From Chryseobacterium aurantiacum (GTDB lineage Bacteria > Bacteroidota > Bacteroidia > Flavobacteriales > Weeksellaceae): DNA of 64,000 bases. Positions 1-64,000 of this stretch are shown here, one piece after another. Where the stretch lies: the NCBI RefSeq assembly GCF_003020585.1, contig NZ_PXUE01000002.1, positions 434,001 to 498,000 of the forward strand, in the 5' to 3' direction. Positions within the stretch are counted from its first letter, which is position 1, and each line of letters starts with the position of its first letter. Both the position numbers and the translations under genes were made by a program. Below the pieces are notes generated by a model that worked only from the letters and a program-made list of their open reading frames with translations, was not told the origin of the DNA and did no database searches.

Positions 1-162
1 ACCTAATCCCATAAAATCGAAAAATTCAATTTTACCGCCTGCCAACAGCATTTGGAGCTTTGGATATCCATGAGAAAGCATTGCAAAACCTACAAACACT
101 CTCACTGCTAATAAAATAATATCTTTAGGTATTGAGCTTGAATTTGAATTATTATAGTTCAT
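1..162 (-). CDS. DoxX-like membrane protein (partial, N-terminal 54 residues)
   Basis: Reading the minus strand from an ATG at 162 gives an open frame that runs off the window edge without a stop. The visible peptide has a polar, Asn/Ser-rich start, then a hydrophobic helix with 'RVFVGFAMLSHGYPK', followed by 'GGKIEFFDFMGLG'. This is the typical first helix and loop of the DoxX/DoxD family of small four-helix inner-membrane proteins (family knowledge). The function of most members is unknown; some are tied to redox or sulfur stress. It lies just downstream of era on the same strand, beyond a weak inverted repeat. The family call rests on about 50 residues only. Confidence 0.6.
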   Translation of the reverse strand, partial: MNYNNSNSSSIPKDIILLAVRVFVGFAMLSHGYPKLQMLLAGGKIEFFDFMGLG

Positions 163-229
163 TTACTAAAAAATTTAGACTAAGTTAATAAAAATCTTTT
201 AATACAACGGAATCTACGGTGTTTTTAGT

Positions 230-1105
230 CTATCTGTACCCGAAATTTTTCAAGTCACGATCATTCTTCCTCCAATCTTTTTTCACCTTTACGAATAAAT
301 TCAGGTGAATTTTCTTGGAAAAGAATTTTTCAAGATCTAACCTTGCATCGGTTCCCACTTTCTTGATAGCCTCTCCTTTGTGACCAATAATAATTCCTTT
401 CTGCGTATCTCTTTCTACATAGATAATAGAATCTATAAAGATAATTCCTTCTTTTTCCTTAAACTGCTCCGTAACTACTTCTACAGAATATGGAATTTCT
501 TTGTCATAATTTAAAAGAATTTTCTCACGGATAGCCTCATTTACGAAGAACCTTTCCGGTTTGTCCGTATACTGATCCTTATCATAGTAAGGTGGGTTTT
601 CGGGTAATAAAGATTTTATTTTAGGTAAAATAATCTCTGTATTAAAGGCATTTAGGGCAGAAATTGGAAGAATTTCAGCCTTAGGAATCCTGTTGTGCCA
701 GTCTTCTACCAGTTTTTCAAGGCCAGCCTGATCAGTTTGGTCTACTTTGTTTAGTAAAAGAAGTACAGGAACAGGAATCTTATTTAATTTATCAATCAAG
801 AACTCTGATGGTTCAGCTTTATCAGTTACATCTACAATAAAAAGGAATACATCGGCATCCTGCAGGGAATCCTTTACAAAATCCATCATTTTTTCCTGCA
901 ATCCGTATTTAGGGTCCAATACTCCGGGAGTATCAGAAAATACGATTTGAAGATCCTCTTCATTATAAATACCAAAAATTCTGTGACGGGTTGTCTGGGC
1001 TTTCTGCGTTACAATCGCCAACTTCTCTCCCATCAATTGGTTAAGTAGTGTTGATTTTCCGGCATTCGGCTTTCCAACTATATTTACAAATCCAGCTTTG
1101 TGCAT
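230..1105 (-). CDS. era: GTPase Era, 30S ribosome assembly factor
   Basis: Era is a GTP-binding protein that binds the 3' end of 16S rRNA and helps mature the 30S subunit. At 291 aa the length is normal. The GTPase motifs are all visible: the P-loop GKPNAGKST at residues 11-19, TTRH of switch I, DTPG, and NKVD for guanine specificity. The C-terminal KH RNA-binding domain carries the GHKGEAIKKVG segment near residue 240. The start has the usual 'HKAGFVNIVG' N-terminus. A -7 element (TAACTTTG on the minus strand) lies about 20 nt upstream. The gene appears to be transcribed alone and divergently from the Crp-type regulator. Confidence 0.97.
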   Translation of the reverse strand: MHKAGFVNIVGKPNAGKSTLLNQLMGEKLAIVTQKAQTTRHRIFGIYNEEDLQIVFSDTPGVLDPKYGLQEKMMDFVKDSLQDADVFLFIVDVTDKAEPSEFLIDKLNKIPVPVLLLLNKVDQTDQAGLEKLVEDWHNRIPKAEILPISALNAFNTEIILPKIKSLLPENPPYYDKDQYTDKPERFFVNEAIREKILLNYDKEIPYSVEVVTEQFKEKEGIIFIDSIIYVERDTQKGIIIGHKGEAIKKVGTDARLDLEKFFSKKIHLNLFVKVKKDWRKNDRDLKNFGYR

Positions 1106-1125
1106 AAAAATAATATTACGAACTG

Positions 1126-1133
1126 CAAAGTTA
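1126..1133 (-). promoter_or_regulatory. -7 element for era
   Basis: The minus strand reads TAACTTTG, an exact match to the Bacteroidota -7 consensus TAnnTTTG, placed about 20 nt upstream of the era start codon. No clear TTTG partner is seen at the -33 distance, so the assignment rests on the -7 match and its position. Confidence 0.45.
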
Positions 1134-1321
1134 CTAAAACAAAATTGGTCTTTGCGGTTAATCTCAATATTTAAAAGAAAAAAGAGAGTTATATAATCTT
1201 ATGACAGGCTGTAAAGGGAAATGTTAAAGCCTAAATCCTATTTCTTTGGGGAAGCCCATTGAAAACTTGGCAAGATCCCCCACCCCATTACTTAATATAA
1301 CCATAAAAAATATCAGATTAT

Positions 1322-1354
1322 TTTGTATCACATTACTTAAAACTGATACTTTTG
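1322..1354 (+). promoter_or_regulatory. Promoter of the Crp-type regulator gene
   Basis: TTTG at 1322-1325 and TACTTTTG at 1347-1354 are separated by 21 nt and match the Bacteroidota vegetative promoter (TTTG, 17-23 nt, TAnnTTTG). The start codon lies 19 nt further on, so the leader would be short and lacks a Shine-Dalgarno sequence, as is usual in this phylum. Confidence 0.7.
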
Positions 1355-1373
1355 AATATTAGAATTCATATTT

Positions 1374-1937
1374 ATGAATATAGACCAGATTCTTGATCAA
1401 ATTTATATCCTTCCTGAGGCTTCCAAAAACAGCCTGAAAGAATGTATTACCGAAGTTTCCCATCCAAAAGGATATTGCCTGATGGAGGCAGATAAGGTAA
1501 TACCACACCTCTATTTTATCCGTAAAGGAATTGCACGCGCCTATTCTTCAACATCTGACAATGATATTACATTCTGGTTTGGAAGTGAAGGCCAATGTAT
1601 ACTTTCTATGAAAAGCTATGTGGAAGACAAACCCGGTTATGAAAGCATTGAACTGCTTGAGGATTGTGATTTGTACAGACTGGAAACTGAGAACCTCAGA
1701 AAATTGTTTAATGAGGACATTCATATTGCCAACTGGGGAAGAAAACTAGCAGAAGCTGAAATGATAAAGTCCGAAGAGCTTATCATCTCAAGGCAGTTCA
1801 AAACATCATTGGAACGGTATAAGGATATTATCCTGTACCAGCCGGATCTGTTAAAGAGAGTTCAGCTTGGTCACATTGCTTCTTACCTTGGGATTACCCA
1901 GGTGAGCTTAAGCAGAATTCGGGCGGAGATAAAGTAG
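1374..1937 (+). CDS. Crp/Fnr-family transcriptional regulator
   Basis: This 187-aa protein has the cyclic-nucleotide-binding fold of Crp/Fnr regulators over residues ~20-115 ('HLYFIRKGIARAY', 'ESIELLEDCDLYRL'). A C-terminal helix-turn-helix follows ('HIASYLGITQVSLSRIRAEI'). The arginine/serine phosphate cassette that binds cAMP in true Crp is not obvious, so the ligand is unknown. Many Bacteroidota encode such short Crp-like proteins beside a transporter they probably control. The SMR exporter begins only 69 nt downstream on the same strand with no terminator between, so the pair is likely one unit in which the regulator senses a toxic or cellular cue. Family call firm, target inferred. Confidence 0.9.
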   Translation: MNIDQILDQIYILPEASKNSLKECITEVSHPKGYCLMEADKVIPHLYFIRKGIARAYSSTSDNDITFWFGSEGQCILSMKSYVEDKPGYESIELLEDCDLYRLETENLRKLFNEDIHIANWGRKLAEAEMIKSEELIISRQFKTSLERYKDIILYQPDLLKRVQLGHIASYLGITQVSLSRIRAEIK

Positions 1938-2006
1938 TATTTTTTAACAATTGTAAAATTTTTTCTGCCCATAAATTCTGAAATTTGCAGTAGAAAAATT
2001 TACAAA

Positions 2007-2336
2007 ATGAATTGGATCATATTAGTTATCGCAGGATTATTTGAAGTTGCCTTCGCTTCATGTTTAGGAAAGGCAAAGGAAACATCAGGAACAGAGATGT
2101 ATCTTTGGTACACCGGCTTCCTGATAACGATGACTATAAGCATGCTTTTGCTTATCAAAGCTACTCATACATTGCCTATTGGTACGGCTTACGCTGTATG
2201 GACAGGAATTGGGGCGGTAGGAACTGTCTTAATGGGAATTTTCTTCTTTAAGGATCCTGTAAGCTTCTGGAGAGTATTTTTTATCATCACCTTAATTGGT
2301 TCAGTAATCGGATTAAAGGCGGTTTCTTCTCACTAA
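2007..2336 (+). CDS. SMR-family exporter, guanidinium (Gdx/SugE) type
   Basis: This is a 109-aa four-helix small multidrug resistance protein. The membrane-embedded proton/substrate glutamate is E13, and the N-terminus 'WIILVIAGLFEV' is nearly that of E. coli SugE/Gdx. The signature GTAYAVWTGIGAVG (residues 59-72) is that of guanidinium exporters, where the EmrE-type drug pumps differ. The S45, Y62 and W65 equivalents are kept, but the residue matching W16 of Gdx is F16. A dimer would exchange guanidinium or small quaternary cations for protons. I see no guanidine riboswitch in the short leader. It is probably co-transcribed with the Crp-type gene and ends at a strong bidirectional hairpin. 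Confidence 0.9.
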   Translation: MNWIILVIAGLFEVAFASCLGKAKETSGTEMYLWYTGFLITMTISMLLLIKATHTLPIGTAYAVWTGIGAVGTVLMGIFFFKDPVSFWRVFFIITLIGSVIGLKAVSSH

Positions 2337-2378
2337 GAGACAGAAACTCTAAAAATAATTTCTATCTAGTTTAAATAT

Positions 2379-2413
2379 AAAACCGCCTTCATTATGAAGA
2401 CGGTTTTATTTTT
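2379..2413. terminator. Bidirectional terminator between the SMR and methyltransferase genes
   Basis: AAACCGCCTTC and GAAGACGGTTT pair around ATTAT, with one mismatch. A run of T follows on the plus strand and a run of A precedes it, so the hairpin can end transcription of the convergent genes on both sides. Confidence 0.8.
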
Positions 2414-2430
2414 TCAGCATACTTTCTTTA

Positions 2431-3198
2431 TTATTTCTTGAAAACTACAGGAAGAATCTCATTGCTTCTCAACCCGTATTTTTTTATTTCTTCTTCTGAA
2501 AATTTCTGTGAATAAAAATTAGGTTCTGCTTCAAAACCGGCTTTTCTTAAACGGTCGAAATAATCCATCCCATACCAACGAACATGATCGTATTGTCCGA
2601 AATGTTTCTGACGCTCCTTTGGATCTTGTATGGTAAAGTCTTCGTAGGTCTTTTCCAATGAATTTCTCATTGGAACCTGAAGTATACCCCATCCGCCGGG
2701 CTTCATCACTCTGTAGAGCTCACTAATTGCCTTTGCATCATCTTCAATATGTTCCAAAACATGGTTACAGAAGACAATATCAAAACTTTCATTTTCGAAA
2801 GGAAGATCCAGAATATCGGCTTTCACATCTACAATCGGAGAATAAAGATCAGCAGAAATATAATTCAGATTGCTCATTCTCTTGAATTTCCTTAAAAATT
2901 CCTGTTCGGGAGCAATATGCAGAACTTTATAGCTTTTAATAAAGAAATCGGTTTCATTTTGAAGATACAGCCACATCTGGCGGTGTCTTTCCAGACTTAA
3001 GGTTCCGGGAGAAAGGGCATTTTCTCTTTGTTTTCCGTATCCATAAGGCAGAAATTTTCTGTATGACCTTCCATCAATGGGATCATAGAATGTATCTCCT
3101 TTAAAAAACTGATAAATAAGCGGTCGTGCCCAGATGCTCATTTTAATAAGCATTGGACGTGGAATTTTATTCAGTAAAAGCTTAGTTATCTTCTTCAT
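2431..3198 (-). CDS. Class I SAM-dependent methyltransferase
   Basis: This 255-aa protein has the methyltransferase-11 pattern. A degenerate motif I reads 'VLHIAPEQEF' in place of the glycine-rich loop. An acidic strand follows ('YISADLYS'), then 'FDIVFCNHVLEHIEDD' (motif IV, residues ~145-160) and 'ALSELYRVMKPGGWGILQVP'-like motif V/VI. The N-terminal ~75 residues, rich in Arg and Tyr, are not part of the core fold. The substrate cannot be told. Its start codon overlaps the stop of map by one nucleotide, so the two are translationally coupled, but the link to N-terminal methionine removal is unclear and may be only positional. Confidence 0.88.
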   Translation of the reverse strand: MKKITKLLLNKIPRPMLIKMSIWARPLIYQFFKGDTFYDPIDGRSYRKFLPYGYGKQRENALSPGTLSLERHRQMWLYLQNETDFFIKSYKVLHIAPEQEFLRKFKRMSNLNYISADLYSPIVDVKADILDLPFENESFDIVFCNHVLEHIEDDAKAISELYRVMKPGGWGILQVPMRNSLEKTYEDFTIQDPKERQKHFGQYDHVRWYGMDYFDRLRKAGFEAEPNFYSQKFSEEEIKKYGLRSNEILPVVFKK

Positions 3199-4007
3199 TA
3201 AAAATCCAGTTGGAAAGGCTTTTCTTCGTCACTTACAATCCCTAGGGCTTCGTATACATAATCAAATGTTGAAAGCAATACCGGTTTACCGTTGATTACT
3301 GCTACATCATGCTCAAAGTGTGCAGACGGTAGGTCATCCAGAGTAGTTACTGTCCAGCCATCACTATGGAATTTCACTTTTTCAGTTCCAAGGTTAATCA
3401 TAGGTTCAATTGCAATTGCCAAACCGTCCTTGATTACTTTTCCGCTTCCTTGTTTACCATAATTAGGGACTTGTGGATCTTCATGCATTTTTCTTCCTAA
3501 ACCATGTCCTACAAGCTCTCTTACTACTCCGTATCCTTCTTTTTCACAATGTGCCTGGATAGCATGGGAAATATCTCCTATCCTTTTTCCTCTGATACAT
3601 TGCTCAATCCCTTTGTAAAGAGATTCTTTAGCCACCTTTAATAGTTTTTTCACCTCCGGTTTTACTTCACCAATCTCAAAAGTGTAAGCATGATCTCCTA
3701 CAAACCCGTTAAGAATAACGCCACAGTCTACAGAAAGAACATCTCCTTCTTTTACGACCTCGTTGTTTGGAAAACCATGAACTACCTGCTCATTGGGAGA
3801 AATACACAGAGAGTTTGGAAAACCTCCATATCCTAAGAAAGCTGGTTCAGCACCATGATCTTTGATAAAATCATGAGCTAATTTATCCAAATATAATGTA
3901 GTAATTCCCGGTTTTATTTCCTTTGCTAACATTCCCAATGTTTTAGAAACCAATCGGGCGCTCTCCTTCATCAGACGCAGTTCGTCTATTGTTTTTAATT
4001 GAATCAT
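3198..4007 (-). CDS. map: Type I methionine aminopeptidase
   Basis: MetAP removes the initiator methionine from nascent proteins in the cytoplasm. All five metal ligands are present and correctly spaced: D94, D105, H168, E201 and E232, in 'VDCGV', 'VGDHAYTF', 'GHGLGRKMHE', 'AIEPMI' and 'HFEHDVAV'. At 269 aa it is slightly longer than the E. coli enzyme and lacks an N-terminal zinc-finger extension, as expected for type I. It heads a two-gene unit with the methyltransferase. The ~85 bp upstream hold a copy of an AT-rich dispersed repeat instead of a recognisable promoter. Confidence 0.97.
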   Translation of the reverse strand: MIQLKTIDELRLMKESARLVSKTLGMLAKEIKPGITTLYLDKLAHDFIKDHGAEPAFLGYGGFPNSLCISPNEQVVHGFPNNEVVKEGDVLSVDCGVILNGFVGDHAYTFEIGEVKPEVKKLLKVAKESLYKGIEQCIRGKRIGDISHAIQAHCEKEGYGVVRELVGHGLGRKMHEDPQVPNYGKQGSGKVIKDGLAIAIEPMINLGTEKVKFHSDGWTVTTLDDLPSAHFEHDVAVINGKPVLLSTFDYVYEALGIVSDEEKPFQLDF

Positions 4008-4018
4008 TGTATTAATTT

Positions 4019-4086
4019 ACCAATGTATTAATGTATCAGTGTAGCCATATTGATTGATGAATAGGTACACTGTTAGATTGTTATAT
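4019..4086. repeat. Degenerate copy of the TTAGATTGTTA intergenic inverted repeat
   Basis: The right part reads TTAGATTGTTATATT (4073-4087) and matches the right arm of the perfect repeat at 55405-55422 (TTAGATTGTTACATT) with one change. The left part (CAATGTATTAATGTAT, 4021-4036) resembles that repeat's left arm. An inner pair CAGTGTA/TACACTG can form a small stem. It looks like a decayed member of the same dispersed family, in the gap between two minus-strand genes. Confidence 0.5.
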
Positions 4087-4093
4087 TTTTTTC

Positions 4094-4525
4094 TTACCAG
4101 AAAAGTCCTTTTTTCTTTTCTTTTTTAAGCTTTGAATAAGCAAGAACTTCTTTTCCTTCTACACGAAATTCTATTCTCTCCTGAATAATATTATAGATTT
4201 CACCCCATCCTGGAAATCCACCAATGTTTCTGTCATCAATGAACCAGTCTGCATCCAATTTTCTGGATTGATTTTCAGCATCAAAAACTTCTCCTTCGAA
4301 ACTTGAGTTTACCGCATAAAATTCTACTCCATTCTTTTTACAGAATTCTACTGCTTCATCTAACGTTTTTCCGTGTCTGTATGTCCAAAGAATAAGTCTG
4401 AAACCTTCTGCCTGAAGTCTTTTTAATGTTTCAAAAGCGAAAATTTTCGGTTTACCAATTGCCGGATAAGCATCATCCACAACAGTTCCGTCAAAGTCAA
4501 CAGCAATCTTTTTATTATTTAACAT
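4094..4525 (-). CDS. HAD-superfamily hydrolase (BT0820-like)
   Basis: This 143-aa protein is a minimal HAD phosphatase fold. Motif I is 'IAVDFDGTVV' with nucleophile D10 and acid/base D12. A motif II-like strand reads 'LILWTYRHG', and an acidic motif 'DADWFIDDRNIGG' near residue 115 should bind Mg2+. There is no large cap domain. The closest family I recall is the small Bacteroidota hydrolase typified by B. thetaiotaomicron BT0820; the substrate is unknown and probably a small phosphate ester. It has its own promoter, which overlaps the upstream desaturase terminator. Confidence 0.85.
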   Translation of the reverse strand: MLNNKKIAVDFDGTVVDDAYPAIGKPKIFAFETLKRLQAEGFRLILWTYRHGKTLDEAVEFCKKNGVEFYAVNSSFEGEVFDAENQSRKLDADWFIDDRNIGGFPGWGEIYNIIQERIEFRVEGKEVLAYSKLKKEKKKGLFW

Positions 4526-4546
4526 TTTGTTCTTTTTTTAGCTTTG

Positions 4547-4576
4547 CAAAGATAAGAAATAAAAAAGAGTGCCAAA
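4547..4576 (-). promoter_or_regulatory. Promoter of the HAD hydrolase gene, inside the desaturase terminator
   Basis: On the minus strand, TTTG (4576-4573) and TATCTTTG (4554-4547) are 18 nt apart, a good match to the Bacteroidota promoter. The -33 box lies at the loop/right-arm boundary of the terminator at 4559-4590, so terminator and promoter share bases. Confidence 0.7.
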
Positions 4577-4590
4577 AAGAAAGGCACTCA
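4559..4590 (-). terminator. Rho-independent terminator of the acyl-ACP desaturase gene
   Basis: A perfect 7-bp stem (GAGTGCC/GGCACTC; arms 4567-4573 and 4583-4589) is followed on the minus strand by six T residues. It lies 35 nt past the desaturase stop. Confidence 0.85.
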
Positions 4591-4624
4591 ATACTTTTAT
4601 AATTTAAATAATAATATGGTTCTA

Positions 4625-5602
4625 TTAGCTCTTTACCCAGTTAAACTGGAACTGAAGATCAGGTGTAGAAACTCTGTCTGTGATCTTCTGTAGTCTTGCA
4701 GGAAGTTTCATCAGGTATTCCTGAGCTTTTTCTGCTTTTTCTGAAAGGCCTTTTACGTGTTCAATCTTCCATTCATCAAGAAGATCTTTCATAATATTAA
4801 TATAATCCTGACCGGTGTATACCATACATCTCTGTGCAGCATCTGAGAAATGCCCCCAAAGTTCTCCGGCTTTTTGTCCTGATTGTCTCATCAGGTGAGC
4901 TGGCATTACGATCTTCTTACGCATCATATCTTCAAACGCAAGGATCATTTCTGATGGGTCTATTTCAAGGATTTTAGCTACGAAATGTTTGTAAGCTTTT
5001 GCGTGTCTTGCTTCATCTGCTGCAATTACTCCGCACATTTTTGCTAGTTTTCCATTTCCGCACTGTTTTGCCAATGTTCCTACTCTTCTGTGAGAGATAT
5101 TGGTTGCAGTTTCCTGGAAACTTGTATAAATAAAGTTTCTGTATGGGTCCATACTTGTACCCAGATCAAAACCGTCATTGATCAGATACTGAGTAGTGAT
5201 CTCAACTTCTCTCATGTTTACTCTTCCACACAGATATAGATACTTGTTTAATAAATCTCCATGTCTGTTTTCTTCAGCTGTCCAGGCTCTCACCCAGTTT
5301 GCCCAGCCTACTTTTTCTTCCTGATTTACTCCGTCAACTCCCATCAACCAAGATTCATAGGATGGTAGGGCTTCTTCAGTAATACAGTCGCCGATTAATG
5401 TTACAAACAAATCATACGGCATCTCGCGTGCAAAAGTCTGAATCTCTTCTAAATCATGTTTAAAATCATCGCTTGAAGGATCTGGCAGGTAATCAGAAGG
5501 CTGCCATATCTTTTCAATTGGCGTTAAAAATTTATCAAGAAAAGAACCTACTTCCTTTTCCAATATTCCCATTACTTCTTTCCTAACAAGCTTTTGATAC
5601 AT
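4625..5602 (-). CDS. Acyl-[acyl-carrier-protein] desaturase
   Basis: This soluble di-iron enzyme introduces a double bond into acyl-ACP using O2 and a reduced ferredoxin-type donor. The iron-binding residues are visible in the paired helices: EENRH at 110-114, E164 ('SFQETATN'), and DEARH at 196-200. Length (325 aa) fits the plant stearoyl-ACP desaturase family, without a transit peptide. In a Bacteroidota with many branched and unsaturated lipids it would tune membrane fluidity. fabI of the same pathway is in this window but 15 kb away, so there is no operon link. It is a single-gene unit with its own terminator. Confidence 0.93.
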   Translation of the reverse strand: MYQKLVRKEVMGILEKEVGSFLDKFLTPIEKIWQPSDYLPDPSSDDFKHDLEEIQTFAREMPYDLFVTLIGDCITEEALPSYESWLMGVDGVNQEEKVGWANWVRAWTAEENRHGDLLNKYLYLCGRVNMREVEITTQYLINDGFDLGTSMDPYRNFIYTSFQETATNISHRRVGTLAKQCGNGKLAKMCGVIAADEARHAKAYKHFVAKILEIDPSEMILAFEDMMRKKIVMPAHLMRQSGQKAGELWGHFSDAAQRCMVYTGQDYINIMKDLLDEWKIEHVKGLSEKAEKAQEYLMKLPARLQKITDRVSTPDLQFQFNWVKS

Positions 5603-5625
5603 TTTACTATTCAGTTTTTAATTAA

Positions 5626-5633
5626 CAAAGATA
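5626..5633 (-). promoter_or_regulatory. -7 element for the desaturase gene
   Basis: The minus strand reads TATCTTTG 24 nt upstream of the start codon, an exact TAnnTTTG. No good -33 TTTG is seen at 17-23 nt. Confidence 0.5.
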
Positions 5634-5698
5634 TGATTTATTTATTATTTAACGCATAATAAAGTATGCAACTCATACCTTATCTGACATAAATCATA

Positions 5699-5737
5699 AA
5701 AAAATGCCGATATATGATTATAACGGCATTTTTTTAA
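5699..5737. terminator. Terminator downstream of gpmI
   Basis: AAAATGCCG and CGGCATTTT pair around a 14-nt loop, flanked by A on one side and T on the other, so it can work on both strands. It lies 17 nt past the gpmI stop. Confidence 0.78.
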
Positions 5738-5752
5738 CATTATTATTGAATT

Positions 5753-7294
5753 TTAGCTAACTAAAATATCTCCAGTCATGGCATTTGGTATTTCCACCCC
5801 CATTACCTTTAGGATTGTAGGTGCTACATCGCCCAGTTTTCCTGGTTTTAAGCTCCATGTTTTGTCTTTATCCATTACAATAAAAGGAACCAGATTGGTG
5901 GAGTGCTGTGTATTAGGAGTTCCATCCGGATTTAGCATTACATCTGAGTTTCCGTGGTCAGCCAGAATGAATACAGCATATCCGTTTTCATAGGCGGCTG
6001 TTGCTACTTTCTCTATGCACTGATCTACTGTTTCTGCTGCTTTTACGGCTGCTTCAAAAACTCCTGTGTGCCCTACCATATCTGTATTGGCAAAATTCAG
6101 GCATACGAAATCAGCGGTTCCCTGCTCTAATTCCGGTACAATGGCATTTGTGATATCATATGCTGACATTTCCGGTTTTAAATCGTAGGTAGGAACATCT
6201 TTAGGGCTTGGACATAGTAGTCTTTTTTCTCCTTTAAATTCTTCCTCTCTTCCTCCTGAAAAGAAGAAAGTAACGTGGGGATATTTCTCTGTTTCTGCAA
6301 TTCTGATCTGAGTTCTGTTATTTTTTTCAAGAACTTCACCCATGGTTTCCTCTAAAACATTTTCGTCAAAAACAACCTGAACATTCTGGTATGTTTTATC
6401 ATAATTGGTCAACGTAATATAATAAAGGTTTAACTTCTTCATAGAATATTCAGGAAAATCCTTTTGAGAAAGAACTTCTGTAATCTCTCTACCTCTGTCT
6501 GTACGGAAATTGAAGCTGATTACTACATCATTATCTATGATTTTTGCTACAGGAACAATATTTCCGGTTTCAGTCGTGTTAACCAGGATGATAGGTTTAA
6601 GGAACTCGTCTGTTACTTTATTTTCATATGAATCCTTAATGGCAGCCAACGCATCCGTTGTTTCAAACCCTACTCCCTCTACAAGGGCATCGTAAGCTAA
6701 TTTTACACGCTCCCATCTTTTATCTCTGTCCATTGCGAAGTATCTTCCTACAACAGTTGCCAGCTTTCCGGTTGTTGCTTCCATATGGTTTTGAAGCTCT
6801 TCAATAAACCCTAATCCTGAATGTGGATCACAGTCTCTTCCATCTGTAAATGCGTGTACAAAGACATTGTCATTTAAACCGAACTCCTTTGCAGCAGTTA
6901 ATAATCCTTTAAGGTGATTGATATGTGAGTGTACTCCTCCATTGGATACCAATCCTATGAAATGTACTTTTTTATTTTCTTTTTTAGCGTATTCAAAAGC
7001 ATCCTGAATGACTTTCTCCTGACCAAGGGTTCCGTTTTCAACAGCCATATTCAGTTTTACCAGATTTTGATAAACTACTCTTCCGGCACCAAGATTCATG
7101 TGCCCTACTTCAGAATTTCCCATTTGTCCAGCAGGAAGACCAACCGCCAGGCCACTTGCTTCAAGTGTGGTGTGTGGAAATTTTTTATAACAGCTGTCTA
7201 TGAATGGTGTATTTGCTTTTTCTATGGCAGAAACGTCCGGGTTTGTTCCCAATCCCCATCCGTCAAGAATTGCTAATATTGCTTTTTTTGACAT
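5753..7294 (-). CDS. gpmI: 2,3-bisphosphoglycerate-independent phosphoglycerate mutase
   Basis: This cytoplasmic glycolytic enzyme interconverts 3- and 2-phosphoglycerate. It belongs to the alkaline phosphatase superfamily and needs Mn2+. The N-terminal metal site has D11 ('AILDGWGLG') and nucleophile S61 in 'GQMGNSEVGHMNLGAGR'. 'FTDGRDCDPHSG' and 'GRYFAMDRDKRW' belong to the transferase domain, and 'NFANTDMVGHTG' and 'ILADHGNSD' complete the metal ligands. Length (513 aa) is standard. It is the end product side of the same 3-phosphoglycerate pool that feeds serC/serA later in the window. Single-gene unit. Confidence 0.97.
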   Translation of the reverse strand: MSKKAILAILDGWGLGTNPDVSAIEKANTPFIDSCYKKFPHTTLEASGLAVGLPAGQMGNSEVGHMNLGAGRVVYQNLVKLNMAVENGTLGQEKVIQDAFEYAKKENKKVHFIGLVSNGGVHSHINHLKGLLTAAKEFGLNDNVFVHAFTDGRDCDPHSGLGFIEELQNHMEATTGKLATVVGRYFAMDRDKRWERVKLAYDALVEGVGFETTDALAAIKDSYENKVTDEFLKPIILVNTTETGNIVPVAKIIDNDVVISFNFRTDRGREITEVLSQKDFPEYSMKKLNLYYITLTNYDKTYQNVQVVFDENVLEETMGEVLEKNNRTQIRIAETEKYPHVTFFFSGGREEEFKGEKRLLCPSPKDVPTYDLKPEMSAYDITNAIVPELEQGTADFVCLNFANTDMVGHTGVFEAAVKAAETVDQCIEKVATAAYENGYAVFILADHGNSDVMLNPDGTPNTQHSTNLVPFIVMDKDKTWSLKPGKLGDVAPTILKVMGVEIPNAMTGDILVS

Positions 7295-7313
7295 TTTGTA
7301 AAACTTTAGTATA

Positions 7314-7321
7314 CAAATTTA
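7314..7321 (-). promoter_or_regulatory. -7 element for gpmI
   Basis: The minus strand reads TAAATTTG 20 nt before the start codon, matching TAnnTTTG. No convincing -33 box was found. Confidence 0.45.
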
Positions 7322-7474
7322 CCTAATTTCCGATGAATAGAAGAATTTGGAGTCTTTAATTTCATCTACGCCTCATAATCAACATTATAGACTTTTATAA
7401 AATACTATTCTATATAATACTTGATTGTATGATCTTGTATTTTGAGGGGCTCTGATGATGATATATAGAATAAT

Positions 7475-7816
7475 TTTAATTTATTTTCTCGCTGATTAAG
7501 CTGATTGAGCAGATCTCATGATAGAATTAATAAAATAACTTTATCATTTATTCTTTATTCAGTTTTGCTATTCAGCCTGATATGACAAAAAAATCTGCAA
7601 CATCTGCACAATCTGCGAGAGACTTTAATTGATTTTCTCACTGATTACGCTGATTGACCAGATCTCAATGATAGAATTAATAAAATAACTTTATCATTTA
7701 TGCTTTATTCAGTTTTGCTATTCAGCCTGATATGACAAAAAAAATCTGCGGCATCTGCACAATCTGCGAGAGACTTTAATTGATTTTCTCGCTGATGAAG
7801 CTGATTGAGCAGATCT
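7475..7816. repeat. Tandem ~150-bp repeat, about 2.3 copies
   Basis: Unit 1 starts at 7475 (TTTAATTTATTTTCTC), unit 2 at 7624 and a partial third at 7775. The spacing is 149 and 151 bp. Copies differ at only a few positions. Each unit contains 'GCTGATTnnGCTGATTGA', 'CAGATCT' and 'CATCTGCACAATCTGCGAG', i.e. many short CTGATT/ATCTGC words in both directions. No ORF runs through the units. The remainder of the gap between the flanking genes (7295-7827) shows nothing else apart from the gpmI promoter. Confidence 0.85.
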
Positions 7817-7827
7817 TATATAATCAT

Positions 7828-8769
7828 TTATAACTGTTCTTTAAAAAAGTCATCAAATTTCATATTATTCTTCTTTGTATACTCTTTGATATATTGATCT
7901 AAAAAACCGCTTTCCTTTAAGAAAATCAAAGGATCGGTAATATTTAGAATATCATGAATTGCTTTATGCTTATCGGTTTGTTTATTGAAATAGGCTTCTG
8001 TAATCTTATATCCCATCCAGTATCCAAGGTCATTGGGGCGGTCATCTTTCTTACTTGTTCCATACAACCAGTCTGTAGAATTAGCCGTTTTTAGTGCAGT
8101 CACAAATTCTCTGTATAATTTATCGGAATGAGCTTCGCCATATTGATAATAAGGGGTACTTGTATTAATCGTCTCTCCGGAGATTAATTCACTGATAAAA
8201 TCTGCACTACCTTCCTTTATAGTATATTTTATTAAGAGATCCTTTCCTTTATTATCTTGCTGATAATGGATCAATTCATGGGCAATAAGGGATACAATGC
8301 CATCCAGATTATTTAATTTTTCGGTTCCGATTATAATTCCGTCTTTAGAAATAGTTCCACCCGAATTGAATCTTCCATATACAAAATAGACTGGTGGAAA
8401 TTTCGCTTCAGGATGCCAATATTTCAATGCTGTATAAATAGCTCTGACTCTTTTTTCCTTTTGATTAATGCCAGCCAGAACACTACGACTTTTAAGATAG
8501 TCTTCCTTTTTCTTTTTTACCATTGTGTATAACGAATCGGCATTGATAATTCTGTTTTCCGTAAAGCCTTTTACTCCGGCAGAACCATTTTGCATATAAT
8601 CTACAAAAGGATTTTGCTTTGAGGTTTCCATTTTATCGAATGCTTTCCAGAAATTATCGGTATCTTTTGTTTCAAAGACCGCATTTAGAGGATCCTCGGA
8701 AAAGCCGGTTTGGGCATTTGCTATCCCAAAAGTAAGCAGCAAAACAGCAAGAGCATGATTGATTTTCAT
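7828..8769 (-). CDS. Secreted DUF2268-like putative zinc metalloprotease
   Basis: This 313-aa exported protein has a cleavable signal peptide (MKINHALAVLLLTFGIANA-Q). I chose the ATG at 8769 because it places this signal at the N-terminus; the frame stays open to 8820 but would add 17 residues in front. A zinc-binding HELIH lies at residues 164-168, with a downstream glutamate at E186 in 'KEGSADFISEL', a gluzincin-like arrangement. The fold resembles Bacteroidota DUF2268/GldB-related predicted proteases (family recall, moderate confidence). It probably acts in the periplasm or at the envelope. The substrate is unknown. It converges on nothing and is followed by the tandem repeat. Confidence 0.75.
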   Translation of the reverse strand: MKINHALAVLLLTFGIANAQTGFSEDPLNAVFETKDTDNFWKAFDKMETSKQNPFVDYMQNGSAGVKGFTENRIINADSLYTMVKKKKEDYLKSRSVLAGINQKEKRVRAIYTALKYWHPEAKFPPVYFVYGRFNSGGTISKDGIIIGTEKLNNLDGIVSLIAHELIHYQQDNKGKDLLIKYTIKEGSADFISELISGETINTSTPYYQYGEAHSDKLYREFVTALKTANSTDWLYGTSKKDDRPNDLGYWMGYKITEAYFNKQTDKHKAIHDILNITDPLIFLKESGFLDQYIKEYTKKNNMKFDDFFKEQL

Positions 8770-8909
8770 GTTAGTTTTTAAGGTTATAATTAGGTCTAAA
8801 AATATAAAAAACTTCAACATCTTTTCCTAAAAAGTGCTTACAAACCTCATCATTGAAAAAACCTATAAATTTCGCACAGATTTCCCTCTATAAATTCGTA
8901 AAATCTTTT

Positions 8910-8917
8910 TAATTTTG
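8910..8917 (+). promoter_or_regulatory. Possible -7 element for the SUI1/YciH gene
   Basis: TAATTTTG matches TAnnTTTG but lies only 4 nt before the start codon. If used, the mRNA would begin at or next to the ATG, i.e. be leaderless. It may be a chance match in AT-rich DNA. Confidence 0.3.
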
Positions 8918-8921
8918 CTTT

Positions 8922-9245
8922 ATGGATTTACGTGATCAACTGAAGAATCTTTTTCCTGCACATGAAGAGCAGGATTTTGAAATGCCTGAAGAAGAATTCA
9001 AGCAAAAGGATGCCTTGGTATGCAAGTTTGAGAAAAAGGGAAGAAATGGAAAGCCTGTAACTATTATTGAAGGATGGGAAGGCAGTGAAGATGAACTTAA
9101 AAAGATCTCTAAAAAAATAAAAACCACCTTAGGAATAGGCGGTTCTGAGAAGGATGGAACGATTATCATTCAAGGGGACAACCGTGATAAAATAATGACT
9201 ATCCTTAAAGATATGGGCTATAAAACCAAACGTGTTGGCGGATAG
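8922..9245 (+). CDS. SUI1/eIF1-family translation factor (YciH-like)
   Basis: This 107-aa protein has the SUI1 fold over residues ~30-105: 'VCKFEKKGRNGKPVTIIEGWEG', 'LKKISKKIKTTLGIGGSEKDGTIIIQGD', and the C-terminal 'LKDMGYKTKRVGG'. Archaeal and eukaryotic eIF1 control start-codon choice. Bacterial YciH can replace or restrain IF3-like functions and is reported as a stress-type translation inhibitor. An acidic N-terminal extension precedes the domain. Its stop is 2 nt from the stop of the convergent LRR gene, with no terminator hairpin between, so the two transcripts should overlap at their 3' ends. Confidence 0.93.
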   Translation: MDLRDQLKNLFPAHEEQDFEMPEEEFKQKDALVCKFEKKGRNGKPVTIIEGWEGSEDELKKISKKIKTTLGIGGSEKDGTIIIQGDNRDKIMTILKDMGYKTKRVGG

Positions 9246-9247
9246 GT

Positions 9248-10147
9248 TTAGAAATAAACCTGGGTTTCCGGCAGTAAGGCTTTAAGTTTTTCAATTTTAG
9301 ATTTTTCCATAGGATTTCCTGTAAGAATCAAGGTTTTTAGTTTTTTAAGCTGATTGATTTCTACAGGAATTTCTTTTAGGTTATTGTTGGCTAAATTCAT
9401 GCTTACAATCTTCTTCAGCCCTTTTATTCGGGATGAAATTTCTGTGATATTATTACCACTTACATTCAAAAATTCAAGTTCCTGAGCCTTAAAAAGGTTT
9501 TCGGGAAGTTTAACTATTGCATTTTGCTGAAGTTCAAGATATTTTAGATTTTTAGGAAAAGAAAGATTCCCCATATCATTAATCTGATTATCAGCAAGAT
9601 TAAGGAATTTCAGGTTTTTGATCTGATCAAGTCTGTTGGCAATGAAACTGATTTGGTTTCCCTGAAGATTGATCTCTTCCAAGGCTGGAATTTCCATAAG
9701 AGCTTCGGGGAAAACGTTCAGGTTATTGGCATCGAAATGAACAACTTTTAGCTTCTGAAGTTTTGCAAGATTAGGATTAATGCTTGTCAGGCTGTTCAGA
9801 TTCATTGAGAAAGTGGTTAGCTTTTCAAGTTTACTTATTTCATCGGGGATATACTTAATGCTGTTTTCATTCACATTTAAAATCTCAAGTTCTTTTAATG
9901 CAAATAGTTCCTGATCCATTTTCTCCAATTTATTGGCCATGATATTTAAAAAGAAAATAGAATCCAGTTTTACAAGCTGAGGCGGAAGGTTGAACAACCC
10001 TTTTTCTCTAAAGCTCATACTGTAAACTGTTTTTTTACTTTTCAGGGCATCATCAATATTGGTAAATGTAGGATATTTAACAGGATCAATCTGAGCATGA
10101 ACCTGAGAAAGTGACAAGATGGAAATAAGTAGGAATAGTTTTTTCAT
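9248..10147 (-). CDS. Secreted leucine-rich-repeat protein
   Basis: A signal peptide (MKKLFLLISILSLSQVHA-Q) is followed by about nine LRR units of the form LxxLxxLxLxxNxLxxLP. Clear copies read 'LQKLKVVHFDANNLNVFPEA', 'LKNLKFLNLADNQI' and 'LKKLKTLILTGNPM'. No enzyme domain or T9SS tail is present, and the protein (299 aa) ends with the last repeat cap. LRR arrays usually bind proteins; the partner is unknown. It follows the PhoX-like gene with a terminator between them, so it is probably transcribed on its own. The repeat pattern is plain to see; any role is open. Confidence 0.88.
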   Translation of the reverse strand: MKKLFLLISILSLSQVHAQIDPVKYPTFTNIDDALKSKKTVYSMSFREKGLFNLPPQLVKLDSIFFLNIMANKLEKMDQELFALKELEILNVNENSIKYIPDEISKLEKLTTFSMNLNSLTSINPNLAKLQKLKVVHFDANNLNVFPEALMEIPALEEINLQGNQISFIANRLDQIKNLKFLNLADNQINDMGNLSFPKNLKYLELQQNAIVKLPENLFKAQELEFLNVSGNNITEISSRIKGLKKIVSMNLANNNLKEIPVEINQLKKLKTLILTGNPMEKSKIEKLKALLPETQVYF

Positions 10148-10157
10148 AAACAGAAAA

Positions 10158-10189
10158 TGTCTGCCGGCAACAAAAGTTAGCGGCAGACA
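10158..10189 (-). terminator. Terminator of the PhoX-like gene
   Basis: A perfect 9-bp stem, TGTCTGCCG (10158-10166) with CGGCAGACA (10181-10189), encloses a 14-nt loop 16 nt past the stop. On the minus strand it is followed by ATTTTCTGTTT, a modest T tract. Confidence 0.7.
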
Positions 10190-10204
10190 GGGATTATTAA
10201 TAAT

Positions 10205-12358
10205 TTACTTCTTTAAAAGTTTTACCGTTTTTTGGAAACCTCCTTCTGCTTCAATATTTAAGATTAAAACACGAGATCCTTCCAACTGCTGTGTAAAATC
10301 AAGGTCTAATGCCTTGTTTGTACCATTAAACTTCTTCGTATAAACAATTTTACCATCCATACTGTAAGCGGTTACTGAGATATCTTTCAGCCCTTTCGGT
10401 GAGTTGATTTTTACAATCCCCGAAGTTGGGTTTGGTGCTACGGTTACTGTATTTTCAGTGTTTTTGGTTTCGATAGTACCTAAGCCACCCTCGATTCCTA
10501 AGTTTTCTTTAAGTGCAATAACAATGGTTGCAGACTTTCCTCTATAATCAATTACATTTCCTGTTGCATCAACGTCTGTAGAGATGGTAGAATCCGGATG
10601 CTGGATTGAGAAGAATCCGAATTTATGATCTGGCGTAAATGTTAATCCTGTAGGCTCAGATCCTGCCGGCATAGAAGCAAATAATCTTACTTTTGGATTA
10701 GCCTGTGTATGGTCCGGAGCAATTACCCAGATGTAGTTTTTACCACCATCCTGAAGTACCCAAAGATTTCCTAGTTCATCAAAAGTAAGATTATCATTTC
10801 CGTCTCCCCAAGCTTCAGACTTTGTTCCCTGAGGGGTATCGAATGAATATACTGTAGATCCACCACCTACAAAAGTTTCTACTTGTGAAGCTGTAGTTCC
10901 GTTATCCTGTAAACGATATACTCTGTCTAATCCTTTTGCTGTAAAGTAGATTTTGCCATCCAACGGACTGATATCTACGTCTTCTACTCCATTAAACTTC
11001 GTTCCTCCAACAGAAAAGGCAAGGTTTGCTGTATTGTTTTGGTCTGCCTGCTCTTTATTAGGAACCTGAACCCATGTTGCTGTGGTACCTATCGGATCAC
11101 CTGCAGCAGTCAACCCCTGATCTAATTTCAAGACATAAAGGTTTCCTGAAGAAAGGTTGTTAGGGGTATCCATTACATACTTGTACACCATGTGAGTTCC
11201 CCCATCTTCACCGTAGTATGCTGTAGTTCCTGCATTATTGATAACTACGTTTTCATGGTTCATGATTCCCATCTGCCAAAGCTTCCCTTTGGAACCGTTC
11301 GCATTTTTAGAAACAACCTGTGCTGTTGCAGGATCAATTTCTACTAACCATCCATAATCCTTATAACCATCTCCGTTGATGTCATTGGATGTAACCGATT
11401 CTTCTGCTGTAACTACAGTTCCCCAAGGAGTAACTCCTCCTGAACAGTTTCTGATAGTCTGCACCAAACTAGGGTCTGAAAAACTTACCGCTCTTGATCT
11501 TGTCAGTTGCCAAAGTTTTGTAGTTGCATTATAATTAAGTTCCGCCATAGTTACACCACCCGGATTTGTTTCGTGGTTTACAGAAAGGAATCCGTTTGAA
11601 CTGCTTCCTGCCTTGGCAACATAAGCTGTAAAGTCATTTTGCCCTCCTACTAATCCGCCCCCTTCGGTATAGCTGTCTCCTTCTTTTAAAATAAGCTGAT
11701 ACTTGTGTCCTGTAGGAATGATAAGCTTATTGGTTTGTGCTGTAGGAACAATAGATGTAAAACAGCTAATATGAGAACCATTGCATACAACAGGTGTTGT
11801 TGTATTGGTTGTAGTTTTCAGATAGGCATCAATTCTAAGGTCAGAACTTGTAACACTTCTGTTATGCAATTCAATAGAGATTCTGTTGACTCCGTTTACA
11901 AATTTTGATTTTGGAATAGAGAAGATATTGTAAACATTCTCTGCAGCACCATCAATGATTGTACTGGAGAAAGTATTGAATGTAATAGTTCCGGCAGGCA
12001 TATTATCCCTTACCACTTCTTCTCCATTAAGGTAAACCACAATCCCATCATCTCTCATTACACCAAGCTCTACATTGTCTGAAAGCGTTGCCAGATCTAC
12101 CGTAATATCCTTAGCAAAATAAGCGGTAGTAAGGCTTGAAGCAATGGTAGTGGTAACAGGATCTCCATATCCCAAAGGTCCGTTTCCAACCGCCCAGGTT
12201 GAAATATCATACGTTTTAGACTTCCAGTCGTTGGGTTGTGCCTGGTTGTTGTCTTTATAGCTCCAAGATGCATTCTTATTAAAGATAAAAGTCTGCGCCT
12301 GAATGGTAGTTCCAGCCAGTAAAGCCAACATTCCAATTGTTAGTAGTTTTTTCTTCAT
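10205..12358 (-). CDS. PhoX/DUF839-like secreted phosphatase with T9SS sorting domain
   Basis: This 717-aa protein has four parts. A signal peptide (…GTTIQAQ) comes first. Residues ~25-185 form a carbohydrate-binding-like or jelly-roll region ('FAKDITVDL', 'VYLNGEEVVRDNMPAG'). Residues ~190-620 form a PhoX-type beta-propeller with 'GFLSVNHETNPGG', 'GTVVTAEES', 'NHENVV' and 'YYGEDGGTHMVYKYV', which contain the acidic Ca/Fe-binding residues of that family. A type A T9SS C-terminal domain ends it ('VAPNPTSGIVKI… VKLLKK'). PhoX enzymes are calcium- and iron-dependent phosphomonoesterases induced by phosphate limitation; activity here is inferred. It should be displayed or released through T9SS. 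The dihaem peroxidase gene lies upstream but is isolated by a terminator. Confidence 0.85.
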   Translation of the reverse strand: MKKKLLTIGMLALLAGTTIQAQTFIFNKNASWSYKDNNQAQPNDWKSKTYDISTWAVGNGPLGYGDPVTTTIASSLTTAYFAKDITVDLATLSDNVELGVMRDDGIVVYLNGEEVVRDNMPAGTITFNTFSSTIIDGAAENVYNIFSIPKSKFVNGVNRISIELHNRSVTSSDLRIDAYLKTTTNTTTPVVCNGSHISCFTSIVPTAQTNKLIIPTGHKYQLILKEGDSYTEGGGLVGGQNDFTAYVAKAGSSSNGFLSVNHETNPGGVTMAELNYNATTKLWQLTRSRAVSFSDPSLVQTIRNCSGGVTPWGTVVTAEESVTSNDINGDGYKDYGWLVEIDPATAQVVSKNANGSKGKLWQMGIMNHENVVINNAGTTAYYGEDGGTHMVYKYVMDTPNNLSSGNLYVLKLDQGLTAAGDPIGTTATWVQVPNKEQADQNNTANLAFSVGGTKFNGVEDVDISPLDGKIYFTAKGLDRVYRLQDNGTTASQVETFVGGGSTVYSFDTPQGTKSEAWGDGNDNLTFDELGNLWVLQDGGKNYIWVIAPDHTQANPKVRLFASMPAGSEPTGLTFTPDHKFGFFSIQHPDSTISTDVDATGNVIDYRGKSATIVIALKENLGIEGGLGTIETKNTENTVTVAPNPTSGIVKINSPKGLKDISVTAYSMDGKIVYTKKFNGTNKALDLDFTQQLEGSRVLILNIEAEGGFQKTVKLLKK

Positions 12359-12383
12359 TTTAATTTTGATTTATTAGACGTTG

Positions 12384-12391
12384 CAAAACTA
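12384..12391 (-). promoter_or_regulatory. -7 element for the PhoX-like gene
   Basis: The minus strand reads TAGTTTTG 26 nt upstream of the start codon, an exact TAnnTTTG; no clear -33 TTTG. The 307-bp gap holding it also contains the terminator at 12519-12588 and nothing else I can identify. Confidence 0.45.
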
Positions 12392-12518
12392 TTTTTAAAA
12401 GGCTTTCTATCTGTTAATAGGACTTTAAATATAATTGGGAGAATATTAATTAATTTGAAACCTAATGTTAAGGGGATTAATTTTTTGTTAATTCGGAGTT
12501 GGGCAGATTTATGCAAAT

Positions 12519-12588
12519 GAAAAAGAGGCTTGAATATTTATGGATAGCAAGAATATTTTCTTTTAATACCATAAAACCTCAAGCCCCT
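12519..12588 (-). terminator. Long three-stage terminator hairpin of the cytochrome c peroxidase gene
   Basis: The outer stem pairs 12524-12533 with 12579-12588 (AGaGGCTTGA with TCAAGCCcCT, one mismatch). A middle stem pairs TTTATGG (12537-12543) with CCATAAA (12569-12575). An inner stem pairs AAGAA (12549-12553) with TTCTT (12558-12562). On the minus strand the outer stem is followed by CTCTTTTT, so it can terminate the upstream peroxidase gene. The extra nested stems are unusual for a simple terminator. Confidence 0.75.
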
Positions 12589-12665
12589 GTTTATGTAGAA
12601 GATGTATAAAATCTACAAATTCTATTTAAGCCTTTGAAATGTAAACATTATCCCCAAAGCATTCC

Positions 12666-14495
12666 TTACTTCGCTTTATTCACATCTGTAAGGGCATTCA
12701 AAAAGGCAATAATCTGATTGATTTCTGTTTGGGTAAGATTCAATTTATCCGGGGCAAGTGTCTGGTTTTTCATCTTTAATCCCAATCCTTCGCCTCCTCC
12801 TTCATTATAGAAATCAAGAACTTCCTCCAGAGTATTGAAGGCTCCGTTATGAAAGTATGGTTTTGTAAGTGCAATATTTCTAACGGTAACAGTTTTGAAT
12901 GAATAATCGTAGATCCAGGATTTTTCCTTTTTCACAGGGCTGTTTCCTCTTCCAAGATCATGATCAAGCTCAATAGGAAGCTGCTTGATTGGTTTTGTAG
13001 TTACCCCCAGAACCTCAGATTCATTTTCATTAAAGAAAGGAGGAACCAATCCTGAAAAATGAGGAGCAAAATGACAGGTCGCACAACTTGCTTTTCCCAT
13101 AAACAAATTGAATCCTTTTTTCACCTCATCAGAAACATTCTTTTCATTCCTCATAAAACGATCAAAATCACTATCAAAAGAGTATAAAGATGCCACATAG
13201 GAACTTAGAGCCTTTGAAAAATTCTCTTTATTGATCTTTCCATCCTTAAAGGCAGTACGAAAAGCTTTCTTATATTCAGGTTTGGTTTTTAGCTTCTGAA
13301 TGATGCTTTCGTAACTGGTATTAAATTCTTCTTCATTGTAAATCACATGTTCTGCCTGCTGTTCAAGATAAAAAGCACGAAGATCATAGAAGAATCTCTT
13401 GGCAAAAACAGCATTGTATAACGATGGTGAATTTCTCAGCACTGTTTTTCCCTCTACATTGCTTGGCGACTTGCCTTTAAGATCTGTAAAGGCGTTTTCC
13501 GGAAGATGACAGGTGGCACAGCTCATTTTTCCGTTACCACTTAGATTTCCGTCATAGAAAATTGATTTCCCCAGGTTACGAAGATCCGGATTATCTTCTG
13601 ATGATTTCAATAAGGTATAAAAATAAGGATCTAAGAAATCACTACTGAAGAGGTTTTTATTATTGACATTCCAGCCGGAAAATTCCTTTAAGTCATCAGG
13701 TCTTCCATCCCATTTTCCTAATTCTTCATACAGGGGCTGAATATATTTTTTATAAAATTCAATTCTGTCAAAGGTTTCAAAATCCTTGTTTTTTGAAAGA
13801 TAGCCCATAGCTTCCGTTAGTGTCTGGTTAGCCTTTTCAGTATTATAATTTTTAAAATAAGGGTCATCACTGATATATTTTTGAATTCCCAAAAGCGCAT
13901 GGCTGGCTTCTTCCGAAATATTCAGGGAACCCGGTGTATCAAAACCTGTTACGCCTAGACTATAAATTCTGATAAGCTCTATACGCAACGGCAATGTTTT
14001 ATTATTCCCTTTGCTCAATCCATTTTTTATGGTACTCAGATAAAAACTAGAATAGCTGTTGTACAAAAAGTCTGTGATTGTTTTTATTTTTTCCTTTTCC
14101 TCTCCGGCTTCCTCCGAAAATATCAACTCATCCAAAACCTGTAATCCTTCAGGAGGAAGTGTATAAGCCGATGTACCCGCAGCTTCAATATGGAACAAAG
14201 GGGCAGCATTCACGTGTGTCTTTGTAAACTCAGGATAATGGTAGGCAATATAGAATTCTATTTCCTTAAATGAGTTTCTTGTACTGCTTAGCGATTTTTG
14301 TAATTCTCCAAGAGAAATACGGTCTTCTGAGAATTGATGGACATCGGATTTCAATTGTTCAAGTTTACCCTTAAAATCGGATAATCCTTTATTGACAAAT
14401 GTATTCTCACTTTTTTCTCCTTTATAAACAGGATTAAAGGACATTACTGCAAACCCTATGAAAAGGATAACTACAAGCAGTGGATAAGATCTCAT
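12666..14495 (-). CDS. Dihaem cytochrome c peroxidase (MauG/CcpA family) with a ~280-residue N-terminal domain
   Basis: Two haem c sites are visible: C326-A-T-C329-H330 ('MSCATCHLPENAF') and C471-A-T-C474-H475 ('ASCATCHFAPHF'). The region from ~300 to the end matches the CCP/MauG fold, including 'NSPSLYNAVFAKRFFYDLRA' and the C-terminal 'VRNIALTKPYFHNGAFNTLEEVL'. The usual family length is ~330-400 aa; this one has 609. The extra N-terminal part is helical, follows a membrane-anchor or signal segment, and contains 'AAGTSAYTLPPEGLQVLDEL'. That is reminiscent of imelysin/EfeO-type helical domains (weak inference). It should act in the periplasm, reducing H2O2 or oxidising a protein-bound substrate. 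It is a monocistronic unit. Confidence 0.9.
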   Translation of the reverse strand: MRSYPLLVVILFIGFAVMSFNPVYKGEKSENTFVNKGLSDFKGKLEQLKSDVHQFSEDRISLGELQKSLSSTRNSFKEIEFYIAYHYPEFTKTHVNAAPLFHIEAAGTSAYTLPPEGLQVLDELIFSEEAGEEKEKIKTITDFLYNSYSSFYLSTIKNGLSKGNNKTLPLRIELIRIYSLGVTGFDTPGSLNISEEASHALLGIQKYISDDPYFKNYNTEKANQTLTEAMGYLSKNKDFETFDRIEFYKKYIQPLYEELGKWDGRPDDLKEFSGWNVNNKNLFSSDFLDPYFYTLLKSSEDNPDLRNLGKSIFYDGNLSGNGKMSCATCHLPENAFTDLKGKSPSNVEGKTVLRNSPSLYNAVFAKRFFYDLRAFYLEQQAEHVIYNEEEFNTSYESIIQKLKTKPEYKKAFRTAFKDGKINKENFSKALSSYVASLYSFDSDFDRFMRNEKNVSDEVKKGFNLFMGKASCATCHFAPHFSGLVPPFFNENESEVLGVTTKPIKQLPIELDHDLGRGNSPVKKEKSWIYDYSFKTVTVRNIALTKPYFHNGAFNTLEEVLDFYNEGGGEGLGLKMKNQTLAPDKLNLTQTEINQIIAFLNALTDVNKAK

Positions 14496-14508
14496 TAATT
14501 TTTAGTGG

Positions 14509-14516
14509 CAAAGCTA
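14509..14516 (-). promoter_or_regulatory. -7 element for the 609-aa peroxidase gene
   Basis: The minus strand reads TAGCTTTG 14 nt before the start codon (exact TAnnTTTG). The rest of the 318-bp gap to the phosphorylase gene holds an AT palindrome CTTAATTAAG and no clear plus-strand promoter. Confidence 0.45.
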
Positions 14517-14813
14517 TTAATTGCATGTTATCTCAGTTTTAATGGCAGATTAAATAATGTTTATATTTCTGATACAATATTTTTTACTAATTTTAAACCC
14601 CGAAATCAAATTCATTATTCTTAATTAAGATGGTTTATTCTTAAATACTGTCAAAATAATGGGAAGAGGTTATTGGGAGAGGATATTTTAATTAAATTCA
14701 ACACATCAAAACAAATATAGGAGTATGAAAGCAAAATCATTGTTGGCTATTACATGTAGCAGCTCCTTATAAAAAGGCAATATTCATTAATTAAAAACAA
14801 AAAAATATAAATT

Positions 14814-15668
14814 ATGCTAAACAAACTTGCTGCTTCAGAACTTGTTCTGAATGAAGACGGTAGTGTATACCACTTGAATCTTTTACCTGAAGATATTGCG
14901 GATAAAATCATCCTTGTAGGTGATCCGGACAGAGTGGCAAAGGTTTCAAAATATTTTGATACTGTAGAAATCAAAAAAAATAAAAGAGAATTCTATACGC
15001 ACACAGGAACACTTCGTGGTGAAAGAATTACGGTAATGTCTACAGGTATCGGAACTGAAAACATCGATATCGTAATGAACGAACTTGATGCTCTGGTAAA
15101 CATCGATCTTCAAAACAAGGAGTTTAAAACTGAACACAAAGCCCTTGAATTATTCCGTATGGGAACATGTGGCAGTGTGAATCCTGATGTACAGGTGGAC
15201 AATATGCTTGTTACCCAAAATGTAGTAGGACTAGACGGATTAATGCATTTCTATCAGGACTATAACTTTGAAAATGAGTTTTCTAAAAACTTTTTGGAGA
15301 AGTTTCCTTACGAAAAAATCAAGCCAATGCTTTATTTCTCAGATTGGGCAGAAGAAATGGGTGAATACTACAAGGATGCCAAATACCACGGAAATACAGC
15401 TACTTTCCCGGGGTTCTATGCTCCACAGGGAAGACAGCTTCGTCTAAAGGCTGTGGATGATAAATTCCTTGAAACATTAAATGATCTTGGAATCACCAAT
15501 TTTGAAATGGAAACTTCTGCTATCTATGCTCTTTCAAAATTATTAGGTCACAAAGCTATTACCGTAAACAACGTAATCGCTAACAGAAGACGTGGAGAAT
15601 TCTCTGCAGATCACCACGCATCTGAAAAGAACCTGATCACTTGGGTACTTGACAGAATTATTAAATAG
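14814..15668 (+). CDS. Nucleoside phosphorylase (uridine phosphorylase-like)
   Basis: This 284-aa enzyme of the PNP/UDP superfamily splits a nucleoside with phosphate to give base and ribose-1-phosphate. The phosphate-binding GDPDR comes near residue 38. 'TGIGTENIDIVMNELDALVNID' and 'FRMGTCGSVNPDV' line the active site, and 'FEMETSAIYALSKLLGHKA' supplies the Glu-Met-Glu that holds the ribose. Length is slightly above E. coli Udp (253 aa), with an N-terminal extension common in Bacteroidota. Substrate choice (uridine versus purine) cannot be settled by eye. It is monocistronic, ending at a near-perfect terminator. Confidence 0.9.
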   Translation: MLNKLAASELVLNEDGSVYHLNLLPEDIADKIILVGDPDRVAKVSKYFDTVEIKKNKREFYTHTGTLRGERITVMSTGIGTENIDIVMNELDALVNIDLQNKEFKTEHKALELFRMGTCGSVNPDVQVDNMLVTQNVVGLDGLMHFYQDYNFENEFSKNFLEKFPYEKIKPMLYFSDWAEEMGEYYKDAKYHGNTATFPGFYAPQGRQLRLKAVDDKFLETLNDLGITNFEMETSAIYALSKLLGHKAITVNNVIANRRRGEFSADHHASEKNLITWVLDRIIK

Positions 15669-15697
15669 ATATTGGATTAATTTCCCTATTAAAATAC

Positions 15698-15731
15698 AAG
15701 CCTTCGAAAATTAATTCGAAGGCTTTTTTTG
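15698..15731 (+). terminator. Terminator of the nucleoside phosphorylase gene
   Basis: AAGCCTTCGAA (15698-15708) pairs perfectly with TTCGAAGGCTT (15715-15725) over 11 bp around a 6-nt loop, followed by a T run. Confidence 0.9.
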
Positions 15732-15736
15732 TAGGT

Positions 15737-15789
15737 TTGGGCTAAAGCCAATGGATTTTTGATTTTATTAAATGAACGGGCTAAAGCCC
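15737..15789. repeat. Pair of GGGCTAAAGCC palindromic words
   Basis: TTGGGCTAAAGCCAA (15737-15751) and GGGCTAAAGCCC (15778-15789) are two near-palindromic words 26 nt apart, immediately after the phosphorylase terminator. I recall this word as a common dispersed intergenic element in Chryseobacterium, but its function is unknown. Confidence 0.55.
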
Positions 15790-15830
15790 ATTTCTATTGA
15801 ATATTTTTCTCTCGTGGATTATTCAGGTTT

Positions 15831-16598
15831 TTATTTATGAAATTCACGAGGATCAGGAAATTGAAAAACATAATCCAGTTCTGAAACTAATTGAGAAGAC
15901 AGGATTATTTTTCCTTTCAATTCTGGAGTTTTCTCTGCTGTATCCTGAATATTTTTTTGTGCATTTATCACTTCTGATTTTGTAGGGTGAATAGGAGCTG
16001 ATACGTTATATAACTTGGCTTCTGCACTTGTTTCAATCATCTTTAAGAGAATCCTGCAGATATCAGCATAATGGATATGGTTCACGGCAAAATCAGGATT
16101 GCTCACGTTATAATTTTTTAAAAGCCTGTTGTCTCCCATTAATCCACTCAATCTTAAAATATTAGTCTGTGGATATTTATTTCTTACCATTCGCTCTCCC
16201 GAAACCTTTTCCCAAGGCAGATCTTCTTCTCTAAACTCTTGTGACAGGTCTGGATAAACACCTGTGGAACTCATTAAAAACATTTGACCTTTATAGTCTC
16301 CGATAAAGGAAGATAAATTCTGGATTCTGTTATATAAAGAACTTACACAGCAGCTTTTTTCAGAAATAGGAATTGTAATGATTAAGGCATCCATCTGTGT
16401 TATCTCATCCCATTGTGGGATTGGATCTTTCAATTGATAATCTGCAAAACTTGCTACTATTGCATTAAATCCCTGGGCATTCAGCTCATCAGCCTTATCC
16501 TGTGTGGTTACAGTTGAGTAAATTGTATGCTTATCAGACATGGAAGCAGCAATTCTGGCTCCCAGCCATCCGTATCCTATAATTCCTATTTTCTTCAT
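15831..16598 (-). CDS. NAD(P)-binding Rossmann protein (YeeZ/SDR-like)
   Basis: The N-terminal Rossmann motif 'IGIIGYGWLGARIAASM' (residues 4-20) binds NAD(P). The 255-aa length and the segments 'LMSSTGVYPD' and 'ILRLSGLMGDNRLL' follow the atypical short-chain dehydrogenase/epimerase pattern of E. coli YeeZ-like proteins. No complete YxxxK catalytic pair is obvious, so the enzymatic role is uncertain. The ATG overlaps the stop of the MarR-type gene by four nucleotides, so the pair is one operon and probably responds to the same oxidant or ligand. Confidence 0.82.
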   Translation of the reverse strand: MKKIGIIGYGWLGARIAASMSDKHTIYSTVTTQDKADELNAQGFNAIVASFADYQLKDPIPQWDEITQMDALIITIPISEKSCCVSSLYNRIQNLSSFIGDYKGQMFLMSSTGVYPDLSQEFREEDLPWEKVSGERMVRNKYPQTNILRLSGLMGDNRLLKNYNVSNPDFAVNHIHYADICRILLKMIETSAEAKLYNVSAPIHPTKSEVINAQKNIQDTAEKTPELKGKIILSSQLVSELDYVFQFPDPREFHK

Positions 16599-17023
16599 AT
16601 TGCAGAGGTAGATTGTGTTGATAATATTTCGTCCAGAGTAGACTTTAATTGTTTCTTCTTTTCTTCATCAAGATGAAAACACCTTTGAACAGCTTCGGGA
16701 ATATGCTGGGCTTTATCTTTAAGAAGTCTTCCGGTATCTGTAAGGTCAATGAGCACTACCCTTTCATCCTCTATGCTTCGTGTTCTGCTTAGAAGACCGT
16801 TTTTCTCCATACGCTTCAGTAAAGGAGTAAGCGTTCCGTTATCCAGATGAAGATGATCACCAATCTTCCCTATATTCATCCCTCCTTTTTCCCATAGGAT
16901 CAGCATGACCAGATATTGAGGATACGTTAATGAAATTTCATCCAGATAAGGCTTATATAAGCCCGTTATATACCTTGAAACGGCATAAGTTTTAAAACAT
17001 AAATGCTCCGAAAACGCAATCAT
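16595..17023 (-). CDS. OhrR-type MarR-family redox regulator
   Basis: This 142-aa winged-helix protein closely follows Bacillus OhrR. 'EHLCFKTYAVSRYITGLYKPYLD' carries the sensing cysteine (C9), 'LTYPQYLVMLILWE' follows, then the wing helix 'LDNGTLTPLLKRMEKNGLLSRTRS' and 'EDERVVLIDLTDTG'. OhrR represses peroxide-detoxifying genes until an organic hydroperoxide oxidises the cysteine. Only one N-terminal cysteine is seen plus C114 near the C-terminus, so one- or two-Cys sensing is possible. No ohr gene is adjacent; the gene is coupled to the Rossmann protein instead. A palindrome TTGTGCACAA overlaps its own -33 box, consistent with autorepression. Confidence 0.9.
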   Translation of the reverse strand: MIAFSEHLCFKTYAVSRYITGLYKPYLDEISLTYPQYLVMLILWEKGGMNIGKIGDHLHLDNGTLTPLLKRMEKNGLLSRTRSIEDERVVLIDLTDTGRLLKDKAQHIPEAVQRCFHLDEEKKKQLKSTLDEILSTQSTSAI

Positions 17024-17042
17024 AAGTTCTTTTTTGATGCAG

Positions 17043-17071
17043 CAAAAATACTCAATTTATTTTGTGCACAA
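17043..17071 (-). promoter_or_regulatory. Promoter of the ohrR-type operon with overlapping operator
   Basis: On the minus strand, TTG (17071-17069) and TATTTTTG (17050-17043) are 18 nt apart. The perfect palindrome TTGTGCACAA (17062-17071) covers the -33 box and extends imperfectly to about 17058-17076, a likely MarR-family operator. Confidence 0.7.
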
Positions 17072-17246
17072 TATTTTTGTTTAAAATATTATATTACCCT
17101 TGAAATACTGATTAGGTTGGGAATTATATTATAAAAAACATCACTACACTTTAGGGTATATTTAATGGCATTATTGCATTTTTTTACGCGAGTCAGTTTT
17201 ATGGTTTACCTTTTTTATTAATTTAGCAAAAAACTAACTATTAAAC

Positions 17247-17495
17247 ATGAAAAGCACAAAGCTATCTGACTTATCCCTTGATGAGTTAACCCAAGAAGAA
17301 AAAAAACGTTCTGCCATCCATATTTTCTTTTCTATTCTTATAGGAATAATGGTGGGTGCAGCCATCTACACAACCATAAGGAAAGGTTTCAGTGCTATAA
17401 GTCCTCTTCCATTAGCCTTTCTTCCGCTATATCTAACCATAAGGAATAGCTTGCAAAGTGTACGTAAAGAAATACTGTCGAGAAAGGCTAACTAA
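17247..17495 (+). CDS. Small two-helix membrane protein, function unknown
   Basis: This 82-aa protein begins with a charged segment ('LSDLSLDELTQEEKKRS') followed by two hydrophobic helices (about residues 25-43 and 52-64) and a basic tail. The 'LSxLSxDEL…EEKK' opening is seen in a group of short Flavobacteriia membrane proteins that databases sometimes label 'redox-active disulfide protein 2'. It has no cysteine at all, so that label would not describe chemistry here. It precedes the DUF3667 gene by 14 nt on the same strand and is probably co-transcribed. Confidence 0.75.
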   Translation: MKSTKLSDLSLDELTQEEKKRSAIHIFFSILIGIMVGAAIYTTIRKGFSAISPLPLAFLPLYLTIRNSLQSVRKEILSRKAN

Positions 17496-17509
17496 AAAGC
17501 TCTTATAAC

Positions 17510-18256
17510 ATGTACGATAAATGTTTAAACTGTAGCCAGCCTGTCTCTACAAAATTTTGTAGCAGTTGCGGCCAAAAATCAAGCACTCACAGGTATTCCT
17601 TAAGGCACTTTATAGAGCATGATCTTATCCATGGGGTGTGGCATGTAGATAAAGGTATCTTGTTTACTGTAAAAGAATTATTCACAAGACCCGGAAACAG
17701 TGTACGGGAATATATTCTGGGAAAAAGGGTCAGTTATTTTAATTTCATCACCTTACTACTTTTAACAGCTACAATATCTGCGGTCCTTTCACATTATTCC
17801 ACCATAGAGTACAGTTCCTTGGTTTCTGAAGAGGGAAAAGCCTCTGTGGATTCTTTTGAAAATCTGGTAACATCCTATCTCAAATTCTTTCTTTTACTTT
17901 CCATCCCCTTTAATTCTTTTTTCAGTTATATATGGTTTAGAAAGGCCGAATTTAACTATTCCGAACACCTTGTGCTCAATTCTTATAAAACAGCAGCTGA
18001 AATGATTGCATCAATAGTACTTACTGCCATTGCATTATTTTTCAAAAGCACCCCTACTTTTGTAAGTATTTATTTTACAGCATTCTGCATATTTAGTCTA
18101 GGATATGGAATATGGTTTTATTCTCAGTTTTTCTCTCAATCTGGATATTCCAAAGCATCTTTAATTTTCAGAAGCATTATGATCCCTGTATCATTTATGC
18201 TCTTTCAGTGTGTAGTGGGGCTTGTTTGGGGCTTTCTCGCATTAATGCTAAAATAA
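17510..18256 (+). CDS. DUF3667 membrane protein with N-terminal zinc ribbon
   Basis: The 248-aa protein opens with two CxxC knuckles, 'CLNCSQPVSTKFCSSCGQ' (residues 5-22), a zinc-ribbon motif. 'LRHFIEHDLIHGVWHVDKGILFTVKELFTRPG' follows, the hallmark of DUF3667. About four to five transmembrane helices fill residues ~80-248. Family members are frequent in Bacteroidota and uncharacterised. The cytoplasmic ribbon next to membrane helices suggests a membrane-bound protein that contacts nucleic acid or protein, but nothing here shows a role. It follows the small membrane protein closely. Confidence 0.88.
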   Translation: MYDKCLNCSQPVSTKFCSSCGQKSSTHRYSLRHFIEHDLIHGVWHVDKGILFTVKELFTRPGNSVREYILGKRVSYFNFITLLLLTATISAVLSHYSTIEYSSLVSEEGKASVDSFENLVTSYLKFFLLLSIPFNSFFSYIWFRKAEFNYSEHLVLNSYKTAAEMIASIVLTAIALFFKSTPTFVSIYFTAFCIFSLGYGIWFYSQFFSQSGYSKASLIFRSIMIPVSFMLFQCVVGLVWGFLALMLK

Positions 18257-18307
18257 TACTGCATTTAAAAAGACAATTCTTTTAATTTGTTCTTCTGAAT
18301 TTCATAT

Positions 18308-18335
18308 AAAAAAGGCTTCCAAAACGGAAGCCTTA
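18308..18335 (-). terminator. Terminator of the YadA-head-like gene
   Basis: AAGGCTTCC (18312-18320) pairs perfectly with GGAAGCCTT (18326-18334). On the minus strand the stem is followed by TTTTTTATATG, placing it downstream of the 18373 stop. Confidence 0.82.
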
Positions 18336-18372
18336 ACACCATATCAACTATAATAAAACTTATTATTATCCA

Positions 18373-19653
18373 TTAAAATTCATTAATCATTACATAAAAA
18401 TGACCAGAGTATAAGCTGTTTGCACTTCCTGAAATATTGGTAAGATTCACTGTAATACCGGAAGTTGAAGTCATCCTTGGATTAGATATTGAAAATGTTG
18501 AGTTGCCAACAAAATCTCCGGCCGGAGAAACAACAACAACAGCCCTTGTAGAACCCGGTTGAAATCCTGCAGGAATAGCAATCTCCAATGTTGTAGATTT
18601 TCCGGGAGGCAAATTATTGATCGATACGCCTGGCCATACCTCAAAAGTTATCTGATTTTTCTGTAGACTTCCTTTCTCTCCAAGTTTATACTGACCGTTT
18701 ACATCCAACTTTGCAGAAGTATTGGGAGTTTCAGTTCCAATCCCTACATTAGCAATACTATTCCCCAAAACAATCGCGTTTGCCTGTGTAGTAGTTGCTC
18801 CATATCCTACTGCTGTTGAAAATTGTCCCAAGGCATTAGCACCCGAACCTATTGCAGTAGAATTTTCTTTATTCGTAACAGCATTATATCCTAAAGCCGT
18901 TTCACTGTTTGTATTTGTCTTTGCATTATATCCCACTGCAATGGATTGAAATCCTCCTGCTGAAGCATTATTTCCAATTGCGGTAGATTCATTTTTACTG
19001 GTTTGGGCATTGTAACCAATTGCTGTGGACTTAAAAGCGCCTGCCGTTGATTTATTTCCTATGGCAAGAGCATCATTGGTAGAAACTGCAGCAGCACTTC
19101 CGATGGATATCCCCTGAAATGCAGAGCTTGAACTTCCAATGGCAATTCCATTCTGACCAGCATTAGCGCCTAATCCAAGACTTACCGAATTATCAACCCC
19201 CAATCTTCCTGCAGTAGATGAATTGACCTTAAAAATAAGATCATCCATCGTATTTGTACCTAGGGAAAGGGTTGTATTTGTCCCACTATAATTCCCACTG
19301 TTGGTTCCCATTGTATTCCAACCTGTTCCATTATCATTGGTATTTATATTTTTACCAGTATTGTTAGATAGTTTATTCCATTTAGCTTCAAACCAATAGT
19401 AAAAACCGGCATCCTGTAAACTTCCGCTCCCATTATTCCAAACTATAAGCCCATCTGCAGGAGATGGTACTGTAACGTTATCTGTAATTGAATTTAAGGC
19501 AATGCTTGGAAGAAGTACCCCCTTATCTTTTGAGCTTATTTGAAGCATTGATGAACGATCAGGACTAGACAATCCAATCCCAACCTGAGCATACGTAAAA
19601 AGTGTACACTGTAAAAAGAGAAGATGGAGTAATAATTTAAAGTTTCTTTGCAT
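18373..19653 (-). CDS. Secreted protein with YadA-head-like repeats
   Basis: The signal peptide is 'MQRNFKLLLHLLFLQCTLFTYA-Q'. The start at 19653 is chosen because a strong promoter -7 box lies between it and the next upstream ATG (19692). Residues ~145-310 hold about ten 14-residue repeats of the form xAIGxxAxxxxxxS ('STAIGYNAQTSKNE', 'STAIGNNASAGGFQ', 'SIAVGYNAKTNTNS'). This is the pattern of YadA/trimeric-adhesin head domains, which fold as left-handed beta-rolls. There is no YadA membrane anchor and no T9SS tail, so it is not a type V autotransporter as such. The N-terminal 'GIGLSSPDRSSMLQISS' is typical of Flavobacteriia surface proteins. It may be an adhesin or stalk. Confidence 0.85.
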   Translation of the reverse strand: MQRNFKLLLHLLFLQCTLFTYAQVGIGLSSPDRSSMLQISSKDKGVLLPSIALNSITDNVTVPSPADGLIVWNNGSGSLQDAGFYYWFEAKWNKLSNNTGKNINTNDNGTGWNTMGTNSGNYSGTNTTLSLGTNTMDDLIFKVNSSTAGRLGVDNSVSLGLGANAGQNGIAIGSSSSAFQGISIGSAAAVSTNDALAIGNKSTAGAFKSTAIGYNAQTSKNESTAIGNNASAGGFQSIAVGYNAKTNTNSETALGYNAVTNKENSTAIGSGANALGQFSTAVGYGATTTQANAIVLGNSIANVGIGTETPNTSAKLDVNGQYKLGEKGSLQKNQITFEVWPGVSINNLPPGKSTTLEIAIPAGFQPGSTRAVVVVSPAGDFVGNSTFSISNPRMTSTSGITVNLTNISGSANSLYSGHFYVMINEF

Positions 19654-19673
19654 CACCTTTGTTTTTCGGACCG

Positions 19674-19703
19674 CAAATATACGAATTTTCAATAAATCAG
19701 CAA
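19674..19703 (-). promoter_or_regulatory. Promoter of the YadA-head-like gene
   Basis: TTG (19703-19701) and TATATTTG (19681-19674) on the minus strand are 19 nt apart. The position excludes translation from the ATG at 19692 and fixes the start at 19653. Confidence 0.7.
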
Positions 19704-19906
19704 TTATTTTATCAAATTCATAATTAAAAACACACTATAGTGATTAAAACCAAAATTACTCACTAAACATTGAAAATAATTTACCCTCAATAAGTTACAT
19801 AATCCTTTATCCATTAGCTTTAAAAGAAACATTCCATTTAAAGGCAAAAATACACAATTGCATAATTAACAATAAACATCACCCTAAATTGAATAAAGAG
19901 TACCAA

Positions 19907-20473
19907 TTATTTCCTTACAAAACAACTTTCAATATGATCATTAATCATACCGGTGGCCTGCATATGTGCATAAACAACTGTGGATCCAACAAACTTAAAT
20001 CCTCTTTTCTTCAAATCCTTAGAAATGATATCAGAAATATCTATAGTTGCAGGAACTTCTGATAATGACTTAGGTTGGTTATCAATAGGTTTTCCGTCTA
20101 TAAAGCCCCAGATATATTCAGAAAAACTACCGAATTCTTCCTGTACTTCCATAAATTTCTGTGCATTGGTAATTGCAGCCAGTATTTTAAGTCTATTTCT
20201 TATAATTCCTGCATTGTTCATCAGCTCTTCTACCTTTATATCAGAATAAGCAGCCATTTTTACATAATCAAAATGATCAAAAGCCTTTCTGAAGTTTTCT
20301 CTTTTGGAAAGAATGGTATACCAGCTCAATCCGGCCTGAAAGCTTTCAAGAATAAGGAATTCAAATATCGTTTTATCATCATATACAGGTCTTCCCCACT
20401 CTTCATCATGATACTTTCTATAGAGATCATCTTTTTCGCACCATCCACAACGTATTTTTTCCATAATACTCAT
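19907..20473 (-). CDS. tag: DNA-3-methyladenine glycosylase I
   Basis: Tag excises 3-methyladenine from alkylated DNA and starts base-excision repair. The zinc-site N-terminus 'RCGWCEKDDLYRKYHDEEWG' and 'FEFLILESFQAGLSWYTILSKRENFR' are diagnostic. The helix-hairpin-helix-like 'MNNAGIIRNRLKI' and C-terminal 'LKKRGFKFVGSTVVYAHMQATGMINDH' complete the family pattern, with the second pair of zinc ligands (H, C) near the end. Length of 188 aa is normal. An alternative ATG three codons later (20464) would equally fit the family start. It appears to be monocistronic. Confidence 0.96.
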   Translation of the reverse strand: MSIMEKIRCGWCEKDDLYRKYHDEEWGRPVYDDKTIFEFLILESFQAGLSWYTILSKRENFRKAFDHFDYVKMAAYSDIKVEELMNNAGIIRNRLKILAAITNAQKFMEVQEEFGSFSEYIWGFIDGKPIDNQPKSLSEVPATIDISDIISKDLKKRGFKFVGSTVVYAHMQATGMINDHIESCFVRK

Positions 20474-20602
20474 ATTTTGTAAGATAAAGATAGGATTGAT
20501 TTAGAAAATTATAACAAAAGATTATGAAAAGTTTAACAAAGCACTCAGATTTTAGGAATGGTTCTTGTTAATTTAATCATACCAAATAAAATTTATAGTA
20601 TT

Positions 20603-20902
20603 ATGAACAATTCAGATTATAACAAAGCGGAAAATGCAGTAAATAATGTAGAAAATTCTTTACAGAATGCAGCAGACAACACCAAATGGAAAATCAATGA
20701 ATTGGCAGATAAGGCCAAAGATTACCTTAATGAAAAACGAAATAATGATGAAGAGGCAAGTCAGGAGGATTGGCTGGACAGGGTAAAAGCTAATGTATCA
20801 GATGCCTGGGAAGACATTAAGGATAAAGCAGATGAGGCTTGGGAGAAAACCAAGGATGCTGCAGAAGATGTAAAGGCAGAATGGAACAAGAAAACCAATT
20901 AA
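20603..20902 (+). CDS. Small amphipathic helical (LEA/YtxH-like) protein
   Basis: The 99-aa protein is almost entirely charged, helical and low in hydrophobic residues, with heptad-like Trp/Ala periodicity ('DWLDRVKANVSDAWEDIKDK', 'EAWEKTKDAAEDVKAEW'). Such sequences resemble LEA/CsbD/YtxH-type stress proteins that fold on drying or on membranes (inference from composition). I chose the ATG at 20603 because the frame from 20558 adds a hydrophobic stretch unrelated to the rest. There is no transmembrane segment. It is a single-gene unit with its own terminator. Confidence 0.75.
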   Translation: MNNSDYNKAENAVNNVENSLQNAADNTKWKINELADKAKDYLNEKRNNDEEASQEDWLDRVKANVSDAWEDIKDKADEAWEKTKDAAEDVKAEWNKKTN

Positions 20903-20929
20903 AATTTCAGTCATATAAATATTTTCAAG

Positions 20930-20969
20930 AAAATGGAGTCTTATAATTGATAAGGCTCCATTTTTATTA
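20930..20969 (+). terminator. Terminator of the helical stress-type gene
   Basis: AATGGAGTCTTAT pairs with ATAAGGCTCCATT over 13 bp with one G-T pair, around a short loop, followed by TTTTATT. Confidence 0.85.
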
Positions 20970-20990
20970 TGTCATAACCACAATTATTGC

Positions 20991-20998
20991 TACATTTG
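20991..20998 (+). promoter_or_regulatory. -7 element for fabI
   Basis: TACATTTG matches TAnnTTTG and lies 24 nt before the fabI start. A -33 TTTG is absent; the region upstream is the terminator of the preceding gene. Confidence 0.5.
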
Positions 20999-21022
20999 TA
21001 TTTCAATAAACATTAAAAAATT

Positions 21023-21832
21023 ATGTCATACGGTTTACTTAAAGGCAAGAAGGGAATTATTTTTGGAGCCCTTAACGAACATTCTATCGCATGGAAGGTT
21101 GCTGAAAGATGTCATGAGGAAGGCGCAGAGTTTATCTTATCTAATGCTCCTATCGCTATGAGAATGGGGGAATTAAATGCTTTGGCTGAAAAGACAGGGT
21201 CTGAGGTAATAGCTGCTGATGCAACTTCTATGGAAGATCTTGAGAAACTTTTTGATGCTGCTGTTGCAAAATTTGGTAAAATAGACTTTATTTTACACTC
21301 TATAGGAATGTCTGTCAATGTAAGAAAAGGGAAACACTATACAGATATGAACTACGACTGGTTAGAAAAAGGCTGGGATATTTCTTCTGTATCTTTCCAC
21401 AAAGTAATGCGTCTGGCTTGGGAAAAAGACTGTATGAATGAATGGGGAAGCATCCTTGCCCTTACTTATATTGCAGCTCAGAGAACTTTCCCTGACTACA
21501 ATGATATGTCTGACAACAAAGCATATCTTGAAAGCATTGCAAGAACTTTCGGATACTATTGGGGAGAAAGAAAAGTACGTGTTAACACGATTTCCCAATC
21601 TCCTACTCCTACTACAGCAGGAAGCGGTGTAAAAGGCTTTGGAGGATTCCTTGGTTATGCTGAAGAAATGTCTCCACTAGGAAATGCTACAGCTTTAGAC
21701 TGTGCTAACTACTGTGTGAGCATGTTCTCTGACCTTACCAAGATGGTAACTATGCAGAATCTATTCCACGATGGTGGTTTCAGTAATTCGGGAGTTACTC
21801 AGAAAGTAATCAACAGATATGATGCAGAATAA
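21023..21832 (+). CDS. fabI: Enoyl-[acyl-carrier-protein] reductase (NADH)
   Basis: FabI performs the last, NADH-dependent reduction of each fatty-acid elongation cycle. The N-terminal 'GKKGIIFGALNEHSIAWKVA' is the FabI variant of the Rossmann motif. The catalytic Tyr-x6-Lys is in 'DYNDMSDNKAYLESIAR', preceded by the first active-site tyrosine in 'LALTYIAAQRTFPDY'. 'RVNTISQSPTPTTAGSGVKGF' covers the substrate loop. At 269 aa it has the Bacteroidota form, slightly extended relative to E. coli (262). This is the classical triclosan target. Monocistronic, ending at a very stable GC-rich hairpin. Confidence 0.97.
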   Translation: MSYGLLKGKKGIIFGALNEHSIAWKVAERCHEEGAEFILSNAPIAMRMGELNALAEKTGSEVIAADATSMEDLEKLFDAAVAKFGKIDFILHSIGMSVNVRKGKHYTDMNYDWLEKGWDISSVSFHKVMRLAWEKDCMNEWGSILALTYIAAQRTFPDYNDMSDNKAYLESIARTFGYYWGERKVRVNTISQSPTPTTAGSGVKGFGGFLGYAEEMSPLGNATALDCANYCVSMFSDLTKMVTMQNLFHDGGFSNSGVTQKVINRYDAE

Positions 21833-21862
21833 TTAATTACTGATCATTTTCGTTATAAAATT

Positions 21863-21897
21863 GAATCGGCGGCCTCTTTGAGGCCGCCGATTCTGTT
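21863..21897 (+). terminator. Strong GC-rich hairpin terminator of fabI
   Basis: GAATCGGCGGCCTC (21863-21876) pairs perfectly with GAGGCCGCCGATTC (21880-21893) over 14 bp with a TTT loop. The T tract after it is weak (TGTTTAA), so it may also work as an mRNA 3' stabiliser. GC content is far above its surroundings. Confidence 0.8.
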
Positions 21898-21918
21898 TAA
21901 AATAATATTAATATGATG

Positions 21919-23358
21919 CTATAAAATTACGGTCTGTATAGAATGGGCAGGAGCATTTAGCTTTGCCGCCATTCCCTCAATCCAAAGATTGGTTTCAATA
22001 TCATTATCTGAATCGTTCATAATAACAGTTACCAATTGTCCGTTTTCATTCATGAAAGCAGAAGAAGTAAGGGCAGCCCTATTGGAAGAGCTTCCTATTC
22101 TTTGTGCATTAGGCTTGATATATTTTGAAACATGCCCTATATAATAATATTCATAAGTATAAAATACCTCTCCTGTTTTGGTATCTGCAATAATGGGAGC
22201 AAAACAGAAATTTCCTTTATGGTTCGGGCCTCCGGTTTCATCTAAGAGGATATTCCAGTCTGTCCATAGGGCATTTCCTTTATTAAAATCATTCAGCATA
22301 TTCTTGCTATACAGTTCTCCTAGGCTTACGTCATAGATTTTATCCATTTTGAACTGTTCTTTACAACCTTCCGTGAAGGCCAAAAATTTATCTGGAAAAG
22401 CTTTGTGGGTTTCTGCAAGGTTATCAAAAAGCTGAGTTTTATTGTTCCATGTTTCATACCAATGGTAACCAATTCCGTGGGCATATTTTGAAGTTTCAGG
22501 ATCGCTTAGCGTTGTTGTCGCTCTTTGGTAAATCAGGTCTCTGTTGTGATCCCAGATCATCACTTTTTTATCTTTATATCCATTTTTCCAAAGGGTTGGC
22601 CCCAGATTATTCTTCAGAAATTCTCCTTCTTCTTCGGCTGTATAGATACAAGATTCCCAGGATTGTGTAGCCATAGGTTCATTCTGAACGGTTAATCCCC
22701 AAACATTAATTCCCCTTTTTTCATATTCCTTGATGAATTTAATATAGTAATCTGCCCAAGTCTGATAATACTGGTTTTCTAATCTCCCTCCCTTGTACAA
22801 ACTTTTATTGGATTTCATCCAGGCTGGTGGGCTCCAGGGTGAGAAATAGAAAGTAAAATTATTCCCGATTGCTTTTTGAGCCTCTTTAATCATAGGAATC
22901 TTGTACTTTTCGTCGTGTGCAAGGTTGAATGTTTTCAGTGAGGTATCATTATCTTCTACATAGGTATAAGAATCACTGGAAAAGTCACAGGAATTCATGT
23001 TGGTACGAACAACGGTATATCCCAGTCCATTTTTTCCAAAGTAGGCATCCAGAATTTCTTTTTGCTTATTCTTTGGCATTTTGTAGAATGTTTCTGCTGA
23101 TGCATCTGTAATAGCACCTCCAATTCCTATTAGCTTTTGACATTTAAAATCAGGAGCCACAAAAATACAGGCTTCTGTTTCCTTTGGTTGTCCAAATTGC
23201 TCAAACTGTACAGGACCTTTATCTACCATTCTTTCATCAACCTTAGAATTGGTAAGAATTACCTTAGCTGTTTTTCCTTCATGTTTTTTCCAATAATTCT
23301 GGGCATTGACATTCACCACAACACCTACTACAAAACAACTTACGATTAGTTTTCTCAT
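21919..23358 (-). CDS. Secreted GH30-family glycoside hydrolase A
   Basis: This 479-aa retaining glycosidase has the GH30 (beta/alpha)8 barrel with a side beta-domain. A signal peptide ends near residue 20 ('VNVNAQ'). The acid/base is E227 in 'LTVQNEPMATQSWESC' and the nucleophile is E330 in 'LAFTEGC'. 'FSPWSPPAWMKSN' lines the active site. GH30 (notably subfamily 3) includes endo-beta-1,6-glucanases and glucosylceramidases; subfamily cannot be assigned by eye. The plain signal peptide suggests a periplasmic or secreted location. It is the last of four tightly spaced genes (9 nt after its neighbour) in the SusCD operon. Confidence 0.93.
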   Translation of the reverse strand: MRKLIVSCFVVGVVVNVNAQNYWKKHEGKTAKVILTNSKVDERMVDKGPVQFEQFGQPKETEACIFVAPDFKCQKLIGIGGAITDASAETFYKMPKNKQKEILDAYFGKNGLGYTVVRTNMNSCDFSSDSYTYVEDNDTSLKTFNLAHDEKYKIPMIKEAQKAIGNNFTFYFSPWSPPAWMKSNKSLYKGGRLENQYYQTWADYYIKFIKEYEKRGINVWGLTVQNEPMATQSWESCIYTAEEEGEFLKNNLGPTLWKNGYKDKKVMIWDHNRDLIYQRATTTLSDPETSKYAHGIGYHWYETWNNKTQLFDNLAETHKAFPDKFLAFTEGCKEQFKMDKIYDVSLGELYSKNMLNDFNKGNALWTDWNILLDETGGPNHKGNFCFAPIIADTKTGEVFYTYEYYYIGHVSKYIKPNAQRIGSSSNRAALTSSAFMNENGQLVTVIMNDSDNDIETNLWIEGMAAKLNAPAHSIQTVIL

Positions 23359-23367
23359 GATTTTAAT

Positions 23368-24792
23368 TTAAAAAATATATGTGGCTGCTGAACTACCAGG
23401 AATGGTTACAGCAGCGGTTTTCCCCGCAAATTTAATATTAAAATTTTCATCTGCTTTATTATCGTTCTGAACAATCAAAACGGTTTTCCCTGTTGGAGTC
23501 TTAAAAGCTGCTGTTGATAAATATTTTGTTTGTGTTGAAGCTATGCGCTGTGAACCTGAAGGAACAAATTTGGAGGCATGGGCTATGATGTAATAAGCAA
23601 CATTTCTGGTAAAGTTTTCACTATCAGAAATAGTAATGGCCCCTTTACATTCTGTACAGCCGCCATCTGTATGGGGCGCGTATTTTGGATCATTGGCAAG
23701 GTTCCATTCTAGGGCCGTTTTACTCCAGTTTCTCATAGAACCAATGATAACATTTCTCGTATGCCAGTTCAGATCTTCGGTAAAAGTTCCTTTTGAACCT
23801 GTCCATTGTTCTGTAAAATATACATTTTTATCAGGAAAAGCATCATGAACGGTACTTAATGCAGAAATATCACCTTCATACAAGTGAAAGGCAGATCCAT
23901 CCACATATTGATAGGCCTCAGGATCTTTCAGAATATCAAGGGCATATTCAGGTTTGTTGCAATTGTGATCATAGACAACAATTTTAGTTTTGATATTATT
24001 TGCTTTAAAGACCGGACCTAGATGACCTTTAATAAAATCTCTCTGTTGATCAGAGGGCATATACAAACTTGGGTTATTTCCAGGATGTAAAGGTTCATTT
24101 TGAGGAGTGATAGCATCAATGGAAATCCCCTCTTTCTTCATTCCCTGAATATACTTTACAAAATAATTGGCATAAGTTCCATAAAATTCAGGCTTTAAAC
24201 TTCCTCCCTTTGATTTTCCGTTATCCTTCATCCAAACCGGAGCTGACCAAGGCGCAGCAATGATTTTAATATGAGGATTGATTGCCAGAATTTCTTTCAA
24301 CATCGATATTAAGGCTTTGTCTTTTGCCAAACTGAATTTTGAAAGAGAAGCATCAGTCTGCCCTTCAGGCAGATCATCATAGGAAAACACTTCACCATCA
24401 AGGTCTGAAGCACCTATGCTTAACCTTAAATAACTTATTGAGATCGAATTTTTATCGTTCCCAAAAAGTTCATTAAGTAATGCTTTTCTTTTGGCTGGAG
24501 ACAGATGATTGATCACCTCAACACTTCCACCTGTCAATGTATACCCAAAACCATCAACATATTGAAACTTCTGGGTATCATCAATTTCAATGTGTTGAAA
24601 GTTATTGGTAGTATTTACAAATCTGACTGAAGCCTGAGCTTGTAATTTTACACTTTCATCGCCTTTTGTAAGCCAATACTGAACGTCATTTCCTTTATTA
24701 GAAGCAACCGATGTGCACGATAAAGGAAAAAGTGCCACACCACTAAGTAGTGCGGCACCTCTAAAGAAACTATATAAGTTGTGAAACTTCAT
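23368..24792 (-). CDS. GH30-family glycoside hydrolase B, lipoprotein
   Basis: The 474-aa protein starts with a lipoprotein signal (lipobox 'LFPLSC', C26), so it is probably anchored at the outer membrane, likely on the cell surface. The GH30 barrel shows acid/base E233 ('ITPQNEPLHPGN') and nucleophile E328 ('VYFTEQW'), with 'APWSAPVWMKD' in between. It shares the fold with the neighbouring GH30 but the sequences differ widely, so the two are not a recent duplication and may act in sequence: this one on the polymer at the surface, the other on oligosaccharides. Starts 2 nt after the SusD stop. Confidence 0.93.
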   Translation of the reverse strand: MKFHNLYSFFRGAALLSGVALFPLSCTSVASNKGNDVQYWLTKGDESVKLQAQASVRFVNTTNNFQHIEIDDTQKFQYVDGFGYTLTGGSVEVINHLSPAKRKALLNELFGNDKNSISISYLRLSIGASDLDGEVFSYDDLPEGQTDASLSKFSLAKDKALISMLKEILAINPHIKIIAAPWSAPVWMKDNGKSKGGSLKPEFYGTYANYFVKYIQGMKKEGISIDAITPQNEPLHPGNNPSLYMPSDQQRDFIKGHLGPVFKANNIKTKIVVYDHNCNKPEYALDILKDPEAYQYVDGSAFHLYEGDISALSTVHDAFPDKNVYFTEQWTGSKGTFTEDLNWHTRNVIIGSMRNWSKTALEWNLANDPKYAPHTDGGCTECKGAITISDSENFTRNVAYYIIAHASKFVPSGSQRIASTQTKYLSTAAFKTPTGKTVLIVQNDNKADENFNIKFAGKTAAVTIPGSSAATYIF

Positions 24793-24794
24793 GT

Positions 24795-26234
24795 TTAATA
24801 ACCTGGGTTTTGGGTTAAGTTTTGGTTGTTATCTCTCTGTCCTTGCGGAATAGGCCACAACAGCCTGTTTGTATTCAGGTTACCTGCATAAGGAAGAATA
24901 TTCCCACTACCATCTCTCTGTTGGGAAAGGATAGAAATAGCAGTACCTGTTCTTTTCAGGTCAAACCAACGAACTCCTTCAAATGCCAGTTCAAGCTTTC
25001 TTTCTTTAAGCACTTTACTTATTCCGTCAGTTTCAGAAGAAATGGAAACAGGAGAAAGCCCTACCCTTGATCTGATCTGGTTCACATATCCTGCGGCGGC
25101 TGTAAAATTACCTGTCCTTACAGCAGCTTCTGCCTGTAGCAAAATGATATCTGCGTATCGAAGAATATAGAAATTTTGGGTTCCGTCTGTTTTTCTCATT
25201 TTATACATGAAAGGATAGGTATTACTTGGCCAATAATTATCAGACCAGGCTACCGGAGAGAATTTAACAGAAGCATTTTTTCTCTGAATATCCCCCTCAT
25301 CATCAAATGTCTTGACCATATCATTGGAAGGAACATTAAATTTCTTCCAATCTGTACCAAAAAACATAGAAGTTCCCCACGCCCATACACTTCCTGCATT
25401 ACCATTGGCTTCAAAGATAGATTCTGCATTGGCTTCATGGTTTCCATCAAAAAGATGATCATAAACAGGCAGCAGGCTCACACCTGAAATATTGGAGGCA
25501 TATTGTTTTACTTTAGCCCAGTCCGGATTGGGTTTTGATGCATTAGCTTTCGCCAAAAGTCCATAAGCAAGGTTTTTATTGGCTCTGTATTTCTCACTTC
25601 CTACAGGTGCATTAGCCACAGCATTTTCAAGATCGGCAAGAATCATATCATAGGCTTCCTGTCCCGATTTTCTGGCAGGATAAACCTGGCTGTACACCTC
25701 ATCAAAGTTATCTGCATTTACTCCTATCACGGCTTTAGTTACCAGTGGAATATCTCCCCATAATTGTACAGCATGAAAATAATACATTGCCCTCATGATG
25801 GATGCCTCAGCTTTCATTTCGGTTTTTCTGGCTAATGTAAGTGCGGGGTCGTTAATTTCATCTACATAATTAAGGATCATATTACAATCATTGATGAAGC
25901 CGTATATATACTTCCAATCCCTTTCTACATTGGAATTGGTAGCAATAATACGATATTCATCCTGCTGAAAATTTTGTATGTTATCGGCTCCTGCATAGGA
26001 AACATCCGTCTGTGCATCTCCATTCATGAAATAATCCAGCTGCCAGTATTCGTTTCCAAATGCTGAATAAATGGTATTCATTCTGTTTTCCGCATCAGCT
26101 GCCGTTTTCAAAGGATTTATAATAGGAATCCCTTGCTCCGTAATAGGCTCAGTGTCCAAAAAATCATTACAGGAAACTGCAGTAAAAAGAACTGATACTC
26201 CAAATAGGTAATATATTGCTTTATTGATTTTCAT
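24795..26234 (-). CDS. susD: RagB/SusD-family nutrient-binding lipoprotein
   Basis: SusD-like proteins are surface lipoproteins that cap the SusC channel and bind the glycan. The lipobox 'LFTAVSC' (C22) is followed by 'NDFLDTEPITEQG', the classical SusD start. Tetratricopeptide-like helices are seen at 'AEASIMRAMYYFHAVQLWGDIPLV', and the C-terminus holds 'IRSRVGLSP' and 'KERKLELAFEGVRWFDLKRTGTA', the conserved SusD end. Length of 479 aa is normal. It follows susC by 10 nt and precedes the GH30 genes, defining this as a polysaccharide utilisation locus. Confidence 0.96.
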   Translation of the reverse strand: MKINKAIYYLFGVSVLFTAVSCNDFLDTEPITEQGIPIINPLKTAADAENRMNTIYSAFGNEYWQLDYFMNGDAQTDVSYAGADNIQNFQQDEYRIIATNSNVERDWKYIYGFINDCNMILNYVDEINDPALTLARKTEMKAEASIMRAMYYFHAVQLWGDIPLVTKAVIGVNADNFDEVYSQVYPARKSGQEAYDMILADLENAVANAPVGSEKYRANKNLAYGLLAKANASKPNPDWAKVKQYASNISGVSLLPVYDHLFDGNHEANAESIFEANGNAGSVWAWGTSMFFGTDWKKFNVPSNDMVKTFDDEGDIQRKNASVKFSPVAWSDNYWPSNTYPFMYKMRKTDGTQNFYILRYADIILLQAEAAVRTGNFTAAAGYVNQIRSRVGLSPVSISSETDGISKVLKERKLELAFEGVRWFDLKRTGTAISILSQQRDGSGNILPYAGNLNTNRLLWPIPQGQRDNNQNLTQNPGY

Positions 26235-26244
26235 TGTAAATAGT

Positions 26245-29082
26245 TTAAAAATTAGCTTTTAACCCGATGATAAAGGTTCTAACCTGCGGATAAGTACCAT
26301 AATCTATTCCAAAAACAGCTCTCTCTGCACCAGAGGTACCGTTATTAGGACTGAATGCGTTCACTTCTGGATCCATGCCTGAATAATTGGTAATTGTGAA
26401 AAGGTTTTGCCCTGTCACATACACATTCAGCTTGCTTACTCCTTTGAAAGGACTCATAAAATTGTATCCCAGTGTTACTGCTTTCAATTTCAGATAAGAA
26501 CCATCTTCTACAAAACGATCAGAAATAAACTGTGCAGAAGCAGAATTCGCCCTTGGTACATCTGTAATTTGTCCAGCGGTAATCCAACGGTTTAGAACTG
26601 CTGTAGATTGATTTTTATAATCATTCATCATCTCCAGATCAAACCTGGTTGCATTAAAAATATCATTTCCTACTGATCCTGTAATCAGCATATCCAGATA
26701 CCAATTTTTATATTTGAAATTATTGCTAAAACCAAAAGTAAAGTCCGGATTAGGGTTCCCTATATATCTTCTGTCCTCAGGTTTTAAATCTGTATAAGAC
26801 ACTACATTTCCGCTGGCGTTCACATACATTATATCTCCATTATTAGGATTTACTCCTGAAGTTTTGTAACCAAAGAACATCCCTAAAGGCTGTCCTTCTT
26901 CAAATCTAACTAAGGTTCCCATCCCTTCAATATTGGCAGCAGGAATTGTTCTAAGCTCTTTATTAAGGTGTGTTATCTTATTTTTTGTAAATGAAATATT
27001 AAAAGAAGTATTCCATGTAAAATCTTCATTTTTAATATTCATAGTATTTAAAGACAATTCCAGTCCTTTATTTTCAAGGGATCCTATATTTCTATAAATT
27101 CTAAGCTTCTGCGGACCTATATCAAATGGTGCAATTAAGTTATCCGTTTTTCTTTGATAGGCATCAATACTGAATCTGATGCGGTTAGTAAGCAACCCTA
27201 AATCTAAGCCAACGTTAGTATCTGTTGTTGTTTCCCAAGCCAAATCCCCACTATCAGACTGGGAGTTTGTATACACAGGAATTCCATTTGTCCAAAATGG
27301 ATTGTAAAGATTAAAGTGAGAATAAGCTGGAATTGCGGATGCATTACCTGTTTTTCCCCAGCCTCCTCTTAATTTCAATTCACTAATTAGCTTACTGTCT
27401 GCCAAAAAGTTTTCTTTGGAAATCAACCATGAAGCAGAAACTCCTGGAAAGAATCCCCATTTATTTCCCGGGGCCAAAGCTGAGTTTCCATTTTGCCTGA
27501 ACACTCCCATCACAGTATACTTGCCATTAAGAGTATAAAGGGCTCTTCCAAAAAATGAAACCTGTCTCAGAATTTCTTTACGAATATCATAGCTTTGATT
27601 TTTTGCCAGATCATAATTAAAATTAAAAGTATCATTAGGAAAATTATCACCACCATAATACTTGCTCTGAAAGTTTCTTTCATTTATCTGAATACCTCCA
27701 AGCAAAGAGAAGTCATGTATCGATCTCTTCAGGGTGTAATTCAATGTATTTTCAAAATTATATTCCTGGAACTGGGTAAACTCTTGAGAACCAATTCCGA
27801 ATTTTGATCTTCCGTAACTTGTCTGATATCCGTCTGTAAACTTAGTATTTCTAGAATCTGTCATATCAAAAGAAACAGTAGGTTTCCAGGTAAGATCTTT
27901 TAATAGCCTTACCTCAAGTCCCAAATTACTTAGAAACCTCTGAGTAAGTGTTTTATCTTTTCTGGATTGATAAGCTACAGGATTTTCCCATGAGGATTGA
28001 TATGGGTTCGGACCGTATTGTCCTGGTTTATACCCATCTTTTATTGCTCCTGTTACCTGGTCATATATTTCCGGATCTGAAGGGTTCATCTTAACCTGAT
28101 TTCCGTATACAGGAAGAAAAGTTGGTGTATTAAATGCACTTAAAACTACGCCTCCTCTTGCTGTACTCAGATTATCATTAGTATTGGTGAGGTTGGTGAT
28201 AAAATAGTTCACCGTTGAATTTAATTTTAACCATGGAAAGATAACAGCATCCAAATTAATTTTTGCTGATGTCCTTTGAAACCTTGATGGCTTTATGATA
28301 CCGTCAATATCCTGATAACCCAATGCTGCATACGCTTTAACACTTTCATTACCAAAGGCATAATTCACGTTATAGTTTTGATCAAAACCTGTTTGAAAAA
28401 CCTCTTTTGTCCAATCTGTATTAATTCCTGCATAACGAGGATTACTTGCCGTAGAAAGATAATCTCCACCACCATTCAGCTTGATATCTCCTAACAACGA
28501 TCTATACTGGTCCTGATTAAGAACATCAATATTTTTCATGGTTTTAGAAAATCCCCAATACGCATTAAAATTCAATTGAGGTTTCCCAATCTTTCCTCTT
28601 TTAGTCGTAATGATCACAACTCCGGAAGAACCATTAATTCCATAAATTGCTGTAGAAGACGCATCCTTTAGAATCGTCATATCGATAATATCATCCGTAT
28701 TTATCCCGCTGATGTCATTGGTCTGTATCCCATCCACCACGTACAAAGGGCTTACAGATGATGAAATAGAGTTATTGCCCCTAATTTTAACCTCTATCCC
28801 AGCTCCTGGCTTTCCGGAAGCCTGGGTTACATTCACTCCTGCAGCCTGCCCTTGCAATGCTTGCCCCACACTGTAAATAGGCCTATTATCAAAGGCGTCT
28901 GCTTTTACAGTAGAAACAGCACTTGTAAGATTCTGCTTTTTAACCCCCCCATAACCTATCATTACAATTTCTTCTATTTTGTTTTCTTTAGAAACCGTGT
29001 CCTTCTTGGTCTGGGCACTGAAGTTAGCCGTAAAATAGAGGACGGCAATCACTCTTAGGCTTCTCGATATTCTTACATTCAT
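26245..29082 (-). CDS. susC: SusC/RagA-family TonB-dependent outer-membrane transporter
   Basis: This 945-aa TonB-dependent channel imports oligosaccharides with its SusD partner. It has a signal peptide, a TonB box ('KIEEIVMIGYG'), a plug ('ALQGQAAGVNVTQASGKPGAG', 'LKDASSTAIYGINGSSGVVIITTKRG') and a 22-strand barrel ending in 'IIGLKANF'. Most SusC proteins begin with a ~90-residue carboxypeptidase-regulatory-like domain; here the mature protein opens directly at the TonB box, which explains the short length. It is first in the four-gene PUL operon. The promoter region shared with the divergent MFS gene contains a perfect 13-bp palindrome. Confidence 0.95.
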   Translation of the reverse strand: MNVRISRSLRVIAVLYFTANFSAQTKKDTVSKENKIEEIVMIGYGGVKKQNLTSAVSTVKADAFDNRPIYSVGQALQGQAAGVNVTQASGKPGAGIEVKIRGNNSISSSVSPLYVVDGIQTNDISGINTDDIIDMTILKDASSTAIYGINGSSGVVIITTKRGKIGKPQLNFNAYWGFSKTMKNIDVLNQDQYRSLLGDIKLNGGGDYLSTASNPRYAGINTDWTKEVFQTGFDQNYNVNYAFGNESVKAYAALGYQDIDGIIKPSRFQRTSAKINLDAVIFPWLKLNSTVNYFITNLTNTNDNLSTARGGVVLSAFNTPTFLPVYGNQVKMNPSDPEIYDQVTGAIKDGYKPGQYGPNPYQSSWENPVAYQSRKDKTLTQRFLSNLGLEVRLLKDLTWKPTVSFDMTDSRNTKFTDGYQTSYGRSKFGIGSQEFTQFQEYNFENTLNYTLKRSIHDFSLLGGIQINERNFQSKYYGGDNFPNDTFNFNYDLAKNQSYDIRKEILRQVSFFGRALYTLNGKYTVMGVFRQNGNSALAPGNKWGFFPGVSASWLISKENFLADSKLISELKLRGGWGKTGNASAIPAYSHFNLYNPFWTNGIPVYTNSQSDSGDLAWETTTDTNVGLDLGLLTNRIRFSIDAYQRKTDNLIAPFDIGPQKLRIYRNIGSLENKGLELSLNTMNIKNEDFTWNTSFNISFTKNKITHLNKELRTIPAANIEGMGTLVRFEEGQPLGMFFGYKTSGVNPNNGDIMYVNASGNVVSYTDLKPEDRRYIGNPNPDFTFGFSNNFKYKNWYLDMLITGSVGNDIFNATRFDLEMMNDYKNQSTAVLNRWITAGQITDVPRANSASAQFISDRFVEDGSYLKLKAVTLGYNFMSPFKGVSKLNVYVTGQNLFTITNYSGMDPEVNAFSPNNGTSGAERAVFGIDYGTYPQVRTFIIGLKANF

Positions 29083-29102
29083 ATACAGCTATTTGTTTTA
29101 AT

Positions 29103-29115
29103 TCTCAAATTGAGA
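29103..29115. promoter_or_regulatory. Candidate operator between susC and the MFS gene
   Basis: TCTCAA-A-TTGAGA is a perfect palindrome with a one-base centre, 20 nt upstream of the susC start. It would overlap the susC leader or start region and could bind the NUDIX/winged-helix regulator encoded in the same locus. Inference; no second copy was found in the intergenic region. Confidence 0.45.
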
Positions 29116-29201
29116 CAATAAAAATATATTTTTTTTCATTTAATTAACATTAGATTCACAAATATTTTAATTTTTCGTTTATTCCTGAGGGTTAAAAGCC
29201 A

Positions 29202-29209
29202 TATCTTAG
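29202..29209 (+). promoter_or_regulatory. -7-like element for the MFS gene
   Basis: TATCTTAG differs from TAnnTTTG at one position. It lies 51 nt upstream of the MFS start. Confidence 0.35.
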
Positions 29210-29260
29210 CACCAATAAATCATAAAAAACTATAAAAACTTAATAAAGTTAATCCCCGAA

Positions 29261-30454
29261 ATGACCGCCAAGATCTCCCATATTTCCCTTCCGTTAAAAT
29301 TGACTTTCCTTATTTTCTCAATGGTTTTAAACTGTATGGGGCTTATTATTCTACAACTTTCAGAAGCTAATATCACCTATGGAGAACTGGGATTTCTGGA
29401 ATCTTTTAAGGATCTTCCCATTGCTTTTATCTCTCTATTTGCTGTAGGATTCATCAATAAAACCGGTGCAAAAAAGGCGTTAATCTCTGCATTGGCTATT
29501 GTAGGACTATGTTCTTGCCTCCTCCCGTTCATTGCTGATTTTTGGTTTTACAAATTATGGTTTGCCATCATCGGAGCCTGTTTTGCTATTGGTAAAATCT
29601 GTGTATTTGGGATCATTAGGAATAATATTTCGGATGAAAAATCTCTGGCAAAAACTATGAATAGCGTGGAAGCCTCTTTTATGATAGGAATTTTTGTAGT
29701 AAATACCGGTTTTGGATGGTTGATTTCAAGCCAGTATTCTGAGTTCTGGAAATTTGGGTTTCTACTGATCGCCGTTTTATCCGCAGTAACCATATTTCTG
29801 ATTTCAAAGATAGAAATATCCGAGTCAAAACCCTTGGAAAATAAAAGTATCTTCACTGAACTGTCTGGATTTACAACGCCTGTTGTAGCTTTATTTCTGG
29901 GTGTTGCTTTCTTTATTGTGTTTGTAGAACAGGGTTTCAACTCATGGCTGCCCTCCTTTTACAAAAACCACTTAAAGGTTAATTCATTTTTTGCTCTTCA
30001 GGCGACTTCTTTTCTTTCTCTTTTTTCATATGCAGGGAGAACAATTACCGCAAATGTTATTCGCAGGTTTTCATTATCGAGTTACTATATTTCATGTATC
30101 TCTTTAATTATTGTTTTGCTGCTTATTATTTTAGGAATTCAGTATTTTGATTCTGAAGATTCAAAGCTGATCCTTTTCCTATTTCCTGTAATAGGATTGT
30201 TTTTATCGCCACTCTACCCTGTTATCAATTCAAAAATGATCTCACAGGTAGATAAGGAAAAAGTCAATCTGTTCACTTCTCTTATTGTTATTTTCTCTTC
30301 TCTGGGGAGTTCCGTAAGCTCCATTATCATGGCTGTACTCTTCGGAAAACAACTATTAAACTTTTATCCATTATATATTTTATTTTCTGTAATTCTTCTT
30401 TTTGTGATTAGTTTGGTGTATTTTAACGTCTCAAAAAGAATATATAGAAAATAG
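29261..30454 (+). CDS. MFS transporter, probably for sugars
   Basis: The 397-aa protein has 12 predicted transmembrane helices and an MFS-like loop 2 ('GFINKTGAKKALISALA'). The gene is divergent from the SusCD operon and 16 nt ahead of the NUDIX regulator. In Bacteroidota loci with this arrangement, the MFS member usually moves the released mono- or disaccharide across the inner membrane. By position it would carry glucose, gentiobiose or a related product of GH30 action (inference). I cannot assign it to a named subfamily such as FucP or MelB from the sequence alone. Confidence 0.85.
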   Translation: MTAKISHISLPLKLTFLIFSMVLNCMGLIILQLSEANITYGELGFLESFKDLPIAFISLFAVGFINKTGAKKALISALAIVGLCSCLLPFIADFWFYKLWFAIIGACFAIGKICVFGIIRNNISDEKSLAKTMNSVEASFMIGIFVVNTGFGWLISSQYSEFWKFGFLLIAVLSAVTIFLISKIEISESKPLENKSIFTELSGFTTPVVALFLGVAFFIVFVEQGFNSWLPSFYKNHLKVNSFFALQATSFLSLFSYAGRTITANVIRRFSLSSYYISCISLIIVLLLIILGIQYFDSEDSKLILFLFPVIGLFLSPLYPVINSKMISQVDKEKVNLFTSLIVIFSSLGSSVSSIIMAVLFGKQLLNFYPLYILFSVILLFVISLVYFNVSKRIYRK

Positions 30455-30470
30455 TTTTATTTTTACAACC

Positions 30471-31259
30471 ATGAAAACTAAAGACACAAAAAACAAAGAA
30501 ACACTTCGGGAACTTATTGACACAAAGGATTTCGTTGCCCATATCTCTGTTGACTGTACTATATTCGGCTTTCACAATAATATTCTGAAAGTATTGTTAT
30601 TAAAGTATCATGATCTGGATCTATGGTCACTTCCGGGAGGTTTTGTTTTTAATGATGAAGACCTGCGGGAAGCTGCAGAGAGAGTACTTTATGAAAGAAC
30701 GCATCTTCAGAATTTATTTTTAAAGCAATTTCATACATTCGGAAGAATTGACCGTACAGAAAATAATGTACATCAAATCCTGCTTAAAAATAAGGGAATA
30801 GAGGTACCGGAAGATCACTGGATTTTTCAGAGGTTTATTACAGTAGGTTACTGTAGTCTTATTGATTTTTCGATAACAGATACTTTTCCCGACGCCTTTA
30901 ATGAAAGCTGTGAGTGGTTCGAGGTCAGCAAATTGCCCAAGATGGCTTTCGATCATGAGAGGATTATAGAAACCGGTTTAGAATATCTGAGAATGAATAT
31001 CAATACTGAAGTGGCTGCAAGTAATCTTCTTCCTGAGAAATTTACGATGAAGGATCTTCAGGCTCTTTATGAAACTATTTTAGGTCAAAAATTCAGAAGG
31101 AATAACTTCCAGAGAAAAATTTTAAGTCTTAATATTCTGGACAGACTTGAAAAGCTATATGATGGTTCTGCCAACAAGGCTCCTTACTTGTATAAATTTA
31201 AAAGTGAGGTTCACAATGCTACCAACCAGTACCCTATCTCCAATGATGAGGAGGTCTAA
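30471..31259 (+). CDS. NUDIX-domain transcriptional regulator, NrtR type
   Basis: Residues ~20-160 form a NUDIX fold ('WSLPGGFVFNDEDLREAAERVL'). A C-terminal winged-helix region follows at ~175-255 ('FTMKDLQALYETILGQKFRRNNFQRKILSLNIL'), the NrtR arrangement. The NUDIX box is degenerate: at the positions for catalytic Glu72 and Glu76 there are Val and Arg, and the box Gly is His78. It is probably a ligand sensor, not a pyrophosphohydrolase. NrtR relatives in Bacteroidetes regulate sugar loci. The position beside the GH30/SusCD operon makes it the likely local regulator, sensing a sugar or ADP-ribose-type ligand. Confidence 0.9.
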   Translation: MKTKDTKNKETLRELIDTKDFVAHISVDCTIFGFHNNILKVLLLKYHDLDLWSLPGGFVFNDEDLREAAERVLYERTHLQNLFLKQFHTFGRIDRTENNVHQILLKNKGIEVPEDHWIFQRFITVGYCSLIDFSITDTFPDAFNESCEWFEVSKLPKMAFDHERIIETGLEYLRMNINTEVAASNLLPEKFTMKDLQALYETILGQKFRRNNFQRKILSLNILDRLEKLYDGSANKAPYLYKFKSEVHNATNQYPISNDEEV

Positions 31260-31387
31260 AATGTGAAAATTATCTCTTTAACAGAGAAAACCTGAATTAT
31301 CTCTTTGAAAATCAACATTAATATAAGTTTTCAAAAAAATTTTTCAAACACCACGAAAAATGTTATTTTTAACAAAATCAAAAAATC

Positions 31388-32566
31388 ATGTCATATTATC
31401 CTCTTACAAGCATCCCTGATTATTATGGAATTGATGCTTTACTTACTGAAGAACACAAACTGATACGCCAATCTGTAAGAGACTGGGTTGAAAGTTTTGT
31501 AATGCCGCAGATTGATCAGGCAGCCCAAAATCATACAGATCTTCCGGGCTTAATGAGAGAATTGGGGAAAATTGGAGCATTAGGTCCATATATTCCTGTT
31601 GAATATGGCGGTTCCGGATTAGATCAGATTTCTTATGGTCTTATCATGCAGGAATTGGAAAGAGGAGATTCTGCAGTACGTTCTGCTGCCTCTGTACAAA
31701 GTTCTTTGGTGATGTTCCCAATTAATGAGTTTGGATCTGAGGAACAGAAAAAGAAATATCTTCCGAAGCTTGCTGCAGGAGAAATGATTGGTTCTTTTGG
31801 ATTAACTGAACCGAACCACGGTTCTGATCCAGGTTCTATGGAAACTTACTTTAAGGATATGGGAGACCATTATCTTTTGAACGGAGCCAAAATGTGGATC
31901 ACAAACTCTCCTCTTTGCGATATCGCCGTAGTGTGGGCAAAGAATGAGGAAGGAAAAGTGCAGGGATTAATTGTTGAAAGAGGAATGGAAGGCTTCACAA
32001 CTCCGGAAACTCACAATAAATGGAGCTTAAGAGCTTCCAAAACAGGAGAATTGGTATTCAATGATGTAAAGGTTCCGAAAGAAAACCTACTTCCTGGAGT
32101 TACAGGATTAAAAGGACCTTTATCTTGTCTGAATTCTGCAAGATATGGAATTTCATGGGGAGTAATTGGTGCTGCTATAGATTGCCACTGTACTGCCGTT
32201 CAATATGCTAAGGAGAGAAAACAGTTTGGAAAACCAATCGGTTCTTTTCAGCTTCAGCAGAAAAAACTGGCTGAATTCTTAACAGAGATTACAAAGGCTC
32301 AGTTATTATGTCTTCAGTTAGGAAATCTTAAAAATGCACACAAAGCTACGCCTGCACAGATTTCAATGGCTAAGCGTAACAATGTAAAAATGGCGATTGA
32401 TATTGCTAGAGAATCAAGACAGATTCTTGGAGGAATGGGAATCATGGGAGAATTCCCGATGATGAGACATGCTGCCAATTTAGAATCAGTAATTACCTAC
32501 GAGGGAACTCACGATGTTCACTTATTAATTACAGGTTTGGATATCACAGGAATTAACGCTTTTTAA
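31388..32566 (+). CDS. Acyl-CoA dehydrogenase, glutaryl-CoA dehydrogenase-like
   Basis: This 392-aa flavoenzyme oxidises an acyl-CoA at C2-C3. 'GSFGLTEPNHGSDPGSM' and 'WITNSPLCDIAVVWAK' form the FAD/substrate site. The catalytic base is E372 in 'VITYEGTHDVH', the position and context typical of glutaryl-CoA dehydrogenase, as is the C-terminal 'LITGLDITGINAF'. Glutaryl-CoA dehydrogenases also decarboxylate to crotonyl-CoA, in lysine and tryptophan breakdown. No electron-transfer flavoprotein or other catabolic gene is adjacent. It is a monocistronic unit with a clean terminator. Confidence 0.93.
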   Translation: MSYYPLTSIPDYYGIDALLTEEHKLIRQSVRDWVESFVMPQIDQAAQNHTDLPGLMRELGKIGALGPYIPVEYGGSGLDQISYGLIMQELERGDSAVRSAASVQSSLVMFPINEFGSEEQKKKYLPKLAAGEMIGSFGLTEPNHGSDPGSMETYFKDMGDHYLLNGAKMWITNSPLCDIAVVWAKNEEGKVQGLIVERGMEGFTTPETHNKWSLRASKTGELVFNDVKVPKENLLPGVTGLKGPLSCLNSARYGISWGVIGAAIDCHCTAVQYAKERKQFGKPIGSFQLQQKKLAEFLTEITKAQLLCLQLGNLKNAHKATPAQISMAKRNNVKMAIDIARESRQILGGMGIMGEFPMMRHAANLESVITYEGTHDVHLLITGLDITGINAF

Positions 32567-32587
32567 GTAAAGCTAAAAAAATAGATT

Positions 32588-32624
32588 AAAAGAGTCTGAT
32601 CATGAGATCAGGCTCTTTTATTTT
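32588..32624 (+). terminator. Terminator of the acyl-CoA dehydrogenase gene
   Basis: AAAAGAGTCTGATC pairs with GATCAGGCTCTTTT over 14 bp (one G-T pair) around ATGA, followed by ATTTT. Confidence 0.88.
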
Positions 32625-32674
32625 ACTCACATTTCAGAGAATTGATATTCAATGAATAGCTATTGATGTCTTAA

Positions 32675-32682
32675 TATTTTTG
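32675..32682 (+). promoter_or_regulatory. -7 element for the T9SS hydrolase gene
   Basis: TATTTTTG matches TAnnTTTG 47 nt before the start; no -33 TTTG at the right distance. Confidence 0.4.
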
Positions 32683-32729
32683 TGGATTTGATAAAACTAT
32701 TACCTTAATACCACTTAAAAGACAACGAT

Positions 32730-34685
32730 ATGAAAAAAATCACTACTTTTCTATTAGGCCTTACCGCTCCATTCTATTTTGCCCAGCAGGCTGGTGACGT
32801 GGTAAGCGCTGAACAAAAACTCGATTTAACTCCGCAGGGCGTTATTAATTTTATTGCCAATAATCTTGGTGAACAGAATGCTCCAGACTTTGCAAGTTAT
32901 CTCAATAGCTTCAATGTAGGTTTAAAAGGTTACAAAATCACCTATTATACCAAAAATGAAAATAACGTCCTTGTAAAAGCTACGGGACTCCTAATGTATC
33001 CTAATGTAGGCTATAAACTCTCCACTGTTGTATCTGATCACGGGACTACGGACAGCAGACAGAATGTTCCCTCCAATTTTAAGGGAGCCCTTACTGCCGG
33101 CTTTGTGGTTGAACTTTCCTATGTCCTCAATGGTTATATTTTGATGGCTCCTGACTATGTAGGGATGGGGACCGGAGATGGAGTTCATCCTTATGTAGAC
33201 TATGCCACCGAAGCCGGAGCAACCATAGATTTTGTAACAGCAGCTAATAAGGTACTGGCAGAATTGAATGTAAAACGTTATGATGAGTATTTTTTAGCCG
33301 GATATTCTCAGGGAGCACATGCCGCGATGTCTACCCTAAAAAGGTTAAGCATTTCCAACCCAACCAATCTGAAATTTAAGTATGCCTACATGGGGGACGG
33401 CCCTTATGACTTCTCAGGAGTTACCTTGAATAAAGGGGTTTTAGAAAAAGACTTTTATCCGTTTACTTCGTTTCTTGCCAATGTTCTCCATACCTGCAAC
33501 AATACAGGATTCAAAACTTATAATACAGATATTTCTGAAGTAATCTCTGCGGAATACCTTGACAAATACAACTACCATGTGGTTCAGGATAACGGCGGCT
33601 TATTGTGGGGGCCTGTGATCTGGAAGAAGCTTTTCACCAACAATTTCATCAATGATGTTACCAATAATCCCAACAACAAGCTTAGACAATGTATGAAGCC
33701 TAAGGACGTGTATGACTGGTATAACAAAACTCCAATGACGCTAGGCCATTCTACTGTTGATCTAGCAATACCCCCTGAAAACACTTCCAAAACCATTGAT
33801 GTGCAAAGAGGATATTATGCCTGGTGGGATTTGAATAAATACAAACTGGATTCTTTTTATTGGGGACCCATAGGCCATGTTGGCGGGATACTCCCGTTTA
33901 CATTAGCATCCAATGCCAAATTCAATACACTGAGAAGCGGTGGTCTTCTTAATCAATGGGCTATAGCAGGATCTATTTTTGGTAAGCAATCCGCAAACAG
34001 TGCAAATCAGGAAATCCCTACTCTATATTCTTCTCAAATAAAACCTGATCTTGGAAATATGGAACTTCTTGAAATCACGGATTTTAATAAAGAAAAAGCA
34101 GTCAGCAGATCCACTGTAAACCGTAGCTTGTCTACTTTAGAGGATGGTGTTTATCTTCTAAAAGTATCGGAAAACAATGAAAGCAAAATAATACCGTACA
34201 TTAAAGATACTCCAAAGGAAGTCGCAGAAAACGAGATTGTACAATCAGAAAGCAGTGCTCTTTTGAAATTAAAGATCAATCAGGATGAGCTTTCTTCCAT
34301 TAATATATTTGACGAAAATAAATCTCTGATTAAAACTGTTTCTAAGGATCAGTATCATGAAAACGGCGGGATCAGTCTGCAAAATTTGGATTCCCAAAAG
34401 TATACGTTTGAAGTGGTCACTTCCTACTACAATCTACAATTCAGCAAGTCCCTTGGAAAATCCTCGGAAAACAATACAGATATCTTTGCCCAAAACCGAC
34501 AGATCAAGGCCAGGGCTAATAGTGACATCAAAAACATCAGCATCTACAGCATTTCCGGAGCTTTAATTCTTCAGCAGGACGTTAATGCTTTCCAATATGA
34601 ATCTAGAACTCTGGATACCGGAGTGTATGTGGTACAGATTACTCTTTCCAGTGGAAAAACAATCAATAAAAAAATTAAATTATAA
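32730..34685 (+). CDS. T9SS-secreted alpha/beta hydrolase (lipase/esterase-like)
   Basis: A signal peptide (…APFYFAQ) leads into an alpha/beta-hydrolase domain over residues ~60-420. The nucleophile is S193 in 'LAGYSQGAHAAM' (GxSxG). Asp and His candidates are in 'TMTLGHSTVD'-like and 'WGPIGHVGGILPF' segments. 'DHGTTDSRQNVPSNF' and 'MAPDYVGMGTGDGVHPYVD' match secretory lipase/esterase-type enzymes. The last ~85 residues are a type A T9SS sorting domain ('ISIYSISGALILQQDV… SSGKTINKKIKL'). The linker 435-560 is a beta-rich region. It should be exported and possibly anchored at the surface. The substrate (lipid, ester or peptide) is open. Confidence 0.85.
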   Translation: MKKITTFLLGLTAPFYFAQQAGDVVSAEQKLDLTPQGVINFIANNLGEQNAPDFASYLNSFNVGLKGYKITYYTKNENNVLVKATGLLMYPNVGYKLSTVVSDHGTTDSRQNVPSNFKGALTAGFVVELSYVLNGYILMAPDYVGMGTGDGVHPYVDYATEAGATIDFVTAANKVLAELNVKRYDEYFLAGYSQGAHAAMSTLKRLSISNPTNLKFKYAYMGDGPYDFSGVTLNKGVLEKDFYPFTSFLANVLHTCNNTGFKTYNTDISEVISAEYLDKYNYHVVQDNGGLLWGPVIWKKLFTNNFINDVTNNPNNKLRQCMKPKDVYDWYNKTPMTLGHSTVDLAIPPENTSKTIDVQRGYYAWWDLNKYKLDSFYWGPIGHVGGILPFTLASNAKFNTLRSGGLLNQWAIAGSIFGKQSANSANQEIPTLYSSQIKPDLGNMELLEITDFNKEKAVSRSTVNRSLSTLEDGVYLLKVSENNESKIIPYIKDTPKEVAENEIVQSESSALLKLKINQDELSSINIFDENKSLIKTVSKDQYHENGGISLQNLDSQKYTFEVVTSYYNLQFSKSLGKSSENNTDIFAQNRQIKARANSDIKNISIYSISGALILQQDVNAFQYESRTLDTGVYVVQITLSSGKTINKKIKL

Positions 34686-34728
34686 CATCTAATCCATTTT
34701 CTATAAATATCATTTCAAGTTAATTTTT

Positions 34729-34757
34729 GCACTCCAGCAATGGGGTGCTTTTTTATT
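34729..34757 (+). terminator. Terminator of the T9SS hydrolase gene
   Basis: GCACTCC (34729-34735) pairs with GGGGTGC (34742-34748), one G-T pair, followed by TTTTTTATTT. The remainder of the 355-bp gap up to 35040 holds only AT-rich sequence and the operator/promoter described next. Confidence 0.8.
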
Positions 34758-34963
34758 TCTTGAAATGCCGTTCCTATTTTAATATTGGATCACTATAGAA
34801 TCTTATTTTTCTAAAGAAACAAATAACTCTAAAAAAAATAATTAGAAATATTATTTAAAACATCTCATTCAAGTAACCAATTATCCTTATTACAATACAT
34901 TCACAGACATTTTTCAAGTTTTACATTCCAAAAAAGTTAATAGTTGTTAAATGATTTTTGTCA

Positions 34964-35021
34964 CTTATTTTAAATTATTCTAAATAAGATTAGTAAACTT
35001 ATAAAGAGGCTCCTAACTTTG
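34964..35021 (+). promoter_or_regulatory. Control region of the TonB receptor/peroxidase operon
   Basis: A 25-bp imperfect palindrome at 34964-34988 has arms CTTATTTTAAAT and ATTCTAAATAAG (10 of 12 pairs, one centre base). It lies just upstream of the -7 element TAACTTTG (35014-35021). The position overlaps where a -33 box would be, as expected for a repressor. The arms resemble AT-rich Fur-type boxes, which I recall only in outline for this phylum, so the identity is a guess. Confidence 0.5.
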
Positions 35022-35040
35022 CCGAAAGAATAATGTCCCG

Positions 35041-37833
35041 ATGGTAAATGATCCCATATCTCCTTTTAAATTTCAAATTTTCTCTTTCCTGTTTTTTTTC
35101 ATTACATGCACAACAGTCAAAGCACAGGAACAGCATGTTGCGATTCTGATTGAAGTAAAAGACACTGATTTTAAACCAATTAAAGATTTGGATATAAAAA
35201 TAGAATCGGATCAAAATAAATATTCAACATCAACTAATGATAAAGGAATTTCAGCAATAACCCTCATCCCGGGAACCTATAAGATTGAAATTCGTAAGAA
35301 CGGAATCCTTGGTTATTCTAACAGAATATCTGTTTCAAAACCGGAAACATTTGCCATTTCCTTTACAGAAAAAATCAATAGGATTGAAGAAGTTGTCATT
35401 ACCGCAAAAGAAGGTAAAGGCCTTACCTCATCATCCATTATCAGTCAGCGTGCCATGCAGCATCTGCAGCCGTCCAGTTTTAGTGACCTTTTGGAGTTGC
35501 TTCCCGGTGGAAGATCTACAGATCCCGTCCTGAATCAAGTTAATAAAATACAACTACGGGAAACAGGAAATCCGGGGACTGACTATAACACTTCAGCCAT
35601 GGGAACAACTTTCCTTGTAGATGGGGCTCCATTAAATTCAGGCTCCAATCTTCAATATACCTATGATTTTTTAGATAAAACCAATAACGGACTTAAAAGA
35701 AGACTCAACATGACCAGCGGTGTAGACATGAGAAGTATTTCCACAGACCAAATTGAACGTGTGGAAGTTCTGCGTGGAATTCCCTCTGTAGTCTACGGAA
35801 ACCTTACTTCGGGAATTGTAAAGATCACCAACAGATCCGGATATACGAAATGGAGAGCAAGATTCAAGGCAGATGGCTACAGTAAGCTTTTTGCTCTTAG
35901 CAAAGGGTTTGAAAACAAGGAGCATAATTTAAAAATCAATGCCGGAATTGATTATCTGAATGCAAAATCAGATCCAAGGGACCGTCTTGAAAATTACAAA
36001 AGAATTACCGCTAATCTCTCTTTGATAAAGGAAAAGAAGCACAACACAGGAACTTCCAGATGGCAGACCAATCTTAGTTATACCACATCTTTGGACGGTT
36101 CAAAGTCTGATCCGGATGTTGACCTGTCTGATCTGAATTCTTATGAGGTTAATAATCATTTACTAAGCTTGTCCAATACCTTCACCTATACGAAAAATGA
36201 ACCTGCTTTTTACCAATCAACAGAAGTTCAGGCTACTGTTAATCAAAGGTTTGATAAAATTAAACAGACCAAATTCATCCAGTTGGAAAATGCAACCGCC
36301 TTTCCTTTGTCTAGAACAGAAGGAGAATACGACGGTTATTATCCGGAAGCCCGCTACATATCCAACTATACGGTAGATGGGAAGCCGCTTGATGTATTTG
36401 TGAAAATGGTTAATAATTTCCAGTTGGATCTAAAGCCTTTTAAAAATGAATTCAATACAGGTTTTGACTGGCAGTTCAGTAAAAACTGGGGAGATGGGCA
36501 GTTATTTGATATTTATAAGCCCATAGATCCTAAATCTACCTTCAGGCCTCGTGCCTATCGTGATATTCCGGCATATGTTACCTCTGCTTTATTTCTGGAG
36601 TCCATCAGCACTTTTGAACCGGGAAGGCACAAACTCACTTTGGCATTGGGAGTAAGAGGAAACTTGATGATGAACCTACCCTCTCATTTCAGAATGAATG
36701 GAAAAGTATATCATGATCCCAGAGCCAATTTCCAATGGGAATTACCTTCTTTTAACTGGATGCAAAAAAAAGCTCAGATCTCCCTTACACTGGGATATGG
36801 GAAGCAAAGTTTATTTCCTGACCTCAGTTTGCTATACCCAGAACTTATTTACAAGGATATTCAGCAACTGAATTATTTCCACAATAATCCCAATTACAGA
36901 AGAGTCAATTACAAAACGATGATCTATAATCCACAGAACCCGGAAATAGAGCCTGCTATGAATGAAAAATTTGAGGCAAGAATCGACTTTAGTCTGGGTG
37001 CACACCAGCTATCTGTAACTGCTTTTAAGGAAAATATGCATAATGCTTTCCGCTCCATGAACGAATATGCACAGTATCAATATAAGAAATATGACACCTC
37101 AACTCTTAATCATGAGGCCATAACCACTCCGCCGGATGTGAACACCCTTCCGTATCAGACTATCAGTGAAAACTTCACATATGCTTCCCAAAGAAACGGC
37201 AGTAGGATTGATAAAGAAGGAATTGAATTTCAGTATTCTTCCAACAGAATTCCGGTCATCAATACAAGGTTTACTCTAAATGGAGCTTGGTTTCGTACAA
37301 AATATGGAAACAGTTTACCCGTCTACAGAGGTCGTGATCTTACCATTAACGGAAGACCTTACCCCTATCTCGGATTGTATGAGGGCATGGAACCCAGCTC
37401 AGTAAATGAGGTTCTAAATACGAATCTGATGCTGGACACCTACATCCCAAAGCTGGATCTGATATTCTCATCTTCTATCCAGTTCTCATGGTATTCTATG
37501 AGAAAGCTGGATCCTATGAACGGTATACCGAGTCATTATATAAATCAGGATGGTGTTATTCTGCCTTTTGATGCCGATGCTGTCAGAGGAACCCTTCTTG
37601 AAAATTTAATTATTGCTCAAAACGGCGACCGCTATAATGCAACAAGAAGACCTTTGGAAACCAATCTCAACTTTAAGGTTACCAAGAGTTTCAGACATAA
37701 GACCGTGGTAGTATCCATGTTTGCCAACAGGCTTTTCAGTTATTATGCACCTTATAGCATTAACGGGATTACCATCAACAGAAAAGGAGCCTATGACCCT
37801 TATTTTGGGATGGAGATCAATTTCAATTTATAA
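35041..37833 (+). CDS. TonB-dependent receptor with N-terminal carboxypeptidase-regulatory-like domain
   Basis: The 930-aa protein has a signal peptide ending near 'TVKAQ' and a CarboxypepD-reg-like beta-sandwich at residues ~35-115 ('IEVKDTDFKPIKDLDIKIES'). A TonB box-like 'RIEEVVITAKEG' and a plug follow ('SFSDLLELLPGG', 'VEVLRGIPSVVYGNLTSGIVKITN'), then a 22-strand barrel ending in 'GMEINFNL'. It is not SusC-like: there is no SusD partner and the plug is of the siderophore/haem/cobalamin type. It leads a four-gene operon with spacings of 21, 2 and 14 nt. The cargo is unknown; the linked peroxidase and the operator hint at a metal or haem source. Confidence 0.92.
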   Translation: MVNDPISPFKFQIFSFLFFFITCTTVKAQEQHVAILIEVKDTDFKPIKDLDIKIESDQNKYSTSTNDKGISAITLIPGTYKIEIRKNGILGYSNRISVSKPETFAISFTEKINRIEEVVITAKEGKGLTSSSIISQRAMQHLQPSSFSDLLELLPGGRSTDPVLNQVNKIQLRETGNPGTDYNTSAMGTTFLVDGAPLNSGSNLQYTYDFLDKTNNGLKRRLNMTSGVDMRSISTDQIERVEVLRGIPSVVYGNLTSGIVKITNRSGYTKWRARFKADGYSKLFALSKGFENKEHNLKINAGIDYLNAKSDPRDRLENYKRITANLSLIKEKKHNTGTSRWQTNLSYTTSLDGSKSDPDVDLSDLNSYEVNNHLLSLSNTFTYTKNEPAFYQSTEVQATVNQRFDKIKQTKFIQLENATAFPLSRTEGEYDGYYPEARYISNYTVDGKPLDVFVKMVNNFQLDLKPFKNEFNTGFDWQFSKNWGDGQLFDIYKPIDPKSTFRPRAYRDIPAYVTSALFLESISTFEPGRHKLTLALGVRGNLMMNLPSHFRMNGKVYHDPRANFQWELPSFNWMQKKAQISLTLGYGKQSLFPDLSLLYPELIYKDIQQLNYFHNNPNYRRVNYKTMIYNPQNPEIEPAMNEKFEARIDFSLGAHQLSVTAFKENMHNAFRSMNEYAQYQYKKYDTSTLNHEAITTPPDVNTLPYQTISENFTYASQRNGSRIDKEGIEFQYSSNRIPVINTRFTLNGAWFRTKYGNSLPVYRGRDLTINGRPYPYLGLYEGMEPSSVNEVLNTNLMLDTYIPKLDLIFSSSIQFSWYSMRKLDPMNGIPSHYINQDGVILPFDADAVRGTLLENLIIAQNGDRYNATRRPLETNLNFKVTKSFRHKTVVVSMFANRLFSYYAPYSINGITINRKGAYDPYFGMEINFNL

Positions 37834-37854
37834 CAATTTCAATTCAATAAAGTT

Positions 37855-39075
37855 ATGTTAAAACATTTATTTAGAACACTATTACTATTGTGTGCTGTGA
37901 TCAGCTTTGCAGCCTGTTCTTCGGATTCTGAGTCTAATTCTCCGGAGGCACAAACATCGTTAAAACTGGAACTGAAAGTAGTTCCTGAAGACATTCAGGT
38001 TAAGGAATATAAAAATCTTACCATAAATTTCAAAGAGCTTAATACCGGATTTACCACTACTCAGGAGTTAAAAAACTCCAATACCCTGAAGGTAACTCTG
38101 CCGTCTGGAACTTATAATGTAACTATAGAAGGAAGCATTGCCTATAATGATAATTCTGTGCTTACAGAAGCCAAAGTAGGTGGCGTACAAACCGGAATGG
38201 TTGTGAATGGGAATGAGATCAGCAAAACAATTAATATTGCCATGAAAGCAGGGAGCGGAGATCTGATTTTGGAGGAAGTATTTTTTACAGGAACAAAAAC
38301 TCCACAGGGAGCCATGTATTTTGGTGACCAGTATTTTAAAATCACCAATAATACAGATCAGACTTTATATGCTGACGGGATGCTGCTGATACAATCCAGC
38401 TTTATGACCAATGAGAAGCAGGATTATAGCCCTAATATTATTGGAACAACCTTATCTGCAGGTGCTATCATCAAAATTCCGGGGACAGGAACTATGTACC
38501 CTGTATTGCCTGGAGAGTCTATTATTATTGCAGAAGATGCAATTAACCATAAAGAATTCAACCCTGCTTCTATTAATCTTTCCCAGGCTAATTTTCAGAT
38601 CTTTAAAGAAGACTCTGATGATACCGATAACCCTGCAGTACCAAAAATGGTGACCGCTTTTGGAAAAATGGTCATTCATAATCAAGGTTACTATGCTTAT
38701 GCCCTGGCCCGTATGCCAAAAGGAATGAGCCATGAAGCAATGGTAGCCCAGAATACTTACACCTATACTTACAATCTTACCTTTGGAGGAGATGTTTATC
38801 CGATGGATGAAATTGCTGTTAAAATCCCTAATGAGTGGATCACAGATGTAGTGAATCTAAGTGTACAGGATTCTTTCCAGTGGGTGGTAACTTCTCCTGC
38901 TTTGGATATGGGATGGACTTCTGTTTCAACATTTGATGGAGATAAAAATCGTTTTGGAAAAGCAGTTCGCAGAAAAGTAATAGGAAAAACAATGGATGGT
39001 AAAAACATCTTAAAGGATACCAATAACTCTACTGTAGACTTTGAACATGGTGTAAAACCGTCATTATTTAATTAA
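37855..39075 (+). CDS. DUF4876-type surface lipoprotein
   Basis: This 406-aa protein has a lipobox at C21 ('ISFAACSSDSES'). Residues ~35-130 form a beta-sandwich with CnaB-like features ('PSGTYNVTIEGSIAY'). Residues ~130-400 contain 'FFTGTKTPQGAMYFGDQYFKITNNTDQTLYADG', which matches DUF4876 as I recall it. The family is confined to Bacteroidota and uncharacterised. As an acidic, Ser-rich-tethered lipoprotein following a TonB receptor, it may be the surface component that captures the receptor's cargo, in the way SusD or HmuY does, but no ligand motif is visible. It ends 2 nt before the next gene, so they are co-transcribed. Confidence 0.8.
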   Translation: MLKHLFRTLLLLCAVISFAACSSDSESNSPEAQTSLKLELKVVPEDIQVKEYKNLTINFKELNTGFTTTQELKNSNTLKVTLPSGTYNVTIEGSIAYNDNSVLTEAKVGGVQTGMVVNGNEISKTINIAMKAGSGDLILEEVFFTGTKTPQGAMYFGDQYFKITNNTDQTLYADGMLLIQSSFMTNEKQDYSPNIIGTTLSAGAIIKIPGTGTMYPVLPGESIIIAEDAINHKEFNPASINLSQANFQIFKEDSDDTDNPAVPKMVTAFGKMVIHNQGYYAYALARMPKGMSHEAMVAQNTYTYTYNLTFGGDVYPMDEIAVKIPNEWITDVVNLSVQDSFQWVVTSPALDMGWTSVSTFDGDKNRFGKAVRRKVIGKTMDGKNILKDTNNSTVDFEHGVKPSLFN

Positions 39076-39077
39076 AA

Positions 39078-40592
39078 ATGAAGAATTTTCTTTCCATACC
39101 CATTCTGTTTATATCCTTGTTCAGCATAACAGTGAATGCTCAGATCAATGATACAATTGCAGAAAAGATTCATGAAGAATACAGTTCTGAAAGGGTTTTT
39201 AAAAGCAGAATCAATGTAAATCCGGCCAGCAATTTAGATGCAAGAAAATACAGTGTTACAACTTTTAATATTTTTACGGAAATTAATAAAACCCCTTCTG
39301 AAATACAGCAAAAAGGCAAAGGTAAAAACCTATGGGGAGCGGAAGCCCTCACTCTGCAAAAGCTGGATCACCAAACAACAGTATGGGGAAATGCATCTTA
39401 TTCGCAAGGAAAGAACAAACAGATCGTATGGAATGAAAATGCTGATTATGAACTTATCTACCCCTACGTAGCCGCTGACAGCGTAGGGGGTGATATGAAG
39501 TTTGAAAACTATGCTTTTTCGGGAGGGTATTCAAAACAGATTAACACCCTTACCATTGGGATTACAGGAAGCTATAGGGCGAGCCTGAGCTATCGTGATA
39601 CAGATCCAAGACCCAAGAATACAACAGCCAATTTTTCACTGGCATTGGGGGTCAATAAAATGATGTTTCAAAAGTTTAAAATTGGAGCTTATTTCGATGC
39701 AGAAAAATATACCCAGAAGCACTATCTGAGTTTTGTGAGCAATCAGGGATTTCCTACCATCTATAACATGAGCGGATTGGGAAATTATAATGAACTTCTC
39801 TCAGGAAAGCTTCGTCAGGCTTACTATGAAGGGTGGTCCTACGGAGGTGGTTTTCAAATATATGAACCTAATAACAGGAACTGGTATCTTAGTATTGGTC
39901 TGAAAAAATTCAATATGGATAAGATTCTGACAGAATATACGGATCTTAATGCCTCAAAAATAAACGAGCAGCAGTTTAGTTTTTCATTAGGAAAGTTCTT
40001 TGAAACAGACAAAATCCTCTGGGGGCTTTCTGTAGATGGAAGCAGTACGGAAAGAAAAGGAACAGAGAATCTTTTTCTCAATGAAAACTCCAGAAATTAT
40101 ATTCAGATAGGTACTGTAGAAAAATACAGCCATAAAATGAACAACATATTGCTTAAAGGACTGTTGCAAATAGGAAATAAAAGTGCAAGATCCTCTATTA
40201 TGCCCTATTTTGGATGGATGCAGGATAAAGAAAAATACACCACTCCATTATCAATAATTGATTTAAGTAAACTTGTATATGGCGCAGATTATCAATGGTT
40301 CAAAACTCTTAAAAACAATCTGGCTATTTCTGTATCATTAGGCCTTTCGGTAACCGATGTTTATCAGAAAAACGGAATATTCAATAACTCCGGAAAACCC
40401 GCCATCAATCAAATGCTGCAAGAGAACTATGCTTACCGCTCCTCTGATTTCTGGCAATCAAAACTGGATATTAATTTTCACTTCAACGTTCCCGTGATAA
40501 AAAATGCATATGTAGGCAGCAAGATCATTTACAGCAACTTCAATAATGGCAACAATGTATTATTTGCAGCCACTATAGGAAGTATTTTTTAA
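39078..40592 (+). CDS. DUF6850-type outer-membrane beta-barrel protein
   Basis: The 504-aa protein has a signal peptide (…SITVNAQ) and then alternating amphipathic strands with aromatic ends ('YLSIGLKKFNM', 'LSVDGSSTERKG') up to a C-terminal phenylalanine ('VLFAATIGSIF'). This is the composition of an outer-membrane beta-barrel of ~18-20 strands without a TonB plug. I place it in DUF6850 by its neighbours and length (recall, not certain). It could be a passive channel or an anchor for the DUF4876 lipoprotein. It sits between that lipoprotein and the peroxidase, and no homologue of known function comes to mind. Confidence 0.72.
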   Translation: MKNFLSIPILFISLFSITVNAQINDTIAEKIHEEYSSERVFKSRINVNPASNLDARKYSVTTFNIFTEINKTPSEIQQKGKGKNLWGAEALTLQKLDHQTTVWGNASYSQGKNKQIVWNENADYELIYPYVAADSVGGDMKFENYAFSGGYSKQINTLTIGITGSYRASLSYRDTDPRPKNTTANFSLALGVNKMMFQKFKIGAYFDAEKYTQKHYLSFVSNQGFPTIYNMSGLGNYNELLSGKLRQAYYEGWSYGGGFQIYEPNNRNWYLSIGLKKFNMDKILTEYTDLNASKINEQQFSFSLGKFFETDKILWGLSVDGSSTERKGTENLFLNENSRNYIQIGTVEKYSHKMNNILLKGLLQIGNKSARSSIMPYFGWMQDKEKYTTPLSIIDLSKLVYGADYQWFKTLKNNLAISVSLGLSVTDVYQKNGIFNNSGKPAINQMLQENYAYRSSDFWQSKLDINFHFNVPVIKNAYVGSKIIYSNFNNGNNVLFAATIGSIF

Positions 40593-40606
40593 ATTAAAGA
40601 AATATC

Positions 40607-41743
40607 ATGAAATTTTCAACTCTTAAACTCATTCTGCTGATTGGCCTACTCTCCTTTTTCTTCATGCAGCATACCGTACAGAAATATAGTATAGACTATG
40701 GTGAAGTTGTGGAACAATACAAAAAACCAGTACAATTCTGGCCTTCCCCATCAGTAGATCCTGATGTTAAATGGAAAGAATTTGAAGCAATAGAACAGGA
40801 TTCCAATTATTACGATACTCAGGAGCTTCCCGAGGTAATGTTAGGAAAAAAACTATTTTTTGATCCTAAGCTATCAGCATCCAGCCAAATATCATGCAGC
40901 AGTTGTCACAATCCTGAACTGGGATGGAGCGACGGGCAGGAAGTAGCTCTGGGCAATGATCACTTACAGGGAAAAAGAAATACGCAGTCCCTTTTTAATA
41001 TTGCGGAAAGAACATCTTTTTTTTGGGACGGAAGAGCAAAAACACTGGAAGAACAGCTTGTAGGACCTATCTCTGCCCACAACGAAATGAATATGAAGCC
41101 TGAAAAGCTTGCAGGGAAACTTTCTAAGATTAAAGAATACAAAGTACTTTTTAAGGACGTTTATCAAACTGACAAAATTACATTTGACAAAATAGCCCAA
41201 GCCCTGGCAACCTTTCAAAAAACCCTTAAAAGTCAGCCAAGCAAGCTGGATAAGTTTATAAAGGGAGATCATAAGGCAATGAGCAACAAAGAAATCTACG
41301 GCATGCACCTGTTCAGAACAAAAGCCCGATGCATGAACTGCCACTACGGAAAGTATATGACGGATGAATCTTTCCATAATATCGGACTTACCTACTACAA
41401 ACGTGAATACGAGGATCTGGGTTTATTTACCGTTACAAAGAACCCCAATGATGTAGGAAAATTCAAGACCCCATCTCTAAGGGATCTGGAATATACCGCT
41501 CCCTGGATGCACAATGGATTGATGGATGACCTGCATGGTGTTGTAAGCCTATACAACAGCGGAATGCAAATGATTAACCCTACACCGGAAGAAAAAAAGG
41601 CAGATCCCAATTTCCCGGTAACAGACCATCTAATGAAGCCCCTGAATCTTAATGAGCAGGAATTGGATGCTGTTGTTTCATTTTTAAAATGTATTTCAGG
41701 AAGCTATTACAAAATGCCCAGACCTGAAATTCCAAGGAAATAA
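40607..41743 (+). CDS. Dihaem cytochrome c peroxidase
   Basis: The 378-aa protein has two haem c motifs: C97-S-S-C100-H101 ('ISCSSCHNPELGWSDG') and C242-M-N-C245-H246 ('ARCMNCHYGKYMTD'). An uncleaved or cleaved N-terminal helix ('LILLIGLLSFFFMQH') exports or anchors it. 'KRNTQSLFNIAERTSFFWDGRAKTLEEQ' and 'FKTPSLRDLEYTAPWMHNG' match bacterial CCP/MauG enzymes. Unlike the larger peroxidase at 12.7 kb, it has the normal family length. As the last gene of the TonB receptor operon it may oxidise the cargo, or a metal, or protect the transport step from H2O2. Confidence 0.92.
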   Translation: MKFSTLKLILLIGLLSFFFMQHTVQKYSIDYGEVVEQYKKPVQFWPSPSVDPDVKWKEFEAIEQDSNYYDTQELPEVMLGKKLFFDPKLSASSQISCSSCHNPELGWSDGQEVALGNDHLQGKRNTQSLFNIAERTSFFWDGRAKTLEEQLVGPISAHNEMNMKPEKLAGKLSKIKEYKVLFKDVYQTDKITFDKIAQALATFQKTLKSQPSKLDKFIKGDHKAMSNKEIYGMHLFRTKARCMNCHYGKYMTDESFHNIGLTYYKREYEDLGLFTVTKNPNDVGKFKTPSLRDLEYTAPWMHNGLMDDLHGVVSLYNSGMQMINPTPEEKKADPNFPVTDHLMKPLNLNEQELDAVVSFLKCISGSYYKMPRPEIPRK

Positions 41744-41762
41744 AAAAGATTACAGCTAGTAT

Positions 41763-41801
41763 AAAAAAGAACCTTATCCGAATGAATAAGGTTCTTTTTT
41801 G
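41763..41801. terminator. Bidirectional terminator between the peroxidase operon and the patatin gene
   Basis: AAAAGAACCTTAT and ATAAGGTTCTTTT pair perfectly around CCGAATGA, with A and T runs on either side, between two convergent genes. Confidence 0.9.
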
Positions 41802-41803
41802 TT

Positions 41804-44167
41804 TTAAAATTTAAATCCTATACTGAAATAGATTCTTGAAAAATCAAGTTGGTTATTTCGGGAAACATTCAGGTTAATAGGACCTAAAAGTGATTCGTAT
41901 CCTAAATTTACGCCGTAGCCAAACATGTCGTAGCTATTATTAAAGGGAGAAAACTCATCACTTACCTTTCCGTAGGTAAAGGATGGGCTAAGGTATAGTT
42001 TTTTCATAATTCTGTACTGAAGAGACAACCCTACTTTCGCTACAGAAGTCATGGGTAACTCTTTTTGACGAAGACCGTTAAATTCAGGGTTTAAAAGGTC
42101 GGAATTATATTCACTGCCTCCCAGGTTATATTTCTGGTTAAGAAAAAGATAAGGCACCTTATCTTCTCTTTGCGCACCAAAGCTAGCTCCTAAAAACACA
42201 TTGGCTTTAGCAGCAAGTCTTCTTGTAATGGGATAGGCAAAATTCTCGTTTAAGGTAAAGGAAACAAGATTCTTAGGTTCGTAATAATAAGAGTCCTTAG
42301 GGTTCAACAATGGGTACAACAGAGGCTGTACCGTTTCAAGATCATATAACTCATATTGATTTCCGTAGTAGAATCTTGTACTGACCTGAAGATGATTTCC
42401 TCTTGTAAAGAAGTATCTTTTATTCAGATTATTCTGCTCGAATTTCAAAAATGTATTAAAATTACTATGATTGTAAAGCTTTTTACTATAATTATCAAAC
42501 TTGGCCTGATCTACTTTGTCCAGTAAACTGTACATCCTTTCAGTACTGAATTCTGTTCCGATAGAAATAACGGCATTAGGGCTGATATTATAATTTAAAG
42601 CAATTTTCCCTGTAATGTTTCGGTACATATGATTCGGAAATCGTGTATTGTAGTCCTCATCAAGACTAAATACCCTAAACGTTAAATCATTACTTTTAAG
42701 ATGAACAATCTTGGCTTCAAGATCCAGCCACCAATGATCCCCACTTCCCAGGAAACGCTGGTAAGCCAACCGGGCTTTAAAACGCTCTGAAACATCTACT
42801 GTTGCAAGAAATCTTGATCGGTTGGCAAGGATATTTCTATAGGTATAGTTCACAATAATCCCTACGGACTGTTCAGTATCATAATGAAGAGCCAGTTTAA
42901 AGGCTCCTTTTTTTATCTTCTTAACAAAAATATTCATGATAAGGCCATCTCCTGCATTGGTATAGGTATAATAAACCTTTTCATACTGACGCATCCCGAA
43001 TACCCTGTCTATTGCCTCATTTACGGTTTTCACATCATAATATTCCCCTTCTGATAATCTCAGTTCTTTTTTAATCACATCAATCTCAACAGGGTCTGTA
43101 AGCGGCGTTCCGTTTTCTTCGTTAAAAGTAAATTTTATAGTGGGCAGCTTTACCTCTTCAATCATTTCGTGCTCATACTTAATTCCCGCTCTTCGTTGAG
43201 CTTCTGCCAATGCTACAAATTCAGGAAGATGTCTTTTGGCTTCCATTTCCCCAATTTTAATAATCCTTCTGAATCGGGCAAAGTCTTTTGTAGTAATATC
43301 ACCCAAAGGATCTACAAAGTCTACCAGAATATTGGAAAGCGCTTTTTGATGCTTGAAATCCTCTACAGAACGAATGGCGTGAGTCTGATAGATCATCTTC
43401 ATCGGGTTTTCAATTTCTTTCTTTGTGAAAAGCCTGAAGCCTGTGTAGCCTCCAATTACAAAGTCAGCCCCCATCTGGCGTACTTCATTTGCCGGATAAT
43501 TACGATCCAGCCCTCCGTCTACCAAAAGCTTTCCATCAATATAAACCGGTGCAAATGCGGCAGGTATTGCCAATGTAGAGCGGATAGCTAGTGGCAACGA
43601 TCCCTTTTTCTGCATAACTAATCCGCCATTTTCAATATCTGAAGAAGTAAGCTCCACAGGAATACGCAGCTGGCTGAAATCGTTGATATGTTTTGCATTA
43701 AATGTCAGAGTATTGAGAACTTCACCCATATATTGTCCTTCAATATAAGAACTCGGGAGAGTTGGGATTCCTTTTACTACAGGAAATTCAAGAATATATT
43801 TATCATATTCATCCTTTTCACTGATATTAACCTTACTGTAAGGGATTTTGTTGCTCAGAATTCTGTTCCAATCTACCTTATAAATGGTCTTCTTTAGCTG
43901 ATCTGCATTGTACCCCATTGCATATAAACCTCCCAGAATACCTCCCATACTGGTTCCCGTAATATAATCAACCTTAATTCCCAGGGAATCAATCATCTTT
44001 AAAATACCAATGTGAGCAAATCCCTTTGCCCCACCACCACTTAGTGCCAATCCAAACTTGGTTTCTTGGGTGATATTTTGTAATCTGACATTCAGGGAAT
44101 CGTTTATTTGTTGGGATTGAAGGGATAAAGAAAAAACGATTGTAAAAAATATCAGGAGCTTTTTCAT
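41804..44167 (-). CDS. Patatin-like phospholipase with C-terminal beta-barrel
   Basis: The 787-aa protein has a signal peptide followed by a patatin domain (residues ~38-330). It has the oxyanion loop 'LALSGGGAKGFAHIG', nucleophile S73 ('ITGTSMGGILGG') and catalytic D217 ('LLVDGGLDRNYP'). A POTRA-like segment occupies ~340-420 ('LSEGEYYDVKTVNEAIDRVFGM'). Residues ~430-787 form a beta-barrel ending in Phe ('IYFSIGFKF'), with Omp85/BamA-type repeats. This order matches PlpD/RssA-like type Vd-related proteins, in which the barrel may hold or translocate the lipase. The domain order is clear; function is inferred. It is a single gene, isolated by a terminator downstream. Confidence 0.9.
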   Translation of the reverse strand: MKKLLIFFTIVFSLSLQSQQINDSLNVRLQNITQETKFGLALSGGGAKGFAHIGILKMIDSLGIKVDYITGTSMGGILGGLYAMGYNADQLKKTIYKVDWNRILSNKIPYSKVNISEKDEYDKYILEFPVVKGIPTLPSSYIEGQYMGEVLNTLTFNAKHINDFSQLRIPVELTSSDIENGGLVMQKKGSLPLAIRSTLAIPAAFAPVYIDGKLLVDGGLDRNYPANEVRQMGADFVIGGYTGFRLFTKKEIENPMKMIYQTHAIRSVEDFKHQKALSNILVDFVDPLGDITTKDFARFRRIIKIGEMEAKRHLPEFVALAEAQRRAGIKYEHEMIEEVKLPTIKFTFNEENGTPLTDPVEIDVIKKELRLSEGEYYDVKTVNEAIDRVFGMRQYEKVYYTYTNAGDGLIMNIFVKKIKKGAFKLALHYDTEQSVGIIVNYTYRNILANRSRFLATVDVSERFKARLAYQRFLGSGDHWWLDLEAKIVHLKSNDLTFRVFSLDEDYNTRFPNHMYRNITGKIALNYNISPNAVISIGTEFSTERMYSLLDKVDQAKFDNYSKKLYNHSNFNTFLKFEQNNLNKRYFFTRGNHLQVSTRFYYGNQYELYDLETVQPLLYPLLNPKDSYYYEPKNLVSFTLNENFAYPITRRLAAKANVFLGASFGAQREDKVPYLFLNQKYNLGGSEYNSDLLNPEFNGLRQKELPMTSVAKVGLSLQYRIMKKLYLSPSFTYGKVSDEFSPFNNSYDMFGYGVNLGYESLLGPINLNVSRNNQLDFSRIYFSIGFKF

Positions 44168-44341
44168 GTGACTGCCAATTTTTATAAAGTAAGTGTGAAA
44201 ATTTTGCAGTAAATATACAATTATACCACAAAAATCAAGAAAAAAACAACACTTGTCTTACTGTTGAAAAAAAGCCTAAGGAATAATTAAAATGACAATT
44301 TAAATTCTATTAAGTCCACAATAACAGGAATGTATTTTTGC

Positions 44342-47029
44342 TTAATAGGATTTTATATTCTCTACAAAATTGATGTCAGGGTTTAGAATTTCAAGGATCA
44401 GGCTTTTCACAGACTTCATGGCATCATCAATATCTCCTTTATCAAATTGCAGGGAAACCATTCCTTTTTTAGCTTCAGCAAAACTCCAGATTCCTGTCTC
44501 AATCGGAAATCCCCAAAATTCGGGAAGATGCTGTACCACATAATGATAAATACAGAGCTGTAGGGCCTGCTTCCTGTCACTGTTATGGAAATAATCTGCC
44601 ACATTATTTTCATCAATCTTTACATTGAGGTTTTTAATCTTGGCCGTTTTATAGTCTATAATTCTTAGTGTACCATTCAGCTTATCAATCCTGTCAATGA
44701 ATCCAAGGAATGAAATTTTATCATTTCCATCAAGATAAAACTCTACATTTTCAAACCTCCTTTCGATATCAATGATCTCTAATTTATTTCCCTGTTGTAC
44801 TAATTCAAGATCATGGTTCAGAACATTTTCAATCACCTTTTTGGCAATAGCCTTATGAATGTAGTTCATCCCCTTTTCGTAGAATTCAGGTTGATGCTTA
44901 AGCTTCTCAATGGCTATTTCTATGTACCTATCTATTGCTTTAACTGAATCTTTTAAGTCACTTTCTTTTAAAACCTTACCCTTAAGTACTTCATACACTT
45001 CTTGAAGTGAATAATGCACCAGATTTCCGTAGTTCTTCACAGACAGTTCTTCCTCAATTTCATCAGACTCCGAAGTATTTAAAATCTTGGATAGGTAAAA
45101 ATCTATCGGGTTATAAAGATAGCTTGTAAGGTGGGAAGCTGATACTTTTTCCTTCCATTTTTGAAGACGCTCCTGCACAATTTCTGTCTTGAAAATCTCT
45201 ATTGGTTTAGTAGCAATCGGCTCCGAAGAATTTTCAATAATTAAATGTTCAATCTCATGTGAGCTCTCCATTTCAATCTGCGTAATAAACCTGCTCTTCT
45301 CTCCGGTATTAACCCCGGAACTTAGAGCATTATACAAAAGGTGTACATTTTTCGCATCCTGAATCAGTCTGTAGAAGTGATAAGCATAAATGCTGTCATT
45401 CTCCAGGAATGTATGAAGGTCAAAGAATCTTCTGATATCAAAAGGAATATAGGTATTCTGTGAGTTACCTAATGGCAGTTTTCCTTCATTAACGGAAAGC
45501 AAAATTACATTTTCAAAATTCAAAAGACGTGTTTCCAGCAATCCCATGATCTGCAAACCTCTTAACGGCTCCCCTTGAAAGTCAATACTTTCGGAGTTAA
45601 TATGCTGATTGATCAGAATTTCCAAAGTTTCCATTTTGATCTCAATATTGTAGGGAGTCAATTGGTTTTTAATAATTCTGAATGCATTTTCAAAATGGGA
45701 AACATTCTCATACTGGATATCATCAATTTCCAGCCATTTTACTTTCTGACAAAAGTCGATAAGCACGTCCAGATAAACACTGGTGCTTGTAGCCTTTTGA
45801 AGAAGTCCGAAATAAGACAAACTACCCAAAAGCTCTTGCAGAAGCTTTCTGGAGATATAAACAATATTTCTCTCCTCTATCTTCGTTTTAAAGTCATTGA
45901 TAACCTGCTCATCTTCGGGAGACTTAGGCAGTTCTTCCAAAATTGGAAATATATCCCTGTAGTAATAGGACGATTTATTCTTTTCAAGCTGCTTTTGCAG
46001 ATAGAAAAGTCGTTTCACTGCATTGGAAAAGGAAAGATTCTTTAACGGGAAACCCATTGTAATATTCAGGTTGTCCACACCATGCATAACGTCCAGACTC
46101 GCAGGAAGTAGATTCTCATCCAGCAGTACTACCGCCGTATTGGAATAGGTTTTATTATTAATTTCCTTAAAGATCTCCGGCAAAACCTTAGTCTGCGTAA
46201 CATTTCCGGAAACCTCATATACCTTAATCTTTTTGGGTTGGTTAAAATCATCCTCAATCCATTGAAAAGCCCTGTTATCATCAAATTCTTTCCAAGTTTT
46301 ATGATTTCTGAGGAATTTTCCGGCCTCTTGTCTTTCGTCATCAAAATAATAACGGTCTGCCTGAAAGAAGCATTGCGCTTTATTCCACTGTAAAAGGCTT
46401 CTTGCCAATTTCTCTTCCACCGGCGTAAAGGCATTAAATCCGCAGAAAACAAATTGTTCTGAGGTATTCTTCGCAAAATCAACAATACTCGCTTTAGCAG
46501 CCTCGTGAATCATTCCTGAGGTAGCCCAGTTCTTTTCTTTCAGTCTTTCTTTTAATGTTGGAAGAAAAACATTCATGTTCTGCCAGAAATTAAGAAACTT
46601 CTTTCTCGGAACATCATCGTCCTCTCCCAAATCCTGTGCCCACTCTTTAATCCTTTCTTCATCAAACATATACTGCAGAACTGCCTGGTCATTATCTGAA
46701 AATTTCAGAATATCATCCCAGTCTTTCTGTAAGGTGGGAAACCATTTCAGAAATTCTGCAAAATCATCATTGGGAATAAGATTCAGGCTTCGGTACACAT
46801 CAAACGAAAAAAGCCAGAGAGGAATTCCCTGGATAACCTGCTTGTCCGCAATGGTATTAATGAGCTCCTCTACTGTAAAAAAGTTAGGAAGAAACCCAGA
46901 ATAATTATTTTCCTCAAGAATCTGTCTTATAAATACAATAGGACGCTTTCCCGGAAGGATAATGTTGAACGCGGAAAGATCCGGGTTTTGGTCCAACAGT
47001 TCGTGTATAATTTTATTGAGGAATTTCAA
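44342..47029 (-). CDS. PD-(D/E)XK nuclease-family protein (AddB/RexB-like)
   Basis: The 895-aa protein has an N-terminal helicase-like inactive region ('ILPGKRPIVFIRQILEEN', residues ~20-40). A C-terminal RecB-type nuclease domain begins near 640: 'LTSYLYNPIDFYLSKIL', 'GNLVHYSLQEVYE', and 'FLGFIDRIDKL… LRIIDYKT' with the catalytic Asp and Lys near residues 768-790. It resembles the AddB/RexB subunit that resects DNA ends with a UvrD-like AddA helicase. No AddA gene is in this window, and I see no four-cysteine iron-sulfur cluster. It overlaps the DUF922 gene by 4 nt and is coupled to it. Confidence 0.85.
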   Translation of the reverse strand: MKFLNKIIHELLDQNPDLSAFNIILPGKRPIVFIRQILEENNYSGFLPNFFTVEELINTIADKQVIQGIPLWLFSFDVYRSLNLIPNDDFAEFLKWFPTLQKDWDDILKFSDNDQAVLQYMFDEERIKEWAQDLGEDDDVPRKKFLNFWQNMNVFLPTLKERLKEKNWATSGMIHEAAKASIVDFAKNTSEQFVFCGFNAFTPVEEKLARSLLQWNKAQCFFQADRYYFDDERQEAGKFLRNHKTWKEFDDNRAFQWIEDDFNQPKKIKVYEVSGNVTQTKVLPEIFKEINNKTYSNTAVVLLDENLLPASLDVMHGVDNLNITMGFPLKNLSFSNAVKRLFYLQKQLEKNKSSYYYRDIFPILEELPKSPEDEQVINDFKTKIEERNIVYISRKLLQELLGSLSYFGLLQKATSTSVYLDVLIDFCQKVKWLEIDDIQYENVSHFENAFRIIKNQLTPYNIEIKMETLEILINQHINSESIDFQGEPLRGLQIMGLLETRLLNFENVILLSVNEGKLPLGNSQNTYIPFDIRRFFDLHTFLENDSIYAYHFYRLIQDAKNVHLLYNALSSGVNTGEKSRFITQIEMESSHEIEHLIIENSSEPIATKPIEIFKTEIVQERLQKWKEKVSASHLTSYLYNPIDFYLSKILNTSESDEIEEELSVKNYGNLVHYSLQEVYEVLKGKVLKESDLKDSVKAIDRYIEIAIEKLKHQPEFYEKGMNYIHKAIAKKVIENVLNHDLELVQQGNKLEIIDIERRFENVEFYLDGNDKISFLGFIDRIDKLNGTLRIIDYKTAKIKNLNVKIDENNVADYFHNSDRKQALQLCIYHYVVQHLPEFWGFPIETGIWSFAEAKKGMVSLQFDKGDIDDAMKSVKSLILEILNPDINFVENIKSY

Positions 47030-47562
47030 GGGGTCTGATAGCTTTTAAGGTTTTCTAGTTCTTCAGAAATGAGGGCATTATATTCTGCCTGCTTTTCCTT
47101 GTCCATCCCATGACGGGTATCTTTATCATAGGAAATCTGAAAACTTTTATAGTCGTTGGATATATCGTTATAAATACCTTTAAATAATTTATTATAATCA
47201 CCTGAGGTTCTTACTTTTTCAGAAACAATTTTTCGGAATTTCCTTACAAAGAGCTCAGCAATATCAAAGTGTTTTTGTTCATGCAACAAGATATGATCAT
47301 TAATTTTTTTAACATCCTTCCAGGACTTGCCTTCATTGAATATGGTTTTTATTTCAATTTTAACAGGTGACTTTGGGTTGGTAGATTTCACTACAGAATA
47401 CTCCCATCCACAATTGGTATATGCTGCCACATCCGGATTATTCTTTCTATTGACCGGGCTTTTAAAATTATCCCATATCAATTTTTGATCTCCCTGCCAG
47501 ACTATCTTCTGTCCAAACATCATATGGGCAGTCAGTAAACAAAATACAAAAGTTAATTTCAT
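47026..47562 (-). CDS. Exported DUF922-like zinc metalloprotein
   Basis: This 178-aa protein has a signal peptide ('MKLTFVFCLLTAHMMFG-Q') and a zinc-binding HEQKH (residues 94-98) followed by 'FDIAELFVRKF', the pattern of DUF922, predicted secreted Zn-dependent proteases. 'YTNCGWEYSVV' and 'LIWDNFK' match the family's N-terminal half. It should act in the periplasm. It is coupled by overlap to genes on both sides: the lipoprotein before it and the AddB-like nuclease after it. The mix of an exported protease and a DNA-repair nuclease is probably positional, not functional. Confidence 0.82.
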   Translation of the reverse strand: MKLTFVFCLLTAHMMFGQKIVWQGDQKLIWDNFKSPVNRKNNPDVAAYTNCGWEYSVVKSTNPKSPVKIEIKTIFNEGKSWKDVKKINDHILLHEQKHFDIAELFVRKFRKIVSEKVRTSGDYNKLFKGIYNDISNDYKSFQISYDKDTRHGMDKEKQAEYNALISEELENLKSYQTP

Positions 47563-47966
47563 TATTTTACCACGATGGTTTTGGTAATCCAGCTATTTCC
47601 CCCGTTCCAGAATTTAAAGATATACTTTCCCTCCAGTTGTGGACGGAAGTTGATCTGATTAGCTCCTGTATAGTTAGCCTGGGTACAAGGACCGCCGGTA
47701 ATATACTTGTAGGCAGTAACAGACCTCTCAAACTTACTGTCATGAATATAATCATATCCATAGAATCCCTGACACTGAGAAGAATATTTAGAATAAGTTT
47801 TGATACTCTGTACCGCAAAAACATCCATGGTATCACTTACAATTTTCACACTATCAATCTTGATTTTATCAATAGATTCAATGGTCTCGTAATCATCATC
47901 ACTACAAGACACTGTAAGTAAGCCAAACAAGAGTGCTGAAAAACCAATATTTAAAAGTTTTTTCAT
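47562..47966 (-). CDS. Small lipoprotein, function unknown
   Basis: The 134-aa protein has a lipobox at C21 ('LTVSCSDDDYETIES') with an acidic +2 region. The rest is beta-rich with two cysteines ('SQCQGFYGYDYIHDSKF', 'GGPCTQANYTG') and a C-terminal 'YIFKFWNGGNSWITKTIVV', resembling small Bacteroidota periplasmic or surface lipoproteins. I recognise no family. It leads a three-gene unit with the DUF922 gene (shared nucleotide at the junction) and the nuclease. Confidence 0.75.
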   Translation of the reverse strand: MKKLLNIGFSALLFGLLTVSCSDDDYETIESIDKIKIDSVKIVSDTMDVFAVQSIKTYSKYSSQCQGFYGYDYIHDSKFERSVTAYKYITGGPCTQANYTGANQINFRPQLEGKYIFKFWNGGNSWITKTIVVK

Positions 47967-48028
47967 AATCTTTAATTTTGCGATTATTAATAACTATTTA
48001 GCAAAAATTATTCCCTAATTAAACAAAA

Positions 48029-48664
48029 TTAAGAATTAAAATTACCTTTTGATAAATAAACAACTTTTTTTGTATCAAAAAATTCTTCGTCAAAATAATT
48101 TTTAAGATTGAAAATTTCACATCTAAGACCGGCAAGCTCTTCAGCAAGATCACCGCCTTTTAAATATAAAATTCCATTATGCTTAGGGTTAAATTGTTCT
48201 TTTTCAAACTTCCCTTTAAGCCATCTTAAAAATTCCGGCATCTGAGTTACAGCTCTGCTGACTACGAAGTGGAATTTGTCTTTTAATTTTTCTGCTCTTC
48301 CGTGGATGGCAGTTACATTTTTCAATCCAACTCCTTCAGCAACGGCATTTACTACACTGATTTTCTTTCCGATGGAATCAATAAGCGTAAACTTTGACTC
48401 AGGAAATAAAATCGCCAATGGAATCCCAGGAAAACCTCCTCCGGTTCCAATATCCAATACTTTAGTTCCCGGTGCAAATTCCATTACTTTTGCCACTCCC
48501 AAAGAGTGAAGAATATGCTTTTCATACAACGATTCCATATCTTTTCTGGAAATCACGTTGATCTTTTCATTCCATTCATTGTACAGTTCTTCCAGTTTTG
48601 CAAACTGTGTTAGCTGTGTTTCTGTAAGATCCGGAAAATATTTTAATAGTAACGATGTAGACAT
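48029..48664 (-). CDS. rsmG: 16S rRNA (guanine-527-N7) methyltransferase RsmG
   Basis: RsmG (GidB) methylates G527 in 16S rRNA with SAM. Motif I is 'VLDIGTGGGFPGIPLAI' near residue 70, with 'FTLIDSIGKKISVVNAVAEGVGL' and 'FHFVVSRAVTQMPEFLRW' following, all characteristic. Length of 211 aa is usual. Loss of this gene can give low-level streptomycin resistance in other bacteria (family knowledge). It is transcribed alone from a well-formed promoter; the downstream lipoprotein gene is separated by 62 nt. Confidence 0.96.
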   Translation of the reverse strand: MSTSLLLKYFPDLTETQLTQFAKLEELYNEWNEKINVISRKDMESLYEKHILHSLGVAKVMEFAPGTKVLDIGTGGGFPGIPLAILFPESKFTLIDSIGKKISVVNAVAEGVGLKNVTAIHGRAEKLKDKFHFVVSRAVTQMPEFLRWLKGKFEKEQFNPKHNGILYLKGGDLAEELAGLRCEIFNLKNYFDEEFFDTKKVVYLSKGNFNS

Positions 48665-48682
48665 TTGAATTATTATAATCTA

Positions 48683-48714
48683 CAAAAATAAGTTTTATTT
48701 CTCTTGTAGTCAAA
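48683..48714 (-). promoter_or_regulatory. Promoter of rsmG
   Basis: On the minus strand TTTG (48714-48711) and TATTTTTG (48690-48683) are 20 nt apart, matching the Bacteroidota promoter, 18 nt before the start codon. Confidence 0.72.
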
Positions 48715-48760
48715 TCTACTTTTCCGGATCATGCCCAGAACTCTCTTATTACGATCCGTA

Positions 48761-50098
48761 TTATTTTGCAATACCCGGAATTACAGGCACATTCAGATTT
48801 CCTGACTGACTGACCGTTTGTACTGCAAAAATATAATTATCTTTTGAAAGTGGTATTCTGGCTGAAAGTTCTGTTGTAAATATTTTCTTTTGCCATACAG
48901 GGCTATCTGTCTCCCGTATCAGAACAAAATATCCTGCCGGCGTTCCTGATTTTGGTTTTTGCCAATGAAGCATTGTAGAGTTCGTGAGTTCCTTAACGTC
49001 CATTTCTACTCGTTCAGGCTTTGAAGTAGACTTTGCAAGGCTTGCCAGAACGGCAACATTTGCAGCCACATTTTTTTTCAGATACTTAAAATCTATAAAT
49101 TCAGGCAAATCACCATATTGCCTGTTGTTTTCTACTCTTATGTCCTGATGCTGATGATCATAGTTTTCATAATATTCTGTAAGTCTTACCGATGGAAATC
49201 CATTAGTAACAAAACTGGTATGATCTCCTCCCCGTAAAAACCTGTCGTTTCTATAGATCATTTTCACATGAAGCCTTTTAACATATTGTTCTGTAATTTC
49301 TTTGATATATCGGGCAAGCTGTCTGGAGTCACTATCATTTTCAAGTCCCAGATTTCTGATCATCAACGCTTTTTTATCCATATCCATGTAAGGCAGCCCC
49401 TCGCTGAATACCCGAAGGGTACGGGTATTGACTTCTCCTGTCTCACCGGCTTTCGGATTACCAATCATATCATTATTCAGAACCGCTTCCAATTGTAAAT
49501 TGTCTTTTTTAATTTTTTCTGCAAGTAGTCTGGAGCCCAGCAGCGACTGTTCTTCTCCGGAAAAAGCCACAAAAATAATTGAAGCCGGGAATGAAGATTT
49601 GCTTAGTATTCTTGCCGCTTCTATTACAGCACTCACACCACTGCCATCATCGTTGGCCCCGGGAGCTGTTGAAGTTCTGTTCATCACATCAGTCACCCTT
49701 GAATCAAGATGTCCTCCAATCAGGAAAACTCTTTTATCATTAGGATCTGTACCTTTCAAAAAAGCAATGGCATTGCCTAGGTTCACCACCTTATCAATAC
49801 GTTTTCCATCCGGCTGCAAACCTTCCTGCTGCAGATATACCTCCATTCTTCCGCCGGAGTTTTTCGCATAGCCTTTAAATTGTTGAACAACCCAGTTCCT
49901 CGCAGCTCCAATCCCCTGTTTTGGATCATCTGTAGCGCTTAAAGTATGCCTTGTCCGGAAACTCACAAGCTTATTGACATATGACTTTAATGAATCTTCG
50001 TTTACCTGTGAAACGTATTTCTTTACTTCATCATCTTTTAAACGTCCCTGAGAAAAGACTGTACAGGAAATTAACAATAGAAAAACAGAATATTTCAT
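48761..50098 (-). CDS. Secreted M28-family metallopeptidase (intact)
   Basis: The 445-aa protein has a signal peptide ('MKYSVFLLLISCTVFS-Q') and an M28 aminopeptidase domain with a complete two-zinc site: H130 ('LIGGHLDSR'), bridging D150 ('GANDDGSG'), general base E182 and ligand E183 ('SGEEQSLLGS'), an Asp in 'LNNDMIG', and a C-terminal His in 'YENYDHQHQD'. A short fibronectin-type tail follows from ~365. It should cleave N-terminal residues of peptides in the periplasm or outside. It stands in useful contrast to the M28 protein at the end of the window, in which these residues are changed. Confidence 0.92.
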   Translation of the reverse strand: MKYSVFLLLISCTVFSQGRLKDDEVKKYVSQVNEDSLKSYVNKLVSFRTRHTLSATDDPKQGIGAARNWVVQQFKGYAKNSGGRMEVYLQQEGLQPDGKRIDKVVNLGNAIAFLKGTDPNDKRVFLIGGHLDSRVTDVMNRTSTAPGANDDGSGVSAVIEAARILSKSSFPASIIFVAFSGEEQSLLGSRLLAEKIKKDNLQLEAVLNNDMIGNPKAGETGEVNTRTLRVFSEGLPYMDMDKKALMIRNLGLENDSDSRQLARYIKEITEQYVKRLHVKMIYRNDRFLRGGDHTSFVTNGFPSVRLTEYYENYDHQHQDIRVENNRQYGDLPEFIDFKYLKKNVAANVAVLASLAKSTSKPERVEMDVKELTNSTMLHWQKPKSGTPAGYFVLIRETDSPVWQKKIFTTELSARIPLSKDNYIFAVQTVSQSGNLNVPVIPGIAK

Positions 50099-50345
50099 AA
50101 AATATGATCTTAGATGATTTAAAGATACAAAACACTTAGTATGAGAAGCATTTTTTTATTTTTTATTGGCCAGATTGAAAGTTAAACCCATAAAAAACCT
50201 ACTAAAAAGGCATTGTATGGCATAAATTTCTTAAAACTCCTCCATAGAAAGCAATATTATTTCCAGATAGGGTGATTTGATTAAAACCTGACAAATATCT
50301 TTAAAGCACCCCTATTTTTATTACTTCTACAACCTGTTTTTATTC

Positions 50346-50353
50346 TATATTTG
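50346..50353 (+). promoter_or_regulatory. -7 element for the aminotransferase gene
   Basis: TATATTTG matches TAnnTTTG 19 nt before the start codon. No -33 TTTG at 17-23 nt. The 274-bp gap before it shows no other structure. Confidence 0.5.
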
Positions 50354-50372
50354 TTAAAATTCAAAAAAATAC

Positions 50373-51566
50373 ATGGAAAAACTTTCAGATAGAGTAAAAA
50401 GACTAGGTTACTCACAGACTTTTGTAATGTCTAATAAAGCCAGAGAAATGAAAGCGAATGGAATAGATGTCATCAGCTTAACTCTTGGTGAGCCGGATTT
50501 TGATGTTCCGGATAATATCAAACAGGCAGCCTTTGATGCCATCAACCAAAACTATAGCCACTACTCTCCTGTTCCGGGATTTCTTGAATTGCGTGAGGCT
50601 ATTGCCTACAAATTAAAAAGAGACAACAACTTAGAATATAAACCTACGCAAATCTGCGTTTCCAATGGTGCTAAACAGGCTATTTTAAATGTTCTGGCCG
50701 CCATTATTAATGATGGAGATGAAGTATTACTTCCTGCTCCATATTGGGTAAGCTATGATGAAATGGTAAAAATGATGGATGGAGCTTCTGTAATGCTTCC
50801 AACATCTTACGTTACTGATTTCAAAGTTACGGCAGAACAGATTGAATTGGCGATCACTGATAAAACCAAGGCTATTCTTTTCAGTTCACCATGTAACCCT
50901 TCCGGAGGATATTACACTTATGATGAATTAAAATCCATCGCTAAGGTGATTGCTAAGTACCCTCATGTTACGATCATTTCAGATGAGATCTATGAATTCA
51001 TCAATTATGAAACAAAAACCACTTCCATTGCCCAGTTCCCTGAAGTATACGAACAGACTGCGGTAATCAATGGGATGTCAAAGGCCTTTGCTATGACCGG
51101 ATGGAGAATTGGATATTCTGCCTGCCCGGAATGGTTGGCAAAAGCTTGCGAAAAAGTACAGGGACAAATGACAAGTGGTGCTAATACTATGGCTCAAAGA
51201 GCTTCTATCACAGCTTTAAAAACAGACCCATCTGAATACAAATACATGATTGATGCTTTTAAAAAGAGAAGAGATCTTGTGTATGAACTAATTAAAGAAA
51301 TTCCTGGCTTCAAGGTAGTGCTTCCAAAAGCAGCTTTCTACTTCTTCCCGGACATCTCCTATTATATTGGAAAAACTTTAAATGGAACAGAAATTAAAAA
51401 CTCGGACGACTTTGCCATGTTCCTTTTAGAAAACGCTCGTGTTGGGTGTGTAGGAGGATTTTCATTCGGAAGTCCGGAGTGTATCAGATTCTCTTATGCT
51501 GCTTCTGAAGAAGATTTAAGAGAAGCCATGAAACGAATTAAAGATTTGTTAGACCAATTCAATTAA
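50373..51566 (+). CDS. Class I/II aminotransferase (aspartate aminotransferase-like)
   Basis: The 397-aa PLP enzyme has the lysine K237 ('INGMSKAFAMTGWRIG') and cofactor-binding residues in 'VSNGAKQAILNVL' and 'ILFSSPCNPSGGYYTYDEL' (the Asn of NPSGG). This matches the Bacillus/Thermus-type aspartate aminotransferase subgroup (class Ib), whose usual length is 385-400. It would transfer the amino group between aspartate and 2-oxoglutarate. The M16 peptidase gene follows by 36 nt on the same strand, so the two are probably co-transcribed. Confidence 0.92.
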   Translation: MEKLSDRVKRLGYSQTFVMSNKAREMKANGIDVISLTLGEPDFDVPDNIKQAAFDAINQNYSHYSPVPGFLELREAIAYKLKRDNNLEYKPTQICVSNGAKQAILNVLAAIINDGDEVLLPAPYWVSYDEMVKMMDGASVMLPTSYVTDFKVTAEQIELAITDKTKAILFSSPCNPSGGYYTYDELKSIAKVIAKYPHVTIISDEIYEFINYETKTTSIAQFPEVYEQTAVINGMSKAFAMTGWRIGYSACPEWLAKACEKVQGQMTSGANTMAQRASITALKTDPSEYKYMIDAFKKRRDLVYELIKEIPGFKVVLPKAAFYFFPDISYYIGKTLNGTEIKNSDDFAMFLLENARVGCVGGFSFGSPECIRFSYAASEEDLREAMKRIKDLLDQFN

Positions 51567-51601
51567 GAATTTTAAAATAAATAAAACACATTTCAACGAC
51601 A

Positions 51602-54541
51602 ATGAATCTGTTAAAAAAACTAACAATCGTTTCAAGCATTGCCGCCGCAAGTTTTGCAGGTCATGCTTTTGGACAGGATTTCCAGTGGAAAGAAGCTACT
51701 TCTAATGGATATAAGTACAGGTATGTTACGAACGACCCTACTTCTGCACGATATTATACCTTAAAAAATGGTTTAACTGTTATTCTGAGCCCGACCAATA
51801 AGGAGCCAAGGATTCAGACCTATATTGCAACAAAGGCGGGAAGCAAAACAGACCCTGCAGATCATACGGGTCTTGCCCACTATCTGGAGCACATGCTCTT
51901 CAAGGGAACCAATCAGTTTGGATCTAAGGACTGGGCAAAGGAAAAACCTCTTTTAGACCAGATTGATGCTCTTTACGAGAAATACAATCAAACAAAAGAT
52001 GAAGCTAAAAGAAAGGAAATCTACAAAGAAATTGACAGGGTTTCCGGAGAGGCTGCCAAATATGCCATCGCCAATGAATATGACAAAATGATGGCTGGTA
52101 TGGGAGCTGACGGAACCAATGCTTTCACTTCTTTTGAGCAAACAGTATATACCGAGGATGTTCCTTCCAACGTTATCGATAAGTTTCTGGCTGTACAGGG
52201 AGAAAGATTCAGAGAGCCTGTTCTTAGACTTTTCCATACGGAGCTTGAAGCTGTATATGAAGAAAAAAACAGATCTCTTGATGATGACGGAGATAAGGTT
52301 TTTGATATGATGTTTGCGAACCTTTTCCCTAATAACAATTATGGAAAGCAAACTACCATCGGAACCATTGAGCACTTGAAAAATCCTTCTCTGCATGCAA
52401 TCAGAGAATATTACAATAATTACTATGTTCCCAACAACATGGGGATCATTATGTCCGGAGATTTCAATCCTGATGAAGTAATTACCAAGATTGACAAGGC
52501 CTTCTCTTATATGAAATCCAAACCTGTTCCTGAGTACAAAATAGGACAGGAAAAAGCCATATCATCTCCGGTAATCAAGGAAGTGGTAGGGCCTGATGCA
52601 GAAAGCGTAATGCTTGGCTTCAGATTCCCGGGAGCGTCAACAAAGGATGCAAGATTATTAAATTTTGTAGGAAGTATGCTTACCAACGGCCAGGCAGGAT
52701 TAATTGACCTTGATCTGGTAAAAAAACAAAAGCTATTGGGCGCATTTGCTTTTCCTTATGCCCTAAAAGATTACTCAGTTTTATTATTACAGGGAAAACC
52801 TACTGAAGGACAGTCCTTGGATGAAGTAAAAAATCTCCTTATTCAGGAAATTGACAAATTAAGAAAGGGGGAATTCTCTGATGATTTGATTCAATCTATC
52901 GTAAACAACGAAAAGAAGAACATCATTCAGAAAGATGAGAAATATTCTTCAAGAGCAAGTATCTTGATGGATGAATTTACCTCAGAAGTTGATCACAAGG
53001 CAAATCTGGAATATCTTGAGGAGATTTCTAAGCTGACTAAAAAAGATATCATGGACTTCGCATCCAAATATCTTCAAAATAATAATTATGTAGCAGTTTA
53101 CAAGAAAAAAGGTGAAGACAAGAGCATTGTAAAGGTAGATAAACCTACCATCACCCCTGTTTCTGTAAACAGAGAAGATCAGTCTCCTTTCCTTAAGAAA
53201 ATTGACGAAATGCCGGAAAAAGCTATTGCTCCGGTATGGCTGAATTATGACAAAGATATCACCAAGAATAAACTGGGTGATGTGGATGTACTTTCTGTAA
53301 AAAATACTGACAATGCTTTATTCAGAATGTATTATCATTTTGATTCCGGAAAATGGAACAATAAAATGCTTCCACTAGCTGCAGAATATCTTCAGTACCT
53401 TGGAACGAATGATAAATCTTCAGAAAGCATTAGTAGAGAGTTCTATAAATTGGCATCAAGCTTTAATGTAAGTGCCGGAAATGAAGAAACCTCCGTCTCT
53501 ATAGAAGGATTAAATGAAAACTTCGATAAATCTGTCGCATTATTTGAGGATTTGATCCGAAACTGCAAGGCAGACCAAGCTGCACTGGATGCTTACAAGG
53601 CAAGATTGAAGAAAGCCAGAGCCAACGCCAAGCAAAACAAGGGAACAATCATGGCCGGATTAAGAAGCTATGCACAATATGGCGCACAAAACCCATTCAA
53701 TAACGTATTGAGTGATGCTGAGCTTAATGCATTAAAGGCTGAAGACCTTATTAATATCCTTCATGACCTGTTCAACTTCAAACATAAGGTATTGTACTAC
53801 GGGCCAAAATCAGGAACTGAAACTGTAGCTTCCCTGAAGCCTATTCATAAACTTCCTGCAAGCCTTAAAGAGCTTCCTAAGACCAAGACCTTTGTTCAGA
53901 TCCCAACGGATAAAAACAAGGTATTATTCGCTCATTATGACATGGTACAGGCCGAAGTATTCTGGGTAAGAAATTCAGATCAGTACAATCCTACTCTTAC
54001 CCCTACCGTAAGCTTGTTCAACAACTACTTCGGAGGAGGAATGGGATCTATTGTATTCCAAACCATCAGAGAATCTAAGGCTCTAGCCTACTCCACTTAT
54101 TCTTATTTTGCGATTCCAAGCAAGAAATCGGATAAAGATATGGTAATGGCTTATGTAGGAACTCAGGCAGATAAATTCAATGAGTCCACTACAGCAATGA
54201 ATGAACTTCTTACAACACTTCCAAAGTCTGAGCAACTGTTTGAAACAGCAAAAAGCGGATTGAAAAAATCTATAGCTTCTGAAAGAATTTCTCAGGATGG
54301 CATCATCTTCTCTTATCTAAAAGCCCAAAGGCTTGGAAATAACTTTGATATGAGAAAGAACGTCTATGAACAGGCACCAAAATTGTCTTTCGCAGACATC
54401 AACACGTTCCATGACAAGGAAATGAAAAACAAGAACTATACTTACTGTCTTGTTGCCGCACAAGATAAAGTAAATGAAGCCGATATGCAGAAATTAGGCG
54501 AGGTAAAAAAACTCAATCTAACAGAAGTATTTGGTTACTAA
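51602..54541 (+). CDS. Secreted M16-family (insulinase) metallopeptidase, two-domain
   Basis: The 979-aa protein starts with a signal peptide (…ASFAGHAFGQ). The N-terminal M16 half carries the zinc motif HYLEH at residues 93-97 ('GLAHYLEHMLFKGT'), with the third ligand in 'ELEAVYEEKNR'. The C-terminal half ('LFNNYFGGGMGSIVFQTIRESKALAYSTYS') is the inactive partner with the conserved R-x6-Y. Two fused halves are common in periplasmic Bacteroidota pitrilysin-like enzymes. It degrades oligopeptides. It probably shares the aspartate aminotransferase transcript and ends at a clean terminator. Confidence 0.95.
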   Translation: MNLLKKLTIVSSIAAASFAGHAFGQDFQWKEATSNGYKYRYVTNDPTSARYYTLKNGLTVILSPTNKEPRIQTYIATKAGSKTDPADHTGLAHYLEHMLFKGTNQFGSKDWAKEKPLLDQIDALYEKYNQTKDEAKRKEIYKEIDRVSGEAAKYAIANEYDKMMAGMGADGTNAFTSFEQTVYTEDVPSNVIDKFLAVQGERFREPVLRLFHTELEAVYEEKNRSLDDDGDKVFDMMFANLFPNNNYGKQTTIGTIEHLKNPSLHAIREYYNNYYVPNNMGIIMSGDFNPDEVITKIDKAFSYMKSKPVPEYKIGQEKAISSPVIKEVVGPDAESVMLGFRFPGASTKDARLLNFVGSMLTNGQAGLIDLDLVKKQKLLGAFAFPYALKDYSVLLLQGKPTEGQSLDEVKNLLIQEIDKLRKGEFSDDLIQSIVNNEKKNIIQKDEKYSSRASILMDEFTSEVDHKANLEYLEEISKLTKKDIMDFASKYLQNNNYVAVYKKKGEDKSIVKVDKPTITPVSVNREDQSPFLKKIDEMPEKAIAPVWLNYDKDITKNKLGDVDVLSVKNTDNALFRMYYHFDSGKWNNKMLPLAAEYLQYLGTNDKSSESISREFYKLASSFNVSAGNEETSVSIEGLNENFDKSVALFEDLIRNCKADQAALDAYKARLKKARANAKQNKGTIMAGLRSYAQYGAQNPFNNVLSDAELNALKAEDLINILHDLFNFKHKVLYYGPKSGTETVASLKPIHKLPASLKELPKTKTFVQIPTDKNKVLFAHYDMVQAEVFWVRNSDQYNPTLTPTVSLFNNYFGGGMGSIVFQTIRESKALAYSTYSYFAIPSKKSDKDMVMAYVGTQADKFNESTTAMNELLTTLPKSEQLFETAKSGLKKSIASERISQDGIIFSYLKAQRLGNNFDMRKNVYEQAPKLSFADINTFHDKEMKNKNYTYCLVAAQDKVNEADMQKLGEVKKLNLTEVFGY

Positions 54542-54548
54542 AATCAAC

Positions 54549-54580
54549 AAAAGGTCCTGATTTCAGGGCCTTTTTATTTA
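54549..54580 (+). terminator. Terminator of the M16 peptidase gene
   Basis: AAAAGGTCCTGA pairs with TCAGGGCCTTTT (one G-T pair), with a T-only loop and a T tract after it. Confidence 0.85.
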
Positions 54581-54623
54581 AAATGTGTCAAAAACAATTA
54601 TAGATTTTATTTATCGATATTCG

Positions 54624-54655
54624 TTTGTTCGATAGATAAAACTTTTCTATATTTG
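54624..54655 (+). promoter_or_regulatory. Promoter of the peroxiredoxin gene, with flanking palindrome
   Basis: TTTG (54624-54627) and TATATTTG (54648-54655) are 20 nt apart, the best full promoter in this part of the window. TATCGA (54612-54617) and TCGATA (54629-54634), 11 nt apart, flank the -33 box symmetrically and could be a regulator site. Confidence 0.75.
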
Positions 54656-54687
54656 CATCAGAAATTTAAATATAAAAACAGAAAATT

Positions 54688-55320
54688 ATGTCTTTAGTAG
54701 GAAAAAAATTCCCGAATTTAACAATCGACGCAATGTCTGAAATGGGTGATGATTTAAAAATCAACATCCTTGAAGAAGCAACAAAAAACCAACAGAAAGT
54801 ACTTTTATTCTGGTACCCTAAAGATTTCACTTTTGTATGCCCTACAGAGCTTCACGCTTTCCAGGAGGCTTTAGGTGAATTCGAAAAAAGAAACACTAAA
54901 GTAATCGGTGCATCTTGTGATACTAATGAAGTACACTTCGCATGGTTAAACACTCCAAAAGATAACGGAGGTATTGAAGGAGTAACTTACCCACTTTTAG
55001 CTGATACTCACAGACAATTAGCAAATACATTAGGAATCGTAGATCAGGATTTCGAATATAACGAAGATGGAGAGGAAGTTTTCACAGGTTCCAACGTAAC
55101 TTACAGAGCAACTTACCTTATCGACGAAACTGGAAAAATTTTCCACGAAGCGGTAAACGATATGCCTTTAGGAAGAAACGTAAAAGAATTCTTAAGATTA
55201 ATTGACGCTTACACTCACGTTCAAAAGCACGGTGAAGTATGTCCTGCAAACTGGGAAGAAGGTAAAGACGCTATGAAAGCGGACAGAACTTCTACAGCAG
55301 AATACTTAGCAAAAAATTAA
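54688..55320 (+). CDS. Typical 2-Cys peroxiredoxin (Prx1/AhpC class)
   Basis: The 210-aa enzyme reduces H2O2 and organic peroxides. The peroxidatic cysteine is C51 in 'FTFVCPTELHAF' and the resolving cysteine is C185 in 'HGEVCPANWEEG'. A third Cys, C77 ('GASCDTNE'), is typical of the class. It is strongly codon-biased, as for an abundant protein (for example all-GAA/AAA usage). The thioredoxin-like and DUF6952 genes follow downstream, and the thioredoxin could serve as its reductant. The large hairpin repeat lies between, so co-transcription is unclear. Confidence 0.95.
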   Translation: MSLVGKKFPNLTIDAMSEMGDDLKINILEEATKNQQKVLLFWYPKDFTFVCPTELHAFQEALGEFEKRNTKVIGASCDTNEVHFAWLNTPKDNGGIEGVTYPLLADTHRQLANTLGIVDQDFEYNEDGEEVFTGSNVTYRATYLIDETGKIFHEAVNDMPLGRNVKEFLRLIDAYTHVQKHGEVCPANWEEGKDAMKADRTSTAEYLAKN

Positions 55321-55337
55321 TATCTTAATTTTAATAT

Positions 55338-55422
55338 AACAATGTAACAATCTAACAGTATAACAATTTTAAAAGTCTTTTTGAATTGTTAGATTGGTAA
55401 ATTTTTAGATTGTTACATTGTT
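55338..55422. repeat. 85-bp hairpin repeat with perfect 18-bp arms
   Basis: AACAATGTAACAATCTAA (55338-55355) is the exact reverse complement of TTAGATTGTTACATTGTT (55405-55422). A second inner pair, TAACAATT (55361-55368) and AATTGTTA (55384-55391), lies inside, so the whole sequence folds into a nested hairpin. It sits between the peroxiredoxin and thioredoxin genes. A decayed relative is at 4019-4086. It is a dispersed intergenic element of unknown origin. Confidence 0.85.
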
Positions 55423-55444
55423 TATTTTCCAAAAAAATAAACCT

Positions 55445-55753
55445 ATGTACACAGAATTAACCGAAGATACATTACAGAACATTGTAAATGACAACGAAAA
55501 AGTAGTTGTTCAATATGGCGCAACATGGTGCGGAAACTGCAGAATCATGAAGCCAAAATTCAAAAAATTAGCATCTGAGAATGACACTATTCCTTTCTTA
55601 TATGTAGATGCTGAAAAACTTCCTGAAAGCAGAAAATTAGCAAAAGTAGACAACCTGCCTACATTCGCTATCTTTAAAAATGGTGAATTGGTAAACCAGG
55701 TTCAATCTAACCAGGCTGAAAGTTTAATTAACCTTTTTAACGAATTATCATAA
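55445..55753 (+). CDS. Thioredoxin-family protein
   Basis: The 102-aa protein is a single thioredoxin domain with the redox pair C29-G-N-C32 ('GATWCGNCRIMKPKF') and the cis-Pro loop 'NLPTFAIFKNG'. The ATG at 55445 is used because the longer frame from 55418 begins inside the hairpin repeat and adds no conserved residues. CGNC is less common than the standard CGPC and may shift the redox potential. It shares its last nucleotide with the DUF6952 start, so the two are translationally coupled. It likely reduces the upstream peroxiredoxin. Confidence 0.93.
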   Translation: MYTELTEDTLQNIVNDNEKVVVQYGATWCGNCRIMKPKFKKLASENDTIPFLYVDAEKLPESRKLAKVDNLPTFAIFKNGELVNQVQSNQAESLINLFNELS

Positions 55754-56001
55754 TGAAATTACCAGTAATCAGACAATTCTATCAGAATCAGACCCCTGAG
55801 AACCTTGAGAAAACGTTGGAAGTTCTGGAAAGCTTCTGCGAATTCAGAGGGACAAGTGAAGAAGATCTAAATGTTGCAGGAGAACTTATTACAAACATTT
55901 GTGGAGCTTTAGAGGTTCACGCTAATGTACAAAACGGAATGAGTGAAAAAGATGCCTTAAACTCTTTTGCACAAAAGGTTTTAGGCTCTATCGACAAATA
56001 A
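55753..56001 (+). CDS. DUF6952-type small protein
   Basis: The 82-aa protein is predicted to be helical ('LEKTLEVLESFCEFRGTSEEDLNVAGELITNICGALEVHANVQNG') with two cysteines (C28, C50) that could form a disulfide. It matches, as I recall, the DUF6952 family, which often follows a thioredoxin-like gene in Flavobacteriia. Its ATG overlaps the thioredoxin stop (TAATG), so the pair is coupled and it may be a partner or substrate of that thioredoxin. There is no signal peptide. Function unknown. Confidence 0.82.
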   Translation: MKLPVIRQFYQNQTPENLEKTLEVLESFCEFRGTSEEDLNVAGELITNICGALEVHANVQNGMSEKDALNSFAQKVLGSIDK

Positions 56002-56190
56002 CATTTTGCGATTATTTTAATCAAAAGATGGTAAAAACACAAAATTAAATATCCGAGGTTTTCCTCATTACTATACTTTTTTCTATTCTTTAAGAATTTT
56101 TTATTTCAACTATAAAATATACTTCAAAGGACTTTTACCGGTCACATGAGGCAGGAAGTTGCATGAAAAATTGTAAAGAATAACCAACTA

Positions 56191-56223
56191 AAATCCCGGT
56201 GAGAATATCATCAGGATTTTTTG
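56191..56223 (+). terminator. Candidate terminator of the thioredoxin/DUF6952 unit
   Basis: AAATCCCGGTGA pairs with TCATCAGGATTT over 12 positions (one mismatch, one G-T), followed by TTT. It is ~190 nt beyond the last stop codon, so the 3' UTR would be long. Confidence 0.55.
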
Positions 56224-56480
56224 GGTTTACAATTTAAAACACTAAAACACAAATTTCTTGTGAAAATTTCATAAATACCTATTGAGATATTTAAAATTCA
56301 TTCATTAAAAAATACACGTAATAATCCGTCCCATCTATGACATCTGTGGCAAAAATAGAGTTAAAACCTCTATATGTTTCAGCTAAAGCATTGGATAATA
56401 TTCATTTAAAGCAAACAGATAAAGTCCACTCCTATTGATTGTGTTATTCGTGAAACCACTAAAGTCATTTGGGTTTAAAA

Positions 56481-56510
56481 AGAAATCCCGATGAAAAATC
56501 ACCGGGACTA
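56481..56510 (-). terminator. Terminator of the BI-1 gene
   Basis: On the minus strand TCCCGGTGA and TCATCGGGA pair with one mismatch around TTTT, followed by TTTCTTTTT. Its arms resemble those of the hairpin at 56191. Confidence 0.65.
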
Positions 56511-56539
56511 TATTTTAAGATAAAATAATTGATCAATAA

Positions 56540-57229
56540 TTAGTTTCTTCTGCTCATCAAAATACTTAGAATATACCAGAACAAAAGCATAATGGAAGCA
56601 AAAAGCTGTAATGCAGCTCCTACATACTGATTCGTTCCATAAGAATCCTTTAGCTTACTTGTTTGATATAAAATAGTTGCCGAAGCCAGTATTACCATTC
56701 CTACAGAGAACCACAATCCCAAGTTGAAACCAAAAGCCATTCCGCCAACGATTAATCCAATCGAAATAAATCCTCCGATTACGATAATATTCCTTAGAAA
56801 AGAGAAATCTCTCTTGGAAGTAAATGCAACCGCAGAAATACCTGCAAACATTGCCACAGTTAAAGTAGCAGCCTGAAAAATTACATTTGCTCCACCCGCC
56901 ATATTAGTGGCAATAAAAAGCAGCGGCATAAAAATGATAGCCTCTAATAGAATGTAAAATCCTAATCCTAAATACTGCGTTGACTTACTTTGTGAAAGCG
57001 ACCATTTGGAAGCCAAAATAGAAGCCAGCCAAAATACGCCAATGATTAGCAACCAGATATATCTCTGCCCGAACATCATTGCAATAATTTCTTCAGGCAC
57101 GGTTTTTAATAAAATAGTCTCAACCCCAATAAATGCAAGTATTGACAAAGCAACATGCAAATAGGTCTTCTTGTAAAAACTCGCTTTCTCCACATCTGAA
57201 GAATGAGCGACTAAAACATCTGTCATCAT
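56540..57229 (-). CDS. Bax inhibitor-1/YccA-family membrane protein
   Basis: The protein of ~229 aa has seven hydrophobic helices after a hydrophilic N-terminus ('TDVLVAHSSDVEKASFYKKTYLHV'), the BI-1/TMBIM arrangement, with 'FISIGLIVGGMAFGFNLGLWFSVGMVILASATILYQTSKLKD' near the end. I start it at 57229, where 'MMTDVLVAHS' begins after an A-rich leader. The frame opens 13 codons earlier, at an ATGA overlapping the upstream stop, but those residues do not resemble the family. Bacterial members leak Ca2+ or H+ or interact with membrane proteases. It follows the small secreted protein gene. Confidence 0.88.
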   Translation of the reverse strand: MMTDVLVAHSSDVEKASFYKKTYLHVALSILAFIGVETILLKTVPEEIIAMMFGQRYIWLLIIGVFWLASILASKWSLSQSKSTQYLGLGFYILLEAIIFMPLLFIATNMAGGANVIFQAATLTVAMFAGISAVAFTSKRDFSFLRNIIVIGGFISIGLIVGGMAFGFNLGLWFSVGMVILASATILYQTSKLKDSYGTNQYVGAALQLFASIMLLFWYILSILMSRRN

Positions 57230-57264
57230 AGTTAATATTTTTTTTAATTTAATCGAAAATAAAT

Positions 57265-57711
57265 TCATTTATCATTCCCAATTGGCATCACTCCCAGAAT
57301 TTTGCCATTATCTTCAAATATTGCACTCAACACCTCTTTTGAAGAAGTATCTCCTTCATATTTGTATTTGATATTAGGGTGATTCAATCCATCCATTGTG
57401 GAATAATAACCCACCTTTAAAACTTCAAGCTTTTTATTGGGATCAACCCCATCCTTAACTTTCTTAAGGACATCATCCGTAACAATCTCCTTTACCTTAT
57501 CGGAAATCAATTCATCAACAGTCTTTTGATCCGAAGACTGCAAAGCGTTGAGGAATTTAAATAAATTACTGTTATATAGATTAATTTTATCCTTGCTTAT
57601 GGCTGCAGGTACTTCTTTTTTCTGGTTTTTGTCAACCTTTAGCCCTACAACTTTTTGTGCAAACATTAGCTGTCCACCCACTATTGCAAGTCCTAAAAAT
57701 AATTTTCTCAT
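57265..57711 (-). CDS. Small secreted protein, function unknown
   Basis: The 148-aa protein has a signal peptide ('MRKLFLGLAIVGGQLMFA-Q') and a compact, Lys/Asp-rich domain with 'LNALQSSDQKTVDELISDKVKEIVTDDVLKKV', reminiscent of DUF3887/SnoaL-like beta-barrels by its 'ISDKV' start. I cannot assign a family. It ends 35 nt before the BI-1 start and may share a transcript with it. It has no cysteine and no lipobox. Confidence 0.7.
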   Translation of the reverse strand: MRKLFLGLAIVGGQLMFAQKVVGLKVDKNQKKEVPAAISKDKINLYNSNLFKFLNALQSSDQKTVDELISDKVKEIVTDDVLKKVKDGVDPNKKLEVLKVGYYSTMDGLNHPNIKYKYEGDTSSKEVLSAIFEDNGKILGVMPIGNDK

Positions 57712-57758
57712 ACTGTTATTTTGTTATTTCGTGATATAGGTCATGGAAGATACGAAAA

Positions 57759-58793
57759 TCAGACCACTTCCAAAAACTTCATAGTATCCACGTTATCCGC
57801 ATAGGTATCAAGGCTTGGATTTTGGGCTTCTCCAAAAGAAATTGAATTCAATCCCAACTCATCTTTTGCCACAATACACTGGATATTTTCTTCATTTTCA
57901 GCAATAAAGTCTTTCACTTCATCCAAAGACTCATATCTGCTGAAATTAATGACAGAAAGCGGGCTAAAGAGCTTATCATCCTCTTTCAGCATCACAAAGT
58001 TATTGTCCCAGAATTGATCCTGATTCAAAAGGTACACCGCTCTGTTGTACTCATAATTGTTCACGTACTTATTATGATTGATAATATCCTGGAAACCAAG
58101 AAAATTTTCAAATAACCTGTCGATAACAAAATCCTTTGGAATAAATATTCTCGTCACATTTCTGCATCCTAGTCCAAAGTATCGGAAAATATCAGTAGCA
58201 AGAAGCTGTAGTTCTTCAATTGTTTCATCTCCTTTTAAAACAGCTATGGAAGTTCTGTTTTTACGGATGATACTTAAATGGTCTTTGAAATAATATTCAA
58301 GGTATCTTGCAGTATTATTGCTTCCTGTAGCAATCACAGCATCAAAGTTCTCTAACCTCTCCACCAATTCAAACTGAATGACATCATTAGAAAATTCTTT
58401 CCATTTTTTCAATAAAAACGGAACCATAGTCTTATCCTTTGAAGACAATTTGATAAGCGGAATATGATTGCTTAAAATAACAGAAATCACATCATGGAAT
58501 CCAACCAAAGGAATGTTTCCGGCCAAAATAAGTCCAACTTTCTTTGAAACTTTAGAGATTGAATAATTTTGAAGCCAGTTTTTTATATTTTCTTCAGTCA
58601 GTAAATCAGTCCATTGCCGTAAAGCAAATTTCTGATTATCAATTGTAAACCATGGATTTTCTATTTCAGACTTTTTTAACAATAATTCAATATTAAAATC
58701 ATCTTCATTGTAATCTTCCGTTTTCTTCGCTAAAAACGCCTTTATATAATCACTTAATTTAATAAGTCCTAAAACTTGATTTTCGGTATTCAT
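57759..58793 (-). CDS. LuxC-type acyl-CoA reductase
   Basis: The 344-aa protein has the aldehyde-dehydrogenase-like fold of LuxC: 'VGLILAGNIPLVGFHDVISVILSNHIPLIKLSSKD' (nucleotide site), 'AVIATGSNNTARYLEYYF', and the catalytic-cysteine segment 'YFGLGCRNVTRIFIP' (Cys near residue 210). LuxC reduces fatty acyl groups to aldehydes for bacterial light emission, but here there is no luxAB, luxD or luxE. This Bacteroidota version is widely kept next to a ferredoxin and serC. It is likely an acyl-CoA or amino-acyl reductase with another role. It is divergent from the ferredoxin gene with overlapping promoters. Confidence 0.9.
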   Translation of the reverse strand: MNTENQVLGLIKLSDYIKAFLAKKTEDYNEDDFNIELLLKKSEIENPWFTIDNQKFALRQWTDLLTEENIKNWLQNYSISKVSKKVGLILAGNIPLVGFHDVISVILSNHIPLIKLSSKDKTMVPFLLKKWKEFSNDVIQFELVERLENFDAVIATGSNNTARYLEYYFKDHLSIIRKNRTSIAVLKGDETIEELQLLATDIFRYFGLGCRNVTRIFIPKDFVIDRLFENFLGFQDIINHNKYVNNYEYNRAVYLLNQDQFWDNNFVMLKEDDKLFSPLSVINFSRYESLDEVKDFIAENEENIQCIVAKDELGLNSISFGEAQNPSLDTYADNVDTMKFLEVV

Positions 58794-58821
58794 AATTACT
58801 TTAAAATTGGGGAATATTTTG

Positions 58822-58839
58822 TAATTTTGTGCAAATTTA
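58822..58839. promoter_or_regulatory. Overlapping divergent -7 elements for the LuxC-type and ferredoxin genes
   Basis: On the plus strand TAATTTTG (58822-58829) and on the minus strand TAAATTTG (58839-58832) both match TAnnTTTG. The two start codons are only 59 nt apart, so both promoters must overlap and may compete. Confidence 0.55.
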
Positions 58840-58852
58840 AAAAAAATTAGCG

Positions 58853-59203
58853 ATGGCTATTAAAATAACTGATGAATGCATTAATTGTGGGGCTTGTGAA
58901 CCGGAATGTCCAAATAATGCAATATATGAAGGAGCCGTAGACTGGAAAGCTTCGGAAGGTACTGCACTTCAAGGCACTATAACAATGCCATCAGGACTTA
59001 CTGTAGATGCTGATGCATCACAAGAGCCTGTAAGTGATGATGTATATTTTATTGTAACAGACAAGTGTACGGAATGTAAAGGGTTCCATGAAGAACCACA
59101 GTGTGCGGCTGTATGCCCTGTAGACTGCTGTGTTCCTGATGAGGACCATGTGGAATCTGAAGAGGCTCTGCTTAACAAAAAAGCATTCTTACACGGCGAA
59201 TAA
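58853..59203 (+). CDS. 4Fe-4S dicluster ferredoxin
   Basis: The 116-aa protein has two cluster sites: 'CINCGACEPECP' (first set, CxxCxxCxxxCP) and 'CTECKGFHEEPQCAAVCPVDCC' (second set, with a seven-residue insert between cysteines, as in Allochromatium-type ferredoxins). An acidic stretch of ~35 residues separates the two. It transfers electrons at low potential. It is divergent from the LuxC-type reductase and precedes serC, which it precedes in many Bacteroidota genomes (family knowledge); the partner is not proved. Ends at a clear terminator. Confidence 0.95.
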   Translation: MAIKITDECINCGACEPECPNNAIYEGAVDWKASEGTALQGTITMPSGLTVDADASQEPVSDDVYFIVTDKCTECKGFHEEPQCAAVCPVDCCVPDEDHVESEEALLNKKAFLHGE

Positions 59204-59207
59204 AAAA

Positions 59208-59240
59208 ATTCCGTCTCATAATGTGTGAGGCGGCTTTTTT
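59208..59240 (+). terminator. Terminator of the ferredoxin gene
   Basis: CCGTCTCA (59211-59218) pairs with TGAGGCGG (59226-59233), one G-T pair, followed by CTTTTTTT. Confidence 0.82.
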
Positions 59241-59312
59241 TAATCCAAAATCCAAAAAAATCAAAAAATAAGGAAGGAAAACCAATTCCGGACGCAACCA
59301 AAAAGTAAAAAT

Positions 59313-60377
59313 ATGAACAAAAAGCATAACTTCAGCGCAGGACCATGTATCTTACCACAAGAAGTATTCGAAAAGTCAGCACAGGCAATCTTAGACTTTA
59401 ACGGTATAGGATTATCACTTCTTGAAATTTCTCACAGAAGCAAGGATTTCGTTGCTGTAATGGACGAAGCACGTGCTATTGTAAAAAGATTGATGAATCT
59501 TGGTGATGACTATGAGGTTCTTTATTTAGGAAGTGGAGCCAGTATGCAGTTTGCAATGGTACCCTACAACCTAATGAAAGTTGGTGGAAAAGCAGCTTAC
59601 CTGGACACGGGAACATGGGCAGCCGGAGCCATTAAGGAAGCAAAGAAACTAGGAACAGTAGATGTAGTAGGTTCATCAAAAGAAGAAAACTATTCTTTTA
59701 TTCCTAAAGATTATACGGTTGGTTCAGAATACGATTATTTCCACTGCACCTCCAACAATACAATCTACGGAACTCAGATGAAGTCTTTTCCTGAAGTAGA
59801 TACCCTGATGGTATGTGACATGAGTTCGGATATTTTCTCAAGACAGCTTGATTTTTCAAAATTTGATTTAATTTATGCAGGGGCCCAGAAAAACATGGGA
59901 CCAGCAGGAGTTACCTTAGTCGTGATCAAAAAAGAGATTTTGGGCAAGACAGGAAGAGAAAACATGCTTTCTATGCTGGATTATTCTCAGCACATATCTA
60001 AAGAGTCCATGTATAATACTCCACCGGTATTCCCAATCTATGCTTCTTTACTAACCCTTCAGTATCTTGAAAAAAATGGGGGCATTGCTGCTGCAGAACA
60101 AAGAAACGAAGCAAAAGCCAAGCTTCTTTATGGTGAGATTGACAGCAACCCGTTATTTGAAACATTCTGTGTAGAAGAAGACCGTTCATTCATGAATGTT
60201 TCCTTCAAAATTACAGATGAAAGCAAAAAAGAAGAGTTCGACAATGCTTGGAAGGCAGCAGGTATTAGCGGACTAAACGGACACCGAAGTCTGGGAGGTT
60301 ACAGAGCCAGCTTATACAACGCTTTACCAATTGAAAGCGTACAGGTATTGGTGGATGTAATGAAGTCGATAAAATAA
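59313..60377 (+). CDS. serC: Phosphoserine aminotransferase
   Basis: SerC makes O-phosphoserine from 3-phosphohydroxypyruvate with glutamate, and also acts in the vitamin B6 pathway on 4-phosphohydroxythreonine. The 354-aa class V aminotransferase opens with 'KHNFSAGPCILPQEV'. The PLP lysine is in 'LIYAGAQKNMGPAG', and 'YLGSGASMQF' and 'HCTSNNTIYGTQM' complete the cofactor site. The conserved C-terminal 'GLNGHRSLGGYRASLYNALPIESV' binds the phosphate. It is followed by serA on the same strand (115-nt gap) and then DUF1015. Confidence 0.97.
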   Translation: MNKKHNFSAGPCILPQEVFEKSAQAILDFNGIGLSLLEISHRSKDFVAVMDEARAIVKRLMNLGDDYEVLYLGSGASMQFAMVPYNLMKVGGKAAYLDTGTWAAGAIKEAKKLGTVDVVGSSKEENYSFIPKDYTVGSEYDYFHCTSNNTIYGTQMKSFPEVDTLMVCDMSSDIFSRQLDFSKFDLIYAGAQKNMGPAGVTLVVIKKEILGKTGRENMLSMLDYSQHISKESMYNTPPVFPIYASLLTLQYLEKNGGIAAAEQRNEAKAKLLYGEIDSNPLFETFCVEEDRSFMNVSFKITDESKKEEFDNAWKAAGISGLNGHRSLGGYRASLYNALPIESVQVLVDVMKSIK

Positions 60378-60492
60378 CTTATATTAGGCGACCCAAAAAA
60401 TAAAAAGATTAATGGATTGCAGATCTCATATTTTGGACCTTTAAAGTCTGACTTTTAACATCTAAAATCTAGCATCTATAATAAAATAACAC

Positions 60493-61458
60493 ATGAAAGT
60501 TTTAGCAAACGATGGAATCTCAAAATCAGGAGAACGCGCTTTAAAAGAAGCCGGAATTGAAATTCTGGACAATAGAGTGGCTCAAGATCACGTTATTAAT
60601 TTTATCAACGATAATAATGTGGATGTTCTTCTCGTAAGAAGTGCAACGAAAGTGAGACAAGACCTGATTGATGCATGCCCAAACCTTAAAATTATAGGAA
60701 GAGGGGGCATCGGGATGGATAATATTGATGTTGAGTATGCAAAAAGCAAGGGTATAAAAATAATCAATACCCCTACTGCATCTTCAAAATCCGTAGCAGA
60801 ATTGGTATTCGGACATTTTCTCTCATTGGCAAGATTTCTTCACGAATCAAACAGACTAATGCCTTTGGAGGGAGAAACCCACTTCAATGCCATGAAGAAG
60901 TCATTCAGTAATGCCTATGAACTTTCAGGAAAAACATTAGGAGTAATAGGCTTTGGAAGCATTGGGCAGGAAGTCATCAAAATAGGAATTTCCCTGGGAA
61001 TGAAAATCAAGGTCCTTACAAGAAGTCCAAAAACAGAAGTTCTTACTTTGAATTTCTTTGATGGACAGTCTGTAAATTTTGAAATCACTTCCTCCAATGA
61101 TATGGAGACATTTCTAAAAGAAGCAGACTTCATCAGCATCAATACTCCTAAGACGAATGAATACATTATAGATACCCCTCAATTTGAAAAAATGAAAGAT
61201 GGCGTCTATATTGTAAATACTGCAAGAGGCGGTGTGATAAATGAAGTAACACTGATAGATTTCATAGATTCTGGTAAAGTAGCCGGAGCAGCATTGGATG
61301 TTTTTGAAAACGAACCCAGCCCGGAACTTCCTTTATTAATGAACCCAGCATTATCACTTTCTCCCCATGTAGGAGGAAATACGGTAGATGCGCAAGAGAA
61401 AATCGGTATCGAACTTGCAGAACAAATTATTAAGCTACAAAAAGAAACTATAAGATAA
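60493..61458 (+). CDS. serA: D-3-phosphoglycerate dehydrogenase
   Basis: This 321-aa member of the D-2-hydroxyacid dehydrogenases oxidises 3-phosphoglycerate with NAD to start serine synthesis. The Rossmann motif 'GKTLGVIGFGSIGQEV' is near residue 150. 'VNTARGGVINE' supplies the Arg, 'AALDVFENEPSP' the Glu, and 'LSLSPHVGGNT' the catalytic His. There is no C-terminal ACT domain, so serine feedback by the E. coli mechanism is absent. Position after serC supports the specific assignment over generic 2-hydroxyacid dehydrogenase. It ends 2 nt before the DUF1015 gene. Confidence 0.93.
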   Translation: MKVLANDGISKSGERALKEAGIEILDNRVAQDHVINFINDNNVDVLLVRSATKVRQDLIDACPNLKIIGRGGIGMDNIDVEYAKSKGIKIINTPTASSKSVAELVFGHFLSLARFLHESNRLMPLEGETHFNAMKKSFSNAYELSGKTLGVIGFGSIGQEVIKIGISLGMKIKVLTRSPKTEVLTLNFFDGQSVNFEITSSNDMETFLKEADFISINTPKTNEYIIDTPQFEKMKDGVYIVNTARGGVINEVTLIDFIDSGKVAGAALDVFENEPSPELPLLMNPALSLSPHVGGNTVDAQEKIGIELAEQIIKLQKETIR

Positions 61459-61460
61459 AT

Positions 61461-62705
61461 ATGCCTGTTTTTAAACCTTTCCGTGGAATAAGACCTCACA
61501 GAGACTTTGAGGATACTTTCCCTACTCATCCACTGGATAATTTTACCCAGGAAGAAATCGCTGAGAAAGCTCAGGTTGAAAACACTTACATCAATATGAT
61601 TAAGCCATATGTTGTAAGTAAATCTAAGGATATAGACCGGAACCTGAGGAAGATCCGATCTACCTTTGAAGAATTGCTGGACGAAAAGAAATTGGTCCAG
61701 GATAATTCTGCGTACTATCTTTATGAGCAGATATATCCTAATAAGCAAATTTTCAGAGGACTCTTGGGACTGGCAAGTATTGAAGATTTCTGGAATGGAA
61801 AAATCAAAAGACATGAAAGTACAATTCCCCAGAAAAAGGAGAAACTGGCTCATTATCTTGAAAAAGTAAATCTGCAGGCAGAACCTGTACTTCTTACCTA
61901 CCCTGCCAACTCAAAAATTGAGTTGCTGATGAACCACGAGGAAAAAAATGTTCCTATCTTCAATCATGTAGACACCATTGGGATCAGACATAAAATCTGG
62001 AGAATAGATAACCGTCTGAAGCTACAGCAGTTTAAAGAAGTAATTGATCAGATTGATTCATTTTATATTGCTGACGGACACCATAGAATTGGCTCTACAG
62101 CAATCAATGCAAAACGCCACAAGGATAAGAACAAAAGACATAACGGTACAGAACTTTACAACTTTGTATACAGTTTTATCGTTTCCAACCAATCCATTAA
62201 GATCCACGATTATAACAGAATCTTACATGATCTGAACGGACTTTCAAAAGAAGACTTTCTAAAACAGCTTGAAGAATACTTCTTGATTCACGAAAAAGGA
62301 GAAGCCTCTTATTTCCCGTCTCAGAAATTTCACATTTCAATGTATTTGGATGGTAAGTTCTATTCTCTTCATGTAAAGCATGATCTCCGTTCAAAAGAAA
62401 TGTCATTGGATAACCTGGATCACCATTTATTAGACAAATACATATTCAAGGGTATTTTAAAAATAGAAGATCCTGATAGTTCTGAATTAATTTCCTACGT
62501 GAAGGGTACCTCTAACCTTAGCGGAATTAATCTTTTAAAAGAAAAGGTAGACAACAATGAAGGTAAGGTAGGTTTCGGTATTTATCCTGTAAGTTTTAAT
62601 GATATGATTAAAATTTCAGACTTAAAATTAAGCATGCCTCCAAAATGTACATTTATTGAACCAAAATTGATTACAGCTCTGTTAATGTACGACATGAAAC
62701 CTTAA
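61461..62705 (+). CDS. DUF1015-family protein, possible serine kinase
   Basis: The 414-aa protein begins 'FKPFRGIRP', the DUF1015 hallmark, and contains 'FYIADGHHRIGSTAIN' with DGHHR at residues 205-209. In the ParB/sulfiredoxin superfamily, the free-serine kinases SerK and SbnI use a similar DG-H-R motif (recall). A serine kinase would make phosphoserine in reverse of the usual phosphatase direction, fitting the direct coupling to serA and serC (2-nt gap). The rest ('MYLDGKFYSLHVKHDL', 'FGIYPVSFNDMIKIS') is not assignable. Function inferred, not demonstrated. Confidence 0.85.
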   Translation: MPVFKPFRGIRPHRDFEDTFPTHPLDNFTQEEIAEKAQVENTYINMIKPYVVSKSKDIDRNLRKIRSTFEELLDEKKLVQDNSAYYLYEQIYPNKQIFRGLLGLASIEDFWNGKIKRHESTIPQKKEKLAHYLEKVNLQAEPVLLTYPANSKIELLMNHEEKNVPIFNHVDTIGIRHKIWRIDNRLKLQQFKEVIDQIDSFYIADGHHRIGSTAINAKRHKDKNKRHNGTELYNFVYSFIVSNQSIKIHDYNRILHDLNGLSKEDFLKQLEEYFLIHEKGEASYFPSQKFHISMYLDGKFYSLHVKHDLRSKEMSLDNLDHHLLDKYIFKGILKIEDPDSSELISYVKGTSNLSGINLLKEKVDNNEGKVGFGIYPVSFNDMIKISDLKLSMPPKCTFIEPKLITALLMYDMKP

Positions 62706-62760
62706 TAAATTCCTATTTTTTCCCTACTTTTAACATCGGAAAAAGAAAGGTAAATAAAAA

Positions 62761-64000
62761 ATGAAAAAAATATTCATCATACTTCCACTCTTTTTGAGTG
62801 GATTTTTATTTTCTCAAAAAAAGCCACATAAAAATCCGGCAAAAAAAAGCACCACAGTCAAGTTCAATTATCATGATGAGTTTAAAAAAATCTCTGACGA
62901 AATCTTAACCAATGGTGCAGCCTACGAAAACCTTGCAGAACTTACAAAAGGAATAGGACCACGCTTTAGTGCGACTCCGGGATACACAAAAGCAACCGAA
63001 TGGGCAGAAAGAAAGTTCAAGGAAATTGGTATCAATATGATCTGGAGACAAGAAGCCAAAGCTCCAGTCTGGATCAGAGGAAAAGAATCTCTACAAATAA
63101 AAACAGGAAGCGGAGATTGGAAAAATATCAGAATGCTCTCCTTCGGAAACTCTGAAGGAACAGGAGGAAAAGACCTGACGGGGGAAATTATTTTAATCAA
63201 CTCCACTTCAGAACTTAACGCCATGTCAATTGGTCAGCTAAAAGACAAAATAGTTTTCGTGAATGTTCCTATGGACCCCACCATTGTAAATACAAGCGAT
63301 TCTTATTTACTCACCGCAAAATCAAAACTAATTTCGGCTTCTGTAATTGCTAAAACAGGAGCAAAAGCACTAATTATAAGATCATTAACAACTGCTAATG
63401 ATGACACTCCTCATGCTAAAATGATTTATTATGAACCAGATGATAAAGTAAAAATTCCAGCTTTATCAATAGGGGTAAAATCAGCAGATGAGTTGGAGAA
63501 AACATTAAAAAAACAAAAGGTTACCGCTAAAATCAACATGACTGCCGAATCAAAAGGCAGCACTACAAATCCAAATATTATTGCTGAAATTCAGGGTAAA
63601 AAAGATTCTAAAGTAATTGTTTTAGGTGCTCAGCTTGATTCTTGGGATATTGGTGAAGGAGCCATTGATGATGGAACAGGAGTTGCACAGTGCATTGAAG
63701 TTTTAAGAACCTTAAAAGCACTTGGATATGAAAATAATCACACCATCCGTGTAGTTCTGTACGCCAACAGTGAAAATGGAGGCCAAGGTCGTGAAATGTA
63801 TGCCGCATATGTAAAAAAGAAAGAAGAAAAACACGTATTCGCTCTAGGAACAGATGCAGGAGGCTATTCGCCAAGAGGATTCTCATTAGATATGCCTCCA
63901 CAAAGACGAAAGCAAATTTTTGAATGGAAAAACTATTTCCTCCCTTACGGAATTTATGACTTTGATCAAACCTATGCCATACAGGATATTTCCCCTTTGA
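62761..64000 (+). CDS. M28/carboxypeptidase Q-like protein with altered active site (partial)
   Basis: A signal peptide ('MKKIFIILPLFLSGFLFS-Q') is followed by a PA-domain-containing M28 protein of the carboxypeptidase Q type; the visible part (413 residues) runs off the window edge. The zinc/active-site positions are unusual. 'GAQLDSWDIGEGAIDDGTG' has Q291 in place of the usual zinc-binding His, while the bridging Asp in D303/D304 is kept. 'YANSENGGQGR' has S337 where the general base Glu is expected; E338 is kept. 'GTDAGG' (D365) is present. The family residues missing are exactly the ones needed for catalysis, so it may be an inactive homologue. Expression could start from the gap after DUF1015 (55 nt, TACTTTTA, one mismatch to TAnnTTTG). 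Confidence 0.88.
   Translation, partial: MKKIFIILPLFLSGFLFSQKKPHKNPAKKSTTVKFNYHDEFKKISDEILTNGAAYENLAELTKGIGPRFSATPGYTKATEWAERKFKEIGINMIWRQEAKAPVWIRGKESLQIKTGSGDWKNIRMLSFGNSEGTGGKDLTGEIILINSTSELNAMSIGQLKDKIVFVNVPMDPTIVNTSDSYLLTAKSKLISASVIAKTGAKALIIRSLTTANDDTPHAKMIYYEPDDKVKIPALSIGVKSADELEKTLKKQKVTAKINMTAESKGSTTNPNIIAEIQGKKDSKVIVLGAQLDSWDIGEGAIDDGTGVAQCIEVLRTLKALGYENNHTIRVVLYANSENGGQGREMYAAYVKKKEEKHVFALGTDAGGYSPRGFSLDMPPQRRKQIFEWKNYFLPYGIYDFDQTYAIQDISPL

Follow-up and report, generated by a model that had tools for sequence, protein, structure and literature searches.

A TonB receptor, DUF4876 and DUF6850 operon with a MauG-like di-haem enzyme in Chryseobacterium aurantiacum: a candidate Fur-repressed system for ferric-chelate uptake

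Loci that combine a TonB receptor with DUF4876 genes have been reported as induced by low iron. In the accessible part of that report (PMC10434189), PG1019-PG1022 of P. gingivalis rise 20.8-214.5 fold, BT3625-33 of B. thetaiotaomicron 36.7-128 fold, and BT1933-39, which holds the DUF4876 protein of solved structure BT_1938 (PDB 4q1z), 3.5-7.4 fold. The same text names no di-haem enzyme at any of the three, and BT3625-33 adds PepSY, ABC and DUF4857 genes. In the portion available of a P. gingivalis haemin table, a DUF4876 gene has a log2 change of -5.42, beside HmuY at -6.11; negative values there would mean more haemin. The operon described below was at first taken for a combination without any record; these partial sources already report DUF4876/TonB loci as strongly iron-regulated in both species. 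Because related DUF4876 loci rise under low iron, the trio of TonB receptor, DUF4876 and DUF6850 genes at its core looks like an iron-starvation uptake system, judged from transcriptomes. In literature searches to which subscription papers were not open, the available text of reports on DUF4876 and on the PG1019 and BT locus tags gives no function, and no report on DUF6850 was found. Further searches, again of partial texts, returned nothing on this operon; a Capnocytophaga iron capture system also surfaced.

We analysed a window of 64,000 nucleotides (the whole stretch of DNA) that contains the operon (Table 1). Its four open reading frames lie on the same strand with gaps of 21, 2 and 14 bp, confirming the tight spacing described in the initial annotation, and a stem sets them apart from the preceding gene. 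The Pfam scores are 47.3 bits for Plug (cut-off 23.9), 190 for DUF4876, 268 for DUF6850 and 183 for CCP_MauG. Pfam models find no SusD among the four proteins, as had been stated, so that this is not a SusCD pair. The receptor scores 25 against a cut-off of 223.5 for the siderophore receptor model TIGR01783, and an Rfam scan of 34600-42000 gave no match. A second complete copy of the operon, with its own palindrome, lies elsewhere in the genome.

Table 1. Positions of the operon and its flanking elements within the window
Feature	Position	Strand	Details
Terminator-like stem-loop, 3' of preceding T9SS-tailed lipase-like gene	34729..34748	+	
Imperfect palindrome, Fur-box-like predicted operator	34964..34988		Core ATTTTAAATTATTCTAAAT; 2 mismatches to consensus ATTTAGAATNATTCTAAAT, 3 to Riemerella rhuB box
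Promoter-like element TAACTTTG	35014..35021	+	
TonB-dependent receptor gene	35041..37833	+	930 aa; N-terminal extension plus Plug; ORF list and Pfam
DUF4876 lipoprotein gene	37855..39075	+	406 aa; Cys21; relative of BT_1938 (PDB 4q1z)
DUF6850 outer-membrane-type beta-barrel gene, plugless	39078..40592	+	504 aa; Pfam and predicted structure
MauG-like di-haem enzyme gene (CCP_MauG)	40607..41743	+	378 aa; two CxxCH; Tyr316 at MauG residue-294 position

No plug model matches the DUF6850 protein, whose predicted structure (pLDDT 91.4) aligns with porin-type barrels, in agreement with the earlier description of a second barrel lacking a plug. VIA-align places porins first (best row Bdellovibrio OmpA, Z 18.4; CymA, Z 17.6; alignments over 281-296 residues); Foldseek places siderophore receptors first, at a TM of about 0.37. 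We read only a porin-like barrel from the model, and nothing finer. For DUF4876, 4q1z is the sole clear match, and pilin-like rows are weak. Barrel and receptor folds are common to many importers.

The 25-bp operator-like palindrome noticed initially is real and imperfect; counted by eye, 10 of its 12 arm positions pair. Its symmetrised 23-mer, at no more than 3 mismatches, has 21 occurrences in the 4.6-Mb genome, against none for the reversed pattern, and when the upstream region was shuffled 200 times by single bases, no shuffle matched the core as well; the palindrome is therefore beyond chance. It holds a 19-mer resembling ATTTAGAAT-N-ATTCTAAAT, 74 bp upstream of the ATG, that differs at 3 of 19 bases from the Riemerella Fur box; EMSA shows Fur binding at the Riemerella sites (PMC5609570, PMC10986502). 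Repression by a metalloregulator had been suggested, and this Fur-box-like site agrees with it: we infer that a predicted Fur-type operator controls the operon. At the 15 of 21 genome sites where neighbours were examined, these include TonB receptors, an AraC regulator with an ABC transporter, and a decarboxylase/TauD pair. The promoter-like element fits the Bacteroidota -7 element TAnnTTTG; a sigma-70 promoter scan gave a result at chance level (22 against 23.7).

A box with at most 3 mismatches precedes all 15 operons of the genus. Among named loci outside Bacteroidales, a box with at most 4 mismatches precedes 43/49 enzyme-bearing and 6/8 enzyme-free operons, compared with 3/49 and 0/8 for the reversed pattern. 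The palindrome is not kept across all orthologues, an outcome that the initial annotation had named beforehand as counting against its reading: by the shuffle test it is good in 19 of 58 loci, several lineages have a weak box or none, and it is found at none of 18 Bacteroidales loci. Iron control in Bacteroidales must therefore use another site.

The trio is highly conserved. Its genes share one strand in 60/60 loci, with DUF4876 and DUF6850 at most 300 bp apart in 57, and it is present in 77 of 80 named loci. DUF6850 occurs in 35/37 DUF4876 genomes, and DUF4876 in 35/37 genomes above the DUF6850 cut-off. Neighbours were examined at 42 of 47 DUF4876 places, all but the second copies in G062, G093, G216, G243 and G263. 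The 60-locus and named sets overlap (e.g. L111/L187, L114/L233, L050/L198) and are kept separate because named loci repeat others, except in the count of 74 enzymes given below. By gene content, L048 and L055 would be counterparts of the reported iron-stimulon loci.

The enzyme is the variable member. The initial annotation had treated the four genes as a unit and had named enzyme-free orthologous operons beforehand as evidence against it; there are many, the enzyme adjoining the trio in 24/60 loci and being missing beside 36, so that the trio, and not the four-gene set, is the core. In the named set the enzyme lies beside the trio at 50/58 loci outside Bacteroidales and at 0/22 within it; of the remaining eight outside Bacteroidales, seven lack it and L188 carries it as split frames. 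At one locus (L048) a PepSY gene takes its place. Genomes with an enzyme-free trio carry an unlinked enzyme in only 4/34 cases.

Across 395 genomes, 11 have both the enzyme and DUF4876, 26 DUF4876 only, 12 the enzyme only and 346 neither (p 7e-7, kinship ignored); this count leans towards association because the search model was built from trio-linked enzymes and kinship is uncorrected. A stricter count, in which enzymes of at least 570 bits occur only in DUF4876 genomes (10/10, p 1.5e-11), was discarded as circular because 9 of those 10 genomes supplied rows to the model. The gene trees of all four genes agree over 23 loci (r 0.895-0.975, against no more than 0.579 in 999 permutations; 14-17 of 20 splits in common), as plain vertical descent would also be expected to give. 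In two of the 12 genomes without DUF4876 (G210 and G300) the enzyme gene stands alone. Of six unlinked copies examined (L130, L156-L160), only one has a box at no more than 3 mismatches; the unlinked enzyme gene of genome G002 has its own box, with 2 mismatches, 47 bp upstream.

The enzyme had been called a periplasmic two-haem peroxidase. It has two CxxCH motifs, but is MauG-like and not a classical cytochrome c peroxidase. Tyr316 aligns without gaps with MauG residue 294, and a Tyr occupies this position in 74/74 linked enzymes (partly duplicates), where the peroxidase 3hq8 has a Met that we take to be a haem ligand. Among NCBIfam models, MauG and MbnH match it best, with scores below the curated cut-offs (228.2 against 443.85 bits for TIGR03791; 200.2 against 362.85 for TIGR04039). 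By sequence, the enzyme is a member of the broad MauG-like di-haem class.

Gene content, the Fur-type box, conservation of the trio, co-inheritance and the lineage distribution of the enzyme are the observations to be explained. We favour, as on balance probable, a Fur-repressed operon for outer-membrane uptake of a ferric chelate, with the enzyme probably doing redox work on the chelate in some lineages. When iron is short, Fur would leave the box and the operon would be made. The DUF4876 lipoprotein would bind a ferric chelate, of siderophore or haem type, at the cell surface and pass it to the TonB receptor, and the DUF6850 open barrel may be a dedicated partner channel. A metal or haem cargo had been proposed from the outset; the Fur-box-like site and the low-iron induction of relatives, as far as the published text is accessible, make an iron-linked cargo likely. 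In some, mainly oxygen-using, Bacteroidota the periplasmic MauG-like enzyme would have been added, and our preferred guess is that its redox work on the imported chelate helps to release iron.

A rather unlikely alternative is that the enzyme serves peroxide defence, clearing H2O2 in the periplasm while ferric chelates pass, with no part in uptake chemistry. Its best PDB matches are di-haem peroxidases, the lineages outside Bacteroidales to which it is confined in the named set use oxygen, its gene can stand alone, and at one locus (L052) a trio without the enzyme is followed by an AhpC-like gene. In the accessible part of PMC7221216, Elizabethkingia that is poor in iron shows high sensitivity to H2O2, and PG_1019 and PG_1020 are listed in the portion available of a P. 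gingivalis oxidative-stress transcriptome table (PMC10101095). Against defence stand the invariant Tyr, a co-inheritance with the receptor that exceeds what general defence would need, and the cost of two haems to make the enzyme in iron lack.

We consider it unlikely, too, that the trio imports iron chelates throughout the phylum and that its redox module can be exchanged: a MauG-like enzyme using O2 or peroxide would serve in aerobes, PepSY reductases would do so in some anaerobes of the gut, and each would free iron in the periplasm from one and the same type of cargo. This estimate is kept low because the cases of PepSY in the enzyme's place are L048 here and BT3625-33 in print. If this were true, MauG-like chemistry would act on a small imported molecule and not on a protein.

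Doubtful, and a step less likely, is a maturation role, in which the enzyme would create a metal or chelate site by oxidising an aromatic residue in one of its partners (lipoprotein, barrel or receptor), as proposed for SACCP/MopE. The conserved Tyr and the MauG and MbnH matches would suit this, and the MbnP/MbnH pair also adjoins TonB-type receptors, near which it is often found (PMC3621798, accessible part). Against it, Pfam gives no MbnP match for the partner genes in the operon, and no partner position with W, Y, M, H, C or K is present in at least 90% of enzyme-bearing and at most 30% of enzyme-free operons outside Bacteroidales, the latter numbering only 5-6. One comparison took W, Y, M, H and C, together with mixed aromatic classes, across 24 enzyme-bearing and 36 enzyme-free loci, leaving out L112 (barrel, receptor) and L057 (receptor). 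A second covered 51 enzyme-bearing, 6 enzyme-free and 22 Bacteroidales sequences for DUF4876, 51, 6 and 17 for DUF6850, and 50, 5 and 18 for the receptor. L190 and L229, whose frames are split or repeated, had been dropped from it beforehand, as had L188, with split frames, and L246; a length filter removed short frames. Because no partner residue tracks the enzyme, MopE-like maturation finds no support. DUF6850 Y145, the best difference in the first comparison (1.0 vs 0.33), was gone in the second (1.0 vs 1.0). The largest differences in the second, at receptor K261 (0.96 vs 0.40) and at DUF6850 Y172 (0.90 vs 0.33; 1.0 in Bacteroidales), were rejected as evidence.

Import of a different metal or of a cofactor (copper, manganese, cobalamin) under Fur-family control would suit folds shared by so many importers and the copper-serving MauG-like pairs described elsewhere in partial sources, but is very improbable given a box so near the iron-responsive one of the related genus Riemerella and the low-iron induction reported, in the text available, for relatives.

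Across the phylum sample, these results link DUF4876 and DUF6850, names without function, with one another, with a TonB receptor and with iron starvation. The sharp question is why an iron-starved cell would put two haems into a MauG-like enzyme; since the named set has the enzyme only at loci outside Bacteroidales, this is testable by comparing an aerobe with Bacteroides.

Several other described systems share parts of this arrangement. EfeUOB/FepABC is likewise Fur-repressed, with an extracytoplasmic haem peroxidase driving haem-iron use, whereas its enzyme is a DyP peroxidase, acting with EfeO and the permease EfeU and without an outer-membrane importer (accessible part of PMC3577903). MbnH/MbnP, SACCP/MopE and CorB/CorA also place a MauG-like di-haem enzyme beside a partner protein; these are copper-linked, whereas the operon here is without MbnP and below the curated MbnH cut-off. 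XusABC (BT2063-2065), for xenosiderophore uptake, is induced by iron starvation and has a TonB receptor, a lipoprotein-type gene and a PepSY gene; in the partial text, DUF4374 replaces DUF4876 and there is no mention of DUF6850 or of a MauG-like enzyme. The XusABC lipoprotein is a surface lipoprotein. At BT2473-82, imelysin (M75) replaces DUF4876, the text available names no TonB receptor, and the thiol oxidoreductase, presumably also di-haem, belongs by annotation to another enzyme family; like the operon described here, that locus, induced 69-324 fold, joins a redox enzyme and a porin in a single iron-starvation locus.

The first three genes of the operon, encoding a TonB receptor, a DUF4876 lipoprotein and a DUF6850 barrel, form its core. 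DUF4876 was found in 37 of the 395 genomes sampled across the phylum and in 22 of the 296 sampled from the order. We compared 60 loci: 42 of 47 places in the phylum sample, two of them in this genome, plus 18 added from the order sample. At all 60, receptor and DUF6850 genes lie on the same strand as DUF4876, as called with models iterated on these same loci (E value of at most 1e-8); in one case a contig end leaves DUF6850 as a stub. Spacing is at most 300 bp between DUF4876 and DUF6850 at 57 loci and between receptor and DUF4876 at 52. An independent Pfam model detects DUF6850 in 35 of the 37 DUF4876 genomes. DUF4876 is likewise present in 35 of the 37 genomes above the DUF6850 cut-off, the other two being weak matches (29–31 bits) in longer frames. 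The full trio also occurs at 77 loci of a named set, the best 80 of 151. The exceptions are L218 and L227, which are interrupted by contig ends, and L219, interrupted on one side, where no DUF6850 was found within its 7 kb. Two loci (L051, L106) carry an extra 127-residue DUF4876-like frame adjoining the receptor gene, and there DUF6850 precedes the full DUF4876 gene.

Features of the operon, its surroundings and compared loci
Feature	Position or locus	Strand	Basis or location
Terminator-like stem	34729-34748		before operon
Palindrome	34964-34988		
TonB receptor	35041-37833	+	Pfam
DUF4876 lipoprotein	37855-39075	+	Pfam
DUF6850 barrel	39078-40592	+	Pfam
Di-haem CCP_MauG protein	40607-41743	+	Pfam
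Patatin/Omp85-type gene, convergent	41804-44167		behind operon
~300-residue frame, examples	L057:3912-4736, L058:3215-4159, L065:10565-11461		
SusC-type operons ending in lipoprotein and MauG-like enzyme	L131, L132, L163-L167, L161		

In the window, the four genes are separated by 21, 2 and 14 bp. A second complete copy with its own box (L003) lies on another contig of the same genome. Directly 5' of the operon, at 32730-34685 (+), is a T9SS-tailed protein whose secretory-lipase match is sub-threshold; the terminator-like stem comes after it.

The enzyme is an addition to the trio. Its gene lies next to the trio at 24 of these loci: 10 of the 42 from the phylum sample and 14 of the 18 from the order sample. 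Among the named loci (the best 80 of 151), assigned to groups by record title, it is beside 50 of 58 non-Bacteroidales loci, with one more in split frames (L188), and at none of the 22 Bacteroidales loci, rumen 'Bacteroidia' MAGs included, even among weaker matches. Neighbours of enzyme-free trios include PepSY, ABC and DUF4857 genes (L048), a HEAT protein (L055), T9SS-tailed YCF48/BNR proteins and a frame of ~300 residues. This frame, lipoprotein-like by eye, is found close to the trio at ten loci, all but one of them outside the window's class; two members scanned had no Pfam match.

Trees of all four genes agree closely. Six unlinked copies were placed in the enzyme tree: L130, L156 and L159 are nested among linked ones with good support, and L157, L158 and L160 form long branches, a placement that fits an old linkage lost at times. 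Four of the 34 genomes that have a trio lacking the enzyme encode an unlinked one; that of G002 has its own Fur box, with 2 mismatches, 47 bp upstream, and the others (G253, G359, G589) have none nearby. Among the 395 genomes, 11 carry both enzyme and DUF4876, 26 DUF4876 alone and 12 the enzyme alone, a count biased towards association because the model was built from trio-linked enzymes, at most four candidates were scored per genome and kinship was uncorrected. G210 and G300, with the enzyme and no DUF4876, lack a good box.

A symmetrised 23-mer of the palindrome, allowing 3 mismatches, gave 21 sites genome-wide versus 0 for the reversed pattern. The Riemerella rhuB Fur box, ATTTAGAATTATCCTAAAT, differs by 1 base from the 19-base core and by 3 from the window's own site; two studies report binding of purified Fur to Riemerella promoters in EMSA (PMC5609570, PMC10986502). 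Fifteen of the 21 sites were retrieved and ten adjoining proteins scanned, giving three TonB receptors, an AraC regulator with an ABC transporter, a decarboxylase with a TauD-like gene, a T9SS-tailed protein, and DUF488 and PNPOx, the last two without visible iron link. All 15 operons from the genus have the core (up to 3 mismatches) ahead of the receptor gene. Shuffling was applied to the 58 loci whose upstream DNA sufficed, and at 19 of them no more than 10 of 200 shuffles matched as well as the real site. Within the named set (the best 80 of 151), 43 of the 49 non-Bacteroidales operons with the enzyme and 6 of the 8 without it have the core at up to 4 mismatches, as do none of the 18 in Bacteroidales; with the core reversed the counts are 3, 0 and 0, respectively.

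The enzyme falls far short of both the curated MauG cut-off (228 of 444 bits) and the MbnH one (200 of 363), and so counts as neither. The enzyme's Tyr316 aligns gap-free with MauG residue 294, which binds the second haem, and to a Met of the peroxidase 3hq8. Tyr is present there in 74 of 74 linked enzymes (partly duplicates) and in all but one of 16 others. Two related enzymes, SACCP and CorB, each work with a partner protein; one such partner, MopE, contains a Trp that is converted to kynurenine (PMC3621798). Comparing enzyme-bearing with enzyme-free operons, we found no residue in the trio whose presence tracks that of the enzyme; the conserved Trp 328 and 354 of DUF4876 are kept in Bacteroidales as well.

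Distant relatives of the enzyme close SusC-type operons in eight genomes, seven from a single genus of the order and one from another family. These operons also contain a SusD-length gene or gap (Pfam SusD in L131 only), then a lipoprotein (492 aa in L131, no Pfam match), and some are preceded, by eye, by sigma/FecR-like genes. None of the eight has the core within 3 mismatches; four have a site at 4. The window encodes a second, longer CCP_MauG protein (12666-14495, -; 609 aa), distantly related to the operon enzyme, with Tyr at the MauG-type position too and an N-terminal half lacking a Pfam match, imelysin-like by eye. L158:1-1483 holds a separate MbnP and MbnH-like pair, the latter incomplete at the stretch's end; that genome also has two DUF4876 trios.

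Iron strongly regulates relatives of the trio: iron lack raised PG1019-22 20.8-214.5 fold, BT3625-33 36.7-128 fold and BT1933-39 3.5-7.4 fold (PMC10434189). A P. gingivalis DUF4876 gene stands next to HmuY in a haemin table at log2 -5.42, whose direction we infer (PMC10470040). BT_1938 is the DUF4876 protein of solved structure 4q1z, and the predicted DUF6850 structure (pLDDT 91.4) aligns with porins. From these observations, the best reading is that the operon encodes an importer that takes up a ferric chelate under Fur control, so far uncharacterised and of a known type. None of the open-access papers that the searches found was seen to give a function for a DUF4876/DUF6850/MauG-like operon; the novelty lies in joining DUF4876 and DUF6850 to a MauG-like enzyme behind a Fur-type box.

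The main rival for the enzyme itself is peroxide defence. We tentatively favour redox work on the imported chelate in the periplasm, since the enzyme belongs to the same Fur-boxed unit as the importer, goes with lineages that we take to be oxygen-using, and has its place occupied by PepSY genes in L048 and BT3625-33. The PepSY gene type also occurs in xenosiderophore uptake, in BT2063-65 (PMC10434189). A precedent is EfeB/FepB, described as a Fur-controlled envelope haem peroxidase driving haem-iron use (PMC3577903).
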